Origin: Prevotella sp.
GTDB taxonomy: Bacteria > Bacteroidota > Bacteroidia > Bacteroidales > Bacteroidaceae
Reading direction: 5' to 3'
NCBI GenBank assembly: GCA_017462915.1
Contig: JAFTQG010000038.1
Location: 1-64,000 of the forward strand
DNA length: 64,000 nt
In this document: piece by piece, positions 1 to 64,000 of the stretch
Position numbering within the stretch: the stretch's first letter is position 1
Layout: every line of letters starts with the position of its first letter
The notes under the pieces: model-generated
Databases searched by the model: none
The model's input: the letters and a program-made list of their open reading frames with translations, nothing else
What the model was told of the DNA's origin: nothing
Program-made: the position numbers and the translations under genes

Positions 1-207
1 GAGTTCACCCTTGGAGTTCTCTGCCAGCATGTCCACCCGGTTGTACTTGTCGTACTCTTCCTCCTGGTTGCTTTCGCTCTCGAGCATCCTCACGATGGTT
101 ATCTTCTCGTCCAGCAGAGTGGTGAGAAGTCCTTCAAGGACGGCGAAGTTCGCCTTGTCGCGCAGCAGGCGTTTCATAGCCCAGTCGAATCGTATGTAGC
201 TTGCCAT
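1..207 (-). CDS. Rpn/PD-(D/E)XK family transposase-like nuclease, 5' part only
   Basis: The window cuts this gene: only its first 69 codons are present, reading leftwards off the edge from ATG at 207. The start MASYIRFDWAMKRLLRDKAN is the characteristic N-terminus of the Rpn / PD-(D/E)XK putative transposase family (recombination-promoting nucleases), which is abundant in Bacteroidales, often in many copies per genome. The catalytic residues lie beyond the edge, so integrity cannot be judged. A Bacteroidetes-type promoter lies 28 bp upstream. Family assignment is by remembered similarity of the N-terminus. Confidence 0.75.
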   Translation of the reverse strand, partial: MASYIRFDWAMKRLLRDKANFAVLEGLLTTLLDEKITIVRMLESESNQEEEYDKYNRVDMLAENSKGEL

Positions 208-234
208 AATAACGGGGATTTATGATTGTGTCTA

Positions 235-265
235 CAAAAATACTATAAAAACTTTGTTTATCAAG
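235..265 (-). promoter_or_regulatory. Promoter for the Rpn-family gene
   Basis: Read on the minus strand there is CTTG, a 19-nt spacer, then TATTTTTG, matching the Bacteroidetes consensus TTTG-N19-21-TAnnTTTG. It ends 28 bp upstream of the ATG at 207. Confidence 0.55.
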
Positions 266-299
266 CGAATAGATGTATTATTTTAGTTTTTTTTTATAA

Positions 300-500
300 T
301 GGAGACTGCAGAGGGAACGGAACTATTTGATTAAGCGAGGGCAGAAGAATCCTGGTTATTATGCCGAGCGTGAAAATAGTCGGCAGAAAGCCAACTATTT
401 GATTAAGCGAGGACAGAAGAATCTCGGTTATTATGCCGAGCGTGAAACCCAGCGGTCGCTGGCCGAGGGGGAAGGCAATAGTCGGCTGAAATCAAATTAA
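300..500 (+). pseudogene. Coding relic with two in-frame 72-bp repeats
   Basis: A frame open from 300 to the TAA at 498-500 has no ATG and follows an in-frame stop at 297. It holds a 55-bp sequence twice (321-375 and 393-447) with a 72-bp period, i.e. exactly 24 codons. Both copies translate to NYLIKRGQKN(P/L)GYYAERE, and the differences are few. A shorter motif (AATAGTCGGC) recurs at 375 and 477. An open repeat frame without a start suggests the tail of a lost gene rather than random sequence; it could be the repetitive C-terminus of a relative of the neighbouring nuclease family. The 208-561 gap holds nothing else that I can support. Confidence 0.4.
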
Positions 501-561
501 AGCATGTAGCTATATTTCATGGGGATATTGGACAGCAGTGCATAACGGTATATGCCTGTTA

Positions 562-1692
562 CTACTCTCCTGTGCGGAATTCGGAAGGAGATATGCCGCG
601 GTGTATCTTGAAAAATTTTGCGAGCGCAGCCTGTGAGGGGAAACCGTACTCGATGGAAATCTCCTGTACGGTCTTGTCTGTGGAGCGGAGAGACGCCTCT
701 ATCTCTTTCAGCAGATAGTCGGCGATGATGTGTTTCGGACTGTTGCCTGTGATATAGCGTGTGATTTCGGCAAGATAACGTGGAGTGATGTTCAGCAGTG
801 AGGCATAGAATGCTGTGTCTCTGGATTCCTTGCAATGCGCTGTCACCTGCTCCATGAAGCGGTTGTACAGTTCCATCTTTCTAAGGCTGTGACTTGTGGA
901 ACTGATAGAGTATACCACCTGACACCTTATATATTTGTGTGCGGTAGATATGGCAGTGGGGATATCGTCTCCCATTGCCAGTCTTGTAGCGATGGCCGAC
1001 GACAATGTTCCTCCTACGCCGTGCAGTTGCCAGCCTTCTCTATTGGGTGATGTGAAGAACTGTGGAGGCTCTTTGCTCCCGGCGATGTCGAGGAGACCAG
1101 TGACAAGTCCTTCTGTGCAGTGTCCTCCACGCAGGAATACAGCCTTCGGTCCCATGTCGAGGATGCATGATGCTGTTTCCTGCATATCGGCATTGCTGTC
1201 TATGCTTTTCCCGAAAAGACGCTCAGCCTCGTTGCATTTGAGGACGAGGACGCTTGTTATCGGGAACAGCAGACGTGTGTATTCCTTAATGGTGTCGGCG
1301 TCCATGAGTTCCTCTCCTCGCGAAGAGAGAAATCCTGGTGCACAGACGATATGTCGGCAACCGACAATTTCGTCTCTTATGGCCCGTATGACATTCCTTT
1401 GCCGTATCATTCCAGCCTTCACGGCTTTCGGACGTACATCCCGCAACACGGCCTCCAGTTGTCCAGTGACAATCTCTTCGGGAAGGTCGTAGATGTTGCT
1501 GATGCCTTGTGAGTCCTGCGACGTGATGGATGTTATGGTGGAGAAGGCCATGCCTCCCATGGCTGATATGGTCCTTATGTCAGCCTGTATGCCTGCTCCG
1601 CTCGTGCTGTCGGAGCCGGTGATTGTCAATATGGGAGTAAGATGTTTGGACAAGAGATGTGGGTGAAAAGGCAAGTGGGCGGATATGCCCAC
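562..1692 (-). CDS. ThiD-like (HMP kinase fold) / AraC-type HTH fusion, likely transcriptional regulator
   Basis: Residues about 20-265 match hydroxymethylpyrimidine(-phosphate) kinase ThiD: ITGSDSTSGAGIQADIRTIS near 24-43, AVKAGMI near 90-96 and GVGGTLSSAIA near 225-235. Residues about 290-374 are an AraC-family HTH pair ending in the usual ...GFPSQAALAKFFKIHRGISPSEFR signature. Canonical ThiD has GTGCT with a catalytic cysteine; here Gly228 is at that place, and the usual DPV motif reads APG (118-120). The kinase is therefore probably a ligand sensor rather than an enzyme. The ATG at 1692 falls inside a terminator hairpin; the in-frame TTG at 1653, just before SKHLTPILTITGSD, is a likelier start. 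The gene lies downstream of the fucP-type gene on the same strand. The ligand (HMP, HMP-P or another small molecule) is unknown. Confidence 0.8.
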   Translation of the reverse strand: MGISAHLPFHPHLLSKHLTPILTITGSDSTSGAGIQADIRTISAMGGMAFSTITSITSQDSQGISNIYDLPEEIVTGQLEAVLRDVRPKAVKAGMIRQRNVIRAIRDEIVGCRHIVCAPGFLSSRGEELMDADTIKEYTRLLFPITSVLVLKCNEAERLFGKSIDSNADMQETASCILDMGPKAVFLRGGHCTEGLVTGLLDIAGSKEPPQFFTSPNREGWQLHGVGGTLSSAIATRLAMGDDIPTAISTAHKYIRCQVVYSISSTSHSLRKMELYNRFMEQVTAHCKESRDTAFYASLLNITPRYLAEITRYITGNSPKHIIADYLLKEIEASLRSTDKTVQEISIEYGFPSQAALAKFFKIHRGISPSEFRTGE

Positions 1693-1702
1693 TTGCCGGA
1701 GT
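1670..1702 (-). terminator. Intrinsic terminator between fucP and the ThiD-AraC regulator
   Basis: An 11-bp perfect stem GGCAAGTGGGC (1670-1680) / GCCCACTTGCC (1687-1697) with a 6-nt loop; read leftwards it is followed by TTTTC. It lies just after the fucP stop and so probably separates fucP from, or limits read-through into, the regulator. Confidence 0.6.
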
Positions 1703-1717
1703 CTGGATTTTTACGGT

Positions 1718-3088
1718 TTATATTGCACGCTTCGTTACGCGGTAGCCGTATGTCGCCACAACGCAGAAGCATATAAAAGGCAGTATGAAGGATATGTTTA
1801 CGGCAGGCATACCGAAGAGTTCGCCCTTATCGATGATTGATGCCTGCAGCGGAGGGAGGACGGAGCCTCCGAGAATTGCCATGATGAGTCCTGCCGCTCC
1901 GAACTTGGCGTCTTCGCCCATCTTGTCAAGGGCGATGCCGTAGATGGTCGGGAACATCACACACATGGTGAACGATGTTGCCACGAGGCAATAGAGACCT
2001 CCGCGGCCTGTATTCGTTATCGCTCCGATGATGAGCAGGGCGGACAGTGTTCCGAGGATGCGGAGAAGATTGCCCGGCTTGATGTATTTTAGGAGATATG
2101 TGCCGACGAAACGTCCTATGCAGTGGCTTCCCATGGCTATGATGTTGTAGCCCTGGCTAAGTACCTCGGCGTTCTTCTCTGTCATCGGACCGGAAGTGTC
2201 TATGCCGAGAATGCCACCGATGAAATGCTCAAGTGCCGTATAGTCGCCTTCGGCAAGGAGTAGGCGTGTGCCGTACTGGATGATGAATGTCCAGCACATT
2301 ATCTGCGCTCCGACATAGCAGAACTGTGCCAGCACGCCTTCACGATAGTGGTGGGTATGCCATAGACGGCGCATGGTCGGTCCGAAGTTGATGTCATGAC
2401 ACTGGTCTCCGTTTTTCGGCATCTTTACACATGCAAAGATTATCAGCATACATACGATTACGAGTCCTATGGCGAGATATGGGCCAATGAGCACGGAAAG
2501 GTCGCTGTCGCGTAGTACGGCAAAATCTTCATCAGAGAGATTGGCGCGCTCTTCTGTAGACAGAGGGTTGAGACGGTTCTGTATGAATGTCATTGCCACG
2601 AACATTCCGCACAGTGAGCCTACAGGATTGAAGGCCTGCGCCATGTTAAGGCGGCGTGTGGCGTTCTCCTCCGGTCCCATGGTCAGGATATAGGGATTGC
2701 AGGAAGTTTCAAGAAAAGACAGGCCGCAGGTGAGGATGAAATATGCAAGGAGGAAAGGAGGGAACATGCCTATCATCTTGGCAGGGAAGAAGAGGAGCGC
2801 TCCGAGTGCATAAAGCCCGAGGCCGAGCATGATGCCGGCTTTGTATGAATACTTGCGTATGAACATTGCCGCAGGAAATGCCATGCAGAAATATCCGCCA
2901 TAGAACGCTACTTGCACCATGGAGCCTTCCGTGACGCTCATTCTGAAAATCTTGGAGAATGCCTTGACCATCGGGTTCGTGATGTCATTGGCAAAGCCCC
3001 ATAATGCGAAACAGCTTGTGACGAGTATGAACGGTACAAGCATACTGACTCCATTGGATGTGAGGAGTCCTGTCTTTTTCTTTTCCAT
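1718..3088 (-). CDS. fucP: FucP-type MFS sugar:H+ symporter (L-fucose permease family)
   Basis: A 456-residue inner-membrane carrier with 12 hydrophobic segments. It has FucP-family landmarks: FALWGFANDITNP near residues 28-39 and FLETSCNPYI near 125-134. Asp35 and Glu127 probably occupy the places of E. coli FucP Asp46 and Glu135, the proton/substrate-coupling acids (alignment from memory). Bacteroidetes FucP relatives also move glucose, galactose and other substrates, so specificity is inferred from context: the divergent neighbour is Fkp, which converts L-fucose to GDP-fucose. The leader is unusual: about 200 bp of 8-bp tandem repeats end 3 bp before the ATG, and a 22-bp-phased palindrome array lies farther upstream. 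Confidence 0.8.
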   Translation of the reverse strand: MEKKKTGLLTSNGVSMLVPFILVTSCFALWGFANDITNPMVKAFSKIFRMSVTEGSMVQVAFYGGYFCMAFPAAMFIRKYSYKAGIMLGLGLYALGALLFFPAKMIGMFPPFLLAYFILTCGLSFLETSCNPYILTMGPEENATRRLNMAQAFNPVGSLCGMFVAMTFIQNRLNPLSTEERANLSDEDFAVLRDSDLSVLIGPYLAIGLVIVCMLIIFACVKMPKNGDQCHDINFGPTMRRLWHTHHYREGVLAQFCYVGAQIMCWTFIIQYGTRLLLAEGDYTALEHFIGGILGIDTSGPMTEKNAEVLSQGYNIIAMGSHCIGRFVGTYLLKYIKPGNLLRILGTLSALLIIGAITNTGRGGLYCLVATSFTMCVMFPTIYGIALDKMGEDAKFGAAGLIMAILGGSVLPPLQASIIDKGELFGMPAVNISFILPFICFCVVATYGYRVTKRAI

Positions 3089-3090
3089 TA

Positions 3091-3290
3091 TTTGGTGGTT
3101 TAGTTGTTTGGTTATTAGTTGTTTAGTTGTTTAGTTGTTTGGTTGTTTAGTTGTTTGGTTGTTTAGTTGTTTGGTTGTTTAGTTGTTTGGTTGTTTAGTT
3201 GTTTAGTTGTTTGGTTGTTTAGTTGTTTGGTTGTTTAGTTGTTTGGTTGTTTAGTTGTTTGGTTGTTTAGTTGTTTGGTTGTTTGGTTTT
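3091..3290. repeat. 8-bp tandem repeat (GTTTAGTT/GTTTGGTT) abutting the fucP start
   Basis: About 24 units of GTTTAGTT and GTTTGGTT alternate across this stretch with very few deviations (for example ATTAGTTG near 3113). On the fucP strand it reads as an A/C-rich run ending CTAAACCACCAAATA directly before the ATG at 3088, so it would be transcribed as the fucP 5' untranslated region. Such a satellite is prone to copy-number change by slippage. Confidence 0.9.
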
Positions 3291-3326
3291 GTGAGGAATA
3301 GTCGGAATAGCCGGGATAGATACTGC
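3291..3326. repeat. GGAATAG/CGGAATAG 8-9-bp mosaic unit
   Basis: GAGGAATAGTCGGAATAGCC followed by GGGATAGATACTGC lies next to the 8-bp satellite. Its reverse complement, TATCTATCCCGGCTATTCCG..., matches the segment at 20947-20986 (TATCTATTCCTGC...CGGCTATTCCGGCTATTACC), which is also followed by an AACAACTAAACAAC stretch. The two loci therefore share a composite repeat in the same order and orientation. Confidence 0.6.
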
Positions 3327-3332
3327 ATCCAA

Positions 3333-3411
3333 CCGTGACCTTTCGCCTGATGAAGGGTGACCTTTTATTGTGTAGACTGTCACCCTTTACAGTGTGAAGG
3401 GTGACGGTTTT
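3333..3411. repeat. 22-bp-phased palindrome array, element A
   Basis: GTSAC pentamers lie at 3335, 3357, 3379 and 3401, exactly 22 bp apart. They are cores of boxes resembling AAAGGTSACCTTT (for example GGGTGACCTTTT at 3355-3366 and CTGTCACCCTTT at 3377-3388), while the sequence between cores varies. It sits in the fucP-fkp divergent region. Three similar elements lie at 19294, 31650 and 43536. Confidence 0.85.
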
Positions 3412-3511
3412 GCTGTCATGGTGTATTGAGGTCTTGCTGTACAGCTGTCGCATCGTGTCAAGACAGCGTATCGTCGCATTACGGTCATGTCGTATACGGC
3501 AAGTCTGACTG

Positions 3512-3519
3512 CAAAGGTA
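3512..3519 (-). promoter_or_regulatory. Candidate fucP -7 box
   Basis: Reading leftwards, TACCTTTG matches the Bacteroidetes -7 element, but no good TTTG lies 19-21 nt upstream. If used, the fucP leader would be about 420 nt and would contain both the phased array and the 8-bp satellite. Confidence 0.4.
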
Positions 3520-3592
3520 ATAAATAATAATGAAAAACGGAAAATGAAAAACGGAAAATGATATTCAGAGGTGTAAAGTTTTGTACTTTTCC

Positions 3593-3623
3593 TTTGTTTT
3601 TACGAGAATTATTATTAATTTTG
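3593..3623 (+). promoter_or_regulatory. Promoter for fkp-murF/alr
   Basis: TTTG (3593-3596), 19-nt spacer, TAATTTTG (3616-3623): a full Bacteroidetes promoter 29 bp upstream of the fkp ATG. A 12-codon reading frame starting at ATG 3643 (MTVNEEIAFSAT) overlaps the fkp start in another frame; whether it is translated is unknown. Confidence 0.75.
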
Positions 3624-3652
3624 CGAGAAAATATCAACTAATATGACTGTCA

Positions 3653-6412
3653 ATGAAGAAATTGCTTTCTCTGCCACCTAATTTGGTGGGATGTTTCCAT
3701 GATATAACTGGACTGTCTAAGGATGAATGGTTCTGTACAAATGACCCTGTAGACCAGAAACTCGGTTCTGGAGGCGGAACGACATGGGTCTTGGACTCTT
3801 GTCCGGACACCTTCCGCAATGAAAAGAAAATCATACTCCATGCCGGTGGACAGAGCCGTCGTCTGCCTTCGTATGCACCATCGGGCAAAATTCTCACGCC
3901 GATACCTGTCTTCCGCTGGGAAAGAGGACAGAAACTCTCACAAGACCTGCTGTCGTTGCAGTTGCCGCTGTATGAGGATATAATGGCTAAGGCTCCAGCG
4001 TCATTGAAGACAATGATTGTCAGCGGTGATGTCTTTATCCGTGCCGTGAAGCCGTTGCAGGATATTCCTGAGGCAGATGTCGTGTGCTACGGCTTGTGGC
4101 TCAATGATGATATTGCAAAGGACCATGGTGTATTCGTGTCGGACAGGAATACGCCTAACGTGTTGAAATACATGCTTCAGAAGCCGTCGATACAGACTCT
4201 CCACGATGTGCAGAAAGACCATTATACGCTTGTTGACATAGGTATATGGATACTTTCCGACAGGGCAGTCGAGGTATTGAAGGCGAAGAGCCGCAAGGAT
4301 AATGCCAAGGACGGTGAGTTCAACATCCGGGAGTACGACTTGTACAGCGAGTTCGGATGCGCATTGGGTGCAAATCCTTCAGAACCGGATGATGAGGTAG
4401 GAAAGCTTTCGGTGGCTATCCTTCCTTTGCCGGGAGGAGAATTTTATCATTACGGCACTACTCCAGAGCTCCTGTCGTCAACATTGGCAGTGCAGAATAT
4501 CGTTGTTGACCAGCGTGAAATCATGCACCGTGACAGAAAACCACATCCGTCAATGTTCGTGCAGAATGCCGATATAAGGATGAAACTGCATGAGAATAAT
4601 ACGAATGTATGGATAGAGAACTCTGTTGTCGGTGCAAAATGGACTTTGACAAACTGCAATGTCATTACCGGTGTCCCGGAAAATGACTGGGAGATAAGTC
4701 TTGAGCCGGAGCAGTGTGTCGACATTGTGCCTATGGGCGAGAAGGAATGGGCTGTGCGTCCATACGGATACAGGGACAAGTTTGCCGGGAAAATGCAGCA
4801 GGAACCTCTGTTCCCGATAGTCGATAGTATTGACGATATGGGCAAGGTGCTCCGCTTTATGCTTGGCATTTCAGATGAAGGCAAGACTCTGTTTGAGTCT
4901 GCAAAGAAGGTCAGTGCGGAGGGTATCTCTGCCACGGCAAATCTTCTCAGGCTTGCAAAGCAGAGGAAGATGCTGAGAGCGCGCAACTGGTCTGCCATAG
5001 CGGAGAACCATGAACACTCTGTATTCTATCAGGTCAATTTGTACGACGCCGCACGTGAGTTTGCAGACAGCAATATCCCTTTGACAAAAGAGATAGGAGA
5101 AGAGAATCCTTTGCTCACACGTATCCATGACGCGATGTTCCGTTCGGAAGTGGAACGGTTGAAGGCAAATTGTGCAACAGTCGGTCAGGATGTTCTCTTA
5201 AATAAGGCAAAAGACTGGGATGCACAGGCTTTCAGACTGTTGCAGCAGGGCTTGACAGAGCCGATGCTCGTAGAGAGGCAGTCGCCGAGAATGTCCGTCT
5301 ACGGTGACCAGATAGTATGGGGACGCTCTCCTGTACGCATAGACCTTGCCGGAGGATGGACAGACACCCCTCCTTATTGTCTGATGGAAGGCGGTGCCGT
5401 GGTGAACATCGCCATAGACCTTAACGGCCAGCAGCCTATTCAGGCGTATGTCCGTCCTTGTAAGGAGAAACATATCGTGATGAGGAGTATCGATTTGGGA
5501 GCTTCGGAGACGATAACCACATACGAGGGACTAAAGGATTTCCACCGTGTCGGCAGTCCTTTCTCCATCCCTAAGGCAGCCCTTGTGCTGTGCGGCTTCC
5601 AGCCTGGCTTCTCCACCGAGACCTATGCCTCTCTTGAACAGCAACTTGATGATTTCGGATGTGGCATAGAAGTGACATTGCTCTCTGCCATCCCAGCCGG
5701 CAGCGGACTTGGCACGAGCAGTGTATTGGCATCCACGGTGCTCGGTGCGCTGAATGATTTCTGCGGACTTAACTGGGACAAGAACGAAATAGGGCGAAGA
5801 ACCCTCGTGCTGGAGCAGTTGCTGACAACGGGAGGAGGATGGCAGGACCAGTTCGGAGGCATACTCCACGGTGCCAAGCTCCTTACCACAGAACGTGGTT
5901 TCGGGCAGAATCCGCAGGTGCGCTGGATGCCAACGACGATATTCACACAGCCAGAGTACAAGGCTTGCCATCTGCTCTATTACACAGGCATTACACGTAC
6001 GGCGAAGACTCTCCTTGCGGAGATAGTGCGGAGGATGTTCCTGAACCACGGTGATGAGCTTCGCCTGTTGCGCGGAATGAAGCAACATGCCCATGACATG
6101 TATGAAGCTATCCAGGCAGGTAATTTCAATCTCATGGGACAGCTTGTGGCAAAGACATGGCAACAGAACCAGATGATAGATGCCGGCACGAATCCTGACG
6201 GTGTGCGTGTATTGACGGATATGGTGGATGAACTATGCCTCGGATACAAGCTCCCTGGAGCCGGCGGTGGCGGTTACCTGTATATGGTGGCGAAAGATCC
6301 GGAGGCTGCGGCACTTATCAAGCAGCGCCTGCAACAGAATCCGCAGAATAAGAATGCGCGTTTCGTCGACATGACGATAAGCGAGACAGGACTTCAAGTA
6401 AGTAGATCATAA
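3653..6412 (+). CDS. fkp: Bifunctional L-fucokinase / L-fucose-1-phosphate guanylyltransferase (Fkp)
   Basis: The 919-residue cytoplasmic salvage enzyme phosphorylates L-fucose and then makes GDP-L-fucose, the donor for fucosylated surface glycans and glycoproteins. The N-terminal half is the guanylyltransferase (HAGGQSRRLPSYAPSGKILTP near residues 64-84); the C-terminal half is a GHMP kinase (WGRSPVRIDLAGGWTDTPPY near 556-575, AIPAGSGLGTSS near 682-693, KLPGAGGGGYLYMV near 863-876). Length and sequence agree closely with Bacteroides fragilis Fkp (949 residues). It overlaps murF-alr by one base (TAATG), implying coupled translation. No fucose isomerase or aldolase is nearby, so salvage rather than catabolism is indicated here. 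Confidence 0.97.
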   Translation: MKKLLSLPPNLVGCFHDITGLSKDEWFCTNDPVDQKLGSGGGTTWVLDSCPDTFRNEKKIILHAGGQSRRLPSYAPSGKILTPIPVFRWERGQKLSQDLLSLQLPLYEDIMAKAPASLKTMIVSGDVFIRAVKPLQDIPEADVVCYGLWLNDDIAKDHGVFVSDRNTPNVLKYMLQKPSIQTLHDVQKDHYTLVDIGIWILSDRAVEVLKAKSRKDNAKDGEFNIREYDLYSEFGCALGANPSEPDDEVGKLSVAILPLPGGEFYHYGTTPELLSSTLAVQNIVVDQREIMHRDRKPHPSMFVQNADIRMKLHENNTNVWIENSVVGAKWTLTNCNVITGVPENDWEISLEPEQCVDIVPMGEKEWAVRPYGYRDKFAGKMQQEPLFPIVDSIDDMGKVLRFMLGISDEGKTLFESAKKVSAEGISATANLLRLAKQRKMLRARNWSAIAENHEHSVFYQVNLYDAAREFADSNIPLTKEIGEENPLLTRIHDAMFRSEVERLKANCATVGQDVLLNKAKDWDAQAFRLLQQGLTEPMLVERQSPRMSVYGDQIVWGRSPVRIDLAGGWTDTPPYCLMEGGAVVNIAIDLNGQQPIQAYVRPCKEKHIVMRSIDLGASETITTYEGLKDFHRVGSPFSIPKAALVLCGFQPGFSTETYASLEQQLDDFGCGIEVTLLSAIPAGSGLGTSSVLASTVLGALNDFCGLNWDKNEIGRRTLVLEQLLTTGGGWQDQFGGILHGAKLLTTERGFGQNPQVRWMPTTIFTQPEYKACHLLYYTGITRTAKTLLAEIVRRMFLNHGDELRLLRGMKQHAHDMYEAIQAGNFNLMGQLVAKTWQQNQMIDAGTNPDGVRVLTDMVDELCLGYKLPGAGGGGYLYMVAKDPEAAALIKQRLQQNPQNKNARFVDMTISETGLQVSRS

Positions 6413-8901
6413 TGTATGCAATTTCTCAAATAACGACCCTGATAGGGGCGCACAGATACGGTACAGCGGAGACAAGCATCGGCTTTGTGCTGACCGACTC
6501 ACGTTCACTCTCATTTCCGGAGGAGACACTGTTCTTTGCAATAAAGACACAGAGGAGTGACGGACACAGATATATTCAGGACTTGTGCAACAGGGGAGTG
6601 CGTAACTTCGTTGTCAACAGGGATTTTGACGTTCCTGCCGATTGCGGAAGCACTAACTATCTCGTAGTGCCGGATACCGTCGAGGCTCTGCAGAGGCTTG
6701 CTGAGAGGCACAGGGAGGAATATGACATTCCTGTGATAGGAATCACTGGTTCTAACGGCAAGACGACGGTAAAGGAATGGCTTTATCAACTGATGTTCAA
6801 GGATAAGCGCATCACACGTTCTCCGCGTTCGTACAATTCGCAGATAGGTGTGCCTCAGTCTGTATGGATGATAAACAGCCAGACAGAACTCGGCATATTC
6901 GAGGCTGGCATCAGTCAGGTAGGCGAGATGCAGGCCTTGCAGGAAATCATACAGCCGACGATTGCCGTACTGACAAATATCGGACAGGCGCATCAGGAGA
7001 ACTTCCGCTCCTTGGCGGAGAAATGCGAGGAGAAGCTCGGACTTATCAAGGATGCTGAGGTCGTGATATACAATGCTGACGACGAGACCGTCTCTCATTG
7101 TATGCGCAAGAGCAATTTCAAGGGCATACGCCTCGGCTGGTCCATGGAAAACCAGAATGCTCCCTTATATATAAATAAGGTGGAGACGGATGATGTAAGG
7201 CATGAGACGAGAATCTCGTATGTCTATAACGGTTCTGCCGGGGAATACTGCATAAGGAAAATAAACGAAGGCGGAATAGAAAATTCCATAACGTGTGCTG
7301 CCGTATGCCTTTATCTCGGCATGTCGCAGAAGACCTTGGCAGAACGGATGCCGCAGCTGGAAGCTATAGCCATGCGCCTTGAAGTGAAGCAGGGACAGCG
7401 CGGATGTATACTGATAAACGACTCGTATAACAACGATGTGAAGTCACTGGACATAGCTCTTGATTTCATGTCGCGCCGTCCTGACAGCAAGGGTCGTAGC
7501 CGTACGCTTATCTTGTCGGACATCTACCAGACAGGCTTGTCAGACAAAGAACTCGCCGAAGAACTGCTCTCACTCATAAAGAGTAGGGGAGTGGACAAGT
7601 TCATCGGCATAGGCAAGGTGCTGAAGGAAAGTTTTGCACCTGTACTTTGCGGCGCAAGCAATGATATACTCCGTGCATTCTTCAATACCACAGACGAGTT
7701 CCTCAAGTCAGAGACATTCGGGAATCTGCATGATGAGGTGATACTCATAAAAGGTGCCCGTATCTTTGAGTTTGACCGTATTACCGACAGGCTGGAGCAA
7801 AAGGTCCATGAGACGGTGCTGGAGGTTAACCTCAATGCTGTGGTGGAGAACTACAATCGCTACCGTTCATTCATGAGTCCTGAGACAAAACTTGTATGTA
7901 TGGTAAAGGCTGATGCTTACGGCGCAGGTGCTGTCGAGGTGGCAAAGACTCTGCAAGACCATCGTGTTGACTATCTTGCCGTTGCCGTTGCAGACGAAGG
8001 CGTGACACTGAGAAATGCTGGCATCACATGCAATATCATGATTATGAATCCGGAGATGTCCGCATTCAAGACGATGTTTGACTATAATCTTGAACCGGAG
8101 GTCTATTCTTTCAGGATGCTTGACGCGCTTGTACATGCTGCACAGCATGAAGGTATAACAAACTGGCCTGTGCACATCAAGCTTGATACAGGAATGTGCC
8201 GTCTCGGTTTCCATCCAGAGCATGATATGGACGAACTCATAAAGCGCCTGCATCAGCAGAAAGCTGTCATACCGCGTTCGGTCTTCTCACACTTTGTAGG
8301 CTCGGACTGTGATGACTTCGATGCTTTCTCTGCAGAGCAGTTTGCTCTTTATGACGCAGGAAGCAGGAAACTGCAGGTGGCGTTCCAGCATAAGATACTG
8401 AGACATATATGCAACTCGGCAGGCATAGAGCATTTCCCTGAACGCCAGATGGATATGTGCCGTCTTGGATTAGGCCTTTACGGCATCAATCCACGCGATA
8501 ATTCCATGCTGTCTACAGTATCTACACTGAAGACCACAATCCTTCAGATGCGTCATGTCCCGGCAGGACATTCCGTAGGATACAGCCGGCGGACAATACT
8601 TGAGCGTGACAGCATCATCGCCGCAATACCTATTGGTTATGCCGACGGCCTTGACCGTCATCTCGGCAACAGGCATTGCTATTGCATGGTCAATGGGAAG
8701 AAAGCCGATTATGTAGGCAATATCTGTATGGACGTTGCCATGATTGATGTCACGGATATCGACTGCCAGGAGGGTGACAGCGTGGAGATATTCGGTGAGA
8801 ATCTTCCTGTCACGGTCCTTTCCGATGTGATAGGCACAATACCGTATGAAGTGCTTACCGGTGTGAGCAATAGGGTGAAACGTATATACTTTGAAGAGTA
8901 G
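6412..8901 (+). CDS. murF-alr: MurF-Alr fusion: UDP-MurNAc-tripeptide:D-Ala-D-Ala ligase / alanine racemase
   Basis: Residues 1 to about 450 are MurF, which adds D-Ala-D-Ala to the UDP-MurNAc-tripeptide (ATP-binding GITGSNGKTTVKEW near 108-121; NDSYNNDVKSLDIAL near 339-353). Residues about 465-829 are a fold-type III alanine racemase that makes D-Ala (VCMVKADAYGAGAVEVA near 493-509 with the PLP lysine; GYSRRTILERDS near 723-734 with the catalytic-tyrosine region; VGNICMDVAMIDVT near 769-782). The fusion is usual in Bacteroidetes and couples D-Ala supply to its use in peptidoglycan. It is translated from an ATG overlapping the fkp stop and is followed at once by a terminator. Confidence 0.96.
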   Translation: MYAISQITTLIGAHRYGTAETSIGFVLTDSRSLSFPEETLFFAIKTQRSDGHRYIQDLCNRGVRNFVVNRDFDVPADCGSTNYLVVPDTVEALQRLAERHREEYDIPVIGITGSNGKTTVKEWLYQLMFKDKRITRSPRSYNSQIGVPQSVWMINSQTELGIFEAGISQVGEMQALQEIIQPTIAVLTNIGQAHQENFRSLAEKCEEKLGLIKDAEVVIYNADDETVSHCMRKSNFKGIRLGWSMENQNAPLYINKVETDDVRHETRISYVYNGSAGEYCIRKINEGGIENSITCAAVCLYLGMSQKTLAERMPQLEAIAMRLEVKQGQRGCILINDSYNNDVKSLDIALDFMSRRPDSKGRSRTLILSDIYQTGLSDKELAEELLSLIKSRGVDKFIGIGKVLKESFAPVLCGASNDILRAFFNTTDEFLKSETFGNLHDEVILIKGARIFEFDRITDRLEQKVHETVLEVNLNAVVENYNRYRSFMSPETKLVCMVKADAYGAGAVEVAKTLQDHRVDYLAVAVADEGVTLRNAGITCNIMIMNPEMSAFKTMFDYNLEPEVYSFRMLDALVHAAQHEGITNWPVHIKLDTGMCRLGFHPEHDMDELIKRLHQQKAVIPRSVFSHFVGSDCDDFDAFSAEQFALYDAGSRKLQVAFQHKILRHICNSAGIEHFPERQMDMCRLGLGLYGINPRDNSMLSTVSTLKTTILQMRHVPAGHSVGYSRRTILERDSIIAAIPIGYADGLDRHLGNRHCYCMVNGKKADYVGNICMDVAMIDVTDIDCQEGDSVEIFGENLPVTVLSDVIGTIPYEVLTGVSNRVKRIYFEE

Positions 8902-8925
8902 GGCGTTTCACCCTATTCTTTTATT
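8869..8925 (+). terminator. Terminator overlapping the 3' end of murF-alr
   Basis: A perfect 14-bp stem AATAGGGTGAAACG (8869-8882) / CGTTTCACCCTATT (8904-8917), followed by CTTTTATTT. The left arm is inside the coding sequence. Confidence 0.7.
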
Positions 8926-9078
8926 TGTCATTATGTTTATCATATCCGTGTGGACGGAAATCTATGAATGACCTTGATAAACGTCCTATGTATATGGCGT
9001 GTTCTCCGTATTTGGTTAAAAAAATAAAAATAAGTCTTGTTGCTGTACGCATATTTCGCGATTATTAATTTAAATCAT

Positions 9079-9086
9079 TAATTTTG
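9079..9086 (+). promoter_or_regulatory. Candidate -7 box for the MFS transporter
   Basis: TAATTTTG lies 77 bp before the ATG; 21 nt upstream there is TTTC instead of TTTG. The gap 8902-9162 otherwise shows only A+T-rich sequence. Confidence 0.45.
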
Positions 9087-9162
9087 CATAAAATGTGTGC
9101 GCAAACGCAATCTGAACGACTGAAAAACCGCGACATAATCAAAAATAACTAAATAATCAAAA

Positions 9163-10614
9163 ATGAGTCAAATTCAAACATCAAAGATGACCAACTGGCG
9201 TTGGGTTATGTGTGCGATGCTCTTCTTCGCAACGACGGTCAACTACATGGACCGTCAGGTACTTTCTCTTACATGGAAAGACTTTATTTCACCAGAGTTC
9301 CATTGGAATGACGAGATTTACGGTAATATCACAGCCGTATTCTCCATCTTCTATGCGGTAGCAAACCTCTTCGCAGGTAAGTTTGTTGACTGGATGGGAA
9401 CTAAAAAGGGATACTTCTGGGCAATCACGATATGGTCTCTCGGTGCTGTGCTTCACGCCGGTTGCGGTGTGTTTACAGAGGGATGGCTTGGGCATGGTCT
9501 CCAGAGCAAGGCCGATCTCGTTCAGGCAACAGGTGACCTTGCTGTGACTATAGCCACTGTCAGCATGTATGCTTTCCTCGCATGCCGTTGCGTGCTCGCG
9601 CTCGGTGAGGCTGGAAACTTCCCGGCAGCCATAAAGGTTACAGCCGAGTATTTCCCTAAGAAAGACCGTGCTTTCGCTACATCAATATTCAATTCAGGAG
9701 CTTCTGTTGGTGCTCTTGCCGCTCCTGCTACTATTCCACTCCTTGCAAAGGCAATGGGATGGGAGATGGCATTCATCATCATCGGTGGTCTCGGCTTTAT
9801 CTGGGCAGGTATCTGGCTTTTTGTCTATGACAAGCCGGCAAAGTCAAAGTTTGTCAATAAGGCAGAGCTTCTCTATGTTAATCAGGACGAGGCAGACGGC
9901 ACAGCAAATGCTGCTGCAGAGACAGAGGAAAAGCAGATGGGATATATTGAGGCCTTCAGCCACAAGCAGACTTGGTCTTTCGCATTTGGCAAGTTCATGA
10001 CAGACGGCGTATGGTGGTTCTTCCTGTTCTGGGCTCCTGCATATTTCTCAGATCAGTATGGATACAAGTCTGATTCCTCTATGGGTATCGCCTTGATATT
10101 CACACTCTATGCCATAGTTACCGTGCTTTCAATGTTTGGCGGCTATCTGCCAAAGCTCTTTGTCGAGAAGAAGGGCATGAACCCTTATCAGGGTCGTATG
10201 CTTGCAATGCTTATCTTCGCCTTCTTCCCTGTACTTGCACTGTTTGCACAGCCTATGGGACAGTACAGCGCATGGTGGCCGGCAGTCATCATCGGTTTCG
10301 TAGGCGCAGGTCACCAGGCATGGTCTGCAAATATCTTCTCAACAGTAGGTGATATGTTCCCTAAGTCTGCCATCGCCACTATCACAGGTATCGGCTCTAT
10401 GGCTGGCGGTATTGGTTCTATGCTTATCAACTGGGCATCAGGTCATCTCTTCGTATACGCAGATGAGCAGGGTGCGGCATTCCAGTTCATGGGCTTTGAG
10501 GGCAAGCCTGCCGGTTATATGATTATCTTCAGCATCTGTGCTGTAGCTTACCTCATCGGTTGGGTAGTCATGAAGGCTCTTGTTCCGAAGTACAAGCCTG
10601 TAGTGATGAAGTAA
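9163..10614 (+). CDS. MFS transporter of the anion:cation symporter type (hexuronate transporter ExuT-like)
   Basis: A 483-residue inner-membrane protein with about 12 membrane segments. Landmarks of the ACS family are NYMDRQVLSL near residues 27-36, GNITAVFSIFYAVANLFAGKFVDWMGTKKGY in the segment 2-3 region, and CVLALGEAGNFPAAIKVTAEYFPKKDRAFATSIFNSG in the segment 4-5 region. The closest known relatives carry glucuronate or galacturonate. That specificity would fit the pectinesterase genes at 21-28 kb, but the genes are not in one operon, so the link is inference. It stands alone between its own promoter and a strong terminator. Confidence 0.8.
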   Translation: MSQIQTSKMTNWRWVMCAMLFFATTVNYMDRQVLSLTWKDFISPEFHWNDEIYGNITAVFSIFYAVANLFAGKFVDWMGTKKGYFWAITIWSLGAVLHAGCGVFTEGWLGHGLQSKADLVQATGDLAVTIATVSMYAFLACRCVLALGEAGNFPAAIKVTAEYFPKKDRAFATSIFNSGASVGALAAPATIPLLAKAMGWEMAFIIIGGLGFIWAGIWLFVYDKPAKSKFVNKAELLYVNQDEADGTANAAAETEEKQMGYIEAFSHKQTWSFAFGKFMTDGVWWFFLFWAPAYFSDQYGYKSDSSMGIALIFTLYAIVTVLSMFGGYLPKLFVEKKGMNPYQGRMLAMLIFAFFPVLALFAQPMGQYSAWWPAVIIGFVGAGHQAWSANIFSTVGDMFPKSAIATITGIGSMAGGIGSMLINWASGHLFVYADEQGAAFQFMGFEGKPAGYMIIFSICAVAYLIGWVVMKALVPKYKPVVMK

Positions 10615-10680
10615 TATTATTTATGTATTATATTGGCTCTGTCAGTGTGTATCCACTGTACAAGAGTTGATATACGGATT

Positions 10681-10731
10681 ACTTATCGGCAAGTCGAAGT
10701 CATCGTTCGACTTGCCGATAAGTTTTTTTAT
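10681..10731 (+). terminator. Strong intrinsic terminator after the MFS transporter
   Basis: An 18-bp perfect stem ACTTATCGGCAAGTCGAA (10681-10698) / TTCGACTTGCCGATAAGT (10706-10723), 7-nt loop, followed by TTTTTTT. Confidence 0.85.
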
Positions 10732-10833
10732 CAGAGTGTTGTCATATTTTTTATGACAGGCTCTATTGTCGCCTGTTACAGCCGTAGAAACAGGCTCTGT
10801 AGAAAAATGGTGGGGTGATTTGCTGCTGAGCCT

Positions 10834-10882
10834 AAAAAAGTATCAACCCCGAAAGTCTTTTGTCAGACTTCCGGGGTTGATG
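10834..10882 (-). terminator. Terminator after rubrerythrin
   Basis: Reading leftwards: ATCAACCCCGGAAGTC / GACTTTCGGGGTTGAT (one unpaired position) around ATG-free loop TGACAAAA, then ACTTTTTTA. It lies about 60 bp past the rubrerythrin stop. The rest of the 10615-10944 gap holds nothing recognisable. Confidence 0.75.
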
Positions 10883-10944
10883 TCTTTGGAGTACCTCCAG
10901 ATTGTCGTGTATCAGTGCAGGTATTATGCGCTGAAATATGAATC

Positions 10945-11499
10945 TTACTTGAAATAACGGTTGAAGAGGCCGCGGAAGCCTGCGCCGTGGCGTGCCTCGT
11001 CCTTTGCCATTTCGTGTACAGTGTCGTGGATAGCGTCAAGACCAGCAGCCTTGGCGTTCCTTGCGATACGGAACTTGTCCTCGCAAGCGCCAGCCTCTGC
11101 CATCATGCGCTTCTCAAGGTTTGTCTTTGTGTCCCATACTACATCGCCGAGGAGCTCTGCAAACTTTGAAGCGTGCTCAGCCTCTTCGAAGGCGTAGCGC
11201 TTGAAAGCCTCAGCTATCTCAGGATAGCCCTCACGGTCTGCCTGACGTGACATTGCAAGATACATTCCAACCTCTGTGCACTCGCCATTGAAGTGTGCGT
11301 TGAGGTCATTGATCATCTCCTCGTCAGCACCAGATGTCTTTGCCTCGCCGATCTTGTGAACTGTCGCGTACTCAGCCTCGGCTGTCTCGTCTACCTCTGT
11401 GAACTTTGATGCCGGTGCTTTGCACAATGGGCACTGCTCTGGAGCTTCTGTACCTTCGTGAATGTAGCCACAAACGGAACAAATGAACTTCTTTGTCAT
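10945..11499 (-). CDS. rbr: Reverse rubrerythrin (N-terminal rubredoxin, C-terminal diiron ferritin-like domain)
   Basis: The 184-residue cytoplasmic peroxide scavenger of anaerobes reduces H2O2 using NAD(P)H-linked electron donors. Rubredoxin cysteines are Cys7, Cys10, Cys23 and Cys26 ([11 protein letters not shown]...[10 protein letters not shown]). The order is reversed relative to classical rubrerythrin, where the rubredoxin is C-terminal. Diiron ligands are visible in [21 protein letters not shown] and [10 protein letters not shown]. The gene is monocistronic, with a consensus promoter and its own terminator. Confidence 0.93.
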
Positions 11500-11556
11500 A
11501 ATGTCTAAGTTTTAGTTGGTTAATAATGTTTTTGTATATGTTTTCTTTTTGTGTCT

Positions 11557-11588
11557 GCAAAATTACAACTTTATTTTATATATGCAAA
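11557..11588 (-). promoter_or_regulatory. Consensus promoter for rubrerythrin
   Basis: Reading leftwards: TTTG (11588-11585), 19-nt spacer, TAATTTTG (11565-11558), then C. This is a perfect Bacteroidetes promoter about 58 bp before the ATG. Confidence 0.8.
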
Positions 11589-11684
11589 GGCAATTCGGGA
11601 AAATAAATGGTAAATTCGGGAATGGCTGCCGTTTTTTCATGATATTCTCATTTTTCGCGGTCAGATAGATGGTATTTTCAGGGA

Positions 11685-11718
11685 ATTTTCGTACCTTTGT
11701 CCTCGGTAATAATGGTGG
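11685..11718 (+). promoter_or_regulatory. Promoter-proximal motif shared with the gene at 42247
   Basis: ATTTTCGTACCTTTGTCCTC then GGTAATAATGG. It contains the -7 box TACCTTTG (11692-11699) and is nearly the same as 42151-42183 (ATTTTCGTAATTTTGTCCTC, GGTGAGAATACGG). The downstream gene starts about 115 bp on. No clear TTTG is present at the -33 position. Confidence 0.45.
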
Positions 11719-11814
11719 CTGCTTTGTTTTGTAACTGTTGCAAAAGTACAAAAAATCCTCTGATTACCAAATCTGTAGACACTTGAATTTCATTAAACTC
11801 ACGTTATATCACAA

Positions 11815-12672
11815 ATGAAAAAGCATCTTTCCTTTCTTATAATGATAGTCGCATTCTGCACAGCACATGCATCTATTGGCTTTTCTTCCTATCGGGGTGT
11901 CTGGAGCAGTGACAGTGCCGAGGCTGTAATCACTGATTCTGTTTGCATCTTCTACTTTCAGGCAGACAGCACAATGCAGGCTATTCTTGAGATTCCGTCA
12001 GCCGGCTTTTCAAGCAAAACGGTTTTCGCAAAAGACGGCACGGTGACATCCTGCTCTGGTGAAGAGCCGCTCGCGATATCTGAGACGAATGGCGTTTTAG
12101 ACATTTGCGGCTATTCACTAAAGAAAGTGGAAGAAATCAATATCATCACGCCCTACGAAATGGCACAATGCAACTCAAAAGACGATGTTGGCAAATGTTT
12201 GCAGCAGTGGCGGCTTGGAGCCGGATATGGGATTTCTGACGATATGATTTATTGCGAGATAAATACAAACCGCCACATGTTCGTCTATATGATAAATCCT
12301 GCTATGGTATATATCCGTGCTGCGGCTACTCGGAACAATAATAGCGGGACACTCTTTTTCCAGAACATCCGTATGATGAAAAACCGGAATACAGGGGAAT
12401 ATACCATGCATATCGCGCCTGATAATCTTAATGTTTCGCGAAATGATCTGGAGATAGACAATACAAAATTCCAGCCTAATTCGTGCACATTCTCCCCTGA
12501 CGGAGGTATTTACTGGTCGCTTATCTCGTTTGAACCTGACTTGATTTTATTGAACGGTTGTGGGGAGACATATCAAGTTAAGCGTCCTTCTATCGCAGAC
12601 GATATGGAATATATAGAATATGTGCCGTATTCAGCAGATGATAAACTCTTTGATATGCGATACCATAGGTGA
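11815..12672 (+). CDS. Hypothetical secreted protein
   Basis: 285 residues with a clear N-terminal signal peptide (MKKHLSFLIMIVAFCTAHA, cleavage after about residue 19), so exported to the periplasm or beyond. I recognise no domain. The mature part is rich in short beta-prone stretches and has several cysteines (for example in TSCSG, DICGY, AQCNS, GKCLQ, MIYCE, NSCTF, NGCGE), some of which could form disulfides. It shares a promoter-region motif with the unknown secreted protein at 42247. It is followed after 137 bp by an AraC regulator in the same direction, but that gene appears to have its own -7 box. Confidence 0.75.
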   Translation: MKKHLSFLIMIVAFCTAHASIGFSSYRGVWSSDSAEAVITDSVCIFYFQADSTMQAILEIPSAGFSSKTVFAKDGTVTSCSGEEPLAISETNGVLDICGYSLKKVEEINIITPYEMAQCNSKDDVGKCLQQWRLGAGYGISDDMIYCEINTNRHMFVYMINPAMVYIRAAATRNNNSGTLFFQNIRMMKNRNTGEYTMHIAPDNLNVSRNDLEIDNTKFQPNSCTFSPDGGIYWSLISFEPDLILLNGCGETYQVKRPSIADDMEYIEYVPYSADDKLFDMRYHR

Positions 12673-12789
12673 ACAGAATCAAACGATGCTGTACGCGATG
12701 AAACAAGGGCCTGCATCCTGCTCATCTGCTATGCCAGGATATTCTGCGCATTTCCTCTCTTTTTATTCGGCATTTCCGGAGATTCTTCG

Positions 12790-12797
12790 TAACTTTG
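12790..12797 (+). promoter_or_regulatory. Candidate -7 box for the AraC regulator
   Basis: TAACTTTG followed by C, 12 bp before the ATG at 12810. The -33 position is poor. If used, the leader would be almost absent. Confidence 0.35.
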
Positions 12798-12809
12798 CAT
12801 GCATAAAAA

Positions 12810-13733
12810 ATGACTACTATGGCAAATGTTTCTCTCGGCGATATATATGATATGGTGTGCGAGACACCTGCCGGCGACGGTCTCGTGATAGATATGATGC
12901 CGGACTTTCTTGACTCTGACATGCAGACCAACAGCCGTCCGCATGTGCATACGTTCTACGAGATACTGTGGTTTTTTGACGGTAAAGGGACGCATACTGT
13001 TGATTTCCAGGATTACGAGGTGAAGCCTGGCTCCATTTTCTTCCTCTCTCCTGGACAGGTGCACAACTTTGACGGCATCACACGCCATCGGGGCATCTCC
13101 CTGAAGCTATGCACCGACTTCCTCAAGTATGAGAATGCCGACGAGGATATTTTCATAAAATACAACATGTTCAATGCCTTTGATGTCGCGCCGTATTTCC
13201 TCATCAGCGACCCCTCCGTGGCGGAACATCTCCGCGGACTTATCGAGAACATGCGCGAGGAGCAGGGACACGCCGACGATTTCGGCCACATGGACATTCT
13301 CCGTGCCTTGGTAAAGGTCTTTCTTGTCAATGTCCAGCGCCATGGCGTGCGTCCTGATGCCCTGCCGTTGCAGACGACACGGGCATCCAACCGCCTCTTC
13401 CTGCTCTTCAGGAAGACACTGGAGCAGGAGTATGACCGTATGCATACCGTGAAGGACTATGCCGACCGCCTGAACGTTTCGTCGAAGACGCTCACGAACA
13501 GCGTGACGGAATGCTCGCGCAAATCACCTCTTGCCTTCATCAATGACCGTGTGATACTTGAGGCGAAGCGTCTCCTGCGCTTCACCAATCTCATGGTGAA
13601 GGAGATAGCCTACCGCATGGGCTATGACGACCCCTCTTATTTCGTTAAGTTTTTCAAGCGCCAGACAGGCTATCTGCCTTCCGATTTCCGTGACAATGTA
13701 CTTTCGGATGATTCTCGTAAAAACACTGTCTGA
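12810..13733 (+). CDS. AraC family transcriptional regulator with cupin sensor domain
   Basis: 307 residues. Residues about 30-110 are a cupin-like ligand domain (RPHVHTFYEILWFFDGKGTHTVDFQDYEVKPGSIFFLSPGQVHNFDG). Residues about 200-300 are the paired AraC HTH (VKDYADRLNVSSKTLTNSVTECSRKSPLAFINDRVILEAKRLLRFTNLMVKEIAYRMGYDDPSYFVKFFKRQTGYLPSDFR). The effector is unknown and no transporter or catabolic gene is directly adjacent, so its targets cannot be named. It converges on pdxT across a bidirectional terminator. Confidence 0.92.
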   Translation: MTTMANVSLGDIYDMVCETPAGDGLVIDMMPDFLDSDMQTNSRPHVHTFYEILWFFDGKGTHTVDFQDYEVKPGSIFFLSPGQVHNFDGITRHRGISLKLCTDFLKYENADEDIFIKYNMFNAFDVAPYFLISDPSVAEHLRGLIENMREEQGHADDFGHMDILRALVKVFLVNVQRHGVRPDALPLQTTRASNRLFLLFRKTLEQEYDRMHTVKDYADRLNVSSKTLTNSVTECSRKSPLAFINDRVILEAKRLLRFTNLMVKEIAYRMGYDDPSYFVKFFKRQTGYLPSDFRDNVLSDDSRKNTV

Positions 13734-13869
13734 TAGTTAGTTGCCGTTGTGTTGTCGACTATGTGCCCCATAGACTGCCATTGATGGCGTAACGATAGTG
13801 TAGGAAGAGAGTCTATGCTTTTTACATAGGGAGAAATTTTGGATGAGAAGGAAATGCAAGGTAAAAGGA

Positions 13870-13946
13870 AACAAGCCCAAACCGGTCATGAGAGGCTTTA
13901 TTGCAGGTACATTTCCTCATGACCAGATTTAGGCTTGTTGCTTTAT
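13870..13946. terminator. Bidirectional terminator between araC-type gene and pdxT
   Basis: Long interrupted inverted repeat: AACAAGCCCAAACCGGTCATGAG (left, from 13870) pairs with CTCATGACCAGATTTAGGCTTGTT (right, to 13939), followed by GCTTTATT on the plus side and TTCCTTTTACC on the minus side. Confidence 0.6.
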
Positions 13947-13980
13947 TAGTGTATGTGTTTTTATCCTAAGGGATAGAATG

Positions 13981-14535
13981 TTACTCGATGGATTGCGTTA
14001 TTAAATTCACGAACAACTCATGTACACGCGTGTCGTCGGTGAGCTCCGGATGGAAGGCGGTGACAATCTGGTTGTCCTGACGTGCCGCGACGATGTGTCC
14101 GTCGACTTCGGCAAGCACCTCCACGCCGTCGCCTGTTGCCGTGATGTATGGCGCGCGGATGAATGTCATCGGTATTTCCCCGATGCCTTTCATGTCGTGT
14201 ACGGTATGGAAACTGCCGAGCTGGCGGCCGTAGGCGTTACGCTTCACGGTGATATCCATCGTGTCGAGATGCTCCTTGTCAAGCATTATAAGTCCGGCAC
14301 ATGTGCCGAAGACTGGAAGACCGGCGACGATGGCGTCCCTGACAGGTGAGAAAAGCCCTTCGTCACGTATTATCCTCATCATGGCGGTGCTCTCGCCTCC
14401 CGGGATTATCAGACCGTCTTTCTCCTGTTGCCAGTCATCGATGTTCCTTACAAGGAACGAGTCTATGCCGATGCTTTGCAGCATCTGCTGATGCTCGGCA
14501 AACGCTCCCTGTAATGCAAGTATCGCTATTCTCAT
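13981..14535 (-). CDS. pdxT: Pyridoxal 5'-phosphate synthase glutaminase subunit PdxT
   Basis: 184 residues; hydrolyses glutamine and feeds ammonia to PdxS for de novo pyridoxal 5'-phosphate synthesis. Class I amidotransferase triad: Cys79 in [10 protein letters not shown], with His162 and Glu164 in FHPELTDD; the glycine-rich [12 protein letters not shown] near residues 43-54 forms the oxyanion region. It lies 4 bp downstream of pdxS, in one operon. Confidence 0.97.
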
Positions 14536-14539
14536 GATT

Positions 14540-15412
14540 TTACTTGCCTCTCTCTGCCATCAGCAGTTCTATTTCGCTCTCGTTGATGCCCACCATGGCC
14601 TCGCCGAGATCCTCGCTCAGTTCGGCGATTATCTTAGGATTGTCATAGTTTGTGACAGCCTTCACGATAGCCTGTGCACGTTTTACAGGGTCGCCGCTCT
14701 TGAATATGCCGCTTCCCACGAACACACCCTCAGCTCCAAGCTGCATCATCAGGGCCGCATCGGCAGGGGTAGCCACACCGCCGGCTGCGAAATTGACGAC
14801 AGGGAGCTTGCCGTTCTCGTGTACATACTGCACGAGGTCAAACGGCACGCGTAACTGCTTGGCGGCCTCATACAGCTCGTCCTCGCTCATGGATACGAGG
14901 CGGCGTATCTCGCTCTGCATCATACGCATGTGGCGAACGGCCTGTATCACATCGCCAGTGCCCGGCTCTCCCTTCGTGCGTATCATCGTTGCGCCCTCGT
15001 TGATGCGTCGCAACGCCTCGCCGAGGTCCTTTGCTCCGCAGACGAAAGGCACATTGAACTTGCGCTTGTCGATATGGTAGACATCATCGGCAGGGGAGAG
15101 CACCTCGCTCTCGTCTATATAGTCGATTTCTATTGCCTCAAGTATCTGTGCCTCAACAAAGTGGCCTATGCGGCATTTTGCCATCACAGGGATGCTGACA
15201 GCTTCCTGTATGCCCTTTATCATCTTAGGGTCGCTCATGCGGCTCACGCCTCCTGCGGCACGTATGTCTGCCGGAATGCGTTCCAATGCCATAACGGCAC
15301 ATGCGCCGGTAGCCTCGGCAATCCTTGCCTGCTCAGGTGTTGTAACATCCATGATGACACCGCCCTTGAGCATCTGGGCCAGGTTGCGGTTGAGTTCTGT
15401 TCTGTTTTCCAT
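14540..15412 (-). CDS. pdxS: Pyridoxal 5'-phosphate synthase lyase subunit PdxS
   Basis: 290 residues, (beta/alpha)8 barrel that makes PLP from ribose 5-phosphate, glyceraldehyde 3-phosphate and ammonia. The catalytic lysines are visible as Lys79 ([11 protein letters not shown]) and Lys147 ([10 protein letters not shown]), and the substrate-binding Asp as Asp22 ([11 protein letters not shown]). It is the first gene of pdxST. The upstream region carries a 66-bp tandem duplication with promoter-like boxes pointing at it. Confidence 0.98.
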
Positions 15413-15476
15413 GTTTATGTCCTTTTATTTTAGTGTGTTACGGCAGACGATACGACTGCCGAAATGAATATTTTGT

Positions 15477-15616
15477 AAAGATAATGCAAACCGAGCGCAA
15501 TCAAGTTTACTTGAAATTGCCGAGGTGCAGCTTGTCTTATGCAAAGATAATGCAAACCGAGCGCAATCAAGTTTACTTGAAATTGCCGAGGTGCAGCTTG
15601 TCTTATGCAAAGGTAA
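15477..15616 (-). repeat. 66-bp tandem duplication with promoter-like boxes upstream of pdxS
   Basis: Two identical 66-bp copies (15477-15542, 15543-15608) and the start of a third. Each holds the imperfect palindrome GCAATCAAGTTTACTTGAAATTGC flanked by CGAG (within 20 bases: TCAAGTTTACTTGA). Read towards pdxS each unit ends in TTTGCATTATCTTT(G/A)C, containing a TAnnTTTG-like -7 box. The sequence resembles a dispersed intergenic repeat that I recall from many Bacteroidales genomes. The array may give pdxST two promoters; the rest of the 15413-15674 gap shows nothing. Confidence 0.75.
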
Positions 15617-15674
15617 GGACATGCTCTGGAATGTGCAAATATCCGTTCCGTGATGGAAAAACTTTGTTCCGAAA

Positions 15675-16121
15675 TCAGCTCCGTTTCTCCAGAAGACTGT
15701 TGTCTCCCTCATATTCCGCAATCTTCCTCTTGAATGATTCTGGCATCTCCATGGAACAGTTGTGCACCGTATCGAAGAAGACCATCACGGTGGTGCACTC
15801 GCATTTCACCTCCTTTGTCCTTGTGTTGATGGCCCTTTGCAGCAGAGTGAAGCTCTTTGTGCCGAGATGTGTTATCTTTGTCTGCAAGACTATCTCGTCG
15901 GGATAGAATATCGGGGCAAGGAAATCGGCATTGACATGTGCCACGACTATTCCGAGACTGTCAAACACATGCTGTCCGAGGACATCGATGAAGTAGCGGG
16001 TCTTGCACATGTCGAACAGCGAGAAGTACACGGAATTGTTGATATGTCCGAACTTGTCGATGTCGGAGAAACGCAGTTGCGCCGGCATCTGGTAGCGGAA
16101 TGTCATTTCTTCTTTTTCCAT
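15675..16121 (-). CDS. Acyl-CoA thioesterase, 4-hydroxybenzoyl-CoA thioesterase/YbgC family (hotdog fold)
   Basis: 148 residues. The diagnostic RFSDIDKFGHINNSVYFSLFDMCKTRYF lies near residues 17-44, with the catalytic Asp in the FSDID..GHINN motif. It would hydrolyse acyl-CoA or acyl-ACP in the cytoplasm. The gene lies downstream of the acyl-CoA ligase on the same strand, with a 167-bp gap that holds a hairpin, so co-transcription is uncertain. The substrate is unknown. Confidence 0.85.
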   Translation of the reverse strand: MEKEEMTFRYQMPAQLRFSDIDKFGHINNSVYFSLFDMCKTRYFIDVLGQHVFDSLGIVVAHVNADFLAPIFYPDEIVLQTKITHLGTKSFTLLQRAINTRTKEVKCECTTVMVFFDTVHNCSMEMPESFKRKIAEYEGDNSLLEKRS

Positions 16122-16148
16122 TGTTTGCGTTTTTTATGCGTTTTTATG

Positions 16149-16180
16149 CGGTTATACGCTTTGACGGTTGTACGGTTTAG
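16149..16180. repeat. CGGT 8-bp-period repeat
   Basis: CGGTTATA CGCTTTGA CGGTTGTA CGGTTTAG: four 8-bp units with CGGT phase. Similar runs are at 18871, 19541, 20921, 39904 and 58790. Confidence 0.6.
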
Positions 16181-16213
16181 GTTTTGCTTCAGACAGCAAC
16201 ATCTTTCTATGAA

Positions 16214-16257
16214 GATACCGCCGGTGTCTCCTGTGATATGGAGACACAGACGGTATC
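16214..16257 (-). terminator. Hairpin after the acyl-CoA ligase
   Basis: GATACCG-CC-GGTGTCTCC / GGAGACAC-AGA-CGGTATC with an 8-nt loop, lying about 30 bp past the ligase stop. The following T-run is weak, so it could be a terminator or an mRNA-stabilising hairpin. Confidence 0.45.
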
Positions 16258-16288
16258 ATCTGTATTGGGTATTTTCATAGATAGGTTT

Positions 16289-17917
16289 CTACACTCTATA
16301 GAGCAGGCCGTTCTTGAGATCTGTCTCTGCTGTCTGCTTTATCTTGACATGGAGCTTCTTGCCAGTGGCGTTGAAAGGTATCTGCTCCACAAAGCGATAG
16401 TAGCGCGGACGCTTGAAATTGGCTATCGCGGAGCTCTCCTTGCAGTAGCTGTCAAGTTCTTCTGGAGTGAGCGACATGTCATCGCGCACGACATACGCCG
16501 TAACCATCTGTCCGCGTATCTTGTCAGGCACGGAGGTCACGATGCAGTCCTTCACCTTCGGATGCATATTGAGTACGGCCTCTATTTCTGTCGGATAGAT
16601 GTTCTCTCCCGAGGAGATTATCATGTCGTCCTTGCGTCCCACGATGGTGATGAACTGATGTTCGTCCCATGTGGCGAGGTCGTTGGTGTAGATGAAGCCC
16701 TTGTAGTATTTCCGCTCCGTCTCCTCATCGTTGTTGACATAGTAGTAAGGAGACTTGGCAGGTGAGCAGATTATAACCTCGCCGACTTCCTTTCCGTCGG
16801 TAGATGCAAGGTCTTCCGGTTCGGCGCGGTGGTCTTCGTAGACTTTCACTACCCTCACATCGTCGTCCACGCATGAAGCTCCTGCCGTCCCGGCGAAGTC
16901 CGGGAGGTCAAACGGGCGCAGGAATGTGTTCCAGAAAGTCTCCGTCGTGCCGTATCCGTTGAAGATGTTCGGCGTGAGCACATGCTGGTAACGGATGCAG
17001 GCTGAGCGTTCCAGCGGGCTGCCCATGGTTACGATACCTTTCAGGGCACTGATGTCGTATCCCTGGCGTTCCTGCTCGTCGGCGAGAGCTTCAAGGACTG
17101 TCGGCACTCCGATGATGAATGTTATCTTGTATTTCCAGACATGTTTCAGTGTCATGAGGGCATCGAACTTGCCCTGTATGACGAGTGATGCGCCGGCATA
17201 GAATACCACGCAAGGACCTGCACAGTGCAGACCGCCACGGTGGAACCACGGGGTGGTGTTCATCGTCACGTCCTTGTAGCTCATCGGGAAGTGTATCATG
17301 ACATCGTGGGCGGAGAGCACCTCGTTGATGCTCGTGATGCTGACACCTTTCGGGCGTCCTGTAGTGCCCGAGGTATAGAGACGTGTGGTCTCGTCATAGA
17401 TATTGTATTCACAGGTGAACGGCGGCTCTTCCTCAGAAGCGTCCTTTACATAGTCGTCATAGGAGATGATGTCTCCGCTTGTCTTTCCTCCCACGACGAT
17501 GATGCGCTTAGGAGTGTGCTCGGCAATCTCGACAGCCTTCAGCACGTCAGGGAGCTTGGAGTCGCAGCAGATGATCACCATAGGCTTGGAGTCCTCGATA
17601 TTGAACGACAGCTCTCCGCAGCTTACCCTGTAGCTCACGGGAGCGCAGACGCCATGCATCTTGTGGGCGGAGACGTATGAGAACGCGAACTCCGGGCAGT
17701 TGAGCAACTGCATCATGATGACATCGCCCTTGCTGAATCCGTCTTTTGCCAAGGCGTTGCACAGGCGGTTGACGTCACGGTTCAGCTCAGCGTATGTCCA
17801 TGTCTTGTCGGTCTGTGGGCATATCATGGCCTGCCTTCCTGCGTATCTCCGCACATTGCGCATGAAGCCTTCTATCCAGGTGTAACGGCTTTCGAAAATT
17901 GTCTTGAAATCATTCAT
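16289..17917 (-). CDS. AMP-forming acyl-CoA ligase (ANL superfamily)
   Basis: 542 residues; activates a carboxylic acid with ATP to the acyl-adenylate and then to the CoA thioester. Landmarks: P-loop-like YTSGTTGRPKGVS near 180-192, GYGTTETFWN near 318-327 (A5), the YTNDLATWDEHQFITIVGRKDDMIISSGENIYPTEIE stretch near 411-447 (A7/A8 hinge), and the C-terminal PFNATGKKLHVKIK with the catalytic lysine. Its closest family is medium/long-chain fatty-acid-CoA ligase, but the substrate is not readable from sequence. It has its own consensus promoter. Confidence 0.88.
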   Translation of the reverse strand: MNDFKTIFESRYTWIEGFMRNVRRYAGRQAMICPQTDKTWTYAELNRDVNRLCNALAKDGFSKGDVIMMQLLNCPEFAFSYVSAHKMHGVCAPVSYRVSCGELSFNIEDSKPMVIICCDSKLPDVLKAVEIAEHTPKRIIVVGGKTSGDIISYDDYVKDASEEEPPFTCEYNIYDETTRLYTSGTTGRPKGVSITSINEVLSAHDVMIHFPMSYKDVTMNTTPWFHRGGLHCAGPCVVFYAGASLVIQGKFDALMTLKHVWKYKITFIIGVPTVLEALADEQERQGYDISALKGIVTMGSPLERSACIRYQHVLTPNIFNGYGTTETFWNTFLRPFDLPDFAGTAGASCVDDDVRVVKVYEDHRAEPEDLASTDGKEVGEVIICSPAKSPYYYVNNDEETERKYYKGFIYTNDLATWDEHQFITIVGRKDDMIISSGENIYPTEIEAVLNMHPKVKDCIVTSVPDKIRGQMVTAYVVRDDMSLTPEELDSYCKESSAIANFKRPRYYRFVEQIPFNATGKKLHVKIKQTAETDLKNGLLYRV

Positions 17918-17973
17918 GTTCTTATATTATTTTACGTATTGAATATATAGTCAGTCACTTGCGTTCGTGTCTG

Positions 17974-18004
17974 CAAAATTAAATAAAGTGTCTGACGGAA
18001 CAAG
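17974..18004 (-). promoter_or_regulatory. Promoter for the acyl-CoA ligase
   Basis: Reading leftwards: CTTG (18004-18001), 19-nt spacer, TAATTTTG (17981-17974), then C; about 57 bp before the ATG. Confidence 0.65.
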
Positions 18005-18053
18005 AATGATTATGTCTAAAAATACTGGAATGTCGTTTTTTAAGGATGAAACG

Positions 18054-18806
18054 TCACTTCCCTTCGAGCCATTTGCACACCTCTGCTTTTCGTGTGCGGC
18101 TCACATTAATCTCCGGATAATGGTCTCCTGCGAGGTGTATGGCCATCTTTCCGTTCTCGAGTCTTTCCGTGCCGGCGACCTGCTCGAGAGGTATGATGTA
18201 TTTGCGGTTTACGCGCATGAAACGCCTCGGGTTGAGCTGTGCCGCGACGTCGTCAAGGGTGGTCTGCATGGCATACGATGTGCCATCCTGGAGCTTGATA
18301 TACGTGGTCTTCTGCTCCGAGACGATATACCTGATGTTTGCCGTGAGTATGACTTTCTCGCCCTTTGTGGTCTTGACGAGGAAACGCTCGCGGTATGTGT
18401 CTTCGCCCGTGACGTTTCGTCTCTGCCTGCGCCTGCGTGGCATGAGGAGATTGCGTGCCTTGCCTATGGCAGTCGCCAGCTCCTCCTCGCCGACGGGTTT
18501 GAGGAGATACGACAGACTGTTGTAGCCGAAAGCCTGCAACGCGTGTTCCTTATGTGTCGTGGCGAAGATTATCGGTGTGGTCTCCGGCGCATAGTTAAGG
18601 GCATCGAAGCTGAGGCCGTCCTCGAGCTGGATGTCGGCGATGATGATGTCTATGCCGTAGTGGCAGTATTGCAGGAAGCTCTTCGCCTGCTCCACAGAGG
18701 CGATGGGACCGATGACCTCCGCCTCCGGTTCTGCCTTCTCGAGCAGGTTTCTCAGGAGACGGTAGTCGTACATTTCATCTTCTATGACAAGTATCTTCAT
18801 GGGCAT
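18054..18806 (-). CDS. LytTR-family response regulator (orphan)
   Basis: 250 residues. Receiver domain 1-120: acidic pocket Asp10/Glu11 (VIEDEM), phospho-acceptor Asp58 (IIADIQLEDG), Thr83 and Lys103 (SYLLKPVG). A basic linker (MPRRRRQRRN) is followed by a LytTR DNA-binding domain about 145-250 (KTTKGEKVILTANIRYIVSEQKTTYIKLQDG...RFMRVNRKYIIPLEQV). The start may be the second Met (18800), which gives the usual MKILVIEDE. No sensor kinase gene is adjacent, although LytTR regulators usually sit next to a LytS/YehU-type histidine kinase. Confidence 0.93.
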   Translation of the reverse strand: MPMKILVIEDEMYDYRLLRNLLEKAEPEAEVIGPIASVEQAKSFLQYCHYGIDIIIADIQLEDGLSFDALNYAPETTPIIFATTHKEHALQAFGYNSLSYLLKPVGEEELATAIGKARNLLMPRRRRQRRNVTGEDTYRERFLVKTTKGEKVILTANIRYIVSEQKTTYIKLQDGTSYAMQTTLDDVAAQLNPRRFMRVNRKYIIPLEQVAGTERLENGKMAIHLAGDHYPEINVSRTRKAEVCKWLEGK

Positions 18807-18870
18807 TCTTAGGCAATATTAATGTCGGTATATAGTGGGATGTCTCTTATTATATATTATAAGGTGTAAG

Positions 18871-18929
18871 CGGTGATGCGGTTTTTATGGTTATACGATG
18901 GTGCGGTTTGCGGCTATGGATTACGGTTT
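18871..18929. repeat. CGGT 8-bp-period repeat
   Basis: CGGTGATG CGGTTTTT ATGGTTAT ACGATGGT, then GCGGTTTGCGGCTATGGATT and ACGG: a degenerate run with 8-bp phase upstream of the lytTR regulator. Confidence 0.5.
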
Positions 18930-19002
18930 TCAGGTAATGGGTATCTATATGCCACATGACTGTCCAAGCTCTTTACCGCCAAACCATACGGACATGCGCC
19001 TG

Positions 19003-19033
19003 CAAAGTTACGTTTTTTATTCAAGAACGGCAA
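19003..19033 (-). promoter_or_regulatory. Candidate promoter for the lytTR regulator
   Basis: Reading leftwards: TTG (19033-19031), 20-nt spacer, TAACTTTG (19010-19003), then C. It implies a leader of roughly 190 nt that includes the CGGT run at 18871. Confidence 0.5.
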
Positions 19034-19289
19034 GCGGTAGGGGGAAATTTGTTTATCAGAAAAGCGGTCAATATGCGGAAAACGAGCCGTACCCTGCGGT
19101 CTTCTTGCTCGTCCGACACCATTGGCAATGTCGGTTTCTGCACTTTCCACGCGCCAGAAGTTACTGCACGGGTTTTCAGATGCGCTGTTTATCATAATTT
19201 CTGCCCCATGGTATGAAAATGCGGATTTTGCCCGTAAACGATGCCGTCTCCTGCCGAAAATGGGGCGAAAAACGGCTTTTTCCTGTGCG

Positions 19290-19375
19290 AAATGTGACGG
19301 CTGACCGCCTTTTTCGTCACCTTTTGTATGGCAAAGGGTGACCTTTCGCTATGCAGAGGGTGACCTTTCGTAGCC
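19290..19375. repeat. 22-bp-phased palindrome array, element B
   Basis: GTSAC cores at 19294, 19316, 19338 and 19360, exactly 22 bp apart, in boxes such as AAAGGGTGACCTTTC (19334-19348) and AGAGGGTGACCTTTC (19356-19370). Between cores the sequence differs from the other elements. Confidence 0.85.
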
Positions 19376-19540
19376 TGTGAAATGTCTGCCAAAATATTAT
19401 TTTAAGGTAATGGGTTGATAATCAGGTGTTTGTAAAATGCAGAGAAATCGCGTATTTACGGGCTTTCCTTCACGAATCCCCTTTCAGACGATTCTCGGAG
19501 ACCGAAAATGCAGTGGGTTTTCTTTTCGAGAAGGTTCGTG

Positions 19541-19590
19541 TGGGTTGTGGTTGGTTGCGGTTATACGGTTGTGGGTTATTGGTTATATGT
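19541..19590. repeat. CGGT/GGTT 8-bp-period repeat
   Basis: TGGGTTGTGGTTGGTTG followed by CGGTTATA CGGTTGTG GGTTATTGG: another member of the CGGT repeat family. Confidence 0.5.
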
Positions 19591-19777
19591 TATGGATTTT
19601 ATAAAATCAAGAAGCATCTGCTAAATCTGCTAAATCTGCGTGCCGTAAAGACATGTTTCATACATTGTGTAGCGCATATTATGGTAAAATCGTCCGCCGA
19701 AAGGTGGGAAAATACGGAAAAATTACCGAAAATGGGTGTAAAATAGGTCGTTTGGGGTTAAATAGTGTGAATAATTG

Positions 19778-19808
19778 TTGCCTATTGTGTTTTTTGTTTG
19801 TAAATTTG
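19778..19808 (+). promoter_or_regulatory. Promoter for trxB
   Basis: TTG (19778-19780), 20-nt spacer, TAAATTTG (19801-19808), then C. The leader would be about 145 nt. Confidence 0.6.
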
Positions 19809-19959
19809 CAGATGGTTACGTCCTTGTCTTTCTGGCGGAGATGAAGGCTATTTCTGTTGCCGTGCATGTGCTTCTACAGGCTACAGCCATAGGGCTGGAA
19901 CAGCAGACGGTAATCCGATATACTGAAAACACTGAAAAACGAAAACTATAAAACACGAT

Positions 19960-20895
19960 ATGGAACATGTAAAGTGCTTGATAGTCGGTTCCGGACCGGC
20001 AGGATATACAGCAGCGATATATGCAGGACGCGCAGCTCTCGACCCAGTGGAATACTGCGGAATGCAGACCGGCGGCCAGTTGACACAGACCACGGAAGTG
20101 GAGAATTTCCCTGGTTACCCTGAAGGAGTGGATGGAAATCAGATGATGATGGACCTCCGTGCCCAGGCCGAACGCTTCGGTGCGGACATCCGCGACGGAG
20201 AGATTGTCGAGGCAGACCTGTCGCGTCGTCCTTTCGTCCTTACCGTGGACAACGGCGACAAGATAGAGGCGGAGACACTGATAATAGCCACAGGAGCGTC
20301 GGCAAAGTATCTCGGTCTTGACGACGAGAAGAAGTATGCAGGGCAGGGCGTCAGCGCCTGCGCCACCTGTGACGGCTTCTTCTACCGCAAGAAGACCGTT
20401 GCCGTAGTGGGAGGCGGTGACACAGCCTGTGAGGAGGCGATGTACCTCGCCGGCCTTGCCTCCAAGGTCTACCTCCTTGTGAGGAAACCTTTCCTCCGCG
20501 CTTCAGACGTGATGAAGAAGCGTGTCATGGAGAATGAGAAGATAGAAGTGCTCTTTGAGCATAACGCTGAAGGACTTTTCGGCGACAACGGCGTGGAGGG
20601 CGTCCATGTCGTGAAGCGCAAGGGAGAGCCCGACGAGGAGCATTACGACATAGCGATAGACGGATTCTTCCTCGCCATAGGCCATAAGCCAAACTCTGAT
20701 GTCTTCCGCAAATATGTGGAGACCGACGAGACAGGATTCATAAAGACCGAGGGCGACACGCCACGCACGAATATCCCGGGAGTCTTCGCCGCCGGCGATG
20801 TGGCAGACCCTCTGTACCGTCAGGCCATCTGCGCGGCAGCCTCGGGATGCAAGGCCGCCATGGAGGCAGACCGTTTCCTGAAAGAAAACGCATGA
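19960..20895 (+). CDS. trxB: Thioredoxin-disulfide reductase
   Basis: 311 residues; NADPH-dependent FAD enzyme that keeps thioredoxin reduced. FAD-binding GSGPAGYTAAIYAGRA near 10-25, redox-active Cys134-Ala-Thr-Cys137 in SACATCDGFF, NADPH-binding VVGGGDTACEEA, and the C-terminal FAD motif GVFAAGDVADP. It appears to be monocistronic. Confidence 0.97.
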   Translation: MEHVKCLIVGSGPAGYTAAIYAGRAALDPVEYCGMQTGGQLTQTTEVENFPGYPEGVDGNQMMMDLRAQAERFGADIRDGEIVEADLSRRPFVLTVDNGDKIEAETLIIATGASAKYLGLDDEKKYAGQGVSACATCDGFFYRKKTVAVVGGGDTACEEAMYLAGLASKVYLLVRKPFLRASDVMKKRVMENEKIEVLFEHNAEGLFGDNGVEGVHVVKRKGEPDEEHYDIAIDGFFLAIGHKPNSDVFRKYVETDETGFIKTEGDTPRTNIPGVFAAGDVADPLYRQAICAAASGCKAAMEADRFLKENA

Positions 20896-20920
20896 CGGTA
20901 TTTGCGGGTGTGAGGTGATG

Positions 20921-21012
20921 CGGTCTTACGGTTAGACGGAAGACAAGTATCTATTCCTGCTATATCGGCTATTCCGGCTATTACCATCACCACCCCAACA
21001 ACTAAACAACAA
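20921..21012 (+). repeat. Composite intergenic repeat upstream of the first pectinesterase gene
   Basis: Three modules in order: CGGTCTTA CGGTTAGA CGG (20921-20939); TATCTATTCC...CGGCTATTCC GGCTATTACC (20947-20986); CCCCAACAACTAAACAAC (20993-21010). The second and third modules recur in the same order and relative orientation at the fucP leader (3091-3326), and the first and third at 39904-39974. They end about 46 bp before the ATG at 21058. Confidence 0.65.
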
Positions 21013-21057
21013 ATTCACTTTTTATACTAATCAATTAAAACTTAAAAACAACTACTT

Positions 21058-24000
21058 ATGAAGAAATCAATGCGATTTGCTTTGATGTTGCTCCTGCTCC
21101 TTGCAGGTACAGTGACATCGTGGGCAGACTTCAAGGACTTCAGCGTGCGAGTTGACAACTCAGATCAGACGCTGTTGACCTCAGAAGAGACTGCTGAGCA
21201 ATGGAAGGCGTTTGAATTCAGCATCGCAGTGGGAGATGATGGCACAATAACCCGTGTCTCTGCTGAAGACGCAAATTTAGCGGCTACCATTAGTGGCAAG
21301 TATCATGGGGAACACGGATCCGCATCTCTGAAACTTGTTGTGCCTGTTGATGGTACTGTGAAAATCACTGTTGGACAGTGCCAGTTTAGCGGAAACGATA
21401 TCACAGTTACGAATAGTGTGGGTGATGTCGTGGCAAAAAAAACTCCGGTAAAGGCTTGCTGGAAGGACAATCCGGCAAATGTTACCGAGCTGTACTACAC
21501 AGGCGAGGCGACGACCCTTACCATCACAGGCATGGGTTACTGCCCTTATGTTGCAGTGGAGAAGAGCGAGGCTGTCATCAACAAGTACAACATCGTTTAC
21601 ACTCTCGGCACAGAGGCTGATGTGACAGGTAATGTCCCTGCCACAGTGACATGGACAGAGGGCGACACTTACGCTATCCCTGCCAACTACACTCTCTACA
21701 AGGAGGGCTATACACTGACAGGCTGGAATGACGGTGCAAATACTGTTGCTGTCGGCGCAGAGTATACTCCTGCCGCTGATGTGACAATGACTCCTGTCTT
21801 CACACAGAACACCGTATCTCTCGCAGACCGCAAAGAACCTGTGACATTGAAGTGGAACTTCCGCCGCGATCAGGGCGCACCTACTGTAGGATGGGAAGGA
21901 AAATCTGCACAGCCATGGGTGACACAGGCTACAGTCAACGGCGAGACTATCGACGTTAAGATGGATGTAACGACCAGCCCGGGCAAGTTCAACAACGGTT
22001 CTAATATAGACTGGGCACAGTGCAATAATGGTACGACATTCACTATCCCTAATGCTAAGGGTGCTGTCGTATCTCTTGAAGGATACAAAGCATTTGGTGC
22101 CGACGGCAAGACAGCAACCACTATCGACGGACAGAGCGACTACACCTCAGCAAATACTATAAACTACACCATAGCCAACACTGCGGAGAATATAAATGTT
22201 GTTATAGGTAACGATGCTGAGTATACAAGATATGTACAGACCGTTCTGCCAGTCGTAGAGCAGGGGGGTGGAACATTGAAAGAGAAAATTCTTTACACTA
22301 CAGACTTCACTGACTGGTCAAGTGTTTCTGCTTCTACAACAGAAACACAGGTGACAAAGCAGATGCTTGATGGCAATGACATTACGTTCACTCTTTATAA
22401 TGTAGCGGTAGACCCTAACGGAACGAACAGCAAGTTTACCAGTGACTGTGTTACTACAGGGTATATCCAGACGGCTAAGGCTGCTGATGCTACAGCTCCT
22501 TATATCGTGACATCACCAGTTGCAGATATCACGAAAATAACTTTCGTACAGGCAGCAACAGGCTCTAAGCGTGGAATGACTCTCTATGTTAAGGGTGATG
22601 GCGATGAGGACTGGGTCGCATTGCATGATGTTGCCATATCCAAGGCAAGTGGCGAGTCTTTGACTTATGATGTGAACCGTAAGAACTGTCAGATAAAGTT
22701 CGGCTCATTTGCAGTCGGACAGAACGGCTACCTCCTTTCATTGGAGATACAGGGCAATGTCCTTGTTGAGGGTGAGGAGTACACTTTATCTGCTACAGCG
22801 TCACCGGCTGAAGGTGGAACGGCAACAGTTTACCCTAAGGCCGATACATACATGGAGAATGACGAGGTTACACTCACAGCAACCGAGAACTTCGGATATG
22901 ACTTTGTAAACTGGACAGACAAGGATGGCGCTGTCATCTCTGAGGAAGCTAAGTTCAAGTACACTGTTACAGCGAATGCTGAGCTTACAGCAAACTTCAA
23001 GAAGGTCAATACCTATGCTCTTGACATAACTGTCGATGGCCTGGGTAAGGACTACATGATAAGCTACTCTCCTGCTCCTACAGTCGTAGAAGGCAAGAAG
23101 ATGTACGAGGAAGGCACAACTGTTACCGTTACAGCCGCTTCCAACGAGGTTGTCAAGTTTGCATCTTGGAGCGACGGCCAGACAACAGCCGAGATTTCAT
23201 GCAAGATGACAGAGGACATCGCTCTTACAGCATCATACACAGCTTCAGACTTCATTGCAATATGGGACTTCTATCAGCCAGGAAGCAATGGCCGTATCGC
23301 AGACTTCTCTGCTGAGGGCAACGAGGCTGCTTCTCTCGTCATGCGCGATGAGGCCGGCAACACTGCAAGCTGGCTCGACAAGTCTGAGGAAGCAGGAGGC
23401 TATGAAGGCCGTCCGGGCGGTGTCAACTGGAAGAATGATGTAGCCATAGGTACTTACTATTGGCAGACAAAGGTTGATGCAAGCAATTTCACAGAAATCA
23501 AGGTGAAATCTGCCATGGTATACAACTATAATGCCTATACAGTATACAACCTTGAGTACTCTCTTGATGGTGATAACTGGACAAAACTCGGTTCTATCAA
23601 TATGCCTGGACGCAAGAACTGGACAGACCTTTCAGTAGATGTTCCTTCCGCAGCCAACAACAAGGCTGAGGTTTACTTCCGCTGGATAGCAGACAAGACT
23701 TCTGCCATAGACGGTACAGAGTCTAAGAATGACGGTGCCTGCATCGGCGCAATCTATATCACTGGTATGGAGAAAATCTTCGATGACGGCAAGGCGCCTG
23801 TGGTTACTGCCACTGTTCCGGCAGAGGGAAGCAATACTGCAAGTGCTAATGGCAAGATTGTCCTTACATTTGACAAGAAGGTTCAGCTCACAGCTGATGC
23901 CAAGGCTACTCTCGGCACAACAGTTCTGAAGCCTGTTGTTTCCGGCACGACTGTCATCTGCGAGTATAAGGGTCTCTCTTACTCCACAGATTACACATTC

Positions 24001-25461
24001 ACACTGAATGGTAACTCTGTCGTTGACCTCACAGGCAACAATAAGGTCGCTGACGATATTGTTATAAACTTCACTACAAGGACAAAGCCTGAGGTAGAGA
24101 AAGGTCTCTATGACGCAGTCGTTGCTACAGGTGAGGAACTCGCTGCTGCTGTCAAGGCTGGCAACGAGCGTGCCGATAAGTCTGTGCGTTACCGCATCTT
24201 CGTGAAGCAGGGCAACATCAAGATTCCTACATACGAGGGTGATGTGACTGTTGAAGTGACACTTGCAAACGGCACAAAGGAACCACGTACTTACAAGGAA
24301 CCACGTACTTATATCACAGGTAATAATATCTCCATTATCGGTGAAAGCTACGAGAATACTGTAATCACCAACTCCGCTCCTACAGAGACTTATGAAGGAC
24401 AGTCTGGCACAGCGAACATTGGTGAAGGAATCGGCAACTCAGATGTATTCATCAACTCCTCTACAGGTCTCTATATTCAGGGCTTGACAGTCAAGACTTC
24501 AATTGGTGACAAGAAAGGCCGTGACATAGCATTCCAGGATAGGGGTAACAAGACTATCATGAAGGACGCTTGCCTCTGGGGCTATCAGGACACATACGTG
24601 TCTAACGGCGACAAGAGCAAGTATTACTTCGAGGGTGGCGTGCTCCGCGGATGTACAGACTTCCTCTGTGGTAAGGGTGATGTTTACTACAATCGGGTAA
24701 CCCTCCGTCAGGTGAAGGGTGGATACCTCGCTGTACCTTCTGTTGCGAAAAAGTACGGATATATCTTCGAGTCTTGCAAGATCATCGGCGATACCGAGGA
24801 TGTAAACGGCAACTATACTCTCGGACGCCCATGGGGCTCAGGCACACCTATCGCACGATTCATCAACACAGAGATGGAGGTTGCTCCTTCTCCAATAGGA
24901 TGGAGCGAGATGTCTAACGGCTGGCCTGCACAGTTCGCAGAGTACAACTCTCATCTCTCTTCCGGCACAGTGGTAGACCTCTCTCTGCGTAAGAAGACAT
25001 TCGGTGACGGTCATGCTAACAACCCTGTCATGACAGAGGAAGAGGCAGCCGAGTATTCTCTTGCTACTGTTATGGGACAGGATGACGACTGGGATCCGAC
25101 TGCATTGACAGAGCAGGCTGGTGCTCCTCAGAATGTCAAGATAGCTGGCAATGACATCACTTGGGACAATTCCAACTATGTCTTCTGCTGGGCTGTATGC
25201 AAGGATGGCAAGGTTGTCGACTTTACAGTAGAACCTACTTATACCGTTGACGATGCTTCTGCTGAGTGGTCTGTACGCGCTGCAAACGAGATGGGTGGAC
25301 TTGGCGAGGCTACCGTAGCTACGACAGGTACAGGCATCAGCAATGTCGAGACAGGCAATGCCGCTGGTATCAATACCGTAAGCAAGTTCATCGAGAACGG
25401 TAAGGTTGTCATTGTAAAGGACGGCAAGAAGTTCTCTGCAGCAGGACAGATGCTGAAGTAA
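21058..25461 (+). CDS. Large secreted multidomain pectinesterase (CE8) with InlB-like and Ig-like repeats
   Basis: 1467 residues. Signal peptide 1-23 (MKKSMRFALMLLLLLAGTVTSWA). An InlB/Listeria-Bacteroides-type repeat lies about 175-250 (EGYTLTGWNDG), two divergent InlB-type repeats about 575-725 (FVNWTDKDG, FASWSDG), an unassigned beta-rich region about 730-905, and a Big_5/SbsA-like Ig domain about 910-1010. The pectin methylesterase domain is about 1060-1370, with conserved catalytic motifs GYQDTYVS (about 1173), TDFLCGKGD (about 1200) and LGRPWG (about 1255). It would de-esterify methyl-galacturonan outside the cell. The C-terminus (NGKVVIVKDGKKFSAAGQMLK) resembles a type IX secretion or surface-sorting tail. 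A 15-bp duplication gives KEPRTYKEPRTY near 1080. Confidence 0.88.
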   Translation: MKKSMRFALMLLLLLAGTVTSWADFKDFSVRVDNSDQTLLTSEETAEQWKAFEFSIAVGDDGTITRVSAEDANLAATISGKYHGEHGSASLKLVVPVDGTVKITVGQCQFSGNDITVTNSVGDVVAKKTPVKACWKDNPANVTELYYTGEATTLTITGMGYCPYVAVEKSEAVINKYNIVYTLGTEADVTGNVPATVTWTEGDTYAIPANYTLYKEGYTLTGWNDGANTVAVGAEYTPAADVTMTPVFTQNTVSLADRKEPVTLKWNFRRDQGAPTVGWEGKSAQPWVTQATVNGETIDVKMDVTTSPGKFNNGSNIDWAQCNNGTTFTIPNAKGAVVSLEGYKAFGADGKTATTIDGQSDYTSANTINYTIANTAENINVVIGNDAEYTRYVQTVLPVVEQGGGTLKEKILYTTDFTDWSSVSASTTETQVTKQMLDGNDITFTLYNVAVDPNGTNSKFTSDCVTTGYIQTAKAADATAPYIVTSPVADITKITFVQAATGSKRGMTLYVKGDGDEDWVALHDVAISKASGESLTYDVNRKNCQIKFGSFAVGQNGYLLSLEIQGNVLVEGEEYTLSATASPAEGGTATVYPKADTYMENDEVTLTATENFGYDFVNWTDKDGAVISEEAKFKYTVTANAELTANFKKVNTYALDITVDGLGKDYMISYSPAPTVVEGKKMYEEGTTVTVTAASNEVVKFASWSDGQTTAEISCKMTEDIALTASYTASDFIAIWDFYQPGSNGRIADFSAEGNEAASLVMRDEAGNTASWLDKSEEAGGYEGRPGGVNWKNDVAIGTYYWQTKVDASNFTEIKVKSAMVYNYNAYTVYNLEYSLDGDNWTKLGSINMPGRKNWTDLSVDVPSAANNKAEVYFRWIADKTSAIDGTESKNDGACIGAIYITGMEKIFDDGKAPVVTATVPAEGSNTASANGKIVLTFDKKVQLTADAKATLGTTVLKPVVSGTTVICEYKGLSYSTDYTFTLNGNSVVDLTGNNKVADDIVINFTTRTKPEVEKGLYDAVVATGEELAAAVKAGNERADKSVRYRIFVKQGNIKIPTYEGDVTVEVTLANGTKEPRTYKEPRTYITGNNISIIGESYENTVITNSAPTETYEGQSGTANIGEGIGNSDVFINSSTGLYIQGLTVKTSIGDKKGRDIAFQDRGNKTIMKDACLWGYQDTYVSNGDKSKYYFEGGVLRGCTDFLCGKGDVYYNRVTLRQVKGGYLAVPSVAKKYGYIFESCKIIGDTEDVNGNYTLGRPWGSGTPIARFINTEMEVAPSPIGWSEMSNGWPAQFAEYNSHLSSGTVVDLSLRKKTFGDGHANNPVMTEEEAAEYSLATVMGQDDDWDPTALTEQAGAPQNVKIAGNDITWDNSNYVFCWAVCKDGKVVDFTVEPTYTVDDASAEWSVRAANEMGGLGEATVATTGTGISNVETGNAAGINTVSKFIENGKVVIVKDGKKFSAAGQMLK

Positions 25462-25571
25462 TCCATATCCTCTCTGTCCAAGGCTTATATCGTTCTGCAG
25501 AACCGTAACAGGCATCAGGATGTAAGTCGGAAAACAGACGGATATTGAGAAATAATAAATCTATACATAAT

Positions 25572-25611
25572 AAAAATGGGGCAAATCTTTGTAGGTTTGC
25601 CCCATTTTTTG
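25572..25611 (+). terminator. Terminator after the first pectinesterase gene
   Basis: AAATGGGGCAAA (25574-25585) / TTTGCCCCATTT (25595-25606), 9-nt loop, T-run. It overlaps the -33 region of the next promoter. Confidence 0.8.
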
Positions 25612-25619
25612 TACCTTTG
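25588..25619 (+). promoter_or_regulatory. Consensus promoter for the second pectinesterase gene
   Basis: TTTG (25588-25591), 20-nt spacer, TACCTTTG (25612-25619). The -33 element lies in the loop of the preceding terminator, so the end of one unit and the start of the next are interlocked. Confidence 0.75.
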
Positions 25620-25678
25620 TCACGTTATACGGATTCATGCCGTGATATATCACTAACATTACTATATACATTTTTAAT

Positions 25679-28465
25679 ATGAAAAACTATTTACACAAGG
25701 CCTTATCCGTGGCTTTGCTGCTTGTGTCCGCTTTGGGGCTCAAGGCGCAGACTGTGGAGCGAATGCTCTACTATACGGACTTTACAGAGTGGACTGCCGC
25801 TACTACGGCGACATCCGTTGAAATCACGACACGTTTCGCTGCCGACAAGGTGACGTTCACGACTGCAGGCGACATGGTTGTCGCTCCGGAGACGACGGTG
25901 AACTCACGTAAAGGCTATATAGGCCTGCCGACGGCAAACAAGAACGGAACTGTCGAGACTTCCGTAATACCGAGTGTCACAACCCTTGAGTTTGAGGAGA
26001 CTGTAGCCCGTGGTGGCGGCAACGGCCTTAAGCTCGAAGTCATGGGCGATGGTGATGCCGGCTGGGTGGCATTGGTGACAGAAAAAATATCAAAGACGAC
26101 GACAAAGGTTGTTGATGTCAACAGAAAAAATGTGAAACTGCGTTGGAGCAATATCAGCACAGGCAAGGCTGTATATCTCACTGCTGTGAAAATCTGCGGC
26201 AGTGTCGCTTCTGATAAGGTTCCTCAGCTGGCCTCGTTCCGTTTCAATGGTGCGGGCTATGATGCCACGAATGTCTTTGCAGAGCAGAATGACGGTGTGA
26301 TGACAGGCACAATGGATATATCAAAGACTGTGAACATGCTTGGCGAGGCAAATCCTTTTGAGGAGGTCAAGGCTTCTGTCGGCACTGTTAAGAGCATAAC
26401 ATACAACGGCGATGCTGTGAAATGTGATGCAGAGATAGTCGTGACAAACAATGTTGACGAAGTGACATATAAGCTGGCTGTCGTCCAGAAGCCGGACTAT
26501 ACCGTGACATACTCTCTCCTGGACGGTACGGTGCTTGCCACTCAGACTGTGGAGAAAGATGCTCCTATAGTAGCATTCCCGTCAAATATTCAACTGCCGG
26601 GCAATGGTGTGTTCCGCGGTTATCATGCAGAGGAGATACACAGGACGGGTGAAAATCAGAAGTTCGAGGCTTACCGCAAGATCACTGTCGATGAGATTAT
26701 CACGAAAGACATCAAGTTCTATGCTATCGAGACACCGGAAGAAGTCGCTACAGACTCACGCCACGAGTATCGTCTGAATGACCATATCAACGGCAAGCTG
26801 AATCCTTATTTCTACATGGAAGACCATGAAGGTATCTCTGTCGTAAGCGGTGAGGCCGCTTTCCATGACGCACAGCACGGATGGAAGTTCAGCGCGAACT
26901 CACAGCTCAAGCTCCAGCATGACGGCAATGCACAGATAGCACTGTATCTTTGCTCAGCTACAAATCCTTCTGCAACCATCTCTGTACAGACGGAGAAGGG
27001 TGGCTCGCTTAGCTTCTCCAAGGCAACTGACGCGGATAACCGTGTGACGGCACTTGCTGTCAATGACGGCAGCTCATATAGTGTGCTGACATTCAGCGAG
27101 GACTGCTATCTGCACGCTATCTCCGTTACAAACCGTATGGACAGGGTGAAGACAGACAACGGTTATATACAGGTGGCTGCAGGTGATGCTGACGCATATC
27201 TCGCAACTCTGGAGAAGGTGAACAGCGACGGCGGCAATGCAAGGATTTTCCTTCCTGACGGCACTTACTATCTTGGAGAGAGAGTGCTGACAGAGCTTAC
27301 AGCCGATAATGTCTCTATCATAGGCGAGTCGATGCTCGGCACAGTCATCGTCAACGAACCAAAGACCACAAAGGAGGGTATCGCCCTTACAGCGACACTC
27401 CTCAACAAGTCAAACGGACTGTATATGCAGGACCTTACATTGCAGAACGCCCTTGACTACTATGGCAATAAGGGCACAAGCGGCGGTGGCCGTGCTATCT
27501 GCCTGCAGGATAAGGGTACGAACACTATATGCAAGAACGTGAGGATGCTGTCTTATCAGGACACATACTACAGCAACAACACCGGCAATTTCTATTTCGA
27601 GGATTCGGAGATTCACGGAACAGTCGATTACCTCTGTGGCGATGGCAATGTCGTTTACAACCGCGTGAAGCTCGTAAACGAGAACCGTACAGCTTCAGAT
27701 GCTCCTAACGGCTCATGCACGATATCGGCTCCTAACTGTAAGGCCTCTACCTCTGCACGCAAGAACTGGGGCTATGTCTTCTTTGACTGCACGGTAGACT
27801 GCAAGTCTGCGACATTCAATCTCGGCCGCTCTTGGGGTGGTGAGTCGAAGCTCGCCTATATCAATACCACAATTCTCCAGCCGGAGAGACTTGACGCCGC
27901 ACGCTTCTCCGCCGGAGGCATGAATGTTGCCGCTTTCGGATTCTATGAGTATGGCACAAAGAATGCTGCCGGAGAATTGATTTGCCCTGAGTCTAAAATC
28001 ATCAATTTCACCCACTCGACAGGTAACAGACAGTATGAGACAATCCTCGGTGCACCAAATTGCCCGGGCGGAGTGGTGACAGACTATACCATAGCCAATA
28101 TCTTCGGCTCATGGAATCCTGACCAGACAGCTTCCCAGAAGACAATCTCTGCTGAGGAGGACATCAAGGCAGAGCTCTCCGAGACATATCTCGTGAATGC
28201 AGACGGTACGGCTATCATCGTCCCGGCAAGCGATGTACAGTCTTACAAGACAGGCTTCACCACAGTCTCCGTGCGCGCTTCCAATGGCCGCGGCGGTTTC
28301 GGCAACCCATTCTATCTTGTAGGTACTCCGACAGCGATAGACGCCATCACATCAGGTGTCGCAGAGACTCCGGCAGATGCTGTTTACTACAACCTGTCAG
28401 GACAGCGTGTCACATCTGCAGAGAGGGGTATCGTCATCGTCAACGGCAAGAAGATTGTGAAATAA
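25679..28465 (+). CDS. Secreted pectinesterase-family protein (CE8)
   Basis: 928 residues. Signal peptide 1-23 (MKNYLHKALSVALLLVSALGLKA). The N-terminal half is beta-rich and similar in layout to parts of the preceding protein (both have LYYTDFTEW or LYTTDFTDW and VDVNRKN/YDVNRKN segments). The pectinesterase domain is about 495-770: SIIGESMLGTVIV, SYQDTYYSN (about 621), VDYLCGDG (about 647) and LGRSWGG (about 713; the usual LGRPW has Ser for Pro, but the Arg is kept). The C-terminal YYNLSGQRVTSAERGIVIVNGKKIVK is the Prevotella-type surface-sorting tail. It probably acts with the first enzyme on pectin. Confidence 0.88.
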   Translation: MKNYLHKALSVALLLVSALGLKAQTVERMLYYTDFTEWTAATTATSVEITTRFAADKVTFTTAGDMVVAPETTVNSRKGYIGLPTANKNGTVETSVIPSVTTLEFEETVARGGGNGLKLEVMGDGDAGWVALVTEKISKTTTKVVDVNRKNVKLRWSNISTGKAVYLTAVKICGSVASDKVPQLASFRFNGAGYDATNVFAEQNDGVMTGTMDISKTVNMLGEANPFEEVKASVGTVKSITYNGDAVKCDAEIVVTNNVDEVTYKLAVVQKPDYTVTYSLLDGTVLATQTVEKDAPIVAFPSNIQLPGNGVFRGYHAEEIHRTGENQKFEAYRKITVDEIITKDIKFYAIETPEEVATDSRHEYRLNDHINGKLNPYFYMEDHEGISVVSGEAAFHDAQHGWKFSANSQLKLQHDGNAQIALYLCSATNPSATISVQTEKGGSLSFSKATDADNRVTALAVNDGSSYSVLTFSEDCYLHAISVTNRMDRVKTDNGYIQVAAGDADAYLATLEKVNSDGGNARIFLPDGTYYLGERVLTELTADNVSIIGESMLGTVIVNEPKTTKEGIALTATLLNKSNGLYMQDLTLQNALDYYGNKGTSGGGRAICLQDKGTNTICKNVRMLSYQDTYYSNNTGNFYFEDSEIHGTVDYLCGDGNVVYNRVKLVNENRTASDAPNGSCTISAPNCKASTSARKNWGYVFFDCTVDCKSATFNLGRSWGGESKLAYINTTILQPERLDAARFSAGGMNVAAFGFYEYGTKNAAGELICPESKIINFTHSTGNRQYETILGAPNCPGGVVTDYTIANIFGSWNPDQTASQKTISAEEDIKAELSETYLVNADGTAIIVPASDVQSYKTGFTTVSVRASNGRGGFGNPFYLVGTPTAIDAITSGVAETPADAVYYNLSGQRVTSAERGIVIVNGKKIVK

Positions 28466-28494
28466 AAAAAGCTATAATCATTTAAACTTTCATC

Positions 28495-28534
28495 AAAGTG
28501 TTTGCATCTAATAAAGGTGTAAGCACTTTTTTTG
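28495..28534 (+). terminator. Terminator/attenuator hairpin immediately before the outer-membrane receptor start
   Basis: AAAGTGTTTGCA (28495-28506) pairs with TGTAAGCACTTT (28518-28529) with two G-U pairs, 11-nt loop, followed by a run of seven or more T. The T-run ends only a few bases before ATG 28538, so it both ends the pectinesterase transcript and would sit at the start of the next gene's leader. Confidence 0.65.
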
Positions 28535-28537
28535 TAT

Positions 28538-31453
28538 ATGAAGAAAATACTTTTTTTGACATTCATCGCCCTTTGCGTCACGACAAGCATGATGGCGCAG
28601 AAGGTTATCAGCGGTACATTCGTTGATAAAGATACCAAGGACGGTATCGCACAGGCAACGGTATCTCTCCTGAAGAGAGACAGCTCTTTTATCAAGGGCG
28701 TCATCTCCGATATTGACGGCAGATTCTCCATGACAGCTCCTAATGACGGCAGCTATCTGCTGAAAGTCACAAGCGTAGGCTATAAGACCCTTGTAAAGCC
28801 TGTTTGTGTCAACGGAGCTAATGTCTCTCTCGGACAAATCCAGCTGTCTGCCGATGCTGTGATGCTGAAAGAGGCGATTGTCAGCGGACAGGCTGCGAAG
28901 ATGACTGTCAAGGAAGACACATTCGTATACAACGCCACGGCATACCATACTCCAGAAGGCTCTGTCATAGAGGAACTTGTAAAGCGTCTCCCCGGTGCGC
29001 AGGTGAGTGAGGACGGTACGATAACGATGAACGGCAAGGAAGTGAAGAAGATACTTGTCGACGGCAAGGAATTCATGACCGGCGACACGGAGACAGCCCT
29101 GAAGAATCTCCCGACATCCATCATAGACAAGGTGAAGAGCTACGACCGTAAGTCAGACCTTGCCCGTGTCACAGGCATTGACGATGGAGAAGAGGAGACT
29201 GTACTCGATTTCGGTATCAAGCGCGGAATGAATAAAGGCCTGATGACCAATGTCGACCTTGCCATCGGCACAGACAGCCGTTATGCTGAGCGTGCCATGA
29301 TAGGAGTCATGAAGGACAACCTGAAGGTAATGGGCTTCGGCAGTGCCAACAATACAGGCAACCAAGGCTTCCCCGGCGGTGGCGGTGGTATGCGCTTCGG
29401 TGGCGGCAACAACGGTCTCCGTGCATCCAAGATGCTGGGACTCAATGTCAATTACCAGAATGCCAAGATTCTTACCATAGACGGCTCCGTACGCTGGAAC
29501 CACAGAGACAATGACGTATGGACAAGCAAGTCTACGGAGAGCTTCCTCAGTACGGCACGGTCTTTCGGAAATTCCCGCTCCCAGTCGTTCTCGCGCAGCA
29601 ACTCATGGAATGCGCAGATGCGTCTCGAGTGGGCACCCGACACGATGACAAACATCATGTTCCGCCCGAATGTATCCATCTCAACTTCCGACAATGCCTC
29701 AAACTCCATAGATGCGACATTCAATGAAGACCCTTATGCCAGTGTCGATGACCCTCTCTCCGACGCAGGATTGGCAGAACTGATACGTCTGGAACAGCTT
29801 GTCAACTCCAAGGCCGCAAGTTCTCTCTCCTACAGCAAGAGCACCACGGCAAAAGGCATGTTCCAGTATAACCGCAAGTTCGGCAATAAGGGACGGAACA
29901 TCACATTACGTGCAGACTTCAGTTTCAGTGATGGAGACTCTCAGAGCACAAGCCTGCAGGATGTCACTATATTCCAGGCTCTTGACAATATAAACTATCA
30001 GACCAACAGGTATAATGTCACTCCTACAAAGAATTATGGCTATACGCTGAAAGGAACATACTCCGAACCTCTCGGCAAGCAGATGTTCCTGCTTGCGGCG
30101 TACTCCTTCAAATACTCGAAGTCAAAGAGCGACCGCAGCACTTACGATTATTCTGACATAGGCGGTTACAATCTTGTGATGCCTGTATACAGAGACTGGG
30201 AGACCTATCTCGGCCGGCTCAACGGTTACCCTGATATAGAGGATTATCTTGATACGGACCTCTCAAAGAAGTCTGAATATGACACCTACACCCATGAAGG
30301 CTCGCTGCAGCTGAGGAAGATAGGCAAGAAATGGAACTACACTGTCGGACTTATGCTCCAGCCGCAGCATACTGACCTGCAGTACAAATACCACGGGCTT
30401 GATACCATCGTGAAACGCAATGTGGTGAATTTTGCACCGTCACTGGACCTCCGTTACAAGATTTCCAAGGTCAGCCAGCTCCGTGCCACATACCGTGCAG
30501 TGACGACACAGCCGTCCATGACCGACCTCCTCGATATCCGTGACGACTCCGACCCTCTCAATATCTCCACCGGCAACCCTGACTTGAAGCCGTCGTTCAA
30601 GCACAGTTTTCGCCTGTTCTACAACGGTTATGCCCCGAGCTACAGCCAGTCGTGGATGACACACGTAAACTTCTCCGTCACGCAGAACAGCATTGCGAGC
30701 TGCGTACGCTACAACGAGCAGACCGGTGGCAGGGAGACAAAACCGGAGAACATCAACGGCAACTGGGACCTCAGCGGTGCACTCATGTACAACCGCAGTA
30801 TAGACTCCGCCGGTGTGTGGAATATCAATACGTTTACCACTCTCAACTATCAGAACCATGTATCCTACCTCATGCAGGATAACGTGACGCTGAAGAACAC
30901 CACACGCTCCACAACCGTCGGCGAACGTCTGTCCGTAAGCTACAGAAGCTCATGGCTTGAAGTCGAACCGAACGGACAGCTTAGCTTTGCCCATACGCGC
31001 AACCTGCTACAGTCGCAGTCTAACCTTGACACATGGAATTTCAATTACGGTCTTAACGTCACCGTCACAGCTCCATGGGGCACAGGATTCTCTACCGATG
31101 CCCACATGAACTCGCGCCGCGGATACAACGACGCCTCGCTGAATACAAACGAATTTGTCTGGAACGCGCAGATATCCCAGTCGTTCCTCAAAGGCAAACC
31201 GCTGACACTGTCAGTACAGTTCTATGACATACTGAAGAAGCAGTCGACCCTCTCACGCGTAATCTCGGCGACACAGCGTACCGACTCGGAATACAACACG
31301 ATAAACTCCTATGTCATGTTCCATCTGATATACAGGATGAACTCCTTCGGAGGAAAGGGCGCACGCACAGGAAAAGGCCGCGACGGCGACAGACCAGATT
31401 TCAATGACCGTCGCTTCATACGCAGTGCAGGCACCATGCGCCGCATGATGTGA
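28538..31453 (+). CDS. Outer-membrane beta-barrel receptor (TonB-dependent-type, OMP_b-brl family)
   Basis: 971 residues from MKKILFLTFIALCVTTSMMAQ (signal peptide); an in-frame ATG two codons upstream (28532) is also possible. A carboxypeptidase-regulatory-like domain (about 22-105: ISGTFVDKDTKDGIAQATVSLL) is followed by a plug-like region (GSVIEELVKRLPGAQVSEDGTITMNGKEVKKILVDGKEF) and a long beta-barrel ending in aromatic-rich strands. It resembles the outer-membrane protein beta-barrel family (PF14905) rather than SusC, and no SusD partner is present. A Gly-rich loop (GGGGGMRFGGGNN) is near 285. Its substrate is unknown; the neighbouring pectinesterases suggest, but do not show, a role in pectin use. 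Confidence 0.85.
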   Translation: MKKILFLTFIALCVTTSMMAQKVISGTFVDKDTKDGIAQATVSLLKRDSSFIKGVISDIDGRFSMTAPNDGSYLLKVTSVGYKTLVKPVCVNGANVSLGQIQLSADAVMLKEAIVSGQAAKMTVKEDTFVYNATAYHTPEGSVIEELVKRLPGAQVSEDGTITMNGKEVKKILVDGKEFMTGDTETALKNLPTSIIDKVKSYDRKSDLARVTGIDDGEEETVLDFGIKRGMNKGLMTNVDLAIGTDSRYAERAMIGVMKDNLKVMGFGSANNTGNQGFPGGGGGMRFGGGNNGLRASKMLGLNVNYQNAKILTIDGSVRWNHRDNDVWTSKSTESFLSTARSFGNSRSQSFSRSNSWNAQMRLEWAPDTMTNIMFRPNVSISTSDNASNSIDATFNEDPYASVDDPLSDAGLAELIRLEQLVNSKAASSLSYSKSTTAKGMFQYNRKFGNKGRNITLRADFSFSDGDSQSTSLQDVTIFQALDNINYQTNRYNVTPTKNYGYTLKGTYSEPLGKQMFLLAAYSFKYSKSKSDRSTYDYSDIGGYNLVMPVYRDWETYLGRLNGYPDIEDYLDTDLSKKSEYDTYTHEGSLQLRKIGKKWNYTVGLMLQPQHTDLQYKYHGLDTIVKRNVVNFAPSLDLRYKISKVSQLRATYRAVTTQPSMTDLLDIRDDSDPLNISTGNPDLKPSFKHSFRLFYNGYAPSYSQSWMTHVNFSVTQNSIASCVRYNEQTGGRETKPENINGNWDLSGALMYNRSIDSAGVWNINTFTTLNYQNHVSYLMQDNVTLKNTTRSTTVGERLSVSYRSSWLEVEPNGQLSFAHTRNLLQSQSNLDTWNFNYGLNVTVTAPWGTGFSTDAHMNSRRGYNDASLNTNEFVWNAQISQSFLKGKPLTLSVQFYDILKKQSTLSRVISATQRTDSEYNTINSYVMFHLIYRMNSFGGKGARTGKGRDGDRPDFNDRRFIRSAGTMRRMM

Positions 31454-31560
31454 TGAGGATTATGGGGATAACTCCTCTATGGCAACGACCGAGACACAGT
31501 GTCTCATGAATGATATAAGATGAAAATCCCTGCGGATTAAGTATGATAGTTAAACGTGAA

Positions 31561-31613
31561 AGAGCCGTATCAGAACTCACCACTTGAGTAATGATACGGC
31601 TCTCTTTATATGA
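31561..31613. terminator. Terminator after the outer-membrane receptor gene
   Basis: AGAGCCGTATCA (31561-31572) / TGATACGGCTCT (31592-31603), followed by CTTTATA. Convergent genes flank it, so it may act in both directions. Confidence 0.65.
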
Positions 31614-31645
31614 TTGCATGAAAAGCGGTAATGCCCCAAAATAAG

Positions 31646-31725
31646 AAAGGTGACGGTTCACTCAGTGGACCGTCACCATTTGTCGTGTAAACTGTCACGT
31701 TTCATTAGGTGAAAGGTGACAGTTT
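31646..31725. repeat. 22-bp-phased palindrome array, element C
   Basis: GTSAC cores at 31650, 31672, 31694 and 31716, exactly 22 bp apart, in boxes such as GAAAGGTGACGGTT (31645-31658) and GAAAGGTGACAGTT (31711-31724). It lies between convergent genes, unlike element A. Confidence 0.85.
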
Positions 31726-31860
31726 GTTTTGTGTCTTGTCAGAGATTGTTTTATCTATGTGTATCTTGTTGAAGGACAAGAGCTTGCGTGGATGGGAGAA
31801 AGTGCCTGCTTCATAGCCTTCCTGCGGTGAGTATGGTGCTGTGGAGCATGGCTGGGATGG

Positions 31861-32343
31861 CTATTCGTCGAAGTCGAAGAGGTCTTCATCGTCCTCTTCG
31901 TCAAACCCGAATATAGGAGTATCGTTGAAGTCATCGAGCTGTCGGCGCTCCTTTTTTGTCGGTCGTCCTGTGCCGCGCTGTCGGTCTATGAAGCCGGAGA
32001 TGCGCGACATCTCCAGCAGTTCGTACTGCTTCTGGGTTGTCACATTCTCGTAGACTTCGGGCAGGAGCTTTGCGCCGACGCGGCTCTCTATACAGTTGAG
32101 GATGCGGAAAGAGTAGGTGATGGGCGGTTTTCTGACATGGACGATCTCGCCGCATTTCACGGTCCGTGACGGTTTCGCGAGGGCGGCGTTGGCGGCTGCG
32201 TGTCCGTCTGTGCCGACACCGCTCACGCTTATGCGGCTGTTCTTGCAGGCGTTGGCGGCTACGGTGCGTGTCTTGAATATGCGGGCTGCCCACAGCCATT
32301 TGTCAAGGCGGCCCGTGTCGTGATGTTTCAGCTTGTTTTCCAT
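31861..32343 (-). CDS. S4-domain RNA-binding protein, Hsp15 (HslR)-like
   Basis: 160 residues. The N-terminal S4 domain (GRLDKWLWAARIFKTRTVAANACKNSRISVSG near 11-42) matches heat-shock protein 15, which binds free 50S subunits carrying stalled peptidyl-tRNA. The C-terminus has a very acidic tail (FGFDEEDDEDLFDFDE) not found in E. coli Hsp15. It is translated 23 bp downstream of pth, and the functions (peptidyl-tRNA rescue) agree. Confidence 0.88.
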   Translation of the reverse strand: MENKLKHHDTGRLDKWLWAARIFKTRTVAANACKNSRISVSGVGTDGHAAANAALAKPSRTVKCGEIVHVRKPPITYSFRILNCIESRVGAKLLPEVYENVTTQKQYELLEMSRISGFIDRQRGTGRPTKKERRQLDDFNDTPIFGFDEEDDEDLFDFDE

Positions 32344-32366
32344 AGGCGGGGATGTCTGTCTTTACC

Positions 32367-32930
32367 TTATTTCTTGTTGAACTGGTTCATGGTGATGTCG
32401 ATGCCGGCAAAGGTGAAGGACTTGATGCAGGCGACGGCGTTGTCTATGACTGGGTCGAGGATTTCACGCTCTTCGGCGGAGAACTTGCCGAGTACGTAGT
32501 CTACCTGTCCTCCGCGGCTGAACTCGTTGCCTATGCCTATGCGCAGACGGGCGTATTTCTGTCCGATGAGTTGCTGTATATGTCCCAGTCCGTTGTGTCC
32601 TCCGTTGGAGCCGTTGCCCTTGAGGCGCATCTTGCCGAGAGGGAGGGCCAGTTCGTCTACGACGACGAGCAGTCGCTCGGTGGCGATGTTCTCTTTCTCA
32701 AGCCAATAGCGCACGGCGTTGCCGGAGAGGTTCATGTATGTCGTAGGTTTCAGCAGGAACAGCTTCCTGCCTTTTATCGAGGCTTCAGCAACGAAGCCGT
32801 AACGCTTGTCGGAGAAGGTCGCCCCGAGGTCTTCGGCGAGCTTGTCGACGACCATCCATCCGGCGTTGTGCCGTGTCTCGTGATATTCCGGTCCGGGATT
32901 GCCGAGTCCGGCGATAAGGAATTTGTCCAT
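32367..32930 (-). CDS. pth: Peptidyl-tRNA hydrolase
   Basis: 187 residues; releases tRNA from peptidyl-tRNA that drops off ribosomes. Catalytic region [20 protein letters not shown] with Asn11 and His21, and [12 protein letters not shown] with the conserved Asn. It lies between rplY and the S4 protein, all on the minus strand; a terminator separates it from rplY. Confidence 0.97.
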
Positions 32931-32982
32931 TTTTGCAGTTTTGTCGTTGTTCTTTCTTTGTCCATTATGGCTGGTGCGGCAT

Positions 32983-33034
32983 GAAAAAAGAACGGCACCG
33001 AAGCCGTATGCTCCAGTGCCGATAGTCTTTTTTC
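32983..33034 (-). terminator. Terminator after rplY
   Basis: Reading leftwards: CGGCAC (33021-33016) ... GTGCCG (32998-32993) with an inner imperfect stem, then TTCTTTTTTC. A T-run also follows on the plus side. Confidence 0.6.
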
Positions 33035-33052
33035 TGTGTCAGAGGTAGCTGA

Positions 33053-33643
33053 TTACTGAGCTGCCATAGCGGCACGTGCGGCACGTGTCATCTGTACAGA
33101 GCATACGTTAACCTCCTTCGGAGTAGCGAACTCGAGGCCTTCGAAGTGGAGGTCGCCTACCTTGATAGACTTGCCGAGCTCAAGGCTTGTAACGTCGATA
33201 ACGAGCTTCTCAGGGATATTTGTGTATACCGCTGTGACCTTGATCTGACGGACGAGGAGTGCGAGGCGTCCACCGTTACGCACACCGTTGGCAAGACCCT
33301 TGAGCTCAACCGGGATACCTACTGTCACAGGCTTCTCTGCGGTGATTTCGAGGAAGTCGACATGGAGGAGAGCGTCTGATACTGGGTGGAACTGGAGCTC
33401 CTTGATGACAGCCTTGTGCTCTACGCCGTCGATGGTAAGGTTTACCACATATACATTAGGAGTGTAGATAGCCTTGCGGAGCTCTGCGAATGTAGATGTG
33501 AAAGAGAGTGCCTCTGGAAGGCCGTTCTCGCCCTTCTTCACGCCGTAGATGTTACATGGGATGAGTCCCTGCTTGCGGATGTCCTTAGAAGCCTTCTTGC
33601 CGAGGTCGCTTCTGGTCTGACCTGTTACGTTGATTTCTAACAT
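33053..33643 (-). CDS. rplY: 50S ribosomal protein L25/general stress protein Ctc
   Basis: 196 residues; two-domain (Ctc/TL5) form that binds 5S rRNA. The N-terminal L25 domain (MLEINVTGQTRSDLGKKASKDIRKQGLIPCNIYG) is followed by the C-terminal TL5/Ctc domain (VDFLEITAEKPVTVGIPVELKGLANGVRNGGRL). The divergent neighbour is nusB; each has a consensus promoter in the shared 273-bp region. Confidence 0.97.
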   Translation of the reverse strand: MLEINVTGQTRSDLGKKASKDIRKQGLIPCNIYGVKKGENGLPEALSFTSTFAELRKAIYTPNVYVVNLTIDGVEHKAVIKELQFHPVSDALLHVDFLEITAEKPVTVGIPVELKGLANGVRNGGRLALLVRQIKVTAVYTNIPEKLVIDVTSLELGKSIKVGDLHFEGLEFATPKEVNVCSVQMTRAARAAMAAQ

Positions 33644-33750
33644 GGTTGTGTTACTCTAAATTAAGTAGTTAATGAAATTAAGTTGCTTAATTCGCCATCA
33701 CACGGTGCGTGTACCGCGGTACAGCACGAAAGATTTTGCGAAATGCTCGA

Positions 33751-33782
33751 CAAAATTACTACTTTTTTCTGAATCCGACAAA
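33751..33782 (-). promoter_or_regulatory. Consensus promoter for rplY
   Basis: Reading leftwards: TTTG (33782-33779), 20-nt spacer, TAATTTTG (33758-33751). The leader is about 100 nt. Confidence 0.75.
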
Positions 33783-33819
33783 GGATTATATTAAAAAACA
33801 TAGAAAAAGTGTGAATTTT

Positions 33820-33851
33820 CTTGCATACATGGAGTATTTTGCCTATTTTTG
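33820..33851 (+). promoter_or_regulatory. Promoter for nusB
   Basis: CTTG (33820-33823), 20-nt spacer, TATTTTTG (33844-33851), then C. Confidence 0.7.
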
Positions 33852-33916
33852 CATCATAAAAGTGTACTTGGTACAAAACGACGCGGAAAATATTCCTCAT
33901 AATATTATATAGTGAT

Positions 33917-34861
33917 ATGATAAACAGAGAACTTATAAGAATCAAGGTGGTCCAGCTGACTTACGCCTATTACCAGAATGGAAACTGCAATATAGAGAAT
34001 GCGGAGAAGGAGTTGCTTTTCAGTCTCGACAAGTCCTATGACTTGTACCATTGTCTTCTTGACTTCATGGTTGCCGTTACCCATGTGGCACGCCAGCGCT
34101 TTGACATAGCGAAGGCAAGATATGAGCGTGGCGAGGGGCCTAAGCCTTCGGAGCGTTTCGCCTTGAACAAGTTTGCCTTGCAGCTTGAGGAAAACACCAT
34201 GCTTGCTGAATGGCGCGAGCACCAGAAATTCACATGGGATGATGATGTCACAGCAGTGCGCAACGTCTTCGACAGCATAGAGGCGAGCGAGATCTATGCC
34301 GAGTATATGGCAGAGGAGGAAGAGCCTGACTATGCCCGCGACCGTGAGCTCTGGCGCAAGCTGTACAAGACTTTCGTTGTAGACAACGACGAGATAGACA
34401 AGGTCTTGGAGGAAAGGTCGCTGTACTGGAACGACGACAAGTATATAGTGGACACGTTTGTCATAAAGACAATCAAGCGTTTCGCCGAGAGCAACGGCGC
34501 CGACCAGGAACTGTTGCCTGAGTTCAAGGACATCGCCGACCGTGACTTTGCCGTCAAGCTTTTCCGCACATCGATACTCAATTCGGAGCAGTACCAGCAC
34601 TATATGACTCAGACGTCAAAGAACTGGGACTTCTCGCGACTGGCATACATGGATGTTGTCATCATGCAGATAGCCATTGCCGAGATGCTTTCGTTCCCTG
34701 CAATCCCTGTCTCCGTGACGATAAACGAATATGTCAACCTTGCCAAGATATACAGCACGCCGAAGTCATGGCGTTATGTCAACGGTATGCTCGACTCCAT
34801 CGCCCGCTATCTCAATGAGAGCGGCAGGATGCTGAAGCCTTTGGCAGACAAGCAGGCGTAA
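33917..34861 (+). CDS. nusB: Transcription antitermination factor NusB (long Bacteroidetes form)
   Basis: 314 residues, about twice E. coli NusB, as is usual in Bacteroidetes. The C-terminal half has the NusB core (WDFSRLAYMDVVIMQIAIAEMLSFPAIPVSVTINEYVNLAKIYSTPKSWRYVNGMLDSI). NusB with NusE binds boxA RNA in rRNA antitermination. It is followed after 50 bp by yajC; nusB-yajC-ybbR-coaE appear to form one transcription unit. Confidence 0.95.
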   Translation: MINRELIRIKVVQLTYAYYQNGNCNIENAEKELLFSLDKSYDLYHCLLDFMVAVTHVARQRFDIAKARYERGEGPKPSERFALNKFALQLEENTMLAEWREHQKFTWDDDVTAVRNVFDSIEASEIYAEYMAEEEEPDYARDRELWRKLYKTFVVDNDEIDKVLEERSLYWNDDKYIVDTFVIKTIKRFAESNGADQELLPEFKDIADRDFAVKLFRTSILNSEQYQHYMTQTSKNWDFSRLAYMDVVIMQIAIAEMLSFPAIPVSVTINEYVNLAKIYSTPKSWRYVNGMLDSIARYLNESGRMLKPLADKQA

Positions 34862-34911
34862 GGCTTGACGACAGGAAAATGTAAATAATAACCTAAAAAA
34901 ACATACATATT

Positions 34912-35217
34912 ATGAATACAATTCTCGCTGCACAGGCAGCAGGTGGAGGTGGTTCTTCAATGATTATAATGCTTGTGCTGATGTTCGCCATCATGTATTT
35001 CTTCATGATACGTCCTCAGCAGAAGAAGCAGAAGGAGATACGCAACTTCCAGAACGCCCTCGCCGTAGGTTCTAAGGTCGTCACTGGCGGCGGCGTCCAC
35101 GGAGAGGTCAAGAAGGTAGACCATGCAGAAGGCATCGTGGAGATAGAGGTTGCCAAGGGCGTTGTCATAAAGGTGGAGAAGTCATACGTCTTCGCCGCTG
35201 CTCCAGAGCAGAAATGA
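34912..35217 (+). CDS. yajC: Preprotein translocase accessory subunit YajC
   Basis: 101 residues with one N-terminal membrane segment (MIIMLVLMFAIMYFFMIRPQQKKQKE, diagnostic RPQxKK) and a cytoplasmic beta-rich part (VGSKVVTGGGVHGEVKKV). It accompanies the SecDF complex. Confidence 0.96.
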   Translation: MNTILAAQAAGGGGSSMIIMLVLMFAIMYFFMIRPQQKKQKEIRNFQNALAVGSKVVTGGGVHGEVKKVDHAEGIVEIEVAKGVVIKVEKSYVFAAAPEQK

Positions 35218-35316
35218 TAAGGGCCGCAACCGACACGACACTTGACGCGAAAGCATAGTGCCTCAACAAGTGTGGCGGCATGAATGCGAGACACCCCTTA
35301 ACGCCGGAAATACTCG

Positions 35317-36294
35317 ATGCTGGAAAGATTGCAACAAATAATCAAGATTGTCAGGGACTTCCTGTTTAGTGCTTTTAACAGGGAGTTTCTGATTTTCTTG
35401 TTCTTTCTTGTGCTCAGCTCGGCTTATTGGCTCATGTCTGTCCTCAACGACACCATGGAGCGCGAGATAAGGATTCCCGTACAGCTGACAGGAGTGCCGG
35501 ACAATGTCGTCGTGCTCGCCGACAGTATGCCGCAGCTGCGTGTCGTCGTGCGTGACAAGGGCTTTGTCATCGCGACATACATGTTCCGCCGACAGACCCC
35601 TCCGGTGAAGATAGCGTTCCCGACATACGCAAAGGCTTCGGACAATATTGCCGTCACAGCCTCTGAACTTCAGAAACTTGTGGGTCAGCAACTGTCAGGC
35701 TCGACGAAACTTGTCTCCGTGAAACCCGACAAGCTGGAGTTCAGTTACAATTACGGAATGCACAAGCGCGTGCCTGTGAAGGTGCTCGGTGTCGTCAGTG
35801 CTGATGACAGCTATTATCTTGCACGCGTACAGTTCCGCCCGTCATACGTCACGGTCTACGGCTCTTCCCAGGTGCTTGACAGCCTGACAGCCATCTATAC
35901 TGAACGTCAGGATATACGCAATGTGAGGGATACCCTGTCTACCGTCGTGCGTCTGCGTGCCGTTCCCGGGACAAAGTGCGTACCGGACAAAGTGCGCATG
36001 ACCCTCTATCCTGATGTGATGATAGAGGTCACGACCTCCGTCCCGATAGTCCCGACAAACGTACCTGTGACGAAAACGCTCCGCACATTCCCTTCGCAGG
36101 TAGACGTCTCGTATGTCATCGGTGCGTCGCAGTACAAGAAAATCGGCGTCTCGCAGTTCACTGTCGTTGCCGACTACAATACTACTGCCGACGGAACGGC
36201 AGAGAAATGCAATCTGCGCATAGTGCGTGCACCGCGCGATGCGCATAATGTGCGCCTTTCACTGCCCAGTGTAGATTATCTTATAGAGCAATGA
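35317..36294 (+). CDS. YbbR-like domain protein (CdaR-type)
   Basis: 325 residues. A cytoplasmic start (MLERLQQIIKIVRDFLFSAFNREF), one membrane segment about 24-45 and then extracytoplasmic YbbR-like repeats. In Firmicutes such proteins regulate the diadenylate cyclase CdaA; no cyclase gene is adjacent here. It overlaps coaE by 4 bp (ATGA), indicating translational coupling. Confidence 0.85.
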   Translation: MLERLQQIIKIVRDFLFSAFNREFLIFLFFLVLSSAYWLMSVLNDTMEREIRIPVQLTGVPDNVVVLADSMPQLRVVVRDKGFVIATYMFRRQTPPVKIAFPTYAKASDNIAVTASELQKLVGQQLSGSTKLVSVKPDKLEFSYNYGMHKRVPVKVLGVVSADDSYYLARVQFRPSYVTVYGSSQVLDSLTAIYTERQDIRNVRDTLSTVVRLRAVPGTKCVPDKVRMTLYPDVMIEVTTSVPIVPTNVPVTKTLRTFPSQVDVSYVIGASQYKKIGVSQFTVVADYNTTADGTAEKCNLRIVRAPRDAHNVRLSLPSVDYLIEQ

Positions 36295-36851
36295 AATATG
36301 CATTGACAGGCGGCATAGGCAGCGGCAAGAGCTATGTATGCCGTAAGCTGAGAGACTATGGTGTGGAGGTGTTCGACTGCGATGCCTCTGCAAAACGTCT
36401 CATGCGCTCCAGCAGACCGTTGCAGCAACGGCTCTCGGAAGCGGTAGGTCAGGATGTCTTTCCTGACGGACAGCTCGACAAGGCTGTGCTTGCGCAGTTC
36501 CTTTTGGCTTCAGAAGCGAACAACAGGATAATCAACAGCATCGTCCATCCTGCCGTTGCTGAGGATTTCCGGTGTTCAGGTATGCAGTGGATGGAGTCGG
36601 CGATACTCTTCGAGGCAGGTTTCCAGCATCATGTCGATAAGGTCGTCTGCGTGTCAGCGCCTTTGGAAGTGAGGATAGAGCGTGTGATGCAGCGTGACGG
36701 CATATCACGGGAGAAAGCCCTTGAATGGATTGACCGCCAGATGCCCCAGGAGGAGAAGGAACGCCTCTCGGACTATGTCATTGTCAATGACGGCATTGCC
36801 GACCTTGACAGTCAGGTCGAGGCACTTGTCAAGGCCTCACGTGGAGAATAG
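36291..36851 (+). CDS. coaE: Dephospho-CoA kinase
   Basis: 186 residues; last step of CoA synthesis. Walker A ALTGGIGSGKSYVCR near the N-terminus, then VFDCDASAKRLM, and the lid region (RVMQRDGISREKALEWIDRQMPQEEK). The end of the nusB-yajC-ybbR-coaE unit. The following 208 bp hold no recognisable feature. Confidence 0.95.
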   Translation: MKYALTGGIGSGKSYVCRKLRDYGVEVFDCDASAKRLMRSSRPLQQRLSEAVGQDVFPDGQLDKAVLAQFLLASEANNRIINSIVHPAVAEDFRCSGMQWMESAILFEAGFQHHVDKVVCVSAPLEVRIERVMQRDGISREKALEWIDRQMPQEEKERLSDYVIVNDGIADLDSQVEALVKASRGE

Positions 36852-37059
36852 CGCGGAAAGGCGGTAATGCACAGCGTACATGACCTTTCAGGCACTTCTA
36901 CAGTGGCATTGACACGACAGTCAGTGTAGTATCGTGACATTATATATATAGATAGTCAACGCAATATGCAGACATAGCCAGTGCAACGGACATATATAAC
37001 CGGCGCAACAGATAGACATTTCAACACAACAATAACTATAAACAAAACAACAGAAGATA

Positions 37060-37497
37060 ATGAAAGAAACGATTCTCGCCATTTCTGGCAAACCAGGTCT
37101 CTACCGCCTCGTAAGCCGCGGTAACGCTACACTTATAGTAGAGTCTCTTGACGAGACGAAGAAGCGCATCCCTGCATTTGCGAAAGACCGTGTGACAAGC
37201 CTCGCAGACATAGCCATGTACACAGACGACGAGGATATAGCCCTATGGAAAGTGCTGAAGGCTCTCGGTGAGAAGGAAGAGTCCAAGTCGTCATCCCTTA
37301 ACTACAAGAAGGCAAGCTCGGCAGAGCTTCGCGAATATTTCGGCGAGATTCTCCCGACATTCGACCGTGACCGCGTGCACGACAGCGACATAAAGAAGCT
37401 CATACAGTGGTACAATATCCTTGTCAAGGCAGGCATCACCGATTTCGAGAAGTCTCTTGCTCCTACGGAAGGTGACAACATTGATGACAGGATGTAA
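37060..37497 (+). CDS. DUF5606 domain protein
   Basis: 145 residues, MKETILAISGKPGLYRLVSRGNATLIVESLDETKKRIPAF..., a conserved Bacteroidetes protein of unknown function. The N-terminal part is beta-rich and SH3-like in pattern; the C-terminal helical part (YKKASSAELREYFGEILPTFDRDRVHDSDIKKLIQWYNIL) includes an acidic tail. It has its own terminator. Confidence 0.85.
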   Translation: MKETILAISGKPGLYRLVSRGNATLIVESLDETKKRIPAFAKDRVTSLADIAMYTDDEDIALWKVLKALGEKEESKSSSLNYKKASSAELREYFGEILPTFDRDRVHDSDIKKLIQWYNILVKAGITDFEKSLAPTEGDNIDDRM

Positions 37498-37511
37498 CTC
37501 TTGACACTCAT

Positions 37512-37541
37512 GTCCCTTCCCGTCGGGAAGGGATTTTTTAT
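37512..37541 (+). terminator. Terminator after the DUF5606 gene
   Basis: TCCCTTCCCG TCGGGAAGGGA followed by TTTTTT: stem TCCCTTCCC/GGGAAGGGA with a 3-nt loop. Confidence 0.8.
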
Positions 37542-37693
37542 GCCTTGCGGTGTGAAAGCCTTAGGACTCACGGCTTTGCCAGTCTCCGGAAATGTACGGA
37601 AGTCACGGACATGGCGCAGGGCAAGCAATGTATAATAAAGTCAGGCAAGGCTTCTGTCGGTAGCTTTTGCCTGTTATTTTCATTATCAAGACT

Positions 37694-38716
37694 ATGCAAC
37701 TAATGGACATATTATTCATATTGATAGGCATAGGGATTGTGCTCCGCGGTGCAGACAATCTCACCGAGGGCGCGGTAAGCGTCGCACGCAAGTTCCACAT
37801 GCCTGAACTTGTCATCGGACTCACCATCGTCGCCTTCGGCACCTCTATGCCCGAGCTGTGCGTCTCCATGGCTTCCGCCGTCAGCGGAACATCAGATATG
37901 GCCGTGGGCAATGTCGTCGGCAGCAATATATTCAATGTACTCCTTGTCGTCGGCGTATGTGCTGCGATACATCCCATGTCTGTGGAAATGTCGACAATAC
38001 GCCGCGACCTGCCTTTTGCCTTCATCGCGACATTATTGCTGATATTCTTTCTTTCCGACGGGACTATGTCCCGATGGGAAGGACTGCTCATGGTTGTCCT
38101 GTTCTCCCTGTATGTGTGGTATATGCTCCGCAGTGTCAGACATGCCCCAGGCATATCTCCCGAGATTTCAGGGAATACGGTCAAGGCTGACGACAACCAT
38201 CCTGGACAAAGCGAGAACAGGGTAAACGCAGACACACAGGACGGCAAGTTGCGCAGGACTGTGAAGAGATTGCGTGCCTGTTCTCCGCTTCTAATAGTCC
38301 TTGGCCTTGCCGAACTCGTTTTCGGTGCCGACGTTTTTGTCGGTGCAGCCACACGCCTTGCCCAGTCGATGGGCATCTCTGAGGCAGTGATAGGCATCAC
38401 CATACTCGGTGCCGGCACATCTCTCCCGGAGCTTGCCACAAGTGTCGTCGCCGCCTGCAAGGGCAGCACGTCGATGGCCTTGGGCAATGTCATAGGTTCC
38501 TGCGTATTCAATATCATGCTGATACTCGGCCTCACATCGGTCATCATGCCGCTCTCTCCTTCAGGGATAACCACCGTTGACCTCGCAATGCTCTTTGCCA
38601 GCGCCCTTGCCCTTTACATATTCTCGGTCACAAACAAGACCATGGAACGCTGGGAAGGTGTGGTCCTTACGCTGGGTTTCATAGGCTATATGGTGTGGCT
38701 GGTGATGAACGTGTAG
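37694..38716 (+). CDS. CaCA-family Na+(K+)/Ca2+ exchanger
   Basis: 340 residues from ATG 37694 (MQLMDILFILIGIGIV); the frame extends upstream to a TTG at 37667, but that would add a poor leader. About 10 membrane segments in two halves, each with the signature alpha repeat: GLTIVAFGTSMPELCVS...GNVVGSNIFN and GITILGAGTSLPELATS...GNVIGSCVFN. A hydrophilic loop of about 45 residues separates them. The family exchanges Ca2+ for Na+ across the inner membrane. Confidence 0.92.
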   Translation: MQLMDILFILIGIGIVLRGADNLTEGAVSVARKFHMPELVIGLTIVAFGTSMPELCVSMASAVSGTSDMAVGNVVGSNIFNVLLVVGVCAAIHPMSVEMSTIRRDLPFAFIATLLLIFFLSDGTMSRWEGLLMVVLFSLYVWYMLRSVRHAPGISPEISGNTVKADDNHPGQSENRVNADTQDGKLRRTVKRLRACSPLLIVLGLAELVFGADVFVGAATRLAQSMGISEAVIGITILGAGTSLPELATSVVAACKGSTSMALGNVIGSCVFNIMLILGLTSVIMPLSPSGITTVDLAMLFASALALYIFSVTNKTMERWEGVVLTLGFIGYMVWLVMNV

Positions 38717-38747
38717 GGATTTTCCCACGGTTATTAGGAAAATCTCC

Positions 38748-38779
38748 TTTGCATGTCTATATTTTTTGCAGTACCTTTG
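38748..38779 (+). promoter_or_regulatory. Consensus promoter for the Arg/Ser/Gly-rich protein
   Basis: TTTG (38748-38751), 20-nt spacer, TACCTTTG (38772-38779), then C. Leader about 120 nt. Confidence 0.75.
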
Positions 38780-38908
38780 CGATGTAAATAAAAAGCATAC
38801 CGCTTCGGCAGACGGCGTTTCCTCCTCTATAATCAGGACAGACGACCTTTACAGAAAGGCGGAAAACGCGAAGGAACGGCAAAAGACAACAAACGAAAAT
38901 ATACGGTT

Positions 38909-39889
38909 ATGAAAAAGATTCTTCTCTCCCTGACAATGATGATTGCCACAGTCATGACGGCAAGTGCAATGAGTTACGAGCAGGCTCGTGAGCAAGCCCT
39001 GTTCCTTACGGACAAGATGGCATACGAGCTTGATCTCACAGAGGCACAGTATGAGGCTGCCTTTGAGGTGAATCTCGACTATCTCATGTCAATAACGACC
39101 GCCAATGACGTTTACTCCGAGTATTGGCGCCGTCGCAATCTTGACCTCTCGTACATACTTCTCGACTGGCAGTATCGTACATTCTGCGGTTTGGAGTATT
39201 TCTACCGTCCGATATACTGGGGCAGCGGATGCTGGCATTTCCGCGTCTTCGCACACTATCCGCGCCATGATTTTTTCTATTTCGGCCGTCCGCATTTCTA
39301 CGTTACATACCGTGGCGGACACGCATGGCACATGAACGGCGGACGCTCGTGGTATCATGGCAGGACATTCTCCGGTGCACATCATCGCGGTATGCGTGTA
39401 GGATTTGACAATAGGAGAGGCCACAGCACAGGCAATGTACACCACAGACCGGGCAGTCAGCACGGCAATGGTCGTCCAAGAGGAGATGTACATAACCGCA
39501 GGGGCACGGGAAACATAAGCACTCAACACGGTAATGGCCATCGCCGCGATGGCGACAGAGTGCGCGAGAGCAGCACAAGACGCACTGTCGGCGATACAGA
39601 CCGTAGCGCAAGCCGTGGCTCAAGCCGTTTCACACCGTCCCGCTCCTTCTCTGGAGGCAGCGTAAACCGCAACACAACAAACGGCGGCAGCAACAGTTCG
39701 TCCTTTGGCACATTGCGTTCGACAGGCACAAGATCGTCAAATGTCGGCACTCCAAGCCGTTCTTTCGGCAGCGGCTCGTCAACACGTTCTGGCAGCAGCT
39801 TCAGCAGCGGTTCGCGTGGCGGTGGCTCACACAGCGGCAGTGCGCGTAGCGGAGGCGGTTTCGGCGGCAATGGCGGCGGTCGCAGATAA
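38909..39889 (+). CDS. Secreted, highly basic Arg/Ser/Gly/His-rich protein of unknown function
   Basis: 326 residues. Signal peptide 1-20 (MKKILLSLTMMIATVMTASA). Residues about 22-120 are a compact aromatic-rich region (LTEAQYEAAFEVNLDYLMSI, YWGSGCWHFRVFAHYPRHDFFYF). Residues about 125-326 are low complexity: His/Gly/Arg-rich, then Ser/Arg/Gly-rich, ending GGGFGGNGGGRR. The basic disordered tail could bind nucleic acid, heparin-like polymers or the anionic cell surface; this is speculation. I recognise no domain. Confidence 0.8.
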   Translation: MKKILLSLTMMIATVMTASAMSYEQAREQALFLTDKMAYELDLTEAQYEAAFEVNLDYLMSITTANDVYSEYWRRRNLDLSYILLDWQYRTFCGLEYFYRPIYWGSGCWHFRVFAHYPRHDFFYFGRPHFYVTYRGGHAWHMNGGRSWYHGRTFSGAHHRGMRVGFDNRRGHSTGNVHHRPGSQHGNGRPRGDVHNRRGTGNISTQHGNGHRRDGDRVRESSTRRTVGDTDRSASRGSSRFTPSRSFSGGSVNRNTTNGGSNSSSFGTLRSTGTRSSNVGTPSRSFGSGSSTRSGSSFSSGSRGGGSHSGSARSGGGFGGNGGGRR

Positions 39890-39903
39890 TATCAGTAAGG
39901 TCG

Positions 39904-39974
39904 TGCGGTCAGACGGTTATACGGATAATAGTCCCAATAACTAAACAACAAGACGACTAAACCACCAAATAACC
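39904..39974. repeat. Composite CGGT / AACTAAACAAC repeat
   Basis: CGGTCAGA CGGTTATA CGG (39906-39925 region), then ATAATAGTCCCAATAACTAA ACAACAAGACG and ACTAAACCACCAAATAACC. The last part is, in reverse complement, close to the fucP-proximal end of the 3091 satellite (ATTTGGTGGTTTAGT). Confidence 0.6.
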
Positions 39975-40026
39975 AATCGAGGGCACGGAAAGGAGATTTC
40001 TCCTTCCGTGCCCTCGATTATTTGTA
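39974..40026. terminator. Bidirectional terminator between convergent genes
   Basis: AATCGAGGGCACGGAA-AGGAGA / TCTCCT-TCCGTGCCCTCGATT, an almost perfect 21-bp stem, with ATTTGT on the plus side and GGTTATTTGG on the minus side. Confidence 0.75.
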
Positions 40027-40048
40027 TAAATTCTTTGCCTGATACTTT

Positions 40049-41881
40049 TCAGAACGGGAAAAGCATAGGGAGCACAAATGTCATTACTATGCCTATGATG
40101 AGCTGCAGCGGCAGTCCGACCTTGATATAGTCGCTGAACCTGTAGCCGCCGGCGTGCATCACAAGGGCGTTTGGCGGTGTGGAGAACGGCGATGCGAAAC
40201 ACATGCTCGCGCCGAGGGTCACGGCAAAGAGATACGGATACGGGCTTACCCCGATTTCTACTGCCGAAGTCATCGCTATGGGAGCCATAAGCACGGCCGT
40301 CGCCGTATTGCTTATGAACATCGTGAGCAACGATGTAGTGAAGTAAATGCCACAGAGCAATACCGTAGGCCCCATGGATCCGAGCGCCTCCACCAGCGAA
40401 TGGGATATCATGGCCGATGTCCCCGTCTTCTCCAAGGCTATGGACATAGGCATCATGGCCGCTATGAGGATGACACTCTCCCAGTTTATCGTGCTGTATG
40501 CGGCATTGAGGTTGCGGAGACATCCTGTCAGTACGGCCAGCAGAGCGGCAGTGATTATCGCCGTAGAGGGTGGGATAGGGATGAAATCGAAGACCATAGC
40601 CGCCACCATAGCCGCCATAATCACGGCGGCGAGAGGAGCCTTGTAGTCGAGAGTAGCCTGCATGGCATGCTTCTCGGGACGTCCGAGCACCACCCAGTCT
40701 GTCTCCTCATTGTCAAGTTTCTCTATGTTGCTCCACTTGCCCTGCACAAGCAGTACATCGCCAGGCAAGAGACGTTTGTCGGCAAGGCCCTCCAGAATAT
40801 AGTCCTTGTTGCGCTTTATGCCGAGCACATTGATATTGTATTTCTCGCGGAATCCTGAGCCTGCGAGACTCGTGCCTATAAGATGCGACTGCGGGATGAG
40901 CACGATCTCCGTTATGCCGAGGTCGTAGAAGTCCATGCCCTTGCTGTCCATCTTCTTTATGCGCGCCTTCTTTGCAAACTCGTCCATCCTCTCCCCGTTG
41001 CCCATAAGGTATATGATGTCTCCCTCGGCAAGGATTTTCTCCGGGGTGGCTATGCTCTGTGTGACATTGCGTATCAGACCTCCGCGCAGGTTGCTCTCGT
41101 TTCTTATCTCGATGATAGACAGGCCGTAAGCGCTCCTGAGGTTAAGTTCCGCCACGGTCTTCTCCTTGATGTCAGAGTTTGCCGTTATGATATAACGCCT
41201 CACACCGTTGCTTATGTTGTACTCATCCGCCAGTTCCTCGAGCGTCTTCCTGTGCCCCTCCTCTTGCCCGCCAGCGCCTTTCTTCTTGTAAAGGAACAGT
41301 TTGCCGAGAGGGAACATCACCAGTATGCCGATGCCGATGCAGACAATGCCTACGGGAGTGAACGAGAAGAAGCCTAAAGGCTTGTATCCATGCTCGATGA
41401 GGGTCTCCTGTATGACGAGATTCGGCGGCGTGCCTATGAGTGTCAGCATACCTCCGAGACTGCTTGCAAAGGCCAGCGGCATCAGCAGGCGTGAGGCCTG
41501 TATGCCCGACTGTGCTGCCATGCTCACGACGATAGGCATCATCAGAGCCACGGTGCCCGTATTGCTCACAAACGCCCCTATGACAGCCGTGACGAGCACC
41601 ACGAGCATGAACAGCGCCGTGTCGTTGCCTCCGGCAAGCCTTATGATATGCTGGCTCATGGCCTTCGCCAGTCCTGTCTGCAGGATTGCGCCTCCGATGA
41701 CAAACAGTCCGACCATCATGACCACCACAGGCGACGTGAATCCCGATGTCGCCTCCTCGGGAGTAAGTATGCCGAGAAGCCTTAGTGACAAGAGTGCACA
41801 TAACGCTACAAGGTCGGGACGTACTTTTCCGTGGATGAACATTGCTACCGTGATGAGGAGCACAATCAGTGTTTCTGTCAT
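40049..41881 (-). CDS. SLC13/DASS-type carrier with two RCK_C (TrkA-C) domains
   Basis: 610 residues. About 11 membrane segments split by a cytoplasmic insert of about 200 residues (about 205-390) that holds two TrkA-C domains (VAELNLRSAYGLSIIEIRNES; HLIGTSLAGSGFREKYNINVLGIKR...LLPGDVLLVQG). Carrier motifs are visible in FVSNTGTVALMMPIVVSMA and MFISNTATAVLMAPIAM, the two SNT substrate/Na+ sites typical of DASS carriers. Such proteins usually move sulfate or dicarboxylates with Na+; the substrate is not decidable here. Confidence 0.88.
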   Translation of the reverse strand: MTETLIVLLITVAMFIHGKVRPDLVALCALLSLRLLGILTPEEATSGFTSPVVVMMVGLFVIGGAILQTGLAKAMSQHIIRLAGGNDTALFMLVVLVTAVIGAFVSNTGTVALMMPIVVSMAAQSGIQASRLLMPLAFASSLGGMLTLIGTPPNLVIQETLIEHGYKPLGFFSFTPVGIVCIGIGILVMFPLGKLFLYKKKGAGGQEEGHRKTLEELADEYNISNGVRRYIITANSDIKEKTVAELNLRSAYGLSIIEIRNESNLRGGLIRNVTQSIATPEKILAEGDIIYLMGNGERMDEFAKKARIKKMDSKGMDFYDLGITEIVLIPQSHLIGTSLAGSGFREKYNINVLGIKRNKDYILEGLADKRLLPGDVLLVQGKWSNIEKLDNEETDWVVLGRPEKHAMQATLDYKAPLAAVIMAAMVAAMVFDFIPIPPSTAIITAALLAVLTGCLRNLNAAYSTINWESVILIAAMMPMSIALEKTGTSAMISHSLVEALGSMGPTVLLCGIYFTTSLLTMFISNTATAVLMAPIAMTSAVEIGVSPYPYLFAVTLGASMCFASPFSTPPNALVMHAGGYRFSDYIKVGLPLQLIIGIVMTFVLPMLFPF

Positions 41882-42246
41882 GGTCTTTTTGCTTTTTTGT
41901 GAGATTCCACGGCAAAGTTAAGGAAATTTTCTCTATCGTATGTGTTTCCGTATGAAGTTTTTGGAATTAATAACGTCCGTTTTATTACGTAAGCAAACAA
42001 GCCTTCTTACTCTCCACGGTATCGTCTTGAAAATTGGTTGGCTGCCGAAATGTAGCTGAGACATAAGCAGATGCAGTCTGTGCGGTGCTCCTGTGCCTGT
42101 TTTCAGTATAATCTCGAAAAAAACGGAGAAAGCTATCCGTAATACAGAATATTTTCGTAATTTTGTCCTCGGTGAGAATACGGATAACCATCTGCAATAC
42201 ATCAGGTATCTATTGATTCTCGGTTACTTACTTAAATTCATCAGAT
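41882..42246. other. 365-bp divergent intergenic region
   Basis: Contains a candidate -7 box for the SLC13 gene (TAACTTTG reading leftwards, 41920-41913) and the shared promoter-region motif of the 42247 gene (42151-42183). Otherwise A+T-rich, with no gene. Confidence 0.6.
42151..42183 (+). promoter_or_regulatory. Promoter-proximal motif shared with the gene at 11815
   Basis: ATTTTCGTAATTTTGTCCTC followed by GGTGAGAATACGG; the -7 box is TAATTTTG (42158-42165). The downstream ATG is about 80 bp on. It is the partner of 11685-11718. Confidence 0.45.
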
Positions 42247-43236
42247 ATGAAAAACATCTTTAGCGTAATCATCTGTATGCTGTCTGTCGTTTGCAGCATG
42301 CTTGTCCGTGCACAGTCCGTCAATCCGATGGATACAATCGCTCCGAAAGACTCGACTGTCGACGTCATAGGCTGGTTTGCGAAAAACGATACTGCCGATT
42401 ATTTGATTAGGGAAAGCATCTGGAAGATTTCCCCGAACGACACTGTGATGTCTGCCTCCGCATCCACGAAGGTGAGAATCATCGTGACAGACTCGACCTC
42501 TAAGGGCTTCAAGATGGATTATACTATACTGGAGATGCGCGGAGATACCTTTGACGTATCGCCCATCGGCAAGGTTCAAAGGGCATTGACGGAAAGATGG
42601 GGAAAGAAAATCGCCGGCACAACAGTGCATTTCGAGACCGATGAATACGGTAAAATCACCAAAATCACCAACTTGGGCGAAATCAAGAAGCAGGCGAAGT
42701 CGCTCTATAAGGACAGAATAAACGAAGTGCTTGGGCTTGAAGACATCAAGCAAATCAAGGAAACAGGTCTTGAAATCAAGGACTTAATGGACAAGGACGA
42801 CATCGACGAGATGGTAGAAGGCTTTGTGGAGGAATTGAAACTGCTGTTCAGGTATCATGGGCTGAGCATGAATATCGGGGAATATTCTGAGCATGAGGAT
42901 GCCACCGAAAGCAGTTTTGCCACAGATATTTACACAGAGGTGTCGTTGGATAAGGATGACGGCACTTACACTATTACCTCGCAGACGACAGCGACAATTC
43001 CTAACAGTCAGGTGAAAGAAATGTTGATGGATAAAGTGAAAGACATTGCGGGTGAGGACATTGTGGAGAAAAACAGCGGGGCTCTTGATGACATCTTCAA
43101 GTCTGATGCGACTAAAGAGAATGTCTTGAGCATCATCTACCACCCCGTTGGCTGGCCTCTCAAGGTCGTAAAGCAGTCGTCTTTCAAGATGGAAGATGTT
43201 CAAAAGGCCGAGCAGACCATCATATACCTTGAGTGA
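42247..43236 (+). CDS. Hypothetical secreted protein
   Basis: 329 residues with a signal peptide (MKNIFSVIICMLSVVCSMLVRAQ). The mature part alternates charged helices (KDLMDKDDIDEMVEGFVEELKLLF) with beta stretches (TKVRIIVTDSTSKGFKMDYTILEM, GTYTITSQTTATIPNS). I recognise no domain; the pattern of a soluble, acidic, possibly lipid- or ligand-binding periplasmic protein is only suggestive. It shares its promoter-region motif with the secreted protein gene at 11815 and has its own terminator. Confidence 0.75.
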   Translation: MKNIFSVIICMLSVVCSMLVRAQSVNPMDTIAPKDSTVDVIGWFAKNDTADYLIRESIWKISPNDTVMSASASTKVRIIVTDSTSKGFKMDYTILEMRGDTFDVSPIGKVQRALTERWGKKIAGTTVHFETDEYGKITKITNLGEIKKQAKSLYKDRINEVLGLEDIKQIKETGLEIKDLMDKDDIDEMVEGFVEELKLLFRYHGLSMNIGEYSEHEDATESSFATDIYTEVSLDKDDGTYTITSQTTATIPNSQVKEMLMDKVKDIAGEDIVEKNSGALDDIFKSDATKENVLSIIYHPVGWPLKVVKQSSFKMEDVQKAEQTIIYLE

Positions 43237-43263
43237 CGCTTGTTCACGGATGTCTCTTTCGGC

Positions 43264-43306
43264 AGTAAAAGCGTATGCCTCATTCCAAGCATACGCTTTT
43301 GCTGCT
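43264..43306 (+). terminator. Terminator after the 42247 gene
   Basis: AAAAGCGTATGC (43267-43278) / GCATACGCTTTT (43289-43300), 10-nt loop CTCATTCCAA; the right arm ends in TTTT. Confidence 0.75.
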
Positions 43307-43531
43307 GAAAGAATGGCGTTGCATCGTCAGCAGGAGTTTCTTGCTTTACCTGTAAAATGACAAAGAAACAAATCCGTTTTTTCATGTGTTGACAGAGCCT
43401 TGTATCTGTCTTTGCCTGCTGGCACAGGTGCATCCTGCAATATGTCTCCAGTGGTATCAGAGGTAAATGGCGTACTTGCTGTAATTATATGTATTTCAGT
43501 GGTTTGTGAAAATTCTTTCTTTCGCGTTGCA

Positions 43532-43613
43532 AAAGGTGACCTTTCTGCCGGCAAACCGTTACCTTTCATACGGTCAAGGGTGACCTTCCGCAGCGTGAAG
43601 GGTCACCCTTGAC
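43532..43613. repeat. 22-bp-phased palindrome array, element D
   Basis: Cores at 43536 (GTGAC), 43558 (GTTAC), 43580 (GTGAC) and 43602 (GTCAC), exactly 22 bp apart. The box AAAAGGTGACCTTTC (43531-43545) is the closest match to the palindrome AAAGGTSACCTTT. It lies about 160 bp before the promoter-like box of the structured RNA. Confidence 0.85.
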
Positions 43614-43765
43614 ATTTCTTCCCGTCATGTCCGCTTTGCTGCACCGACAAAGACAATATCATGCCCATTGCAGTATCAGCGTCATAAAAATATGCTTTTT
43701 TCGCAAAAATATTGATTTTTGCATTGATTTTCTTGCCTTTTTTCTTTATTGACAATACTTTTTTG

Positions 43766-43773
43766 TATTTTTG
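43766..43773 (+). promoter_or_regulatory. Candidate -7 box for the structured RNA / WG-repeat gene
   Basis: TATTTTTG followed by C; 21 nt upstream is TTTC instead of TTTG. It is the only good -7 match before the structured region, so a transcript would start near 43780 and have a leader of about 400 nt. Confidence 0.45.
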
Positions 43774-43869
43774 CAAAGCAATATACAATGGCAGGAGATG
43801 TCTTCCGCCGTTTCCATTGCAAGCTAACCGATTGTCAAACCTAAATACATAAAACAAGAAACAGACATA

Positions 43870-44173
43870 TATACACGAATGAAACGCTGAGGGACACCCG
43901 GTTCAAGGAACCGATTTTCTCTTAGAGACTTAAAAACCGAGATGCTTGCATCTCAATATTTAATTCCGGCGTTCCCATTCCATACTTTATTGATATTGAG
44001 CTTTTAGCTCTTGTTCTCTACTATCGAATACCGCCAATATTCATCCAACGAGAACAAGCAGACTGGAGGTTCACGCCGTCAAGGCGTGAGCCATTCTGTG
44101 CTTGTTGTTGGAAAAGGTCACTTGGCGGTAACCTGAGATTAGACAAGCAGAAAGAATGGTTGCACGCCTTTTT
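43870..44173 (+). ncRNA. Highly structured leader RNA with alternative terminator (candidate attenuator/riboswitch)
   Basis: Pairings visible: a 7-bp stem AACGCTG (43883-43889)/CGGCGTT (43967-43973) closing a junction with hairpins CGGTTC-AAG-GAACCG (43899-43913) and GAGATG-CTTG-CATCTC (43939-43954); GAGC-TTTTA-GCTC (43998-44010); a perfect 9-bp stem TACCGCCAA (44029-44037)/TTGGCGGTA (44122-44130) closing an arm made of CCAAC/GTTGG, AACAAGCA (44053)/TGCTTGTT (44099) and GGTTCACGCC (44068)/GGCGTGAGCC (44083). The segment 44083-44104 can instead pair with 44144-44168 (three 6-bp blocks) followed by TTTTT (44169-44173), an intrinsic terminator 16 bp before the WG-repeat ATG. It matches no RNA family I know (not RNase P, tmRNA, SRP or 6S). 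Confidence 0.7.
44083..44173 (+). terminator. Alternative terminator within the structured leader
   Basis: GGCGTG (44083)...CCATTC...TGCTTG (44104) pairs with CAAGCA (44144)...GAATGG...CACGCC (44168), followed by TTTTT. The right arm is a diverged direct repeat of 44055-44077, which pairs with the same left arm, so the two stems exclude each other. Confidence 0.6.
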
Positions 44174-44188
44174 CATATCCAAAATAAA

Positions 44189-45688
44189 ATGAAAAAAATA
44201 TTATTTATTTTATTGATTATATTTCCTATAACATGTAGTGCGGAACGTTTTGATATAAAATCTCGTTATTCTGACTATTCCTTATTCTATGAATATGAAG
44301 AAAATGGTTTGTGGGGAATAAAGTTTCAGGATGAAATTTGTCTTGTTCCGCAATTTGACGGATTGAAACCTGTAACCAATTTTTATAATCATGTTTTTCT
44401 TTATAAAGAAAATGGTTTGTGGGGAATAATGTGTCCGACAAAGATAATAACTCGACCTTTATTTGATGAGTGTTATATAGAGAAACTTTCATGGGGATGG
44501 CAACAATATTTGATATTGTTTAAATCTAAAAATAAATATGGTGTTGCGGGCATAACTGGCATAAAATATTTGGAAGCTAAATATGATAGCATTAAAGTCT
44601 TCCAATTTCGTGATTTTCATAAAAAGTGGAAGAGTGAACGTTGGGAAATAAAAAATAATACGGATAACAGGGATATTTATTTTGCCGTTTTATCCGATGG
44701 AAAATGGAACTTATTAGATATGTTGGGCAATATCGTTTATAGCGATTTTCAGATTAATATGACTGACAAATCAAAAATCGCTTTTGGAAAAGTCTTGGAA
44801 AAATACGAAATAGGTCGTAATAAGGCAGACAAATTTGTAAAGGACAAGATAAGGCATGCCTACAAAAATGAAAGTTCTTATCAGACGAAGTTGGATAATT
44901 TTTTTAATAAATATTTTAGATATGATACGATAGGGTTAGATTTAGGTGATGTTGAGAAGCATGTGTATGAGACAACATTTATAGATGTTCCATGGTTGGA
45001 AGACTCACAAGAAGCGAAACTGGAACGTGATCCTACAAATGTCTATGCCTTGAGGAATATTCTTTATGAAAATATGCCTCCGCTCCGAGATAAGTATCAG
45101 TTTGACGCAACTTTGGATGAAGAAAGTCTTGAGGAAGAAATAAATAGGTGTTATCAGATACATTCGCTAAATGATGATTATATAGAAATCGTTAGAGCAA
45201 AAGGATATTCGGAGGAAAGTACTTTTTATAAAGATGCAGAGTATATAGCAAAAAGAGCTTGGGATATCATAGATGCCAATAGAGAAGGAATTCCCAGAGT
45301 GCGTAAGGAAAAGAAATGGGCGAGAACAATGAATACAATGAATAGCATAGCCTCTGCTCTTACAAATACAGTGAATACGCTTAATTCACTTAAAGGGAAT
45401 AGTGGAACAATTCAATCTGGTTCTTCCACTTCAACAGGTTCTGTTGGTACTAAGAAGAAAGACTATGAGGCACCATATTCTCTTACTGCAAATCACAATA
45501 GAAATACTGATAGCAGAACTTATGCAAGCTATGATTCCATGTTAAGTAAGATGCGTTTTGGTAATGAACCATATAATGATGCAAAAAGAAAAGAGTATCA
45601 ATCAAAGATGAAAGCTTTACGACAGAAATGGGAGCAGCGTGGAGAACGTTTCCAGCATTCTGAGAATGAAGATTGGTTGGGTAAATGA
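44189..45688 (+). CDS. Secreted WG-repeat protein
   Basis: 499 residues from ATG 44189, which gives the signal peptide MKKILFILLIIFPITCSA; the frame opens upstream at 44156, but that start lies in the RNA terminator arm. WG-type repeats lie about 20-190: NGLWGIKFQDEICLVPQFDG, NGLWGIMCPTKIITRPLFDE, NKYGVAGITGIKYLEAKYDS and DGKWNLLDMLGNIVYSDF. The middle region is charged and helical; the C-terminal 110 residues are Ser/Thr/Asn-rich with NTMNSIASALTNTVNTLNSL. Codon use is strongly A/T-ending, unlike all neighbours, which suggests recent acquisition. WG repeats are common in secreted or surface proteins, with no single known role. Confidence 0.85.
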   Translation: MKKILFILLIIFPITCSAERFDIKSRYSDYSLFYEYEENGLWGIKFQDEICLVPQFDGLKPVTNFYNHVFLYKENGLWGIMCPTKIITRPLFDECYIEKLSWGWQQYLILFKSKNKYGVAGITGIKYLEAKYDSIKVFQFRDFHKKWKSERWEIKNNTDNRDIYFAVLSDGKWNLLDMLGNIVYSDFQINMTDKSKIAFGKVLEKYEIGRNKADKFVKDKIRHAYKNESSYQTKLDNFFNKYFRYDTIGLDLGDVEKHVYETTFIDVPWLEDSQEAKLERDPTNVYALRNILYENMPPLRDKYQFDATLDEESLEEEINRCYQIHSLNDDYIEIVRAKGYSEESTFYKDAEYIAKRAWDIIDANREGIPRVRKEKKWARTMNTMNSIASALTNTVNTLNSLKGNSGTIQSGSSTSTGSVGTKKKDYEAPYSLTANHNRNTDSRTYASYDSMLSKMRFGNEPYNDAKRKEYQSKMKALRQKWEQRGERFQHSENEDWLGK

Positions 45689-45705
45689 AGTCCAAGGAGA
45701 ACTAA

Positions 45706-45778
45706 AGTATAGTCACCAAAATTCCAATATTATTATTCTATGATGAGTTGGATATTGGTTTTTGGTGGCTATACTCTT
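45706..45778. terminator. Long inverted repeat after the WG-repeat gene
   Basis: AGTATAG-T-CACCAAAA-TT-CCAATAT pairs with ATATTGG-T-TTTTGGTG-G-CTATACT (22 bp with short mismatches). It lies between convergent genes and may end both transcripts; it also marks the right edge of the A+T-rich island. Confidence 0.6.
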
Positions 45779-45828
45779 AATCTATATGAAGACCTATTAT
45801 TATTTCAATTCACCCTTTCTGAATATAT

Positions 45829-48048
45829 TTATCTGATAAACAGCAGTTCACGGTATTTCGGCAGAGGCCAGAGAGCATCGTCTACGAGGAGCTCGAGCTT
45901 GTCTATCTGGCGACGGATAGTGTCAAGCATAGGAGCCACGGTATCGTGGTAGGCGATGGCCTTCTTGTGCTCGTCCTCAATCTTGTTGGCAACCTTGCGG
46001 GCATTGACGAGAGCTTCCACCTGTGTCTCGATGCTTGCTGTACGTTCGGCTATCTCCTCGATGTTTTTCAGGTTGCGGGCATTGAACTTCTCGGCCTTCT
46101 CGACAGGGAAGACGTTGCACATGCGCTCCACGTTACGCAACAGTTGGCTTTGGTAGCTTGTCGCCACAGGGATGATATGGTTCATGGAGAGGTCGCCGAG
46201 GACACGTGCCTCGATCTGGATTTTCTTTGTGTATGTCTCCCATTTCACCTCGTTGCGCGCCTCCAGCTCTTTTTTTGTCATCACGCCAAGGCTCTCGAAC
46301 ATATTGATGCTCTCGGCGTCGAGATAGCGTTCGAAGATGACAGGGCATGATGTCTCTGTATCGAGCCCGCGGCATGAGGCTTCCGCCTTCCACTCCTCGC
46401 TGTAGCCGTTGCCGTCGAAGCGTATCGGCTTGCATTCACGGATGTCCTCGCGGAGTATGTCTATGATGGCATGGAATGTGGCGTTGTGCTCTGAGTGCTC
46501 AAAGTTCTTTGCCGTCTCGGCTATGCGTGCGTCGACACGCTTCTTGAAGCTGGCGAGAGCCTCTGCCACGGCAGAGTTCAGGGCTATCATGGCACTTGCG
46601 CAGTTTGCCTCAGAACCTACGGCGCGGAACTCGAAGCGGTTGCCCGTGAAGGCGAACGGCGATGTGCGGTTACGGTCGGTATTGTCGATGAGCAGTTCGG
46701 GAATCTCGGGAATGTCGAGCTTCATGCCCTGCTTTCCGTCCATGGAGAAAAGGTTGTCCTTGTCTGCCTTCTCGATATGGTCAAGCAGTTCGGAGAGCTG
46801 TGAACCGAGGAAGGAACTGATGATAGCCGGCGGAGCCTCGTTGGCGCCGAGACGGTGTGCGTTGGTTGCCGACATGATGCTGGCTTTCAGCAGTCCGTTG
46901 TGTTTCCATACGCCCATCAGTGTCTCCACGATGAATGTAGCGAAGCGCAGGTTCTGCTCAGGAGTCTTTCCCGGAGCGTGGAGCAGCACGCCTGTATCTG
47001 TGGAGAGACTCCAGTTGTTGTGCTTGCCGCTTCCGTTGATGCCGGCAAACGGCTTCTCGTGGAGCAGTACGCGGAATCCGTGCTTGCGTGCCACACGTTT
47101 CATGACAGACATGAGCAGCATGTTATGGTCTACGGCAAGGTTTGTCTCCTCGAAGATAGGAGCCAGCTCAAACTGGTTTGGTGCAACCTCGTTATGACGT
47201 GTCTTGCACGGTATGCCGAGTTCCAGAGCGACAATCTCGAGCTCTTTCATGAATGCTGCCACGCGCTCTGGAATCGCGCCGAAGTAGTGGTCGTCCATCT
47301 GCTGGTTCTTTGCAGAGTCATGTCCCATCAGTGTGCGACCCGTGAGCAGCAGATCAGGGCGTGCGGCATACAGCCCTTCGTCTACGAGGAAGTATTCCTG
47401 CTCCCATCCGAGATTGGACGTTACCTTCCTGACGTTGGAGTCGAAATACTGGCATACCTCTGTGGCGGCGATGTTTACAGCCTTCAGTGCGCGCAGCAAC
47501 GGCGCTTTATAGTCGAGAGACTCTCCGCTGTAGGAGATGAAGACAGTAGGGATGATGAGCGTGTCGTCTATGATAAAGACAGGCGATGTCGGGTCCCATG
47601 CAGAGTATCCGCGAGCCTCAAAGGTGGAACGGATGCCTCCGCTCGGGAACGATGAGGCGTCAGGCTCCTGCTGTACAAGCAGTTTGCCGCTGAATTCCTC
47701 AATCATGCCGCCTTTGCCGTCATGCTCTATGAAGGAGTCGTGCTTCTCGGCAGTGCCCTCGGTGAGAGGCTGGAACCAGTGTGTGTAATGTGTCACGCCA
47801 TTCTCCTTTGCCCACTGGATGATGCCTGCGGCGACGCCGTCGGCTATTGTGCGGTCGAGTCTTGCACCGTTTTCCATGACGTCCACCATCTTCTCGTAGA
47901 TGTCTTTAGGAAGATACTTGTACATCTTCTCGCGGTTGAAGACTTTCTTGCCGAAGTATTCGCAAGGTCTCTCACTTGGTACTGTCACGTCGAGTGGTTT
48001 CTTCTTGAAAGCCTCGCCGACAACCTGGAATCTCAAATTGTTTGCCAT
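45829..48048 (-). CDS. glnN: Glutamine synthetase type III
   Basis: 739 residues, the length of the GSIII family (dodecamer, common in Bacteroidetes and cyanobacteria). It condenses ammonium and glutamate with ATP. Recognised by the N-terminal FQVVGEAFKKKPLDVTVPSE, the TRHNEVAPNQFELAPIFEE stretch near 282-300, FAGINGSGKHNNWSLSTDTG near 337-356, and the RTSPFAFTGNRFEFRAVGS region. It is the last gene of the apparent dapF-dapL-gltB-gltD-glnN operon, 42 bp after gltD. Confidence 0.97.
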   Translation of the reverse strand: MANNLRFQVVGEAFKKKPLDVTVPSERPCEYFGKKVFNREKMYKYLPKDIYEKMVDVMENGARLDRTIADGVAAGIIQWAKENGVTHYTHWFQPLTEGTAEKHDSFIEHDGKGGMIEEFSGKLLVQQEPDASSFPSGGIRSTFEARGYSAWDPTSPVFIIDDTLIIPTVFISYSGESLDYKAPLLRALKAVNIAATEVCQYFDSNVRKVTSNLGWEQEYFLVDEGLYAARPDLLLTGRTLMGHDSAKNQQMDDHYFGAIPERVAAFMKELEIVALELGIPCKTRHNEVAPNQFELAPIFEETNLAVDHNMLLMSVMKRVARKHGFRVLLHEKPFAGINGSGKHNNWSLSTDTGVLLHAPGKTPEQNLRFATFIVETLMGVWKHNGLLKASIMSATNAHRLGANEAPPAIISSFLGSQLSELLDHIEKADKDNLFSMDGKQGMKLDIPEIPELLIDNTDRNRTSPFAFTGNRFEFRAVGSEANCASAMIALNSAVAEALASFKKRVDARIAETAKNFEHSEHNATFHAIIDILREDIRECKPIRFDGNGYSEEWKAEASCRGLDTETSCPVIFERYLDAESINMFESLGVMTKKELEARNEVKWETYTKKIQIEARVLGDLSMNHIIPVATSYQSQLLRNVERMCNVFPVEKAEKFNARNLKNIEEIAERTASIETQVEALVNARKVANKIEDEHKKAIAYHDTVAPMLDTIRRQIDKLELLVDDALWPLPKYRELLFIR

Positions 48049-48090
48049 GTTTGTGTTAGTTGAAAAGTTATTTGCCTAAACCCGAACCGA

Positions 48091-49434
48091 TTAGATCTGG
48101 GTTAAATATGTCTGTACTTTCTTAGCGGCATCAAGTCCGCTGGCTATCGCCTTTACCACGAGACTTGCACCGCTGGCGGCATCGCCACAGAGGAGCACGT
48201 TCTCAGGATATTCAGGATGTTCCGGTTTCAGGAATCCCATGGCGAGCAACACGAGGTCTGCCTTGATGATTTCCTTGTTGCCGTCGAGTTTCATGACAGG
48301 GCGTCCGCCATCAGGATTAGGTTCCCATATTACACCCTCTACCTCAACACCCTTCACGTGGCCGTTGCCTATGAAGCGGTTGGTGTTGAGAAGCCAGCGT
48401 CGGGTGCATCCCTCCTCATGTGAGGATGTCGTTTTCAGAATCACCGGCCAGTTAGGCCATGTACTCTTAGTATCGTGGCCGACAGGAGGCTTGGGCATGA
48501 TCTCTATCTGTGTCATGCTCTTGCATCCCTGACGATGGGCTGTGCCGATACAGTCGGAGCCGGTATCGCCACCGCCTATCACGAGCACATCCTTGCCCTT
48601 TGCCGTCACGCGCTCCTCCTTCTTGAATTCCATGCCTGCGAGGACACGGTTTTGCTGTCCGAGGAGGTCGAGGGCAAGGTGTATGCCTTTGAGGTCACGG
48701 CCAGGGACTTGCAGGTCGCGTGCTGTAGGCGTTCCTGTGGCGAGGATTACGGCAGCGAACTGCTGTGCCAGTGCCGTCACATCGTCTATTGCCTGTCCGT
48801 AAACGAACTTGACGCCTTCCTGCTCCATGACATTTATGCGACGGTCTATGATTTCCTTGTTGAGCTTGAAATTAGGAATGCCGTAACGCAAGAGCCCTCC
48901 TGCGGCTTCGTTCTTCTCGAATACGGTGACGTCATAGCCCATGTGGTTGAGGCTGTTTGCGGCGGCAAGGCCGGCAGGACCGCTGCCTATGACAGCCACC
49001 TGCTTGCCGTTGCGCTTAGGACTGTCGATAGTGACATACCCCTCAAGATAGGCACGCTCGGCAATGGCGCATTCGTTCTCCCTGTTTGTCACGGCTTCAC
49101 CTGTCGTGAGGTAAAGGACACAGGCCTTCTCGCAGAGTGCGGGACAGACACGGCCGGTAAATTCCGGGAATGGATTAGTCTTCTTCAGCAGTTTGTATGC
49201 TGTCTCCCATTCGCCATGGTATAAGGCATCGTTCCATTCCGGACCTTTATTGCCGAGCGGACAAGCCCAGTGGCAGAACGGTACGCCACAGTCCATGCAG
49301 CGTGAAGCCTGCTCCTGGCGGTCACGTGTGTTAAGGGTCTGCTCTACCTCGCCGAAGTCGTGTATGCGGTCATGGACAGGACGATAACCTGCCTCTTTGC
49401 GGGGTATGGTTAGGAATGCTTTTGGATTTCCCAT
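48091..49434 (-). CDS. gltD: Glutamate synthase small subunit
   Basis: 447 residues; NAD(P)H-oxidising subunit that passes electrons through Fe-S clusters to GltB. N-terminal cysteine motifs CMDCGVPFCHWACPLGN near 42-58 and GRVCPALCEKACV near 94-106, FAD-binding VAVIGSGPAGLAAANSLNHMG near 147-167, NADPH-binding VLVIGGGDTGSDCIGTAHRQG near 281-301. It lies 37 bp after gltB. Confidence 0.97.
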   Translation of the reverse strand: MGNPKAFLTIPRKEAGYRPVHDRIHDFGEVEQTLNTRDRQEQASRCMDCGVPFCHWACPLGNKGPEWNDALYHGEWETAYKLLKKTNPFPEFTGRVCPALCEKACVLYLTTGEAVTNRENECAIAERAYLEGYVTIDSPKRNGKQVAVIGSGPAGLAAANSLNHMGYDVTVFEKNEAAGGLLRYGIPNFKLNKEIIDRRINVMEQEGVKFVYGQAIDDVTALAQQFAAVILATGTPTARDLQVPGRDLKGIHLALDLLGQQNRVLAGMEFKKEERVTAKGKDVLVIGGGDTGSDCIGTAHRQGCKSMTQIEIMPKPPVGHDTKSTWPNWPVILKTTSSHEEGCTRRWLLNTNRFIGNGHVKGVEVEGVIWEPNPDGGRPVMKLDGNKEIIKADLVLLAMGFLKPEHPEYPENVLLCGDAASGASLVVKAIASGLDAAKKVQTYLTQI

Positions 49435-49471
49435 ATTGTCATTTGTTTATTTTGCTCACTTGCTTAACATG

Positions 49472-52400
49472 TTAATAGTCTCTCTGCATGTTGGCGATTT
49501 TCTGCTGTAGCTTTGCCATCTGCTCTTCCTGCAGTACCCTTTTGTATTCGATAGGTACGACCTGGACGAAGTCTGTCACGTAGCTTTGCCAGTTGTCGAG
49601 CATCTGGCCAGCCAATGCGCTTCCTGTATGCAGGTAGTGCTGGCGTATGAGTTCAAGCAGTTCCTTGCGTGAAGCACTGTCTTCTACAAGATTTATTTCC
49701 ACCATATCCATATTGCAGAAATAGTCGAATGTATGGTCGCGGTCATAGATATATGCCACACCGCCACTCATGCCTGCAGCGAAGTTCCTTCCCGTCTTGC
49801 CAAGCACCACGACACGTCCTCCTGTCATATATTCGCAGCAGTGGTCGCCGGCGCCCTCTATCACGGCGATGGCTCCGGAGTTGCGTACGGCGAAGCGTTC
49901 TCCGACGCGCCCGTTGACAAACATCTCTCCGCTTGTTGCGCCATAAAGACCTGTGTTGCCGGCAATGATATTATCCTCTGCCACGAAATCCGCACTGCTG
50001 CGTACCGGTGGCAGTATGCTTATGCGGCCGCCGGAAAGTCCCTTGCCGAAATAGTCGTTGGTCTCGCCCTCCAGACGGAGACTCATGCCTCGGACTGCAA
50101 AGGCACCAAAGCTCTGGCCTGCCGAGCCCTTGAACCTTATGTTTACAGTGTCATCGGGCAGTCCTGCTTCACCGTATCGTCTGGCTATTACTCCGCTAAG
50201 CATTGTGCCCACGGCACGGTCGGTGTTCTTGATGGCATACTCAAGATTCACTACCTCGCCCTGTTCGATGGCTGGAGCGGCTGCATTTATTATTGCTTCG
50301 TCCTTCACGCCCTCTACAGTGGTAAATCCGCTGCGGTCCCAACAACGCGGCTGGTCTGTATCAGGAAGATGCAGCAGTCGGCTGAAGTCCAGAGTACCTT
50401 GCTTTGTTGCAGCATCGGCACTATGGACATCGATGAGGTCGGTACGGCCGATGATATCCTTCAGTTTTCTTACACCCAGTTCGCTGAGGTACTCACGTAC
50501 ATGCTCTGCGAGGAATGTGAAGAAATTCACCACGTAGTCGGCCTTGCCCATGAAACGCTCCCGTAGCTTCTCGTCCTGTGTCGCCACGCCTACAGGGCAG
50601 GTATTGGTATTGCACTTGCGCATCATCACACAGCCCAGCACGATGAGAGGCAATGTGCCGAACGAGAATTCGTCAGCTCCCAGCATGGCCATGATTATGA
50701 CATCTTTGGCTGTCTTCAACTGACCGTCTGTCTGCAGGCGCACCTGACTGCGCAACCCGTTGAGCAGAAGTGTCTGCTGTGCTTCTGCCAGACCTATCTC
50801 AGGCGGTATGCCGGCGAAGCGCATACTTGATGCCGGGCTGGCACCTGTGCCGCCTTCCGCTCCGCTGATGACTATGAGGTCTGCTTTCGCCTTTGCCACT
50901 CCGGCGGCAATCGTGCCGACACCGCTTTCTGCTACGAGCTTTACGCTGACGGCTGCAGTAGGATTGATGTTCTTAAGGTCGAAGATGAGTTGTGCCAAAT
51001 CCTCGATGGAATAGATGTCATGATGGGGTGGAGGAGAGATAAGCGAGATACCGGCAATGGCATTTCGTGTCTTGGCTATGATGTCGTTGACCTTGAATCC
51101 CGGCAACTGTCCGCCTTCGCCGGGCTTGGCTCCCTGTGCCACCTTTATCTGTATCTCCTCGGCATTTACTAAGTATTCGGCTGTCACACCGAATCGGCCG
51201 CTGGCTATCTGTTTCGTCTTGCTTGACAGCGATACGCCGTCTATCTCCGCTGTATAACGAGCATTGTCTTCACCTCCCTCTCCTGTGTTGGAACGCGTGC
51301 CAAGACGGTTCATGGCAAGTGCCAGAGCCTCGTGTGCCTCAATGCTCAGGGCTCCGAACGACATGGCACCGGTAACGAAGTGTTTCACGATACTTTCTAC
51401 CGATTCCACCTCTTCCAGTGGGATAGGCTGGGCGGCTTTCTTCAGTCCGAAATAGTCTCGGATAAATATCGGGGAATGTTTCTCGTCCACCAGTTGCTCC
51501 CACTCCTTGAATTTCTTGTAACTGCCGAGGCGTGTGGCTATCTGCAGGTTTGCAATGGTGTCAGGATTCCAGGCGTGGGCAATGCCGTCCTTGCGGTAAG
51601 AGAACTGTCCGTTGTTTGGCAGGAATTCGTTTGTATCTCCAGTCTGGAACGCCGTGTCATGCAGGCGTATGGCATCTTTTGCAATGTCTCTCAGTCCTAT
51701 GCCGCCGATAGTGCTCACTTCCGTGCCGAAATAACTTCTCAGCAGTTCCTCGCTCAATCCTACGCTCTCAAAGATTTTCGCGCCTCGATATGAGCGGATT
51801 GTAGAGATACCCATCTTCGACATTATCTTCTTCAAGCCCTTGTCGACAGCCTTGATATAGTTCTCCTCCGCTGTGGCATATCCTTCCTGTATCTTGTTCC
51901 GCTTCACGAGATTGTCCAGTACGGCGAATGTCATGTACGGACAGATGGCACTTGCACCGTATCCCAACAGCAGAGCGGCATGCATCACCTCGCGTATCTC
52001 GCCGCTCTCCACGATGAGGGCTGTGCGGACACGCTTCTGTACATTGATGAGATGATGATGTACTGCGCTGACAGCCAGAAGTGACGGTATGGCGGCATGA
52101 TGCTCGTCTATGTCGCGGTCGCTCAGGATGATATAGTTCACGCCTTCGTCTACAGATGTTTCTGCCTCATGGCAGAGCTTGTCGATAGCCTGTCGCAGTC
52201 CGCTCTCTCCCTTATCTATATCGAACAGCATGGCAAGTTTCTTGGTCTTGAAACCTTTGTATCTGATATTGCAGAGAATATCCAGTTGTGTGTTTGTCAG
52301 TACAGGCTGGGGCAGTCGTACCATTTTGCAGTTGATTGGGTCTGGTGTGAGAATATTGGTTCCCACGGCACCTATGTATTCTGTCAGACTCATCACAAGG

Positions 52401-53956
52401 TCTTCACGTATAGGGTCTATGGCAGGGTTTGTCACCTGTGCAAACTGCTGGCGGAAATAGTTGAAGAAGATCTGTGGCCGTTCGCTGATTATTGCCAGCG
52501 GAGTGTCATTACCCATGGCAGCCACAGGTTCCTGTCCTGTTGTCGCCATCGGGACAACGGTACGGTCAATGTCCTCCTGACCGAATCCGAAACTCAGCAG
52601 TTTACGGTCATAGTCAGCAACGGAGTTCTCCACATGCCTGCCGCTCTTCAGCTTCTCGAGCTGTATGCGGTTTGCCGAGAGCCATTCGCGGTAAGGATGC
52701 TCCTTGGCAAGGCACTCCTTTATCTCGCTGTCATAATATATCTTGCCTTCTTGCGTGTCGACGAGGAGGATTTTTCCCGGCTGAAGACGTCCCTTGCTCA
52801 CTATATCTCCTGGATCAAAATCCATTACGCCGACCTCACTCGCCACTACCATCATGCCTCCCTTTGTTATTGTATAACGGCTGGGGCGCAGGCCGTTTCT
52901 GTCGAGCATACCGCCGGCATAGCGTCCGTCGCTGAACAGCAGTGCGGCAGGGCCGTCCCATGGCTCCATCAGGATAGAGTGGTATTCGTAGAAAGCCTTC
53001 AGGTCTTCGCTGATAGGGTTCTTGTCATTGAAAGACTCCGGCACGAGTATCGCCATGGCCTGTGGCAGGGACAATCCGCTCATGATAAGGAACTCGAACA
53101 CATTGTCAAGGCTGGCAGAGTCGCTCATTCCCTCCTGCACTATAGGACGAATATCCTTTATGTCGCCAAGAGCATCACTCGACAATACACTTTCACGGGC
53201 TTTCATCCATCCGCGGTTGCCACGTATGGTGTTTATCTCGCCGTTGTGTGCCAGCAGACGGAACGGCTGCGCCAGTTTCCATTTGGGGAAAGTGTTGGTG
53301 GAGAAGCGTGAATGCACCAATGCCAGTCCGCTTGTGAAATACGGACTTGAAAGGTCTGGGAAATATCTGCGCAGCTGTCCGCTGGTCAGCATTCCCTTGT
53401 AGATTATATCCTTTGTGCTCAGCGAGCAGATGTAGAAGTCCTCATCCTCGATGCGGTTCTCTATTCTCTTCCTTACCTTATATAATATACGTTCAAATAC
53501 CGGCACCTGTTCCTCGCTTGCACCTGTCACGAATATCTGCTTGATGTCGGGCTCCGCAAGGCGCGCTCCCTCTCCGAGCACCTCGGGACATGTAGGCACG
53601 CTCCGCATGTGCATGAGTGTCAGTCCTTCACGCTCTATCTCCTCTATCATTATGCTGAGGATGCTCTCCTGTCGCTGCGGGTCTTTCGGCAGAAATACCA
53701 AGCCTGTTCCATACCTTCCTTTCTCAGGAACGGGAATGCCTTGCAGCAGGATAAACTCGTGTGGTATCTGTACCAAGAGACCTGCGCCGTCGCCGGTCTT
53801 GTCGCGTGTCTCTGCACCACGGTGCTCCATGTTTTCCAATACTTTCAAGGCATTGTCCACCAGTTCATGGCTCTTGCCGCCATTGATGTTCACCACCATG
53901 CCGATACCGCAAGCGTCGTGCTCCATATCGGCTCTGTACAATCCTTTTGCCATCAT
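49472..53956 (-). CDS. gltB: Glutamate synthase large subunit
   Basis: 1494 residues; makes two glutamates from glutamine and 2-oxoglutarate. An N-terminal class II amidotransferase domain whose nucleophile is the Cys in MEHDACGIGMV (residue 16), so a short propeptide is removed; then the central and FMN-binding domains (AKPGEGGQLPGFKV, VISGAEGGTGASP), the 3Fe-4S cysteines in CVMMRKCNTNTCPVG, and the C-terminal beta-helix (GxxGx repeats with GKTGRNFAAGMSGGVAY). The ATG overlaps the dapL stop (4 bp), tying glutamate supply to an aminotransferase that uses it. Confidence 0.98.
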   Translation of the reverse strand: MMAKGLYRADMEHDACGIGMVVNINGGKSHELVDNALKVLENMEHRGAETRDKTGDGAGLLVQIPHEFILLQGIPVPEKGRYGTGLVFLPKDPQRQESILSIMIEEIEREGLTLMHMRSVPTCPEVLGEGARLAEPDIKQIFVTGASEEQVPVFERILYKVRKRIENRIEDEDFYICSLSTKDIIYKGMLTSGQLRRYFPDLSSPYFTSGLALVHSRFSTNTFPKWKLAQPFRLLAHNGEINTIRGNRGWMKARESVLSSDALGDIKDIRPIVQEGMSDSASLDNVFEFLIMSGLSLPQAMAILVPESFNDKNPISEDLKAFYEYHSILMEPWDGPAALLFSDGRYAGGMLDRNGLRPSRYTITKGGMMVVASEVGVMDFDPGDIVSKGRLQPGKILLVDTQEGKIYYDSEIKECLAKEHPYREWLSANRIQLEKLKSGRHVENSVADYDRKLLSFGFGQEDIDRTVVPMATTGQEPVAAMGNDTPLAIISERPQIFFNYFRQQFAQVTNPAIDPIREDLVMSLTEYIGAVGTNILTPDPINCKMVRLPQPVLTNTQLDILCNIRYKGFKTKKLAMLFDIDKGESGLRQAIDKLCHEAETSVDEGVNYIILSDRDIDEHHAAIPSLLAVSAVHHHLINVQKRVRTALIVESGEIREVMHAALLLGYGASAICPYMTFAVLDNLVKRNKIQEGYATAEENYIKAVDKGLKKIMSKMGISTIRSYRGAKIFESVGLSEELLRSYFGTEVSTIGGIGLRDIAKDAIRLHDTAFQTGDTNEFLPNNGQFSYRKDGIAHAWNPDTIANLQIATRLGSYKKFKEWEQLVDEKHSPIFIRDYFGLKKAAQPIPLEEVESVESIVKHFVTGAMSFGALSIEAHEALALAMNRLGTRSNTGEGGEDNARYTAEIDGVSLSSKTKQIASGRFGVTAEYLVNAEEIQIKVAQGAKPGEGGQLPGFKVNDIIAKTRNAIAGISLISPPPHHDIYSIEDLAQLIFDLKNINPTAAVSVKLVAESGVGTIAAGVAKAKADLIVISGAEGGTGASPASSMRFAGIPPEIGLAEAQQTLLLNGLRSQVRLQTDGQLKTAKDVIIMAMLGADEFSFGTLPLIVLGCVMMRKCNTNTCPVGVATQDEKLRERFMGKADYVVNFFTFLAEHVREYLSELGVRKLKDIIGRTDLIDVHSADAATKQGTLDFSRLLHLPDTDQPRCWDRSGFTTVEGVKDEAIINAAAPAIEQGEVVNLEYAIKNTDRAVGTMLSGVIARRYGEAGLPDDTVNIRFKGSAGQSFGAFAVRGMSLRLEGETNDYFGKGLSGGRISILPPVRSSADFVAEDNIIAGNTGLYGATSGEMFVNGRVGERFAVRNSGAIAVIEGAGDHCCEYMTGGRVVVLGKTGRNFAAGMSGGVAYIYDRDHTFDYFCNMDMVEINLVEDSASRKELLELIRQHYLHTGSALAGQMLDNWQSYVTDFVQVVPIEYKRVLQEEQMAKLQQKIANMQRDY

Positions 53957-55188
53957 ATTGTCATCTGTCTTTTTATTCTTTCCAAAGCCTCCTTTGTCGC
54001 TTCATGCTGACCGAACGCTGTAAGTCTTACATATCCTTCTCCGGCAGGACCGAAACCTGCCCCAGGGGTACATACTACACATGCCTTGTGGAGCATCTCG
54101 TCGAAGAACTGCCATGAAGTCATGCCTTTTGGTGTACGTATCCATAGATATGGCGCATCCGTGCCGCCATATACCTCCAGTCCCATGTCGGTCAATGTCT
54201 CACGCATCATTCTCGCGTTCTGCATATAGTAGTCTATGGCTTGCTTGGTTTGCAGCTTTCCTGCCGGCGTGTATATCGCTTCGGCAGCCCGCTGGCTGAG
54301 ATAACTTGTGCCGTTGAACTTTGTCGACTGTCTGCGGTTCCATACGGGATTCAGTGCAATGCGCTGTCCGTCCTTTGTAGATGCAGTAACATCATGCGGC
54401 ACTACTGTGTATCCGCAACGTATGCCCGTGAAGCCGGCTGTCTTTGAGAAGCTATGGAACTCCACAGCGACACGGCGTGCCCCTTTTATCTCATAGATGC
54501 TGTGAGGGATGCTGTCGTCTTGTATATAAGCCTCGTATGCCGCATCGTAGAATATGAGTGCATCATGCTCCAGAGCATAGTCTACCCATTGCTGCAGTTC
54601 TTCTCTTGCGAGAGTCGTGCCTGTCGGATTGTTAGGATAGCATAGATATATGACATCCACATCCTCCTGTGGCAGTGCAGGCACGAATCCGTTCTCTGCG
54701 CAGCACGGCATATATACCACGTTTGACCAATGTCCGTCTGCACCAAGTTCTCCAGTCCTGCCTCCCATCACATTAGAGTCGATATACACAGGATAGATGG
54801 GATCTGTCACGGCAATACGCACATCCTTTCCCAGCAGTTCCTGGAAATTGCCCGTATCGCTCTTTGCACCATCGTTCACAAACACCTCGTCCTCACTTAT
54901 TTCTATGCCTCGGGCAAGGAAATCATTCTCCACAATAGCTTTCCGCAGAAATCCGTAGCCTCTCTCAGGGCCGTAACCTCTGAATGTCTCGGCATGTGCC
55001 ATCTCGTCGGCGGCCCTGTGTAACGCCTCCGTGACGGCAGGAATCAATGGTTGTGTCACATCGCCGATGCCGAGACTTATGACATCAGCTTCTGGGTTCT
55101 GGGTCTTGAAAGCCGTCACTTTCTGTGCAATCTCAGAGAAGAGATACGCACCAGGCAGTTTCAGAAAATCTTCATTAATATATGTCAT
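53953..55188 (-). CDS. dapL: LL-diaminopimelate aminotransferase
   Basis: 411 residues; PLP enzyme converting tetrahydrodipicolinate and glutamate directly to LL-diaminopimelate for lysine and peptidoglycan. The PLP lysine lies in FHSFSKTAGFTGIRCGY near 245-261; NNPTGTTL and the C-terminal YVRLTAFGQHEATKEAL are also typical. It uses glutamate as amino donor, consistent with the coupled gltB. It lies 5 bp downstream of dapF. Confidence 0.97.
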   Translation of the reverse strand: MTYINEDFLKLPGAYLFSEIAQKVTAFKTQNPEADVISLGIGDVTQPLIPAVTEALHRAADEMAHAETFRGYGPERGYGFLRKAIVENDFLARGIEISEDEVFVNDGAKSDTGNFQELLGKDVRIAVTDPIYPVYIDSNVMGGRTGELGADGHWSNVVYMPCCAENGFVPALPQEDVDVIYLCYPNNPTGTTLAREELQQWVDYALEHDALIFYDAAYEAYIQDDSIPHSIYEIKGARRVAVEFHSFSKTAGFTGIRCGYTVVPHDVTASTKDGQRIALNPVWNRRQSTKFNGTSYLSQRAAEAIYTPAGKLQTKQAIDYYMQNARMMRETLTDMGLEVYGGTDAPYLWIRTPKGMTSWQFFDEMLHKACVVCTPGAGFGPAGEGYVRLTAFGQHEATKEALERIKRQMTI

Positions 55189-55193
55189 GGCTT

Positions 55194-56024
55194 TTATATT
55201 TTGCTATATGGTAATTCAATGTCTCCTTCAAATGCAAATTCGGCAGGACCTGTCATGTACACATGGTTGTCTGCTTCCCGCCACTCTATGTCAAGCATTC
55301 CTCCGTCCATTATGATACGGCTTGTCCGTCCGCTGCGTCCTGACTGTGCCGCTGCCACAGCCGTTGCACACGCTCCTGTGCCGCATGCCATCGTTATGCC
55401 GCTGCCACGCTCCCAGACACGCACACGTGTACCGTTTCTGCGTACTGTGGCAAACTCTATATTGCAGCGTTCAGGAAAGGCGGCATGGTATTCCAGGAGT
55501 GAGCCCTCTGTGGCAACATCCACCGTATCAGCATTGTCGGCGAAGATTACATAATGCGGATTTCCCATTGACACAAAGATTCCTTCGGGCAGCAGGCCGT
55601 TGTCAGGAGCAAACTGGCAGGCGTTCTCAAACACAGGCTCGCCCATGTCCACTGTTACGGAATCCACTCCACCTTCCGGAGTCAAGTGCAAATCCAGCAC
55701 TTTGACTCCAGAAAGTGTGAGCAGACGAATTTGTGTTTGTGTTGTGAGCTTCTTTTCGTAAAGATATTTGCCTACACAACGGCTGGCGTTGCCACACATC
55801 ATGGCTTCCGAACCGTCTGCGTTGAAGATACGCATCGTGAAGTCTGCTTCGGGAGTGGAACATGCTCCTATGAGCACGAGACCGTCACTGCCAATGCCTT
55901 TATGGCGGTCGCTCCATAGTCGGGCCATAGCTTCAGGCTCCTTTATATTATATTTTAATGTATCAATATATATGTAGTCGTTGCCCGCTCCGTGCATCTT
56001 TGCAAAATGTATTTTATGTGTCAT
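55194..56024 (-). CDS. dapF: Diaminopimelate epimerase
   Basis: 276 residues from [21 protein letters not shown] (ATG at 56024); an upstream in-frame extension to 56087 lacks family similarity and crosses the promoter box. It epimerises LL- to meso-diaminopimelate. The two catalytic cysteines are visible in [10 protein letters not shown] and [13 protein letters not shown]. It is the first gene of the apparent nitrogen/DAP operon. Confidence 0.96.
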
Positions 56025-56073
56025 TGTGAGCCTGATTTTAGTTTTGTGTTTGCTGTTCTTTGTAAAGATGCTG

Positions 56074-56081
56074 CAAAGGTA
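56074..56081 (-). promoter_or_regulatory. Candidate -7 box for the dapF-dapL-gltB-gltD-glnN operon
   Basis: TACCTTTG reading leftwards, then C, about 50 bp before the dapF ATG. The -33 region has TTCA rather than TTTG at the expected place. Confidence 0.45.
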
Positions 56082-56184
56082 ATACATTTTGATAGAAAAA
56101 TGAAATTTTTATTGACATTTTTATGTAGAAATATACTAAAAACTTGATTTTTGTTCATAAATTCAAAATTTATTATACAAAATG

Positions 56185-56215
56185 TTGTACATATCGTTTA
56201 AAAAGTGTACCTTTG
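56185..56215 (+). promoter_or_regulatory. Promoter for the outer-membrane protein-glnB-amtB unit
   Basis: TTG (56185-56187), 20-nt spacer, TACCTTTG (56208-56215), then C; 64 bp before the ATG at 56280. It is divergent from the dapF operon promoter, only about 105 bp away, so a shared regulator could bind between them. Confidence 0.7.
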
Positions 56216-56279
56216 CCACCGAATTCATCGCAAGAGTATTGCATGGAAAGTACAACAACACAACACAAACAATTGAATT

Positions 56280-57002
56280 ATGGGAAAAATGGTAAAAAGA
56301 GCAGTCTTGATGACGATGGTTGCCATTCCGTTGGCAGCAAGTGCCCAGGACAAGGTTGAGGCCTCTTTGGGGGCTGATGTGGTCAGCGGTTATGTCTGGC
56401 GTGGTCAGGATCTCGGCAACGCTGCGGTACAGCCGTCCGCCTCGGTGTCTTACAAAGGCTTTTCTTTAGGTGTATGGGGCTCTTACGGCATCGTTGACTC
56501 TGATGATACCAAGGAACTTGATTTCACAGCGTCCTGGTCTTCAGGTGGATTCACGGTGTCTGTCACAGACTATTGGTTTTCGGGCATAGAAGGGTGTGAC
56601 CGCTATTTTCTCTATGATGCCCACAGGACGGCTCATGTCTTTGAGGCCAATGTCGGCTATGACTTCGGCAAATGTTCTGTTAACTGGTACACGAACTTTG
56701 CAGGCAGCGACTATCGTCCCGACGGCAAGCGTGCCTATTCATCTTATATTGAGGTCGCTGTGCCGTTCAAGTTAGGAGGATTGCAGTGGCATTCCGCGGT
56801 CGGAGCCGTGCCCTTCAAGTCTTCTTCAACCTATTGCGACGCGGCAGGCAATCCTGTTGACGGATTTGCCGTGACAAATGTCACTCTCGGCGTAAACCAT
56901 GATATCAAGATAACCGAGCATTTCTCGCTTCCAGTCTTCGCCTCAGTGACAGCCAATCCCAACAGCCAGAAGATGTACCTGACTTTCGGACTCTCGTTGT
57001 AG
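56280..57002 (+). CDS. Putative outer-membrane beta-barrel protein (TorF-like porin type)
   Basis: 240 residues. Signal peptide ending ...IPLAASAQ (about residue 22; the start could also be the Met at 56289). The mature part has alternating hydrophobic/aromatic strands (EASLGADVVSGYVWRGQDLG, SASVSYKGFSLGVWGSY, FEANVGYDFGKCSVNWYTNF) and ends in an aromatic/hydrophobic residue pattern (MYLTFGLSL), as expected for a barrel. The 'GADVVSGYVWRGQ' start is typical of TorF-type putative porins. The position before glnB and amtB suggests a part in uptake of a nitrogen compound; this is inference. Confidence 0.75.
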   Translation: MGKMVKRAVLMTMVAIPLAASAQDKVEASLGADVVSGYVWRGQDLGNAAVQPSASVSYKGFSLGVWGSYGIVDSDDTKELDFTASWSSGGFTVSVTDYWFSGIEGCDRYFLYDAHRTAHVFEANVGYDFGKCSVNWYTNFAGSDYRPDGKRAYSSYIEVAVPFKLGGLQWHSAVGAVPFKSSSTYCDAAGNPVDGFAVTNVTLGVNHDIKITEHFSLPVFASVTANPNSQKMYLTFGLSL

Positions 57003-57078
57003 CCAAGGCCATGAAGCCTTTCGTAAGGTAAAACGACCAATGTAAACAAACATGACACAAACTAAATATTAATGATGT

Positions 57079-57426
57079 ATGAAAAAGATTGAAGCAATTA
57101 TCCGCAAGACAAAGTTCGAGGATGTCAAGGAAGCCCTGCTTGGTTCGGATATCGACTGGTTTGAGTATCACAATGTGCACGGCATCGGGCAGAGCCGTGA
57201 GGAGAGGATTTACCGCGGCGTGCAGTATTCTACTGATGTCATAGAGCGTGTGGCCCTGACCATCGTCTGCCGCGACCAGTTTGCAGAACCTACGGTGAAT
57301 GTCATCCTGCGTGTAGCCCATACGGGCGAAATCGGTGACGGGCGGATATTCGTCAGTGACATCATCGACACATGGAGCATACGCACGGGAGAGAACGGCG
57401 ATACTGTATTGAGAGACAAGAAATAG
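57079..57426 (+). CDS. glnB: P-II family nitrogen regulator
   Basis: 115 residues; trimeric sensor of 2-oxoglutarate, ATP and ADP, which probably gates AmtB. N-terminal MKKIEAIIRKTKFEDVKEAL, T-loop EERIYRGVQYSTD (the Tyr corresponding to E. coli Tyr51 in YRGAEY is kept) and C-terminal HTGEIGDGRIFV with RTGENGDTVL. The stretch before YRG (HNVHGIGQSREER) differs from the usual VKGFGRQKG. It is 85 bp upstream of amtB, the usual pairing. Confidence 0.95.
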   Translation: MKKIEAIIRKTKFEDVKEALLGSDIDWFEYHNVHGIGQSREERIYRGVQYSTDVIERVALTIVCRDQFAEPTVNVILRVAHTGEIGDGRIFVSDIIDTWSIRTGENGDTVLRDKK

Positions 57427-57511
57427 CATCATCTCTCTGCTCTTCCATACATCTATATAAGTCTTGTAGGACTTTCAGGAACAAACAACAACACAAACAC
57501 AAAAACAATTA

Positions 57512-58771
57512 ATGATTATGAACGAATTAGGATTATCACTTGATACAGTATGGATGCTGCTGGCGGCAATATTGGTCTTTTTTATGCAGCCGGGCTTTGC
57601 CCTTTGCGAGGCAGGATTCACCCGTGGAAAGAATGCCGCCAATATCCTTATGAAGAACTTTGTGGACTTCATGGTAGGCTCGCTGCTGTTCTTCTTCATA
57701 GGCTTCGGCTTCATGTTCGGCAGTGACGGTGCCGGTTTTGTCGGTATGCCAAACTGGGGAGACCTCTCTTTCTACAAGAGCGACTTGCCTGTGGAAGGCT
57801 TCCTGATATTCGAGACAGTATTCTGCGCCACCTCAGCCACTATCGTCTCCGGAGCAATGGCAGAGCGCACGAAGTTCTCGATGTATCTGGTATACAGTGC
57901 CTTCATATCCTTGTTCATCTATCCTGTCGAGGGCCACTGGACATGGGGTGGCGGCTGGCTCTGCAATGATGCCGCCGACAGCTTCATGATGACTACCTTC
58001 GGCGCTGTATTCCATGACTTTGCCGGTTCGGCGATAGTACACAGTGTAGGTGGCGTATTGGCACTTATCGGAGCCATGGCTCTCGGTCCACGTCGCGGAA
58101 AATACGGAAAGAACGGCGAGAGCCGCGCCATTCCGGGCCACAACCTTGTGCTGGCAGCCCTTGGCGTGTTTATCCTCTGGATGGGATGGTTCGGCTTCAA
58201 TCCCGGCAGTCAGCTGGCAGCTTCAGGCGCAGTGAACCGTATCGCCATCTCACATGTCTTCCTTACCACCAATCTCGCTGCGGCAGCAGGCGGCATGGCT
58301 ACGATGTTCGTCACATGGCTCAAGTACGGCAAGCCTTCACTCTCCCTTACCCTCAACGGCATTCTGGCAGGTCTTGTCGGCATTACGGCAGGCTGTGATG
58401 TACTGTCTCCTGTCGGAGCGGTCGTCGTCGGTCTTGTCTGTGGCACGGTGCTTGTCTTCGCAATAGAATTCATCGACCGCAAACTGCATATCGACGACCC
58501 TATAGGTGCAGCGTCGGTGCACGGTGTCTGCGGCGTACTCGGCACACTCATGACAGGCCTGCTCTCCACCACACAGGGCCTTTTCTACGGCCATGGCTTC
58601 GGATTCCTTGGTGCAGAATGTTTCGGCATTCTCGTCATCGACTCATGGGCGGCCGTCTGTGGCGTGATACTCTTCTACGGTATCAAGAAGACACACGGTC
58701 TTCGTGTTGATGCCCGTATAGAGGAGGAAGGCCTCGATATCTACGAGCATGGTGAAAGTTGCTACAACTGA
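57512..58771 (+). CDS. amtB: Ammonium transporter
   Basis: 419 residues, 11 membrane segments, inner membrane. Signature FMQPGFALCEAGFTRGKNAANILMKN near 23-48; the pore histidines lie in FGAVFHDFAGSAIVHSVGG (first His) and ASVHGVCGVLGTL (second His). The C-terminal cytoplasmic tail (GLRVDARIEEEGLDIYEHGESCYN) contains the LD-x-x-x-HGE P-II-interaction motif. It conducts ammonium under nitrogen limitation. Confidence 0.97.
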   Translation: MIMNELGLSLDTVWMLLAAILVFFMQPGFALCEAGFTRGKNAANILMKNFVDFMVGSLLFFFIGFGFMFGSDGAGFVGMPNWGDLSFYKSDLPVEGFLIFETVFCATSATIVSGAMAERTKFSMYLVYSAFISLFIYPVEGHWTWGGGWLCNDAADSFMMTTFGAVFHDFAGSAIVHSVGGVLALIGAMALGPRRGKYGKNGESRAIPGHNLVLAALGVFILWMGWFGFNPGSQLAASGAVNRIAISHVFLTTNLAAAAGGMATMFVTWLKYGKPSLSLTLNGILAGLVGITAGCDVLSPVGAVVVGLVCGTVLVFAIEFIDRKLHIDDPIGAASVHGVCGVLGTLMTGLLSTTQGLFYGHGFGFLGAECFGILVIDSWAAVCGVILFYGIKKTHGLRVDARIEEEGLDIYEHGESCYN

Positions 58772-58780
58772 CACACTTTC

Positions 58781-58860
58781 GGGTTCAGACGGTTGTGCGG
58801 TCTTACGGTCATACGGGAAATGCCCGACCGTCCGCAAGCACCGCGCGGTCGTCTGACCTT
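58781..58860 (+). promoter_or_regulatory. Long hairpin with CGGT 8-bp repeat between amtB and pyrG
   Basis: GGTTCAGACG (58782-58791) pairs with CGTCTGACC (58850-58858), continued by G-U-rich pairs GTTGTGCGGT/ACCGCGCGGT and an inner CGGG-AAATG-CCCG hairpin. The left arm is a CGGT-family run (CGGTTGTG CGGTCTTA CGGTCATA CGG, 58790-58816). No T-run follows, so it is not an obvious terminator; it may act in the pyrG leader or simply be a repeat insertion. Confidence 0.45.
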
Positions 58861-58875
58861 ACAAAACTCTATATA

Positions 58876-60489
58876 ATGGAAACAAAGTATATTTTTATCA
58901 CAGGAGGCGTGACCTCGTCGCTCGGCAAAGGCATCATCTCTGCATCGCTGGGAAAACTGTTGCAGGCGCGAGGTTACAAGATTGCAATTCAGAAGTTCGA
59001 TCCCTACATCAATATCGATCCAGGAACGCTTAATCCTTATGAGCACGGCGAGTGTTACGTCACGGCCGACGGCATGGAGACCGACCTCGACCTGGGACAT
59101 TACGAGCGGTTTACAGGCATAGAGACCACACGTGACAACAGTGTGACGACAGGACGCATATACCTGAGCGTCATAGAGCGCGAGCGTCGTGGCGATTATC
59201 TCGGCAAGACCATCCAGGTCGTTCCGCATATTACGGACGAGATAAAGCGCAGGATACTCCTGAATGCTACAAAACAGCCGCTGGATTTCGTGATTACCGA
59301 GATAGGAGGTACTATCGGTGACATCGAGAGCCAGCCTTTCCTGGAAGCTATCCGTCAGCTGCGCTGGGAGTTAGGACGGCAGAGGGCGCTCAATGTCCAC
59401 CTTACCTATGTCCCTTATCTGGCAGCGGCTGGAGAGCTGAAGACCAAGCCTACGCAGACGAGCGTGAAACAGTTGCAGGGACTTGGCATACAGCCGGAGG
59501 TGTTGGTCCTGCGCACGGAACATCCGCTGGGCGAGGAACTGAGGGCAAAGGTGGCACATTTCTGCAACGTCGACATGGCGGCAGTGATTCAGAGCCAGGA
59601 CCTGCCGAGCATCTACGAGGTACCTGTCAATATGCAGCGACAGGGACTTGACGCCATCTGTCTCAGGAAAATGGGCGTGGAACCGGGAGAGACTCCTGAG
59701 CTGGGTCCGTGGCGTGACTTCCTGGAGCGCAGGAAAAAGGCTGTCAAGGAGATACGTATAGCCCTTGTCGGCAAGTATGATCTGCAGGATGCCTATAAGA
59801 GTATACTTGAGAGTCTGGCACATGCCGGCACATATAACGACCGCAAGGTCAAGGCTGTCTTCGTCAACAGCGAGGCCGTCTCCCGTGACAATGTCGCCGA
59901 GAAGCTCAGCGGCATGGCAGGCATTGTCATCTGCCCAGGCTTCGGCAACCGTGGCATAGAGGGCAAGATTGTCGCCGCCGAGTATGGCCGCACCCACGAT
60001 ATTCCTACCTTCGGAATATGTCTCGGTATGCAGATGATGGTGATAGAGTTCGCACGCAACGTCCTTGGCTGGAAGGATGCCAACAGCAGCGAGATGGACG
60101 CCGCGACACCTCATAATGTCATCGACATGATGGAGGAGCAGAAAGACATCACTCAGATGGGCGGCACCATGCGTCTCGGCGGTTATGACTGCGCACTTGT
60201 GGAGGGCAGCCGTACGTGGGAGGCATACGGAGAGCGTCCCGTCATCACCGAACGCCACCGCCACCGCTATGAGTTCAACAACAGATACCGGGCGGAATAT
60301 GAAGCCCACGGGATGAAATGCGTGGGCATAAATCCTGTCGCAGACCTTGTAGAGATAGTGGAAATGCCGGGATTGCGCTGGTATATAGGCACACAGTTCC
60401 ATCCTGAGTATTCGTCTACGGTGCTCCATCCGCATCCGTTGTTCATGTCGTTCGTTAAAGCCTGCATCCATGGAACAGCTGAAGCATGA
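58876..60489 (+). CDS. pyrG: CTP synthase
   Basis: 537 residues from METKYIFITGGVTSSLGKGI (ATG 58876; an upstream in-frame start at 58759 would overlap amtB and add an unrelated leader). It converts UTP and glutamine to CTP. Synthetase domain 1 to about 267 (GGVTSSLGKG, KFDPYINIDPGTLNPYEHGE); class I amidotransferase domain with GICLGMQMMVIEFARN and C-terminal FHPEYSS. It overlaps the next gene by 20 bp. Confidence 0.97.
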   Translation: METKYIFITGGVTSSLGKGIISASLGKLLQARGYKIAIQKFDPYINIDPGTLNPYEHGECYVTADGMETDLDLGHYERFTGIETTRDNSVTTGRIYLSVIERERRGDYLGKTIQVVPHITDEIKRRILLNATKQPLDFVITEIGGTIGDIESQPFLEAIRQLRWELGRQRALNVHLTYVPYLAAAGELKTKPTQTSVKQLQGLGIQPEVLVLRTEHPLGEELRAKVAHFCNVDMAAVIQSQDLPSIYEVPVNMQRQGLDAICLRKMGVEPGETPELGPWRDFLERRKKAVKEIRIALVGKYDLQDAYKSILESLAHAGTYNDRKVKAVFVNSEAVSRDNVAEKLSGMAGIVICPGFGNRGIEGKIVAAEYGRTHDIPTFGICLGMQMMVIEFARNVLGWKDANSSEMDAATPHNVIDMMEEQKDITQMGGTMRLGGYDCALVEGSRTWEAYGERPVITERHRHRYEFNNRYRAEYEAHGMKCVGINPVADLVEIVEMPGLRWYIGTQFHPEYSSTVLHPHPLFMSFVKACIHGTAEA

Positions 60490-62206
60490 GTGTGGAGTGG
60501 CGATGATTCGCCTGCTGAAGCCGTTGTCATACTACGAGAAGAAGTTCGGCACATGGCGTTACGGACTGGAGAAGCTGTACCTGATGATGGAGAAACAGCA
60601 CAACCGCGGACAGGAAGGTGCTGGCCTCGCCTGTGTCAATCTTGATGCACCTGCCGGCAGTGAATACATGTTCCGTGAGCGTGCAGAGGGCAAGGACGCC
60701 ATAACCGAGATATTCAAGCGCGTCACGGACTCCTTCGCGGGACAGCTCTACATGGGACATCTGCGCTATTCCACGACAGGAAGGAGCGGCCTGCAGTATG
60801 TCCACCCTTTCCTGCGGCGCAACAACTGGAGGGCAAAGAACCTCTGCCTTTGCGGAAACTTCAATATGACTAATGTCGATGAGGTGTTCAACGCCATCAC
60901 TGCCACAGGCCAGCACCCACGCATATACAGCGACACCTACATCATGCTCGAGCTCATGGGCCACCGTCTTGACCGCGAGAGTGAGCGTCTCTACAATATC
61001 GCTGTAGGAAAAGGGCTGACAGGAACGGACATCACGGCTTTCATAGAGGACAATATCGACATCGTGAATGTCCTCCGCACGTCCACTCCGATGTTTGACG
61101 GCGGCTATGTCCTCTGCGGCATAACGGGCAGTGGAGAGATGTTTGCCATGCGCGACCCTTGGGCGATACGCCCTGCCTTCTGGTATCATGACGACGAGGT
61201 GCTGGTGGTGGCCTCCGAAAGGCCTGTGATACAGACCACATTCGATGTCCCTGCCGACAGTGTCTGTGAGCTTCATGCCGGCGAGGCGCTTGCTGTCACC
61301 AAGGACGGCGCGCTCAGTCTCACGACTGTAATCCCTCAGAAAGGGAACCATGCCTGCTCGTTCGAGCGCATATACTTCAGCCGCGGCTCCGACTGTGACA
61401 TCTATCGGGAGCGCAAGAAGCTGGGCGAACAGCTGACTCCTGCCATCATGAAGGCTGTAGACGGTGACGTGGCGCACACGGTATTCTCATACATACCCAA
61501 CACGGCTGAGGTGGCTTTCCACGGCATGACCGAGGGTGTGCGCCGCCTGGACCAACGCATCAGGACAGAAAAGGTGGTGTGGAAGGACATCAAGCTGCGC
61601 ACTTTCATCGCCGAGGGCACGGAACGAAACGACCTTGCAGCCCATGTCTACGATGTCACTTACGGTTCTCTGCAACCGTATGAAGACAATCTTGTCATCA
61701 TAGACGACTCCATCGTGAGGGGCACGACGCTGAAAGAGAGCATCTTCAAGATACTCGACCGCCTGCATCCGAAGAAAATCGTCATGGTGAGCAGTTCGCC
61801 TCAGATACGCTATCCTGACTATTACGGCATAGACATGTCGCGTCTCGAGGAGCTTTGCGCCTTCCGCGCCGCCATTGCCCTTATCGAGGAGCGTGGCATG
61901 GGGCAGTTGCTTGACGACACGTACAGGGCATGTAAGGAACAGCCTGTCAGCGAGAATCATGTCAGGGCTGTCTATGCTCCGTTCTCCGTGGAGGAAATCA
62001 ACCGCAAGATTGTGGAGATGCTGCGCCCGGAGGGTGTGCAGACGCCCATCGAACTGGTATTCCAGAGCATCGAGGGACTGCACGAGGCCTGCCCGAACCA
62101 TCCCGGCGACTGGTATTTTACTGGGCGTTACCCCACGCCGGGCGGCATACGTATGGCAAACAAGGCGTTTGTATGCTATATGGACAAACGAAACAATAAA
62201 CTATAA
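60470..62206 (+). CDS. Amidophosphoribosyltransferase (PurF-type), long Bacteroidetes form
   Basis: 578 residues. N-terminal class II amidotransferase: after MEQLKHE, Cys8 begins the CGV nucleophile motif, so a 7-residue propeptide should be removed; then EKQHNRGQEGAGLA and GHLRYSTTG. The C-terminal phosphoribosyltransferase domain keeps the PRPP loop VIIDDSIVRGTTLKESI near 412-428 and SPQIRYPDYYGIDM near 443-456. Canonical PurF is about 470-500 residues; this form is longer and in Bacteroidetes may occur beside a normal PurF, so the exact role (first step of purine synthesis or a variant) is not certain. Confidence 0.85.
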   Translation: MEQLKHECGVAMIRLLKPLSYYEKKFGTWRYGLEKLYLMMEKQHNRGQEGAGLACVNLDAPAGSEYMFRERAEGKDAITEIFKRVTDSFAGQLYMGHLRYSTTGRSGLQYVHPFLRRNNWRAKNLCLCGNFNMTNVDEVFNAITATGQHPRIYSDTYIMLELMGHRLDRESERLYNIAVGKGLTGTDITAFIEDNIDIVNVLRTSTPMFDGGYVLCGITGSGEMFAMRDPWAIRPAFWYHDDEVLVVASERPVIQTTFDVPADSVCELHAGEALAVTKDGALSLTTVIPQKGNHACSFERIYFSRGSDCDIYRERKKLGEQLTPAIMKAVDGDVAHTVFSYIPNTAEVAFHGMTEGVRRLDQRIRTEKVVWKDIKLRTFIAEGTERNDLAAHVYDVTYGSLQPYEDNLVIIDDSIVRGTTLKESIFKILDRLHPKKIVMVSSSPQIRYPDYYGIDMSRLEELCAFRAAIALIEERGMGQLLDDTYRACKEQPVSENHVRAVYAPFSVEEINRKIVEMLRPEGVQTPIELVFQSIEGLHEACPNHPGDWYFTGRYPTPGGIRMANKAFVCYMDKRNNKL

Positions 62207-62223
62207 AACAGGAGATTTGAGCC

Positions 62224-63927
62224 ATGTGTGGATTTGTAGCAATCATCAGACCGAGGGAGGACTCCGTTGACACTTCTGTGGATACGTTAAAGGACTCTCG
62301 TGAGAAAGCGTTGAAGATGTCGGCGAGGATACGCCATAGAGGTCCTGACTGGAGTGGCGTATATTGTGGCGGAAGGGCTGTGCTGGCCCACGAGAGGCTT
62401 GCCATTGTCGACCCTATGTCGGGCGGACAGCCTCTCTATTCGGCAGACGGCAAGAAGGTGCTGGCTGTGAACGGCGAGATATACAATCATCAGGAGATAC
62501 GCCGCCGCTTCGCCGGACAGTATGAATTCCGCACGGGCAGTGACTGTGAGGTCATCCTTGCCTTGTACGAGAGGTACGGTACAGACTTCATCGACCAGTT
62601 GAACGGTATCTTTGCTTTCGTCCTTTACGACTCCTCGACCGATGAATACCTCGTGGCACGCGACCATGCCGGCGTGATACCGCTGTATATAGGCCATGAC
62701 AGCGATGGCACGGTGTATGTGGCGAGCGAGCTGAAGGCCTTGGAGGGACAGTGTGAAAGCTACGAACCGTTTCCTCCGGGACATTCCCTCACAGGCGGAG
62801 ACGGCGGAGAGATGCGACGCTGGTATCACCGTGACTGGTTCGGGTATGACGATATGCCGTGGGCAACCGCCGACCGCAGCGAGGCGGTGCGTCAGGTCAG
62901 GGACGGTCTGATGGCGGCGGTGAAGCGTCAGCTGATGAGCGATGTGCCTTATGGCGTGCTGCTTTCGGGCGGTCTGGACAGTTCGGTGGTCTCGGCGATA
63001 GCCAAGATGTATGCCGCAAAGCGTGTGGAGACAAACGACGAGCACGATGCGTGGTGGCCTCGCCTGCACTCCTTTGCCGTGGGGCTGAAAGGTGCTCCCG
63101 ACCTCGCCAAGGCGCGTGAGATGGCAGAGTATATAGGCACGGTGCACCATGAGGTGAACTACACCGTGCAGGAGGGTCTTGATGCCGTCCGCGATGTGAT
63201 ATACTACATAGAGACATACGACGTGACTACCGTGAGGGCGTCCACGCCTATGTATCTGCTGGCGCGTGTAATACGCAGCATGGGCATAAAGATGGTGTTG
63301 AGCGGAGAGGGTGCCGACGAAATTTTCGGCGGTTATCTGTATTTCCATAAGGCACCGTCGGCAAAGGCGTTTCATGAGGAGACGGTGCGCAAGCTCTCCC
63401 GCCTTTACCAGTATGACTGCCTGAGAGCCAACAAATCGCTTATGGCATGGGGCATAGAGGGGCGTGTGCCTTTCCTCGACAAGGAGTTTATGGATGTGGC
63501 GATGCGTATCGACCCGTCGCTGAAGATGTGTCCCGGCACGGCCATCGAGAAGGGACTTGTCCGCGAGGCGTTTGCCGATATGCTGCCCGAGAGTGTGGCA
63601 TGGAGGCAGAAAGAGCAGTTCAGCGACGGCGTGGGCTATTCGTGGATAGACACTCTGAAGGCAGTCACGGCGGCTGCGGTGAGCGACAGCGAGATGGCGC
63701 AGGCTGCCGAGCGATTCCCTGTCAATCCGCCGAAAAACAAGGAGGAGTATTACTACCGCAGCATCTTCGAGGAGCATTTCCCCGGCAGGTCGGCAGCCCT
63801 TAGCGTGCCGAGCGAGGCCAGTGTGGCTTGCTCCACGGCAGTAGCACTGGAATGGGATGAGGCTTTCAGGAATCTTGACGAGCCCAGTGGACGTGCCGTA
63901 AAGGGCGTTCACGCACAGGCATACTGA
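62224..63927 (+). CDS. asnB: Asparagine synthase B (glutamine-hydrolysing)
   Basis: 567 residues; makes asparagine from aspartate with glutamine or ammonia. Nucleophile Cys2 (MCGFVAI), glutaminase motifs RHRGPDWSG and VNGEIYNH, synthetase PP-loop LLSGGLDSSVVSAIA near 240-254, and SGEGADEIFGGYLYFH near 359-374. It is 17 bp after the PurF-type gene, the last gene of the nitrogen block. The remaining 73 bp to the window end show no feature. Confidence 0.97.
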   Translation: MCGFVAIIRPREDSVDTSVDTLKDSREKALKMSARIRHRGPDWSGVYCGGRAVLAHERLAIVDPMSGGQPLYSADGKKVLAVNGEIYNHQEIRRRFAGQYEFRTGSDCEVILALYERYGTDFIDQLNGIFAFVLYDSSTDEYLVARDHAGVIPLYIGHDSDGTVYVASELKALEGQCESYEPFPPGHSLTGGDGGEMRRWYHRDWFGYDDMPWATADRSEAVRQVRDGLMAAVKRQLMSDVPYGVLLSGGLDSSVVSAIAKMYAAKRVETNDEHDAWWPRLHSFAVGLKGAPDLAKAREMAEYIGTVHHEVNYTVQEGLDAVRDVIYYIETYDVTTVRASTPMYLLARVIRSMGIKMVLSGEGADEIFGGYLYFHKAPSAKAFHEETVRKLSRLYQYDCLRANKSLMAWGIEGRVPFLDKEFMDVAMRIDPSLKMCPGTAIEKGLVREAFADMLPESVAWRQKEQFSDGVGYSWIDTLKAVTAAAVSDSEMAQAAERFPVNPPKNKEEYYYRSIFEEHFPGRSAALSVPSEASVACSTAVALEWDEAFRNLDEPSGRAVKGVHAQAY

Positions 63928-64000
63928 CGATATATGAGATAGACTGCCACCGTTTTGCAATCTGTTGATATACAATGTGCTGCGTGATGGTTGCGAAACG

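Follow-up and report, generated by a model that had tools for sequence, protein, structure and literature searches.

Transcription attenuators in which an antiterminator competes with a terminator are known from the trp/TRAP, ANTAR and T-box systems. EAR and put are processive antiterminator RNAs, and CopA-CopT is an antisense system that passes from loop-loop contact to duplex. We analyzed 64,000 nucleotides of DNA from Prevotella sp. (contig JAFTQG010000038.1; this whole stretch is called the window), in which an element ahead of a reading frame beginning at 44189 is probably a 5′ leader and transcription attenuator whose two conserved folds exclude each other, a long rod being the antiterminator. 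As in the trp/TRAP, ANTAR and T-box systems, a shared strand (B) can pair upstream or downstream, and behind the downstream pairing a U-run closely precedes the gene. The element departs from those systems in that the end of a long rod containing hypervariable helices would serve as the antiterminator; neither a leader peptide nor a tRNA nor any known RNA-binding site could be recognised here, and the RNA precedes surface-protein and HTH genes. The likeness to EAR and put is that of a structured leader RNA predicted to favor readthrough, but the rod shares a strand with one specific adjacent terminator. Two complementary loop regions that can zip into a long duplex recall CopA-CopT; here, however, both strands lie in one molecule, and a kissing-loop intermediate was little supported, the 5′ mini-hairpin having a z of −0.5 and the 3′ mini-hairpin a weak z of −3.7 (160 copies; 1 of 161 was without the core).

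Palindromic candidate structured RNAs of Bacteroidetes, such as HMP2_4205 (132 bp), were described by Fremin and Bhatt (2021; PMC8040213). As far as that text describes them, these candidates share with the present RNA a palindromic character, a similar length, a mostly Bacteroidetes origin and a predicted terminator, and differ from it in that the text gives TPR, ruvA and TonB-gene neighbors and no competing fold. It is possible that the candidates overlap part of this family, since they are set apart by descriptions alone. Rfam 15, T-box and known riboswitches included, gave no match at the gathering score in the window; the best match at 43600-44300 had E = 4 (noise, E 4-9.4), and 20 distant loci gave none at E ≤ 0.5, in agreement with an earlier note on this DNA, which recognised no known family. 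In the main texts of openly accessible papers, judged by titles and abstract openings, nothing was recognised as this RNA. The family of attenuator-like leaders thus appears to be unnamed; its kind is known, and what is new is the rod-type antiterminator with hypervariable helices together with its spread across the phylum.

All parts of the element lie on the forward strand. A promoter-like site, TTGACA...TATTTTTG, occupies 43749..43774 and is presumably of the Bacteroidetes −33/−7 type. Immediately upstream of it and outside the RNA, several short palindromes are found around AAGGTGACCTT / AAGGGTCACCCTT (43530-43612). The phylum-shared unit is about 43998-44173; positions 43779..43992 form a 5′ extension with small hairpins, and similar extensions were seen by eye upstream of genus copies. 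The unit opens with the P1 hairpin GAGCTTTTAGCTC (43998..44010), whose GAGC and GCTC are nearly invariant in 34 copies. Next come seg1 (44010..44018) and then the 5′ strands of three helices: v1, the first hypervariable helix (44019..44025, partner at about 44135-44142, imperfect in the window copy), the core helix (44029..44037, partner 44122-44130) and v2, the second hypervariable helix (44044..44049, partner 44107-44112). Seg2 (44050..44058) can pair with seg1, giving P2 of the OFF fold, or, jointly with the antiterminator strand A (44059..44077), with B (44083..44099) and seg3 (44100..44106); B can pair with A or C, and seg3 with seg2 in the rod or with seg4 in the terminator. The 3′ strands are v2′ (44107..44112), the core partner (44122..44130) and v1′ (44135..44142), and the terminator consists of C, which includes part of seg4 (44144..44168), and a U-run (44169..44173). 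The stem list and the matched-partner test described below placed seg2 and seg3, both of these and a 34-copy alignment placed the 3′ core strand, and matched-partner tests placed B, v2′ and v1′.

The earlier note had proposed a set of stems, including a 9-bp long-range one, and these were recovered in the window: the perfect 9-bp stems I7 (44029-44037/44122-44130, the long-range one) and I6 (44010-44018/44050-44058), the perfect stem I18 (44081-44088/44163-44170) and stem I9 (44068-44077/44083-44092), which is 90% complementary. The folding energy of 43779-44175 was −115.9 kcal/mol, compared to −88.0 ± 5.9 kcal/mol for 100 dinucleotide shuffles (z = −4.7), none of which equaled it. Its further proposal, that 44083-44104 pairs either with an upstream copy or with a downstream repeat followed by TTTTT, was also confirmed, the two partners being 44055-44077 and 44144-44168 and the TTTTT lying at 44169-44173 directly behind the second. 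A predicted terminator does precede the ATG at 44189, although the gap between them is 15 nt and not the 16 bp first given. This B:C terminator is absent from the list of a simple terminator scanner with a loop limit of 8 nt, which reports the hairpin at 43998-44010. Over the whole window, the model R2 found a single element at 44010-44147 (119.4 bits; 34.2 bits on its opposite strand).

The putative regulated gene (44189..45688) encodes 499 amino acids with a signal-peptide-like start. It had been called a WG-repeat gene, and ENGLWGIK / ENGLWGIM repeats are visible by eye, but with neither start codon did Pfam yield a family at E values up to 1. The other start is an in-frame ATG (ATG GTT) at 44156 inside C; among 93 copies, an ATG in C occurs in 75, and in only 17 of these does it share the frame of the gene with no stop in between, which is no more than chance level, so that the ATG within C was rejected as the regulated start. 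Within the 5′ extension, segment D (43968-43980) is B-like and complementary to C. The D:C pairing reached z = −6.3 in 89 copies, a value arising across subgroups only, with no covariation within either subgroup; a segment E, considered as the partner of D, gave z = −0.2 and was discarded. The extensions, which are specific to the genus, often hold a two-codon frame, ATG AAA TAG or ATG ACA TAG, near the presumed transcript start (L015, L024, L025, L027, L028, L031 and L037), and in the 5′ parts of three others (L002, L004 and L005) AAAGGAGG, which lacks a start codon, stands in its place.

We used a matched-partner test, in which the strand of each copy is paired with its own partner and with the strands of other copies, on 94 distinct copies (95 minus one near-duplicate; 3 of the 95 came from other families and the remainder from the genus). 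The rod consists of v1:v1′, the core, v2:v2′ and seg2+A:B+seg3. Own partners fitted far better than those of other copies in v1 (−6.2 versus −1.0 kcal/mol, z = −34) and v2 (−7.5 versus −2.3 kcal/mol, z = −30), and the same test gave z = −9.3 for the core, −6.3 for the rod tip (seg2+A:B+seg3), −6.8 for the terminator (B+seg3:seg4+C) and −5.3 for P2. The controls were flat, with A:C at z = +0.1 and v1:v2′ at z = +0.9, and, as a point against the model, in seg1:seg4 the own partner fitted slightly worse than those of others (z = +4.7). Among 49 copies that are not of the genus, z was −8.5 for A:B and −11.1 for B:C, compared to −0.5 for A:C. Beyond the genus, the core helix also changes its sequence in step with its complement. 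The flat A:C and v1:v2′ controls indicate that relatedness alone is not the source of the signal, an objection that they answer in part, since the shuffles ignore the tree. The final pair of P2, which the rod does not use, is C-G in 54, U-A in 18 and U-G in 16 of the 94 copies. In the 34-copy alignment, rod cells were paired in 89.8% of cases compared to 34-44% when slid, double-change cells in the rod numbered 187 versus 77 after shuffling, and RNAalifold recovered the rod unaided. Judged by covariation, two mutually exclusive folds are both kept. The locus thus has a predicted intrinsic terminator between the promoter-like site and the start codon, formed by the covarying B:C stem and the U-run, and a mutually exclusive antiterminator that shares a strand with it, A:B and B:C covarying and A:C not. 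Compensatory changes in both exclusive helices of the homologues fit the attenuator logic that had been suggested from the single sequence.

In the mechanism that we propose, transcription would begin upstream of the element. In the ON state, v1-core-v2-seg2-A would zip with B-seg3-v2′-core′-v1′ into the long rod, sequestering B and letting RNA polymerase read through; in the OFF state, seg1 would pair with seg2 as P2, whose formation would free B, and B would pair with C, a terminator presumed to act in the cell, so that transcription would stop just before the start codon. By computation the rod is favored over the terminator fold by 14.3 ± 4.1 kcal/mol and forms the minimum free energy (MFE) structure in 91 of 94 copies, the window copy being one of the three in which the terminator fold is the MFE; P2 has at least six pairs in the computed OFF fold of 70 of 94 copies. 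On these computed energies the rod would be the default ON state and, because it is so much the more stable, the OFF state needs an agent: some factor that prevents the zipping of the rod would turn the gene off.

To assess the distribution of the element, we searched genomes with a covariance model (R1) built from 34 copies, a seed that left out one locus at the same place as L001 (L009), two broken copies (L010 and L038) and a chance match (L008), and with R2. R1 matched in 213 of 398 genus genomes and 115 of 393 order genomes. Of the 296 genomes in a phylum sample, 33 had an R2 match: that of the window, 25 more from its class and 7 that share the phylum only. These genome counts may include generic long hairpins, since the opposite strand of a true copy reaches 24-50 bits and the weak R1 matches of about 50 bits were partly checked. 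Up to 8 candidates per genome were scored for genus and order with R1 and up to 11 for the phylum sample with R2, so that copy numbers are lower bounds. The genome of the window itself holds at least ten copies at E ≤ 1e-6 (R2): BLAST with the window copy found six additional ones at 79-84% identity, R1 added two weak copies and R2 one further. Named carriers confirmed by R2 are Leyella stercorea, Paraprevotella clara, Phocaeicola massiliensis and Xylanibacter caecicola. By eye, all 15 loci fetched from outside the order have a rod, a B-like segment and a complementary C, but the U-run looks weak in four (L339, L342, L343 and L353), a point against the attenuator reading. If that reading is right, Rfam lacks a common regulatory RNA of Bacteroidota, one with matches in about half of the sampled genus genomes and in other orders and classes.

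From the matches we fetched and examined 161 elements, 112 from the genus and 49 from outside it by kinship; L185, taken from a wrong place, was left out. Each of the 161 is followed by a T-rich tail under a lenient pattern, and 155 by a same-strand reading frame. In the genus (109 of the 112 copies with a reading frame), the distance from U-run to ATG had a median of 17 nt and was at most 60 nt in 99 of 109, compared to a median of 40 nt and 34 of 46 outside the genus. Orientation and distance to the start codon are thus kept among the genus sequences. The promoter-like motif TAnnTTTG was enriched within 320 nt upstream of P1, being present in 45 of 86 genus loci versus 17 of 86 control stretches and 24 of 86 on the reverse strand (median distance 217 nt), and outside the genus in 30 of 38 versus 9 in controls and 9 in reverse (median 88 nt).

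Genus downstream proteins were predominantly secreted-looking by a home-made hydrophobicity rule, used in place of SignalP (95 of 109 versus 44 of 120 other reading frames of the same loci; p = 2e-15), and outside the genus no excess of secreted-looking products was seen (15 of 46 versus 24 of 61; p = 0.55), which likewise counts against the proposal, 15 of the 46 downstream genes there being small HTH genes. In the window genome, 8 of 10 copies precede a gene whose protein has a signal-peptide- or lipoprotein-like start; one copy (C24:45406) precedes a short reading frame that by eye has such a start, and another (C16:81776) a small HTH gene with two lipoprotein-like genes behind it. Among 93 downstream proteins, most of them from the genus, Pfam families included BspA-type LRR_5 (13), DUF4468 (4), BACON (3) and Big_2 (3). 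DNA methyltransferase genes stand behind a few copies (L087 by Pfam, L094 and L224 by eye). Were the proposed attenuator correct, one kind of attenuator would govern proteins by which these bacteria come into contact with hosts and competitors: BspA-type repeat proteins, lipoproteins and, perhaps, TonB receptors.

Second-messenger riboswitches commonly stand, as one element, ahead of a wide range of genes, and this arrangement, together with conserved unpaired stretches beside the core helix in the 34-copy alignment, is what a metabolite riboswitch would predict, in which a pocket made of the conserved loops near P1 and the core helix would bind a ligand that balances rod against terminator. 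We regard this reading as doubtful, given that two of the helices are hypervariable, that the core itself differs in other families and that the downstream genes have no common pathway.

An attenuator controlled by protein, with the adjacent small HTH protein binding the rod or one of its strands, seems to us about equally doubtful. Of 393 order genomes, 74 have genes matching the HTH profile A7, and 55 of these 74 also carry R1, compared to 115 of 393 overall; this overlap is partly circular, since the profile was built from genes behind the RNA. An R2 match lies upstream on the same strand at 22 of 30 HTH loci, 12 of which are places that built the profile; of the 18 others, 10 have an R2 match (one of only 32.8 bits) and 3 more are rod-like by eye. 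At 19 of the 30 loci, the next same-strand gene encodes, by eye, a signal-peptide- or lipoprotein-like protein. Outside the order, a divergent regulator-like gene lies upstream at 8 of the 15 loci read, in three families (f120, f121 and f125); of 7 such genes put to Pfam, 5 have HTH matches at E ≤ 0.01, three of them above a curated cut-off, and the other 2 have none. Against direct control of the RNA, the nearest solved relative, at a weak E of 0.0027, is the putative DNA-binding protein 3bs3, and the window genome has one such HTH gene for ten RNA copies. Within our main reading, too, the small HTH proteins encoded beside many copies are candidate regulators, acting on the RNA or, perhaps more likely, on promoter DNA.

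In seven of the eight loci with a divergent gene, the rod is followed after about 220-400 nt by the start of a TonB-receptor-like gene; Pfam recognised the Plug domain in all 3 of those tested, and the others were judged by eye. Such a distance to the next large gene, like the upstream promoter-like motif and the terminator-like 3′ end, would suit a free-standing small RNA whose 3′ end is the terminator, with the downstream gene using its own signals, which the earlier note had held out as an alternative to an attenuator or riboswitch. We consider it improbable, because such an RNA needs no conserved competing antiterminator and because the median of just 17 nt between U-run and start codon in the genus leaves little room for a second promoter; with the promoter-like motif enriched upstream, this gap favors the leader of that earlier pair of options and tells against the other. 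A DNA-level palindrome without any RNA, such as a recombination or cruciform site of attC- or REP-like type, would explain why the element scores on both strands and why G-U is rare in v1 (2.7% versus 26.7% in the A:B tip), a weak argument as the G-U share of v2 depends on the borders chosen (0.8% versus 12.5%), but it is very improbable, since B:C lies partly outside the palindrome and yet covaries, the genus keeps orientation and distance to start codons, and the A:B tip is rich in G-U.

Within the attenuator, the G-U count in v1 was 18 of 672 pairs in 95 copies with G-U scored fairly. For v2, the higher share was obtained with flanks included and the lower one by scoring Watson-Crick only with trimmed ends; a near-absence of G-U in both variable helices was accordingly rejected, and low G-U is limited to v1. 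In MFE folds, G-U made up 10% of pairs in the whole outer zone and 19% in the inner zone. The orthologues L051, L005, L052 and L054, whose products are 55-57% identical, share v2 and nearly v1, and copies within one genome differ in their variable stems. These results raise the question of why helices whose pairing is obligatory vary so freely among copies, one of them almost free of G-U. Speculatively, the element could be a phylum-wide "self-antisense" switch, in which two competing hairpins, P2 and the terminator, carry a strand and its full complement in their loops, and these two strands zip to give a terminator-blocking rod; locus-specific hypervariable helices would then prevent cross-pairing of the leaders of one cell, and the device and the small HTH proteins would together set which surface proteins are made by these Bacteroidota.

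Several minor observations concern individual copies. Six of the TonB-receptor-like genes (at L340, L344, L345, L346, L349 and L352) share similar N-terminal stretches (e.g., MNYFSFYKDGKALYCLFF) and stand opposite differing HTH genes; the six may form one set of paralogous receptor cassettes. At the matching place of a relative (G060), L010 (1501-1957) keeps the 5′ part of the leader, its 3′ part is cut, and a 105-aa reading frame follows that replaces the window's gene; this is a copy broken by deletion or rearrangement. In a viral collection, the P1-seg1 pattern was present in two stretches, one of them with an R2 match. Some copies lie within about 160 nt of a contig start (G224:C13, G320:C28, G294:C11, G349:C67 and G219:C79), a position typical of assembly-breaking repeats.
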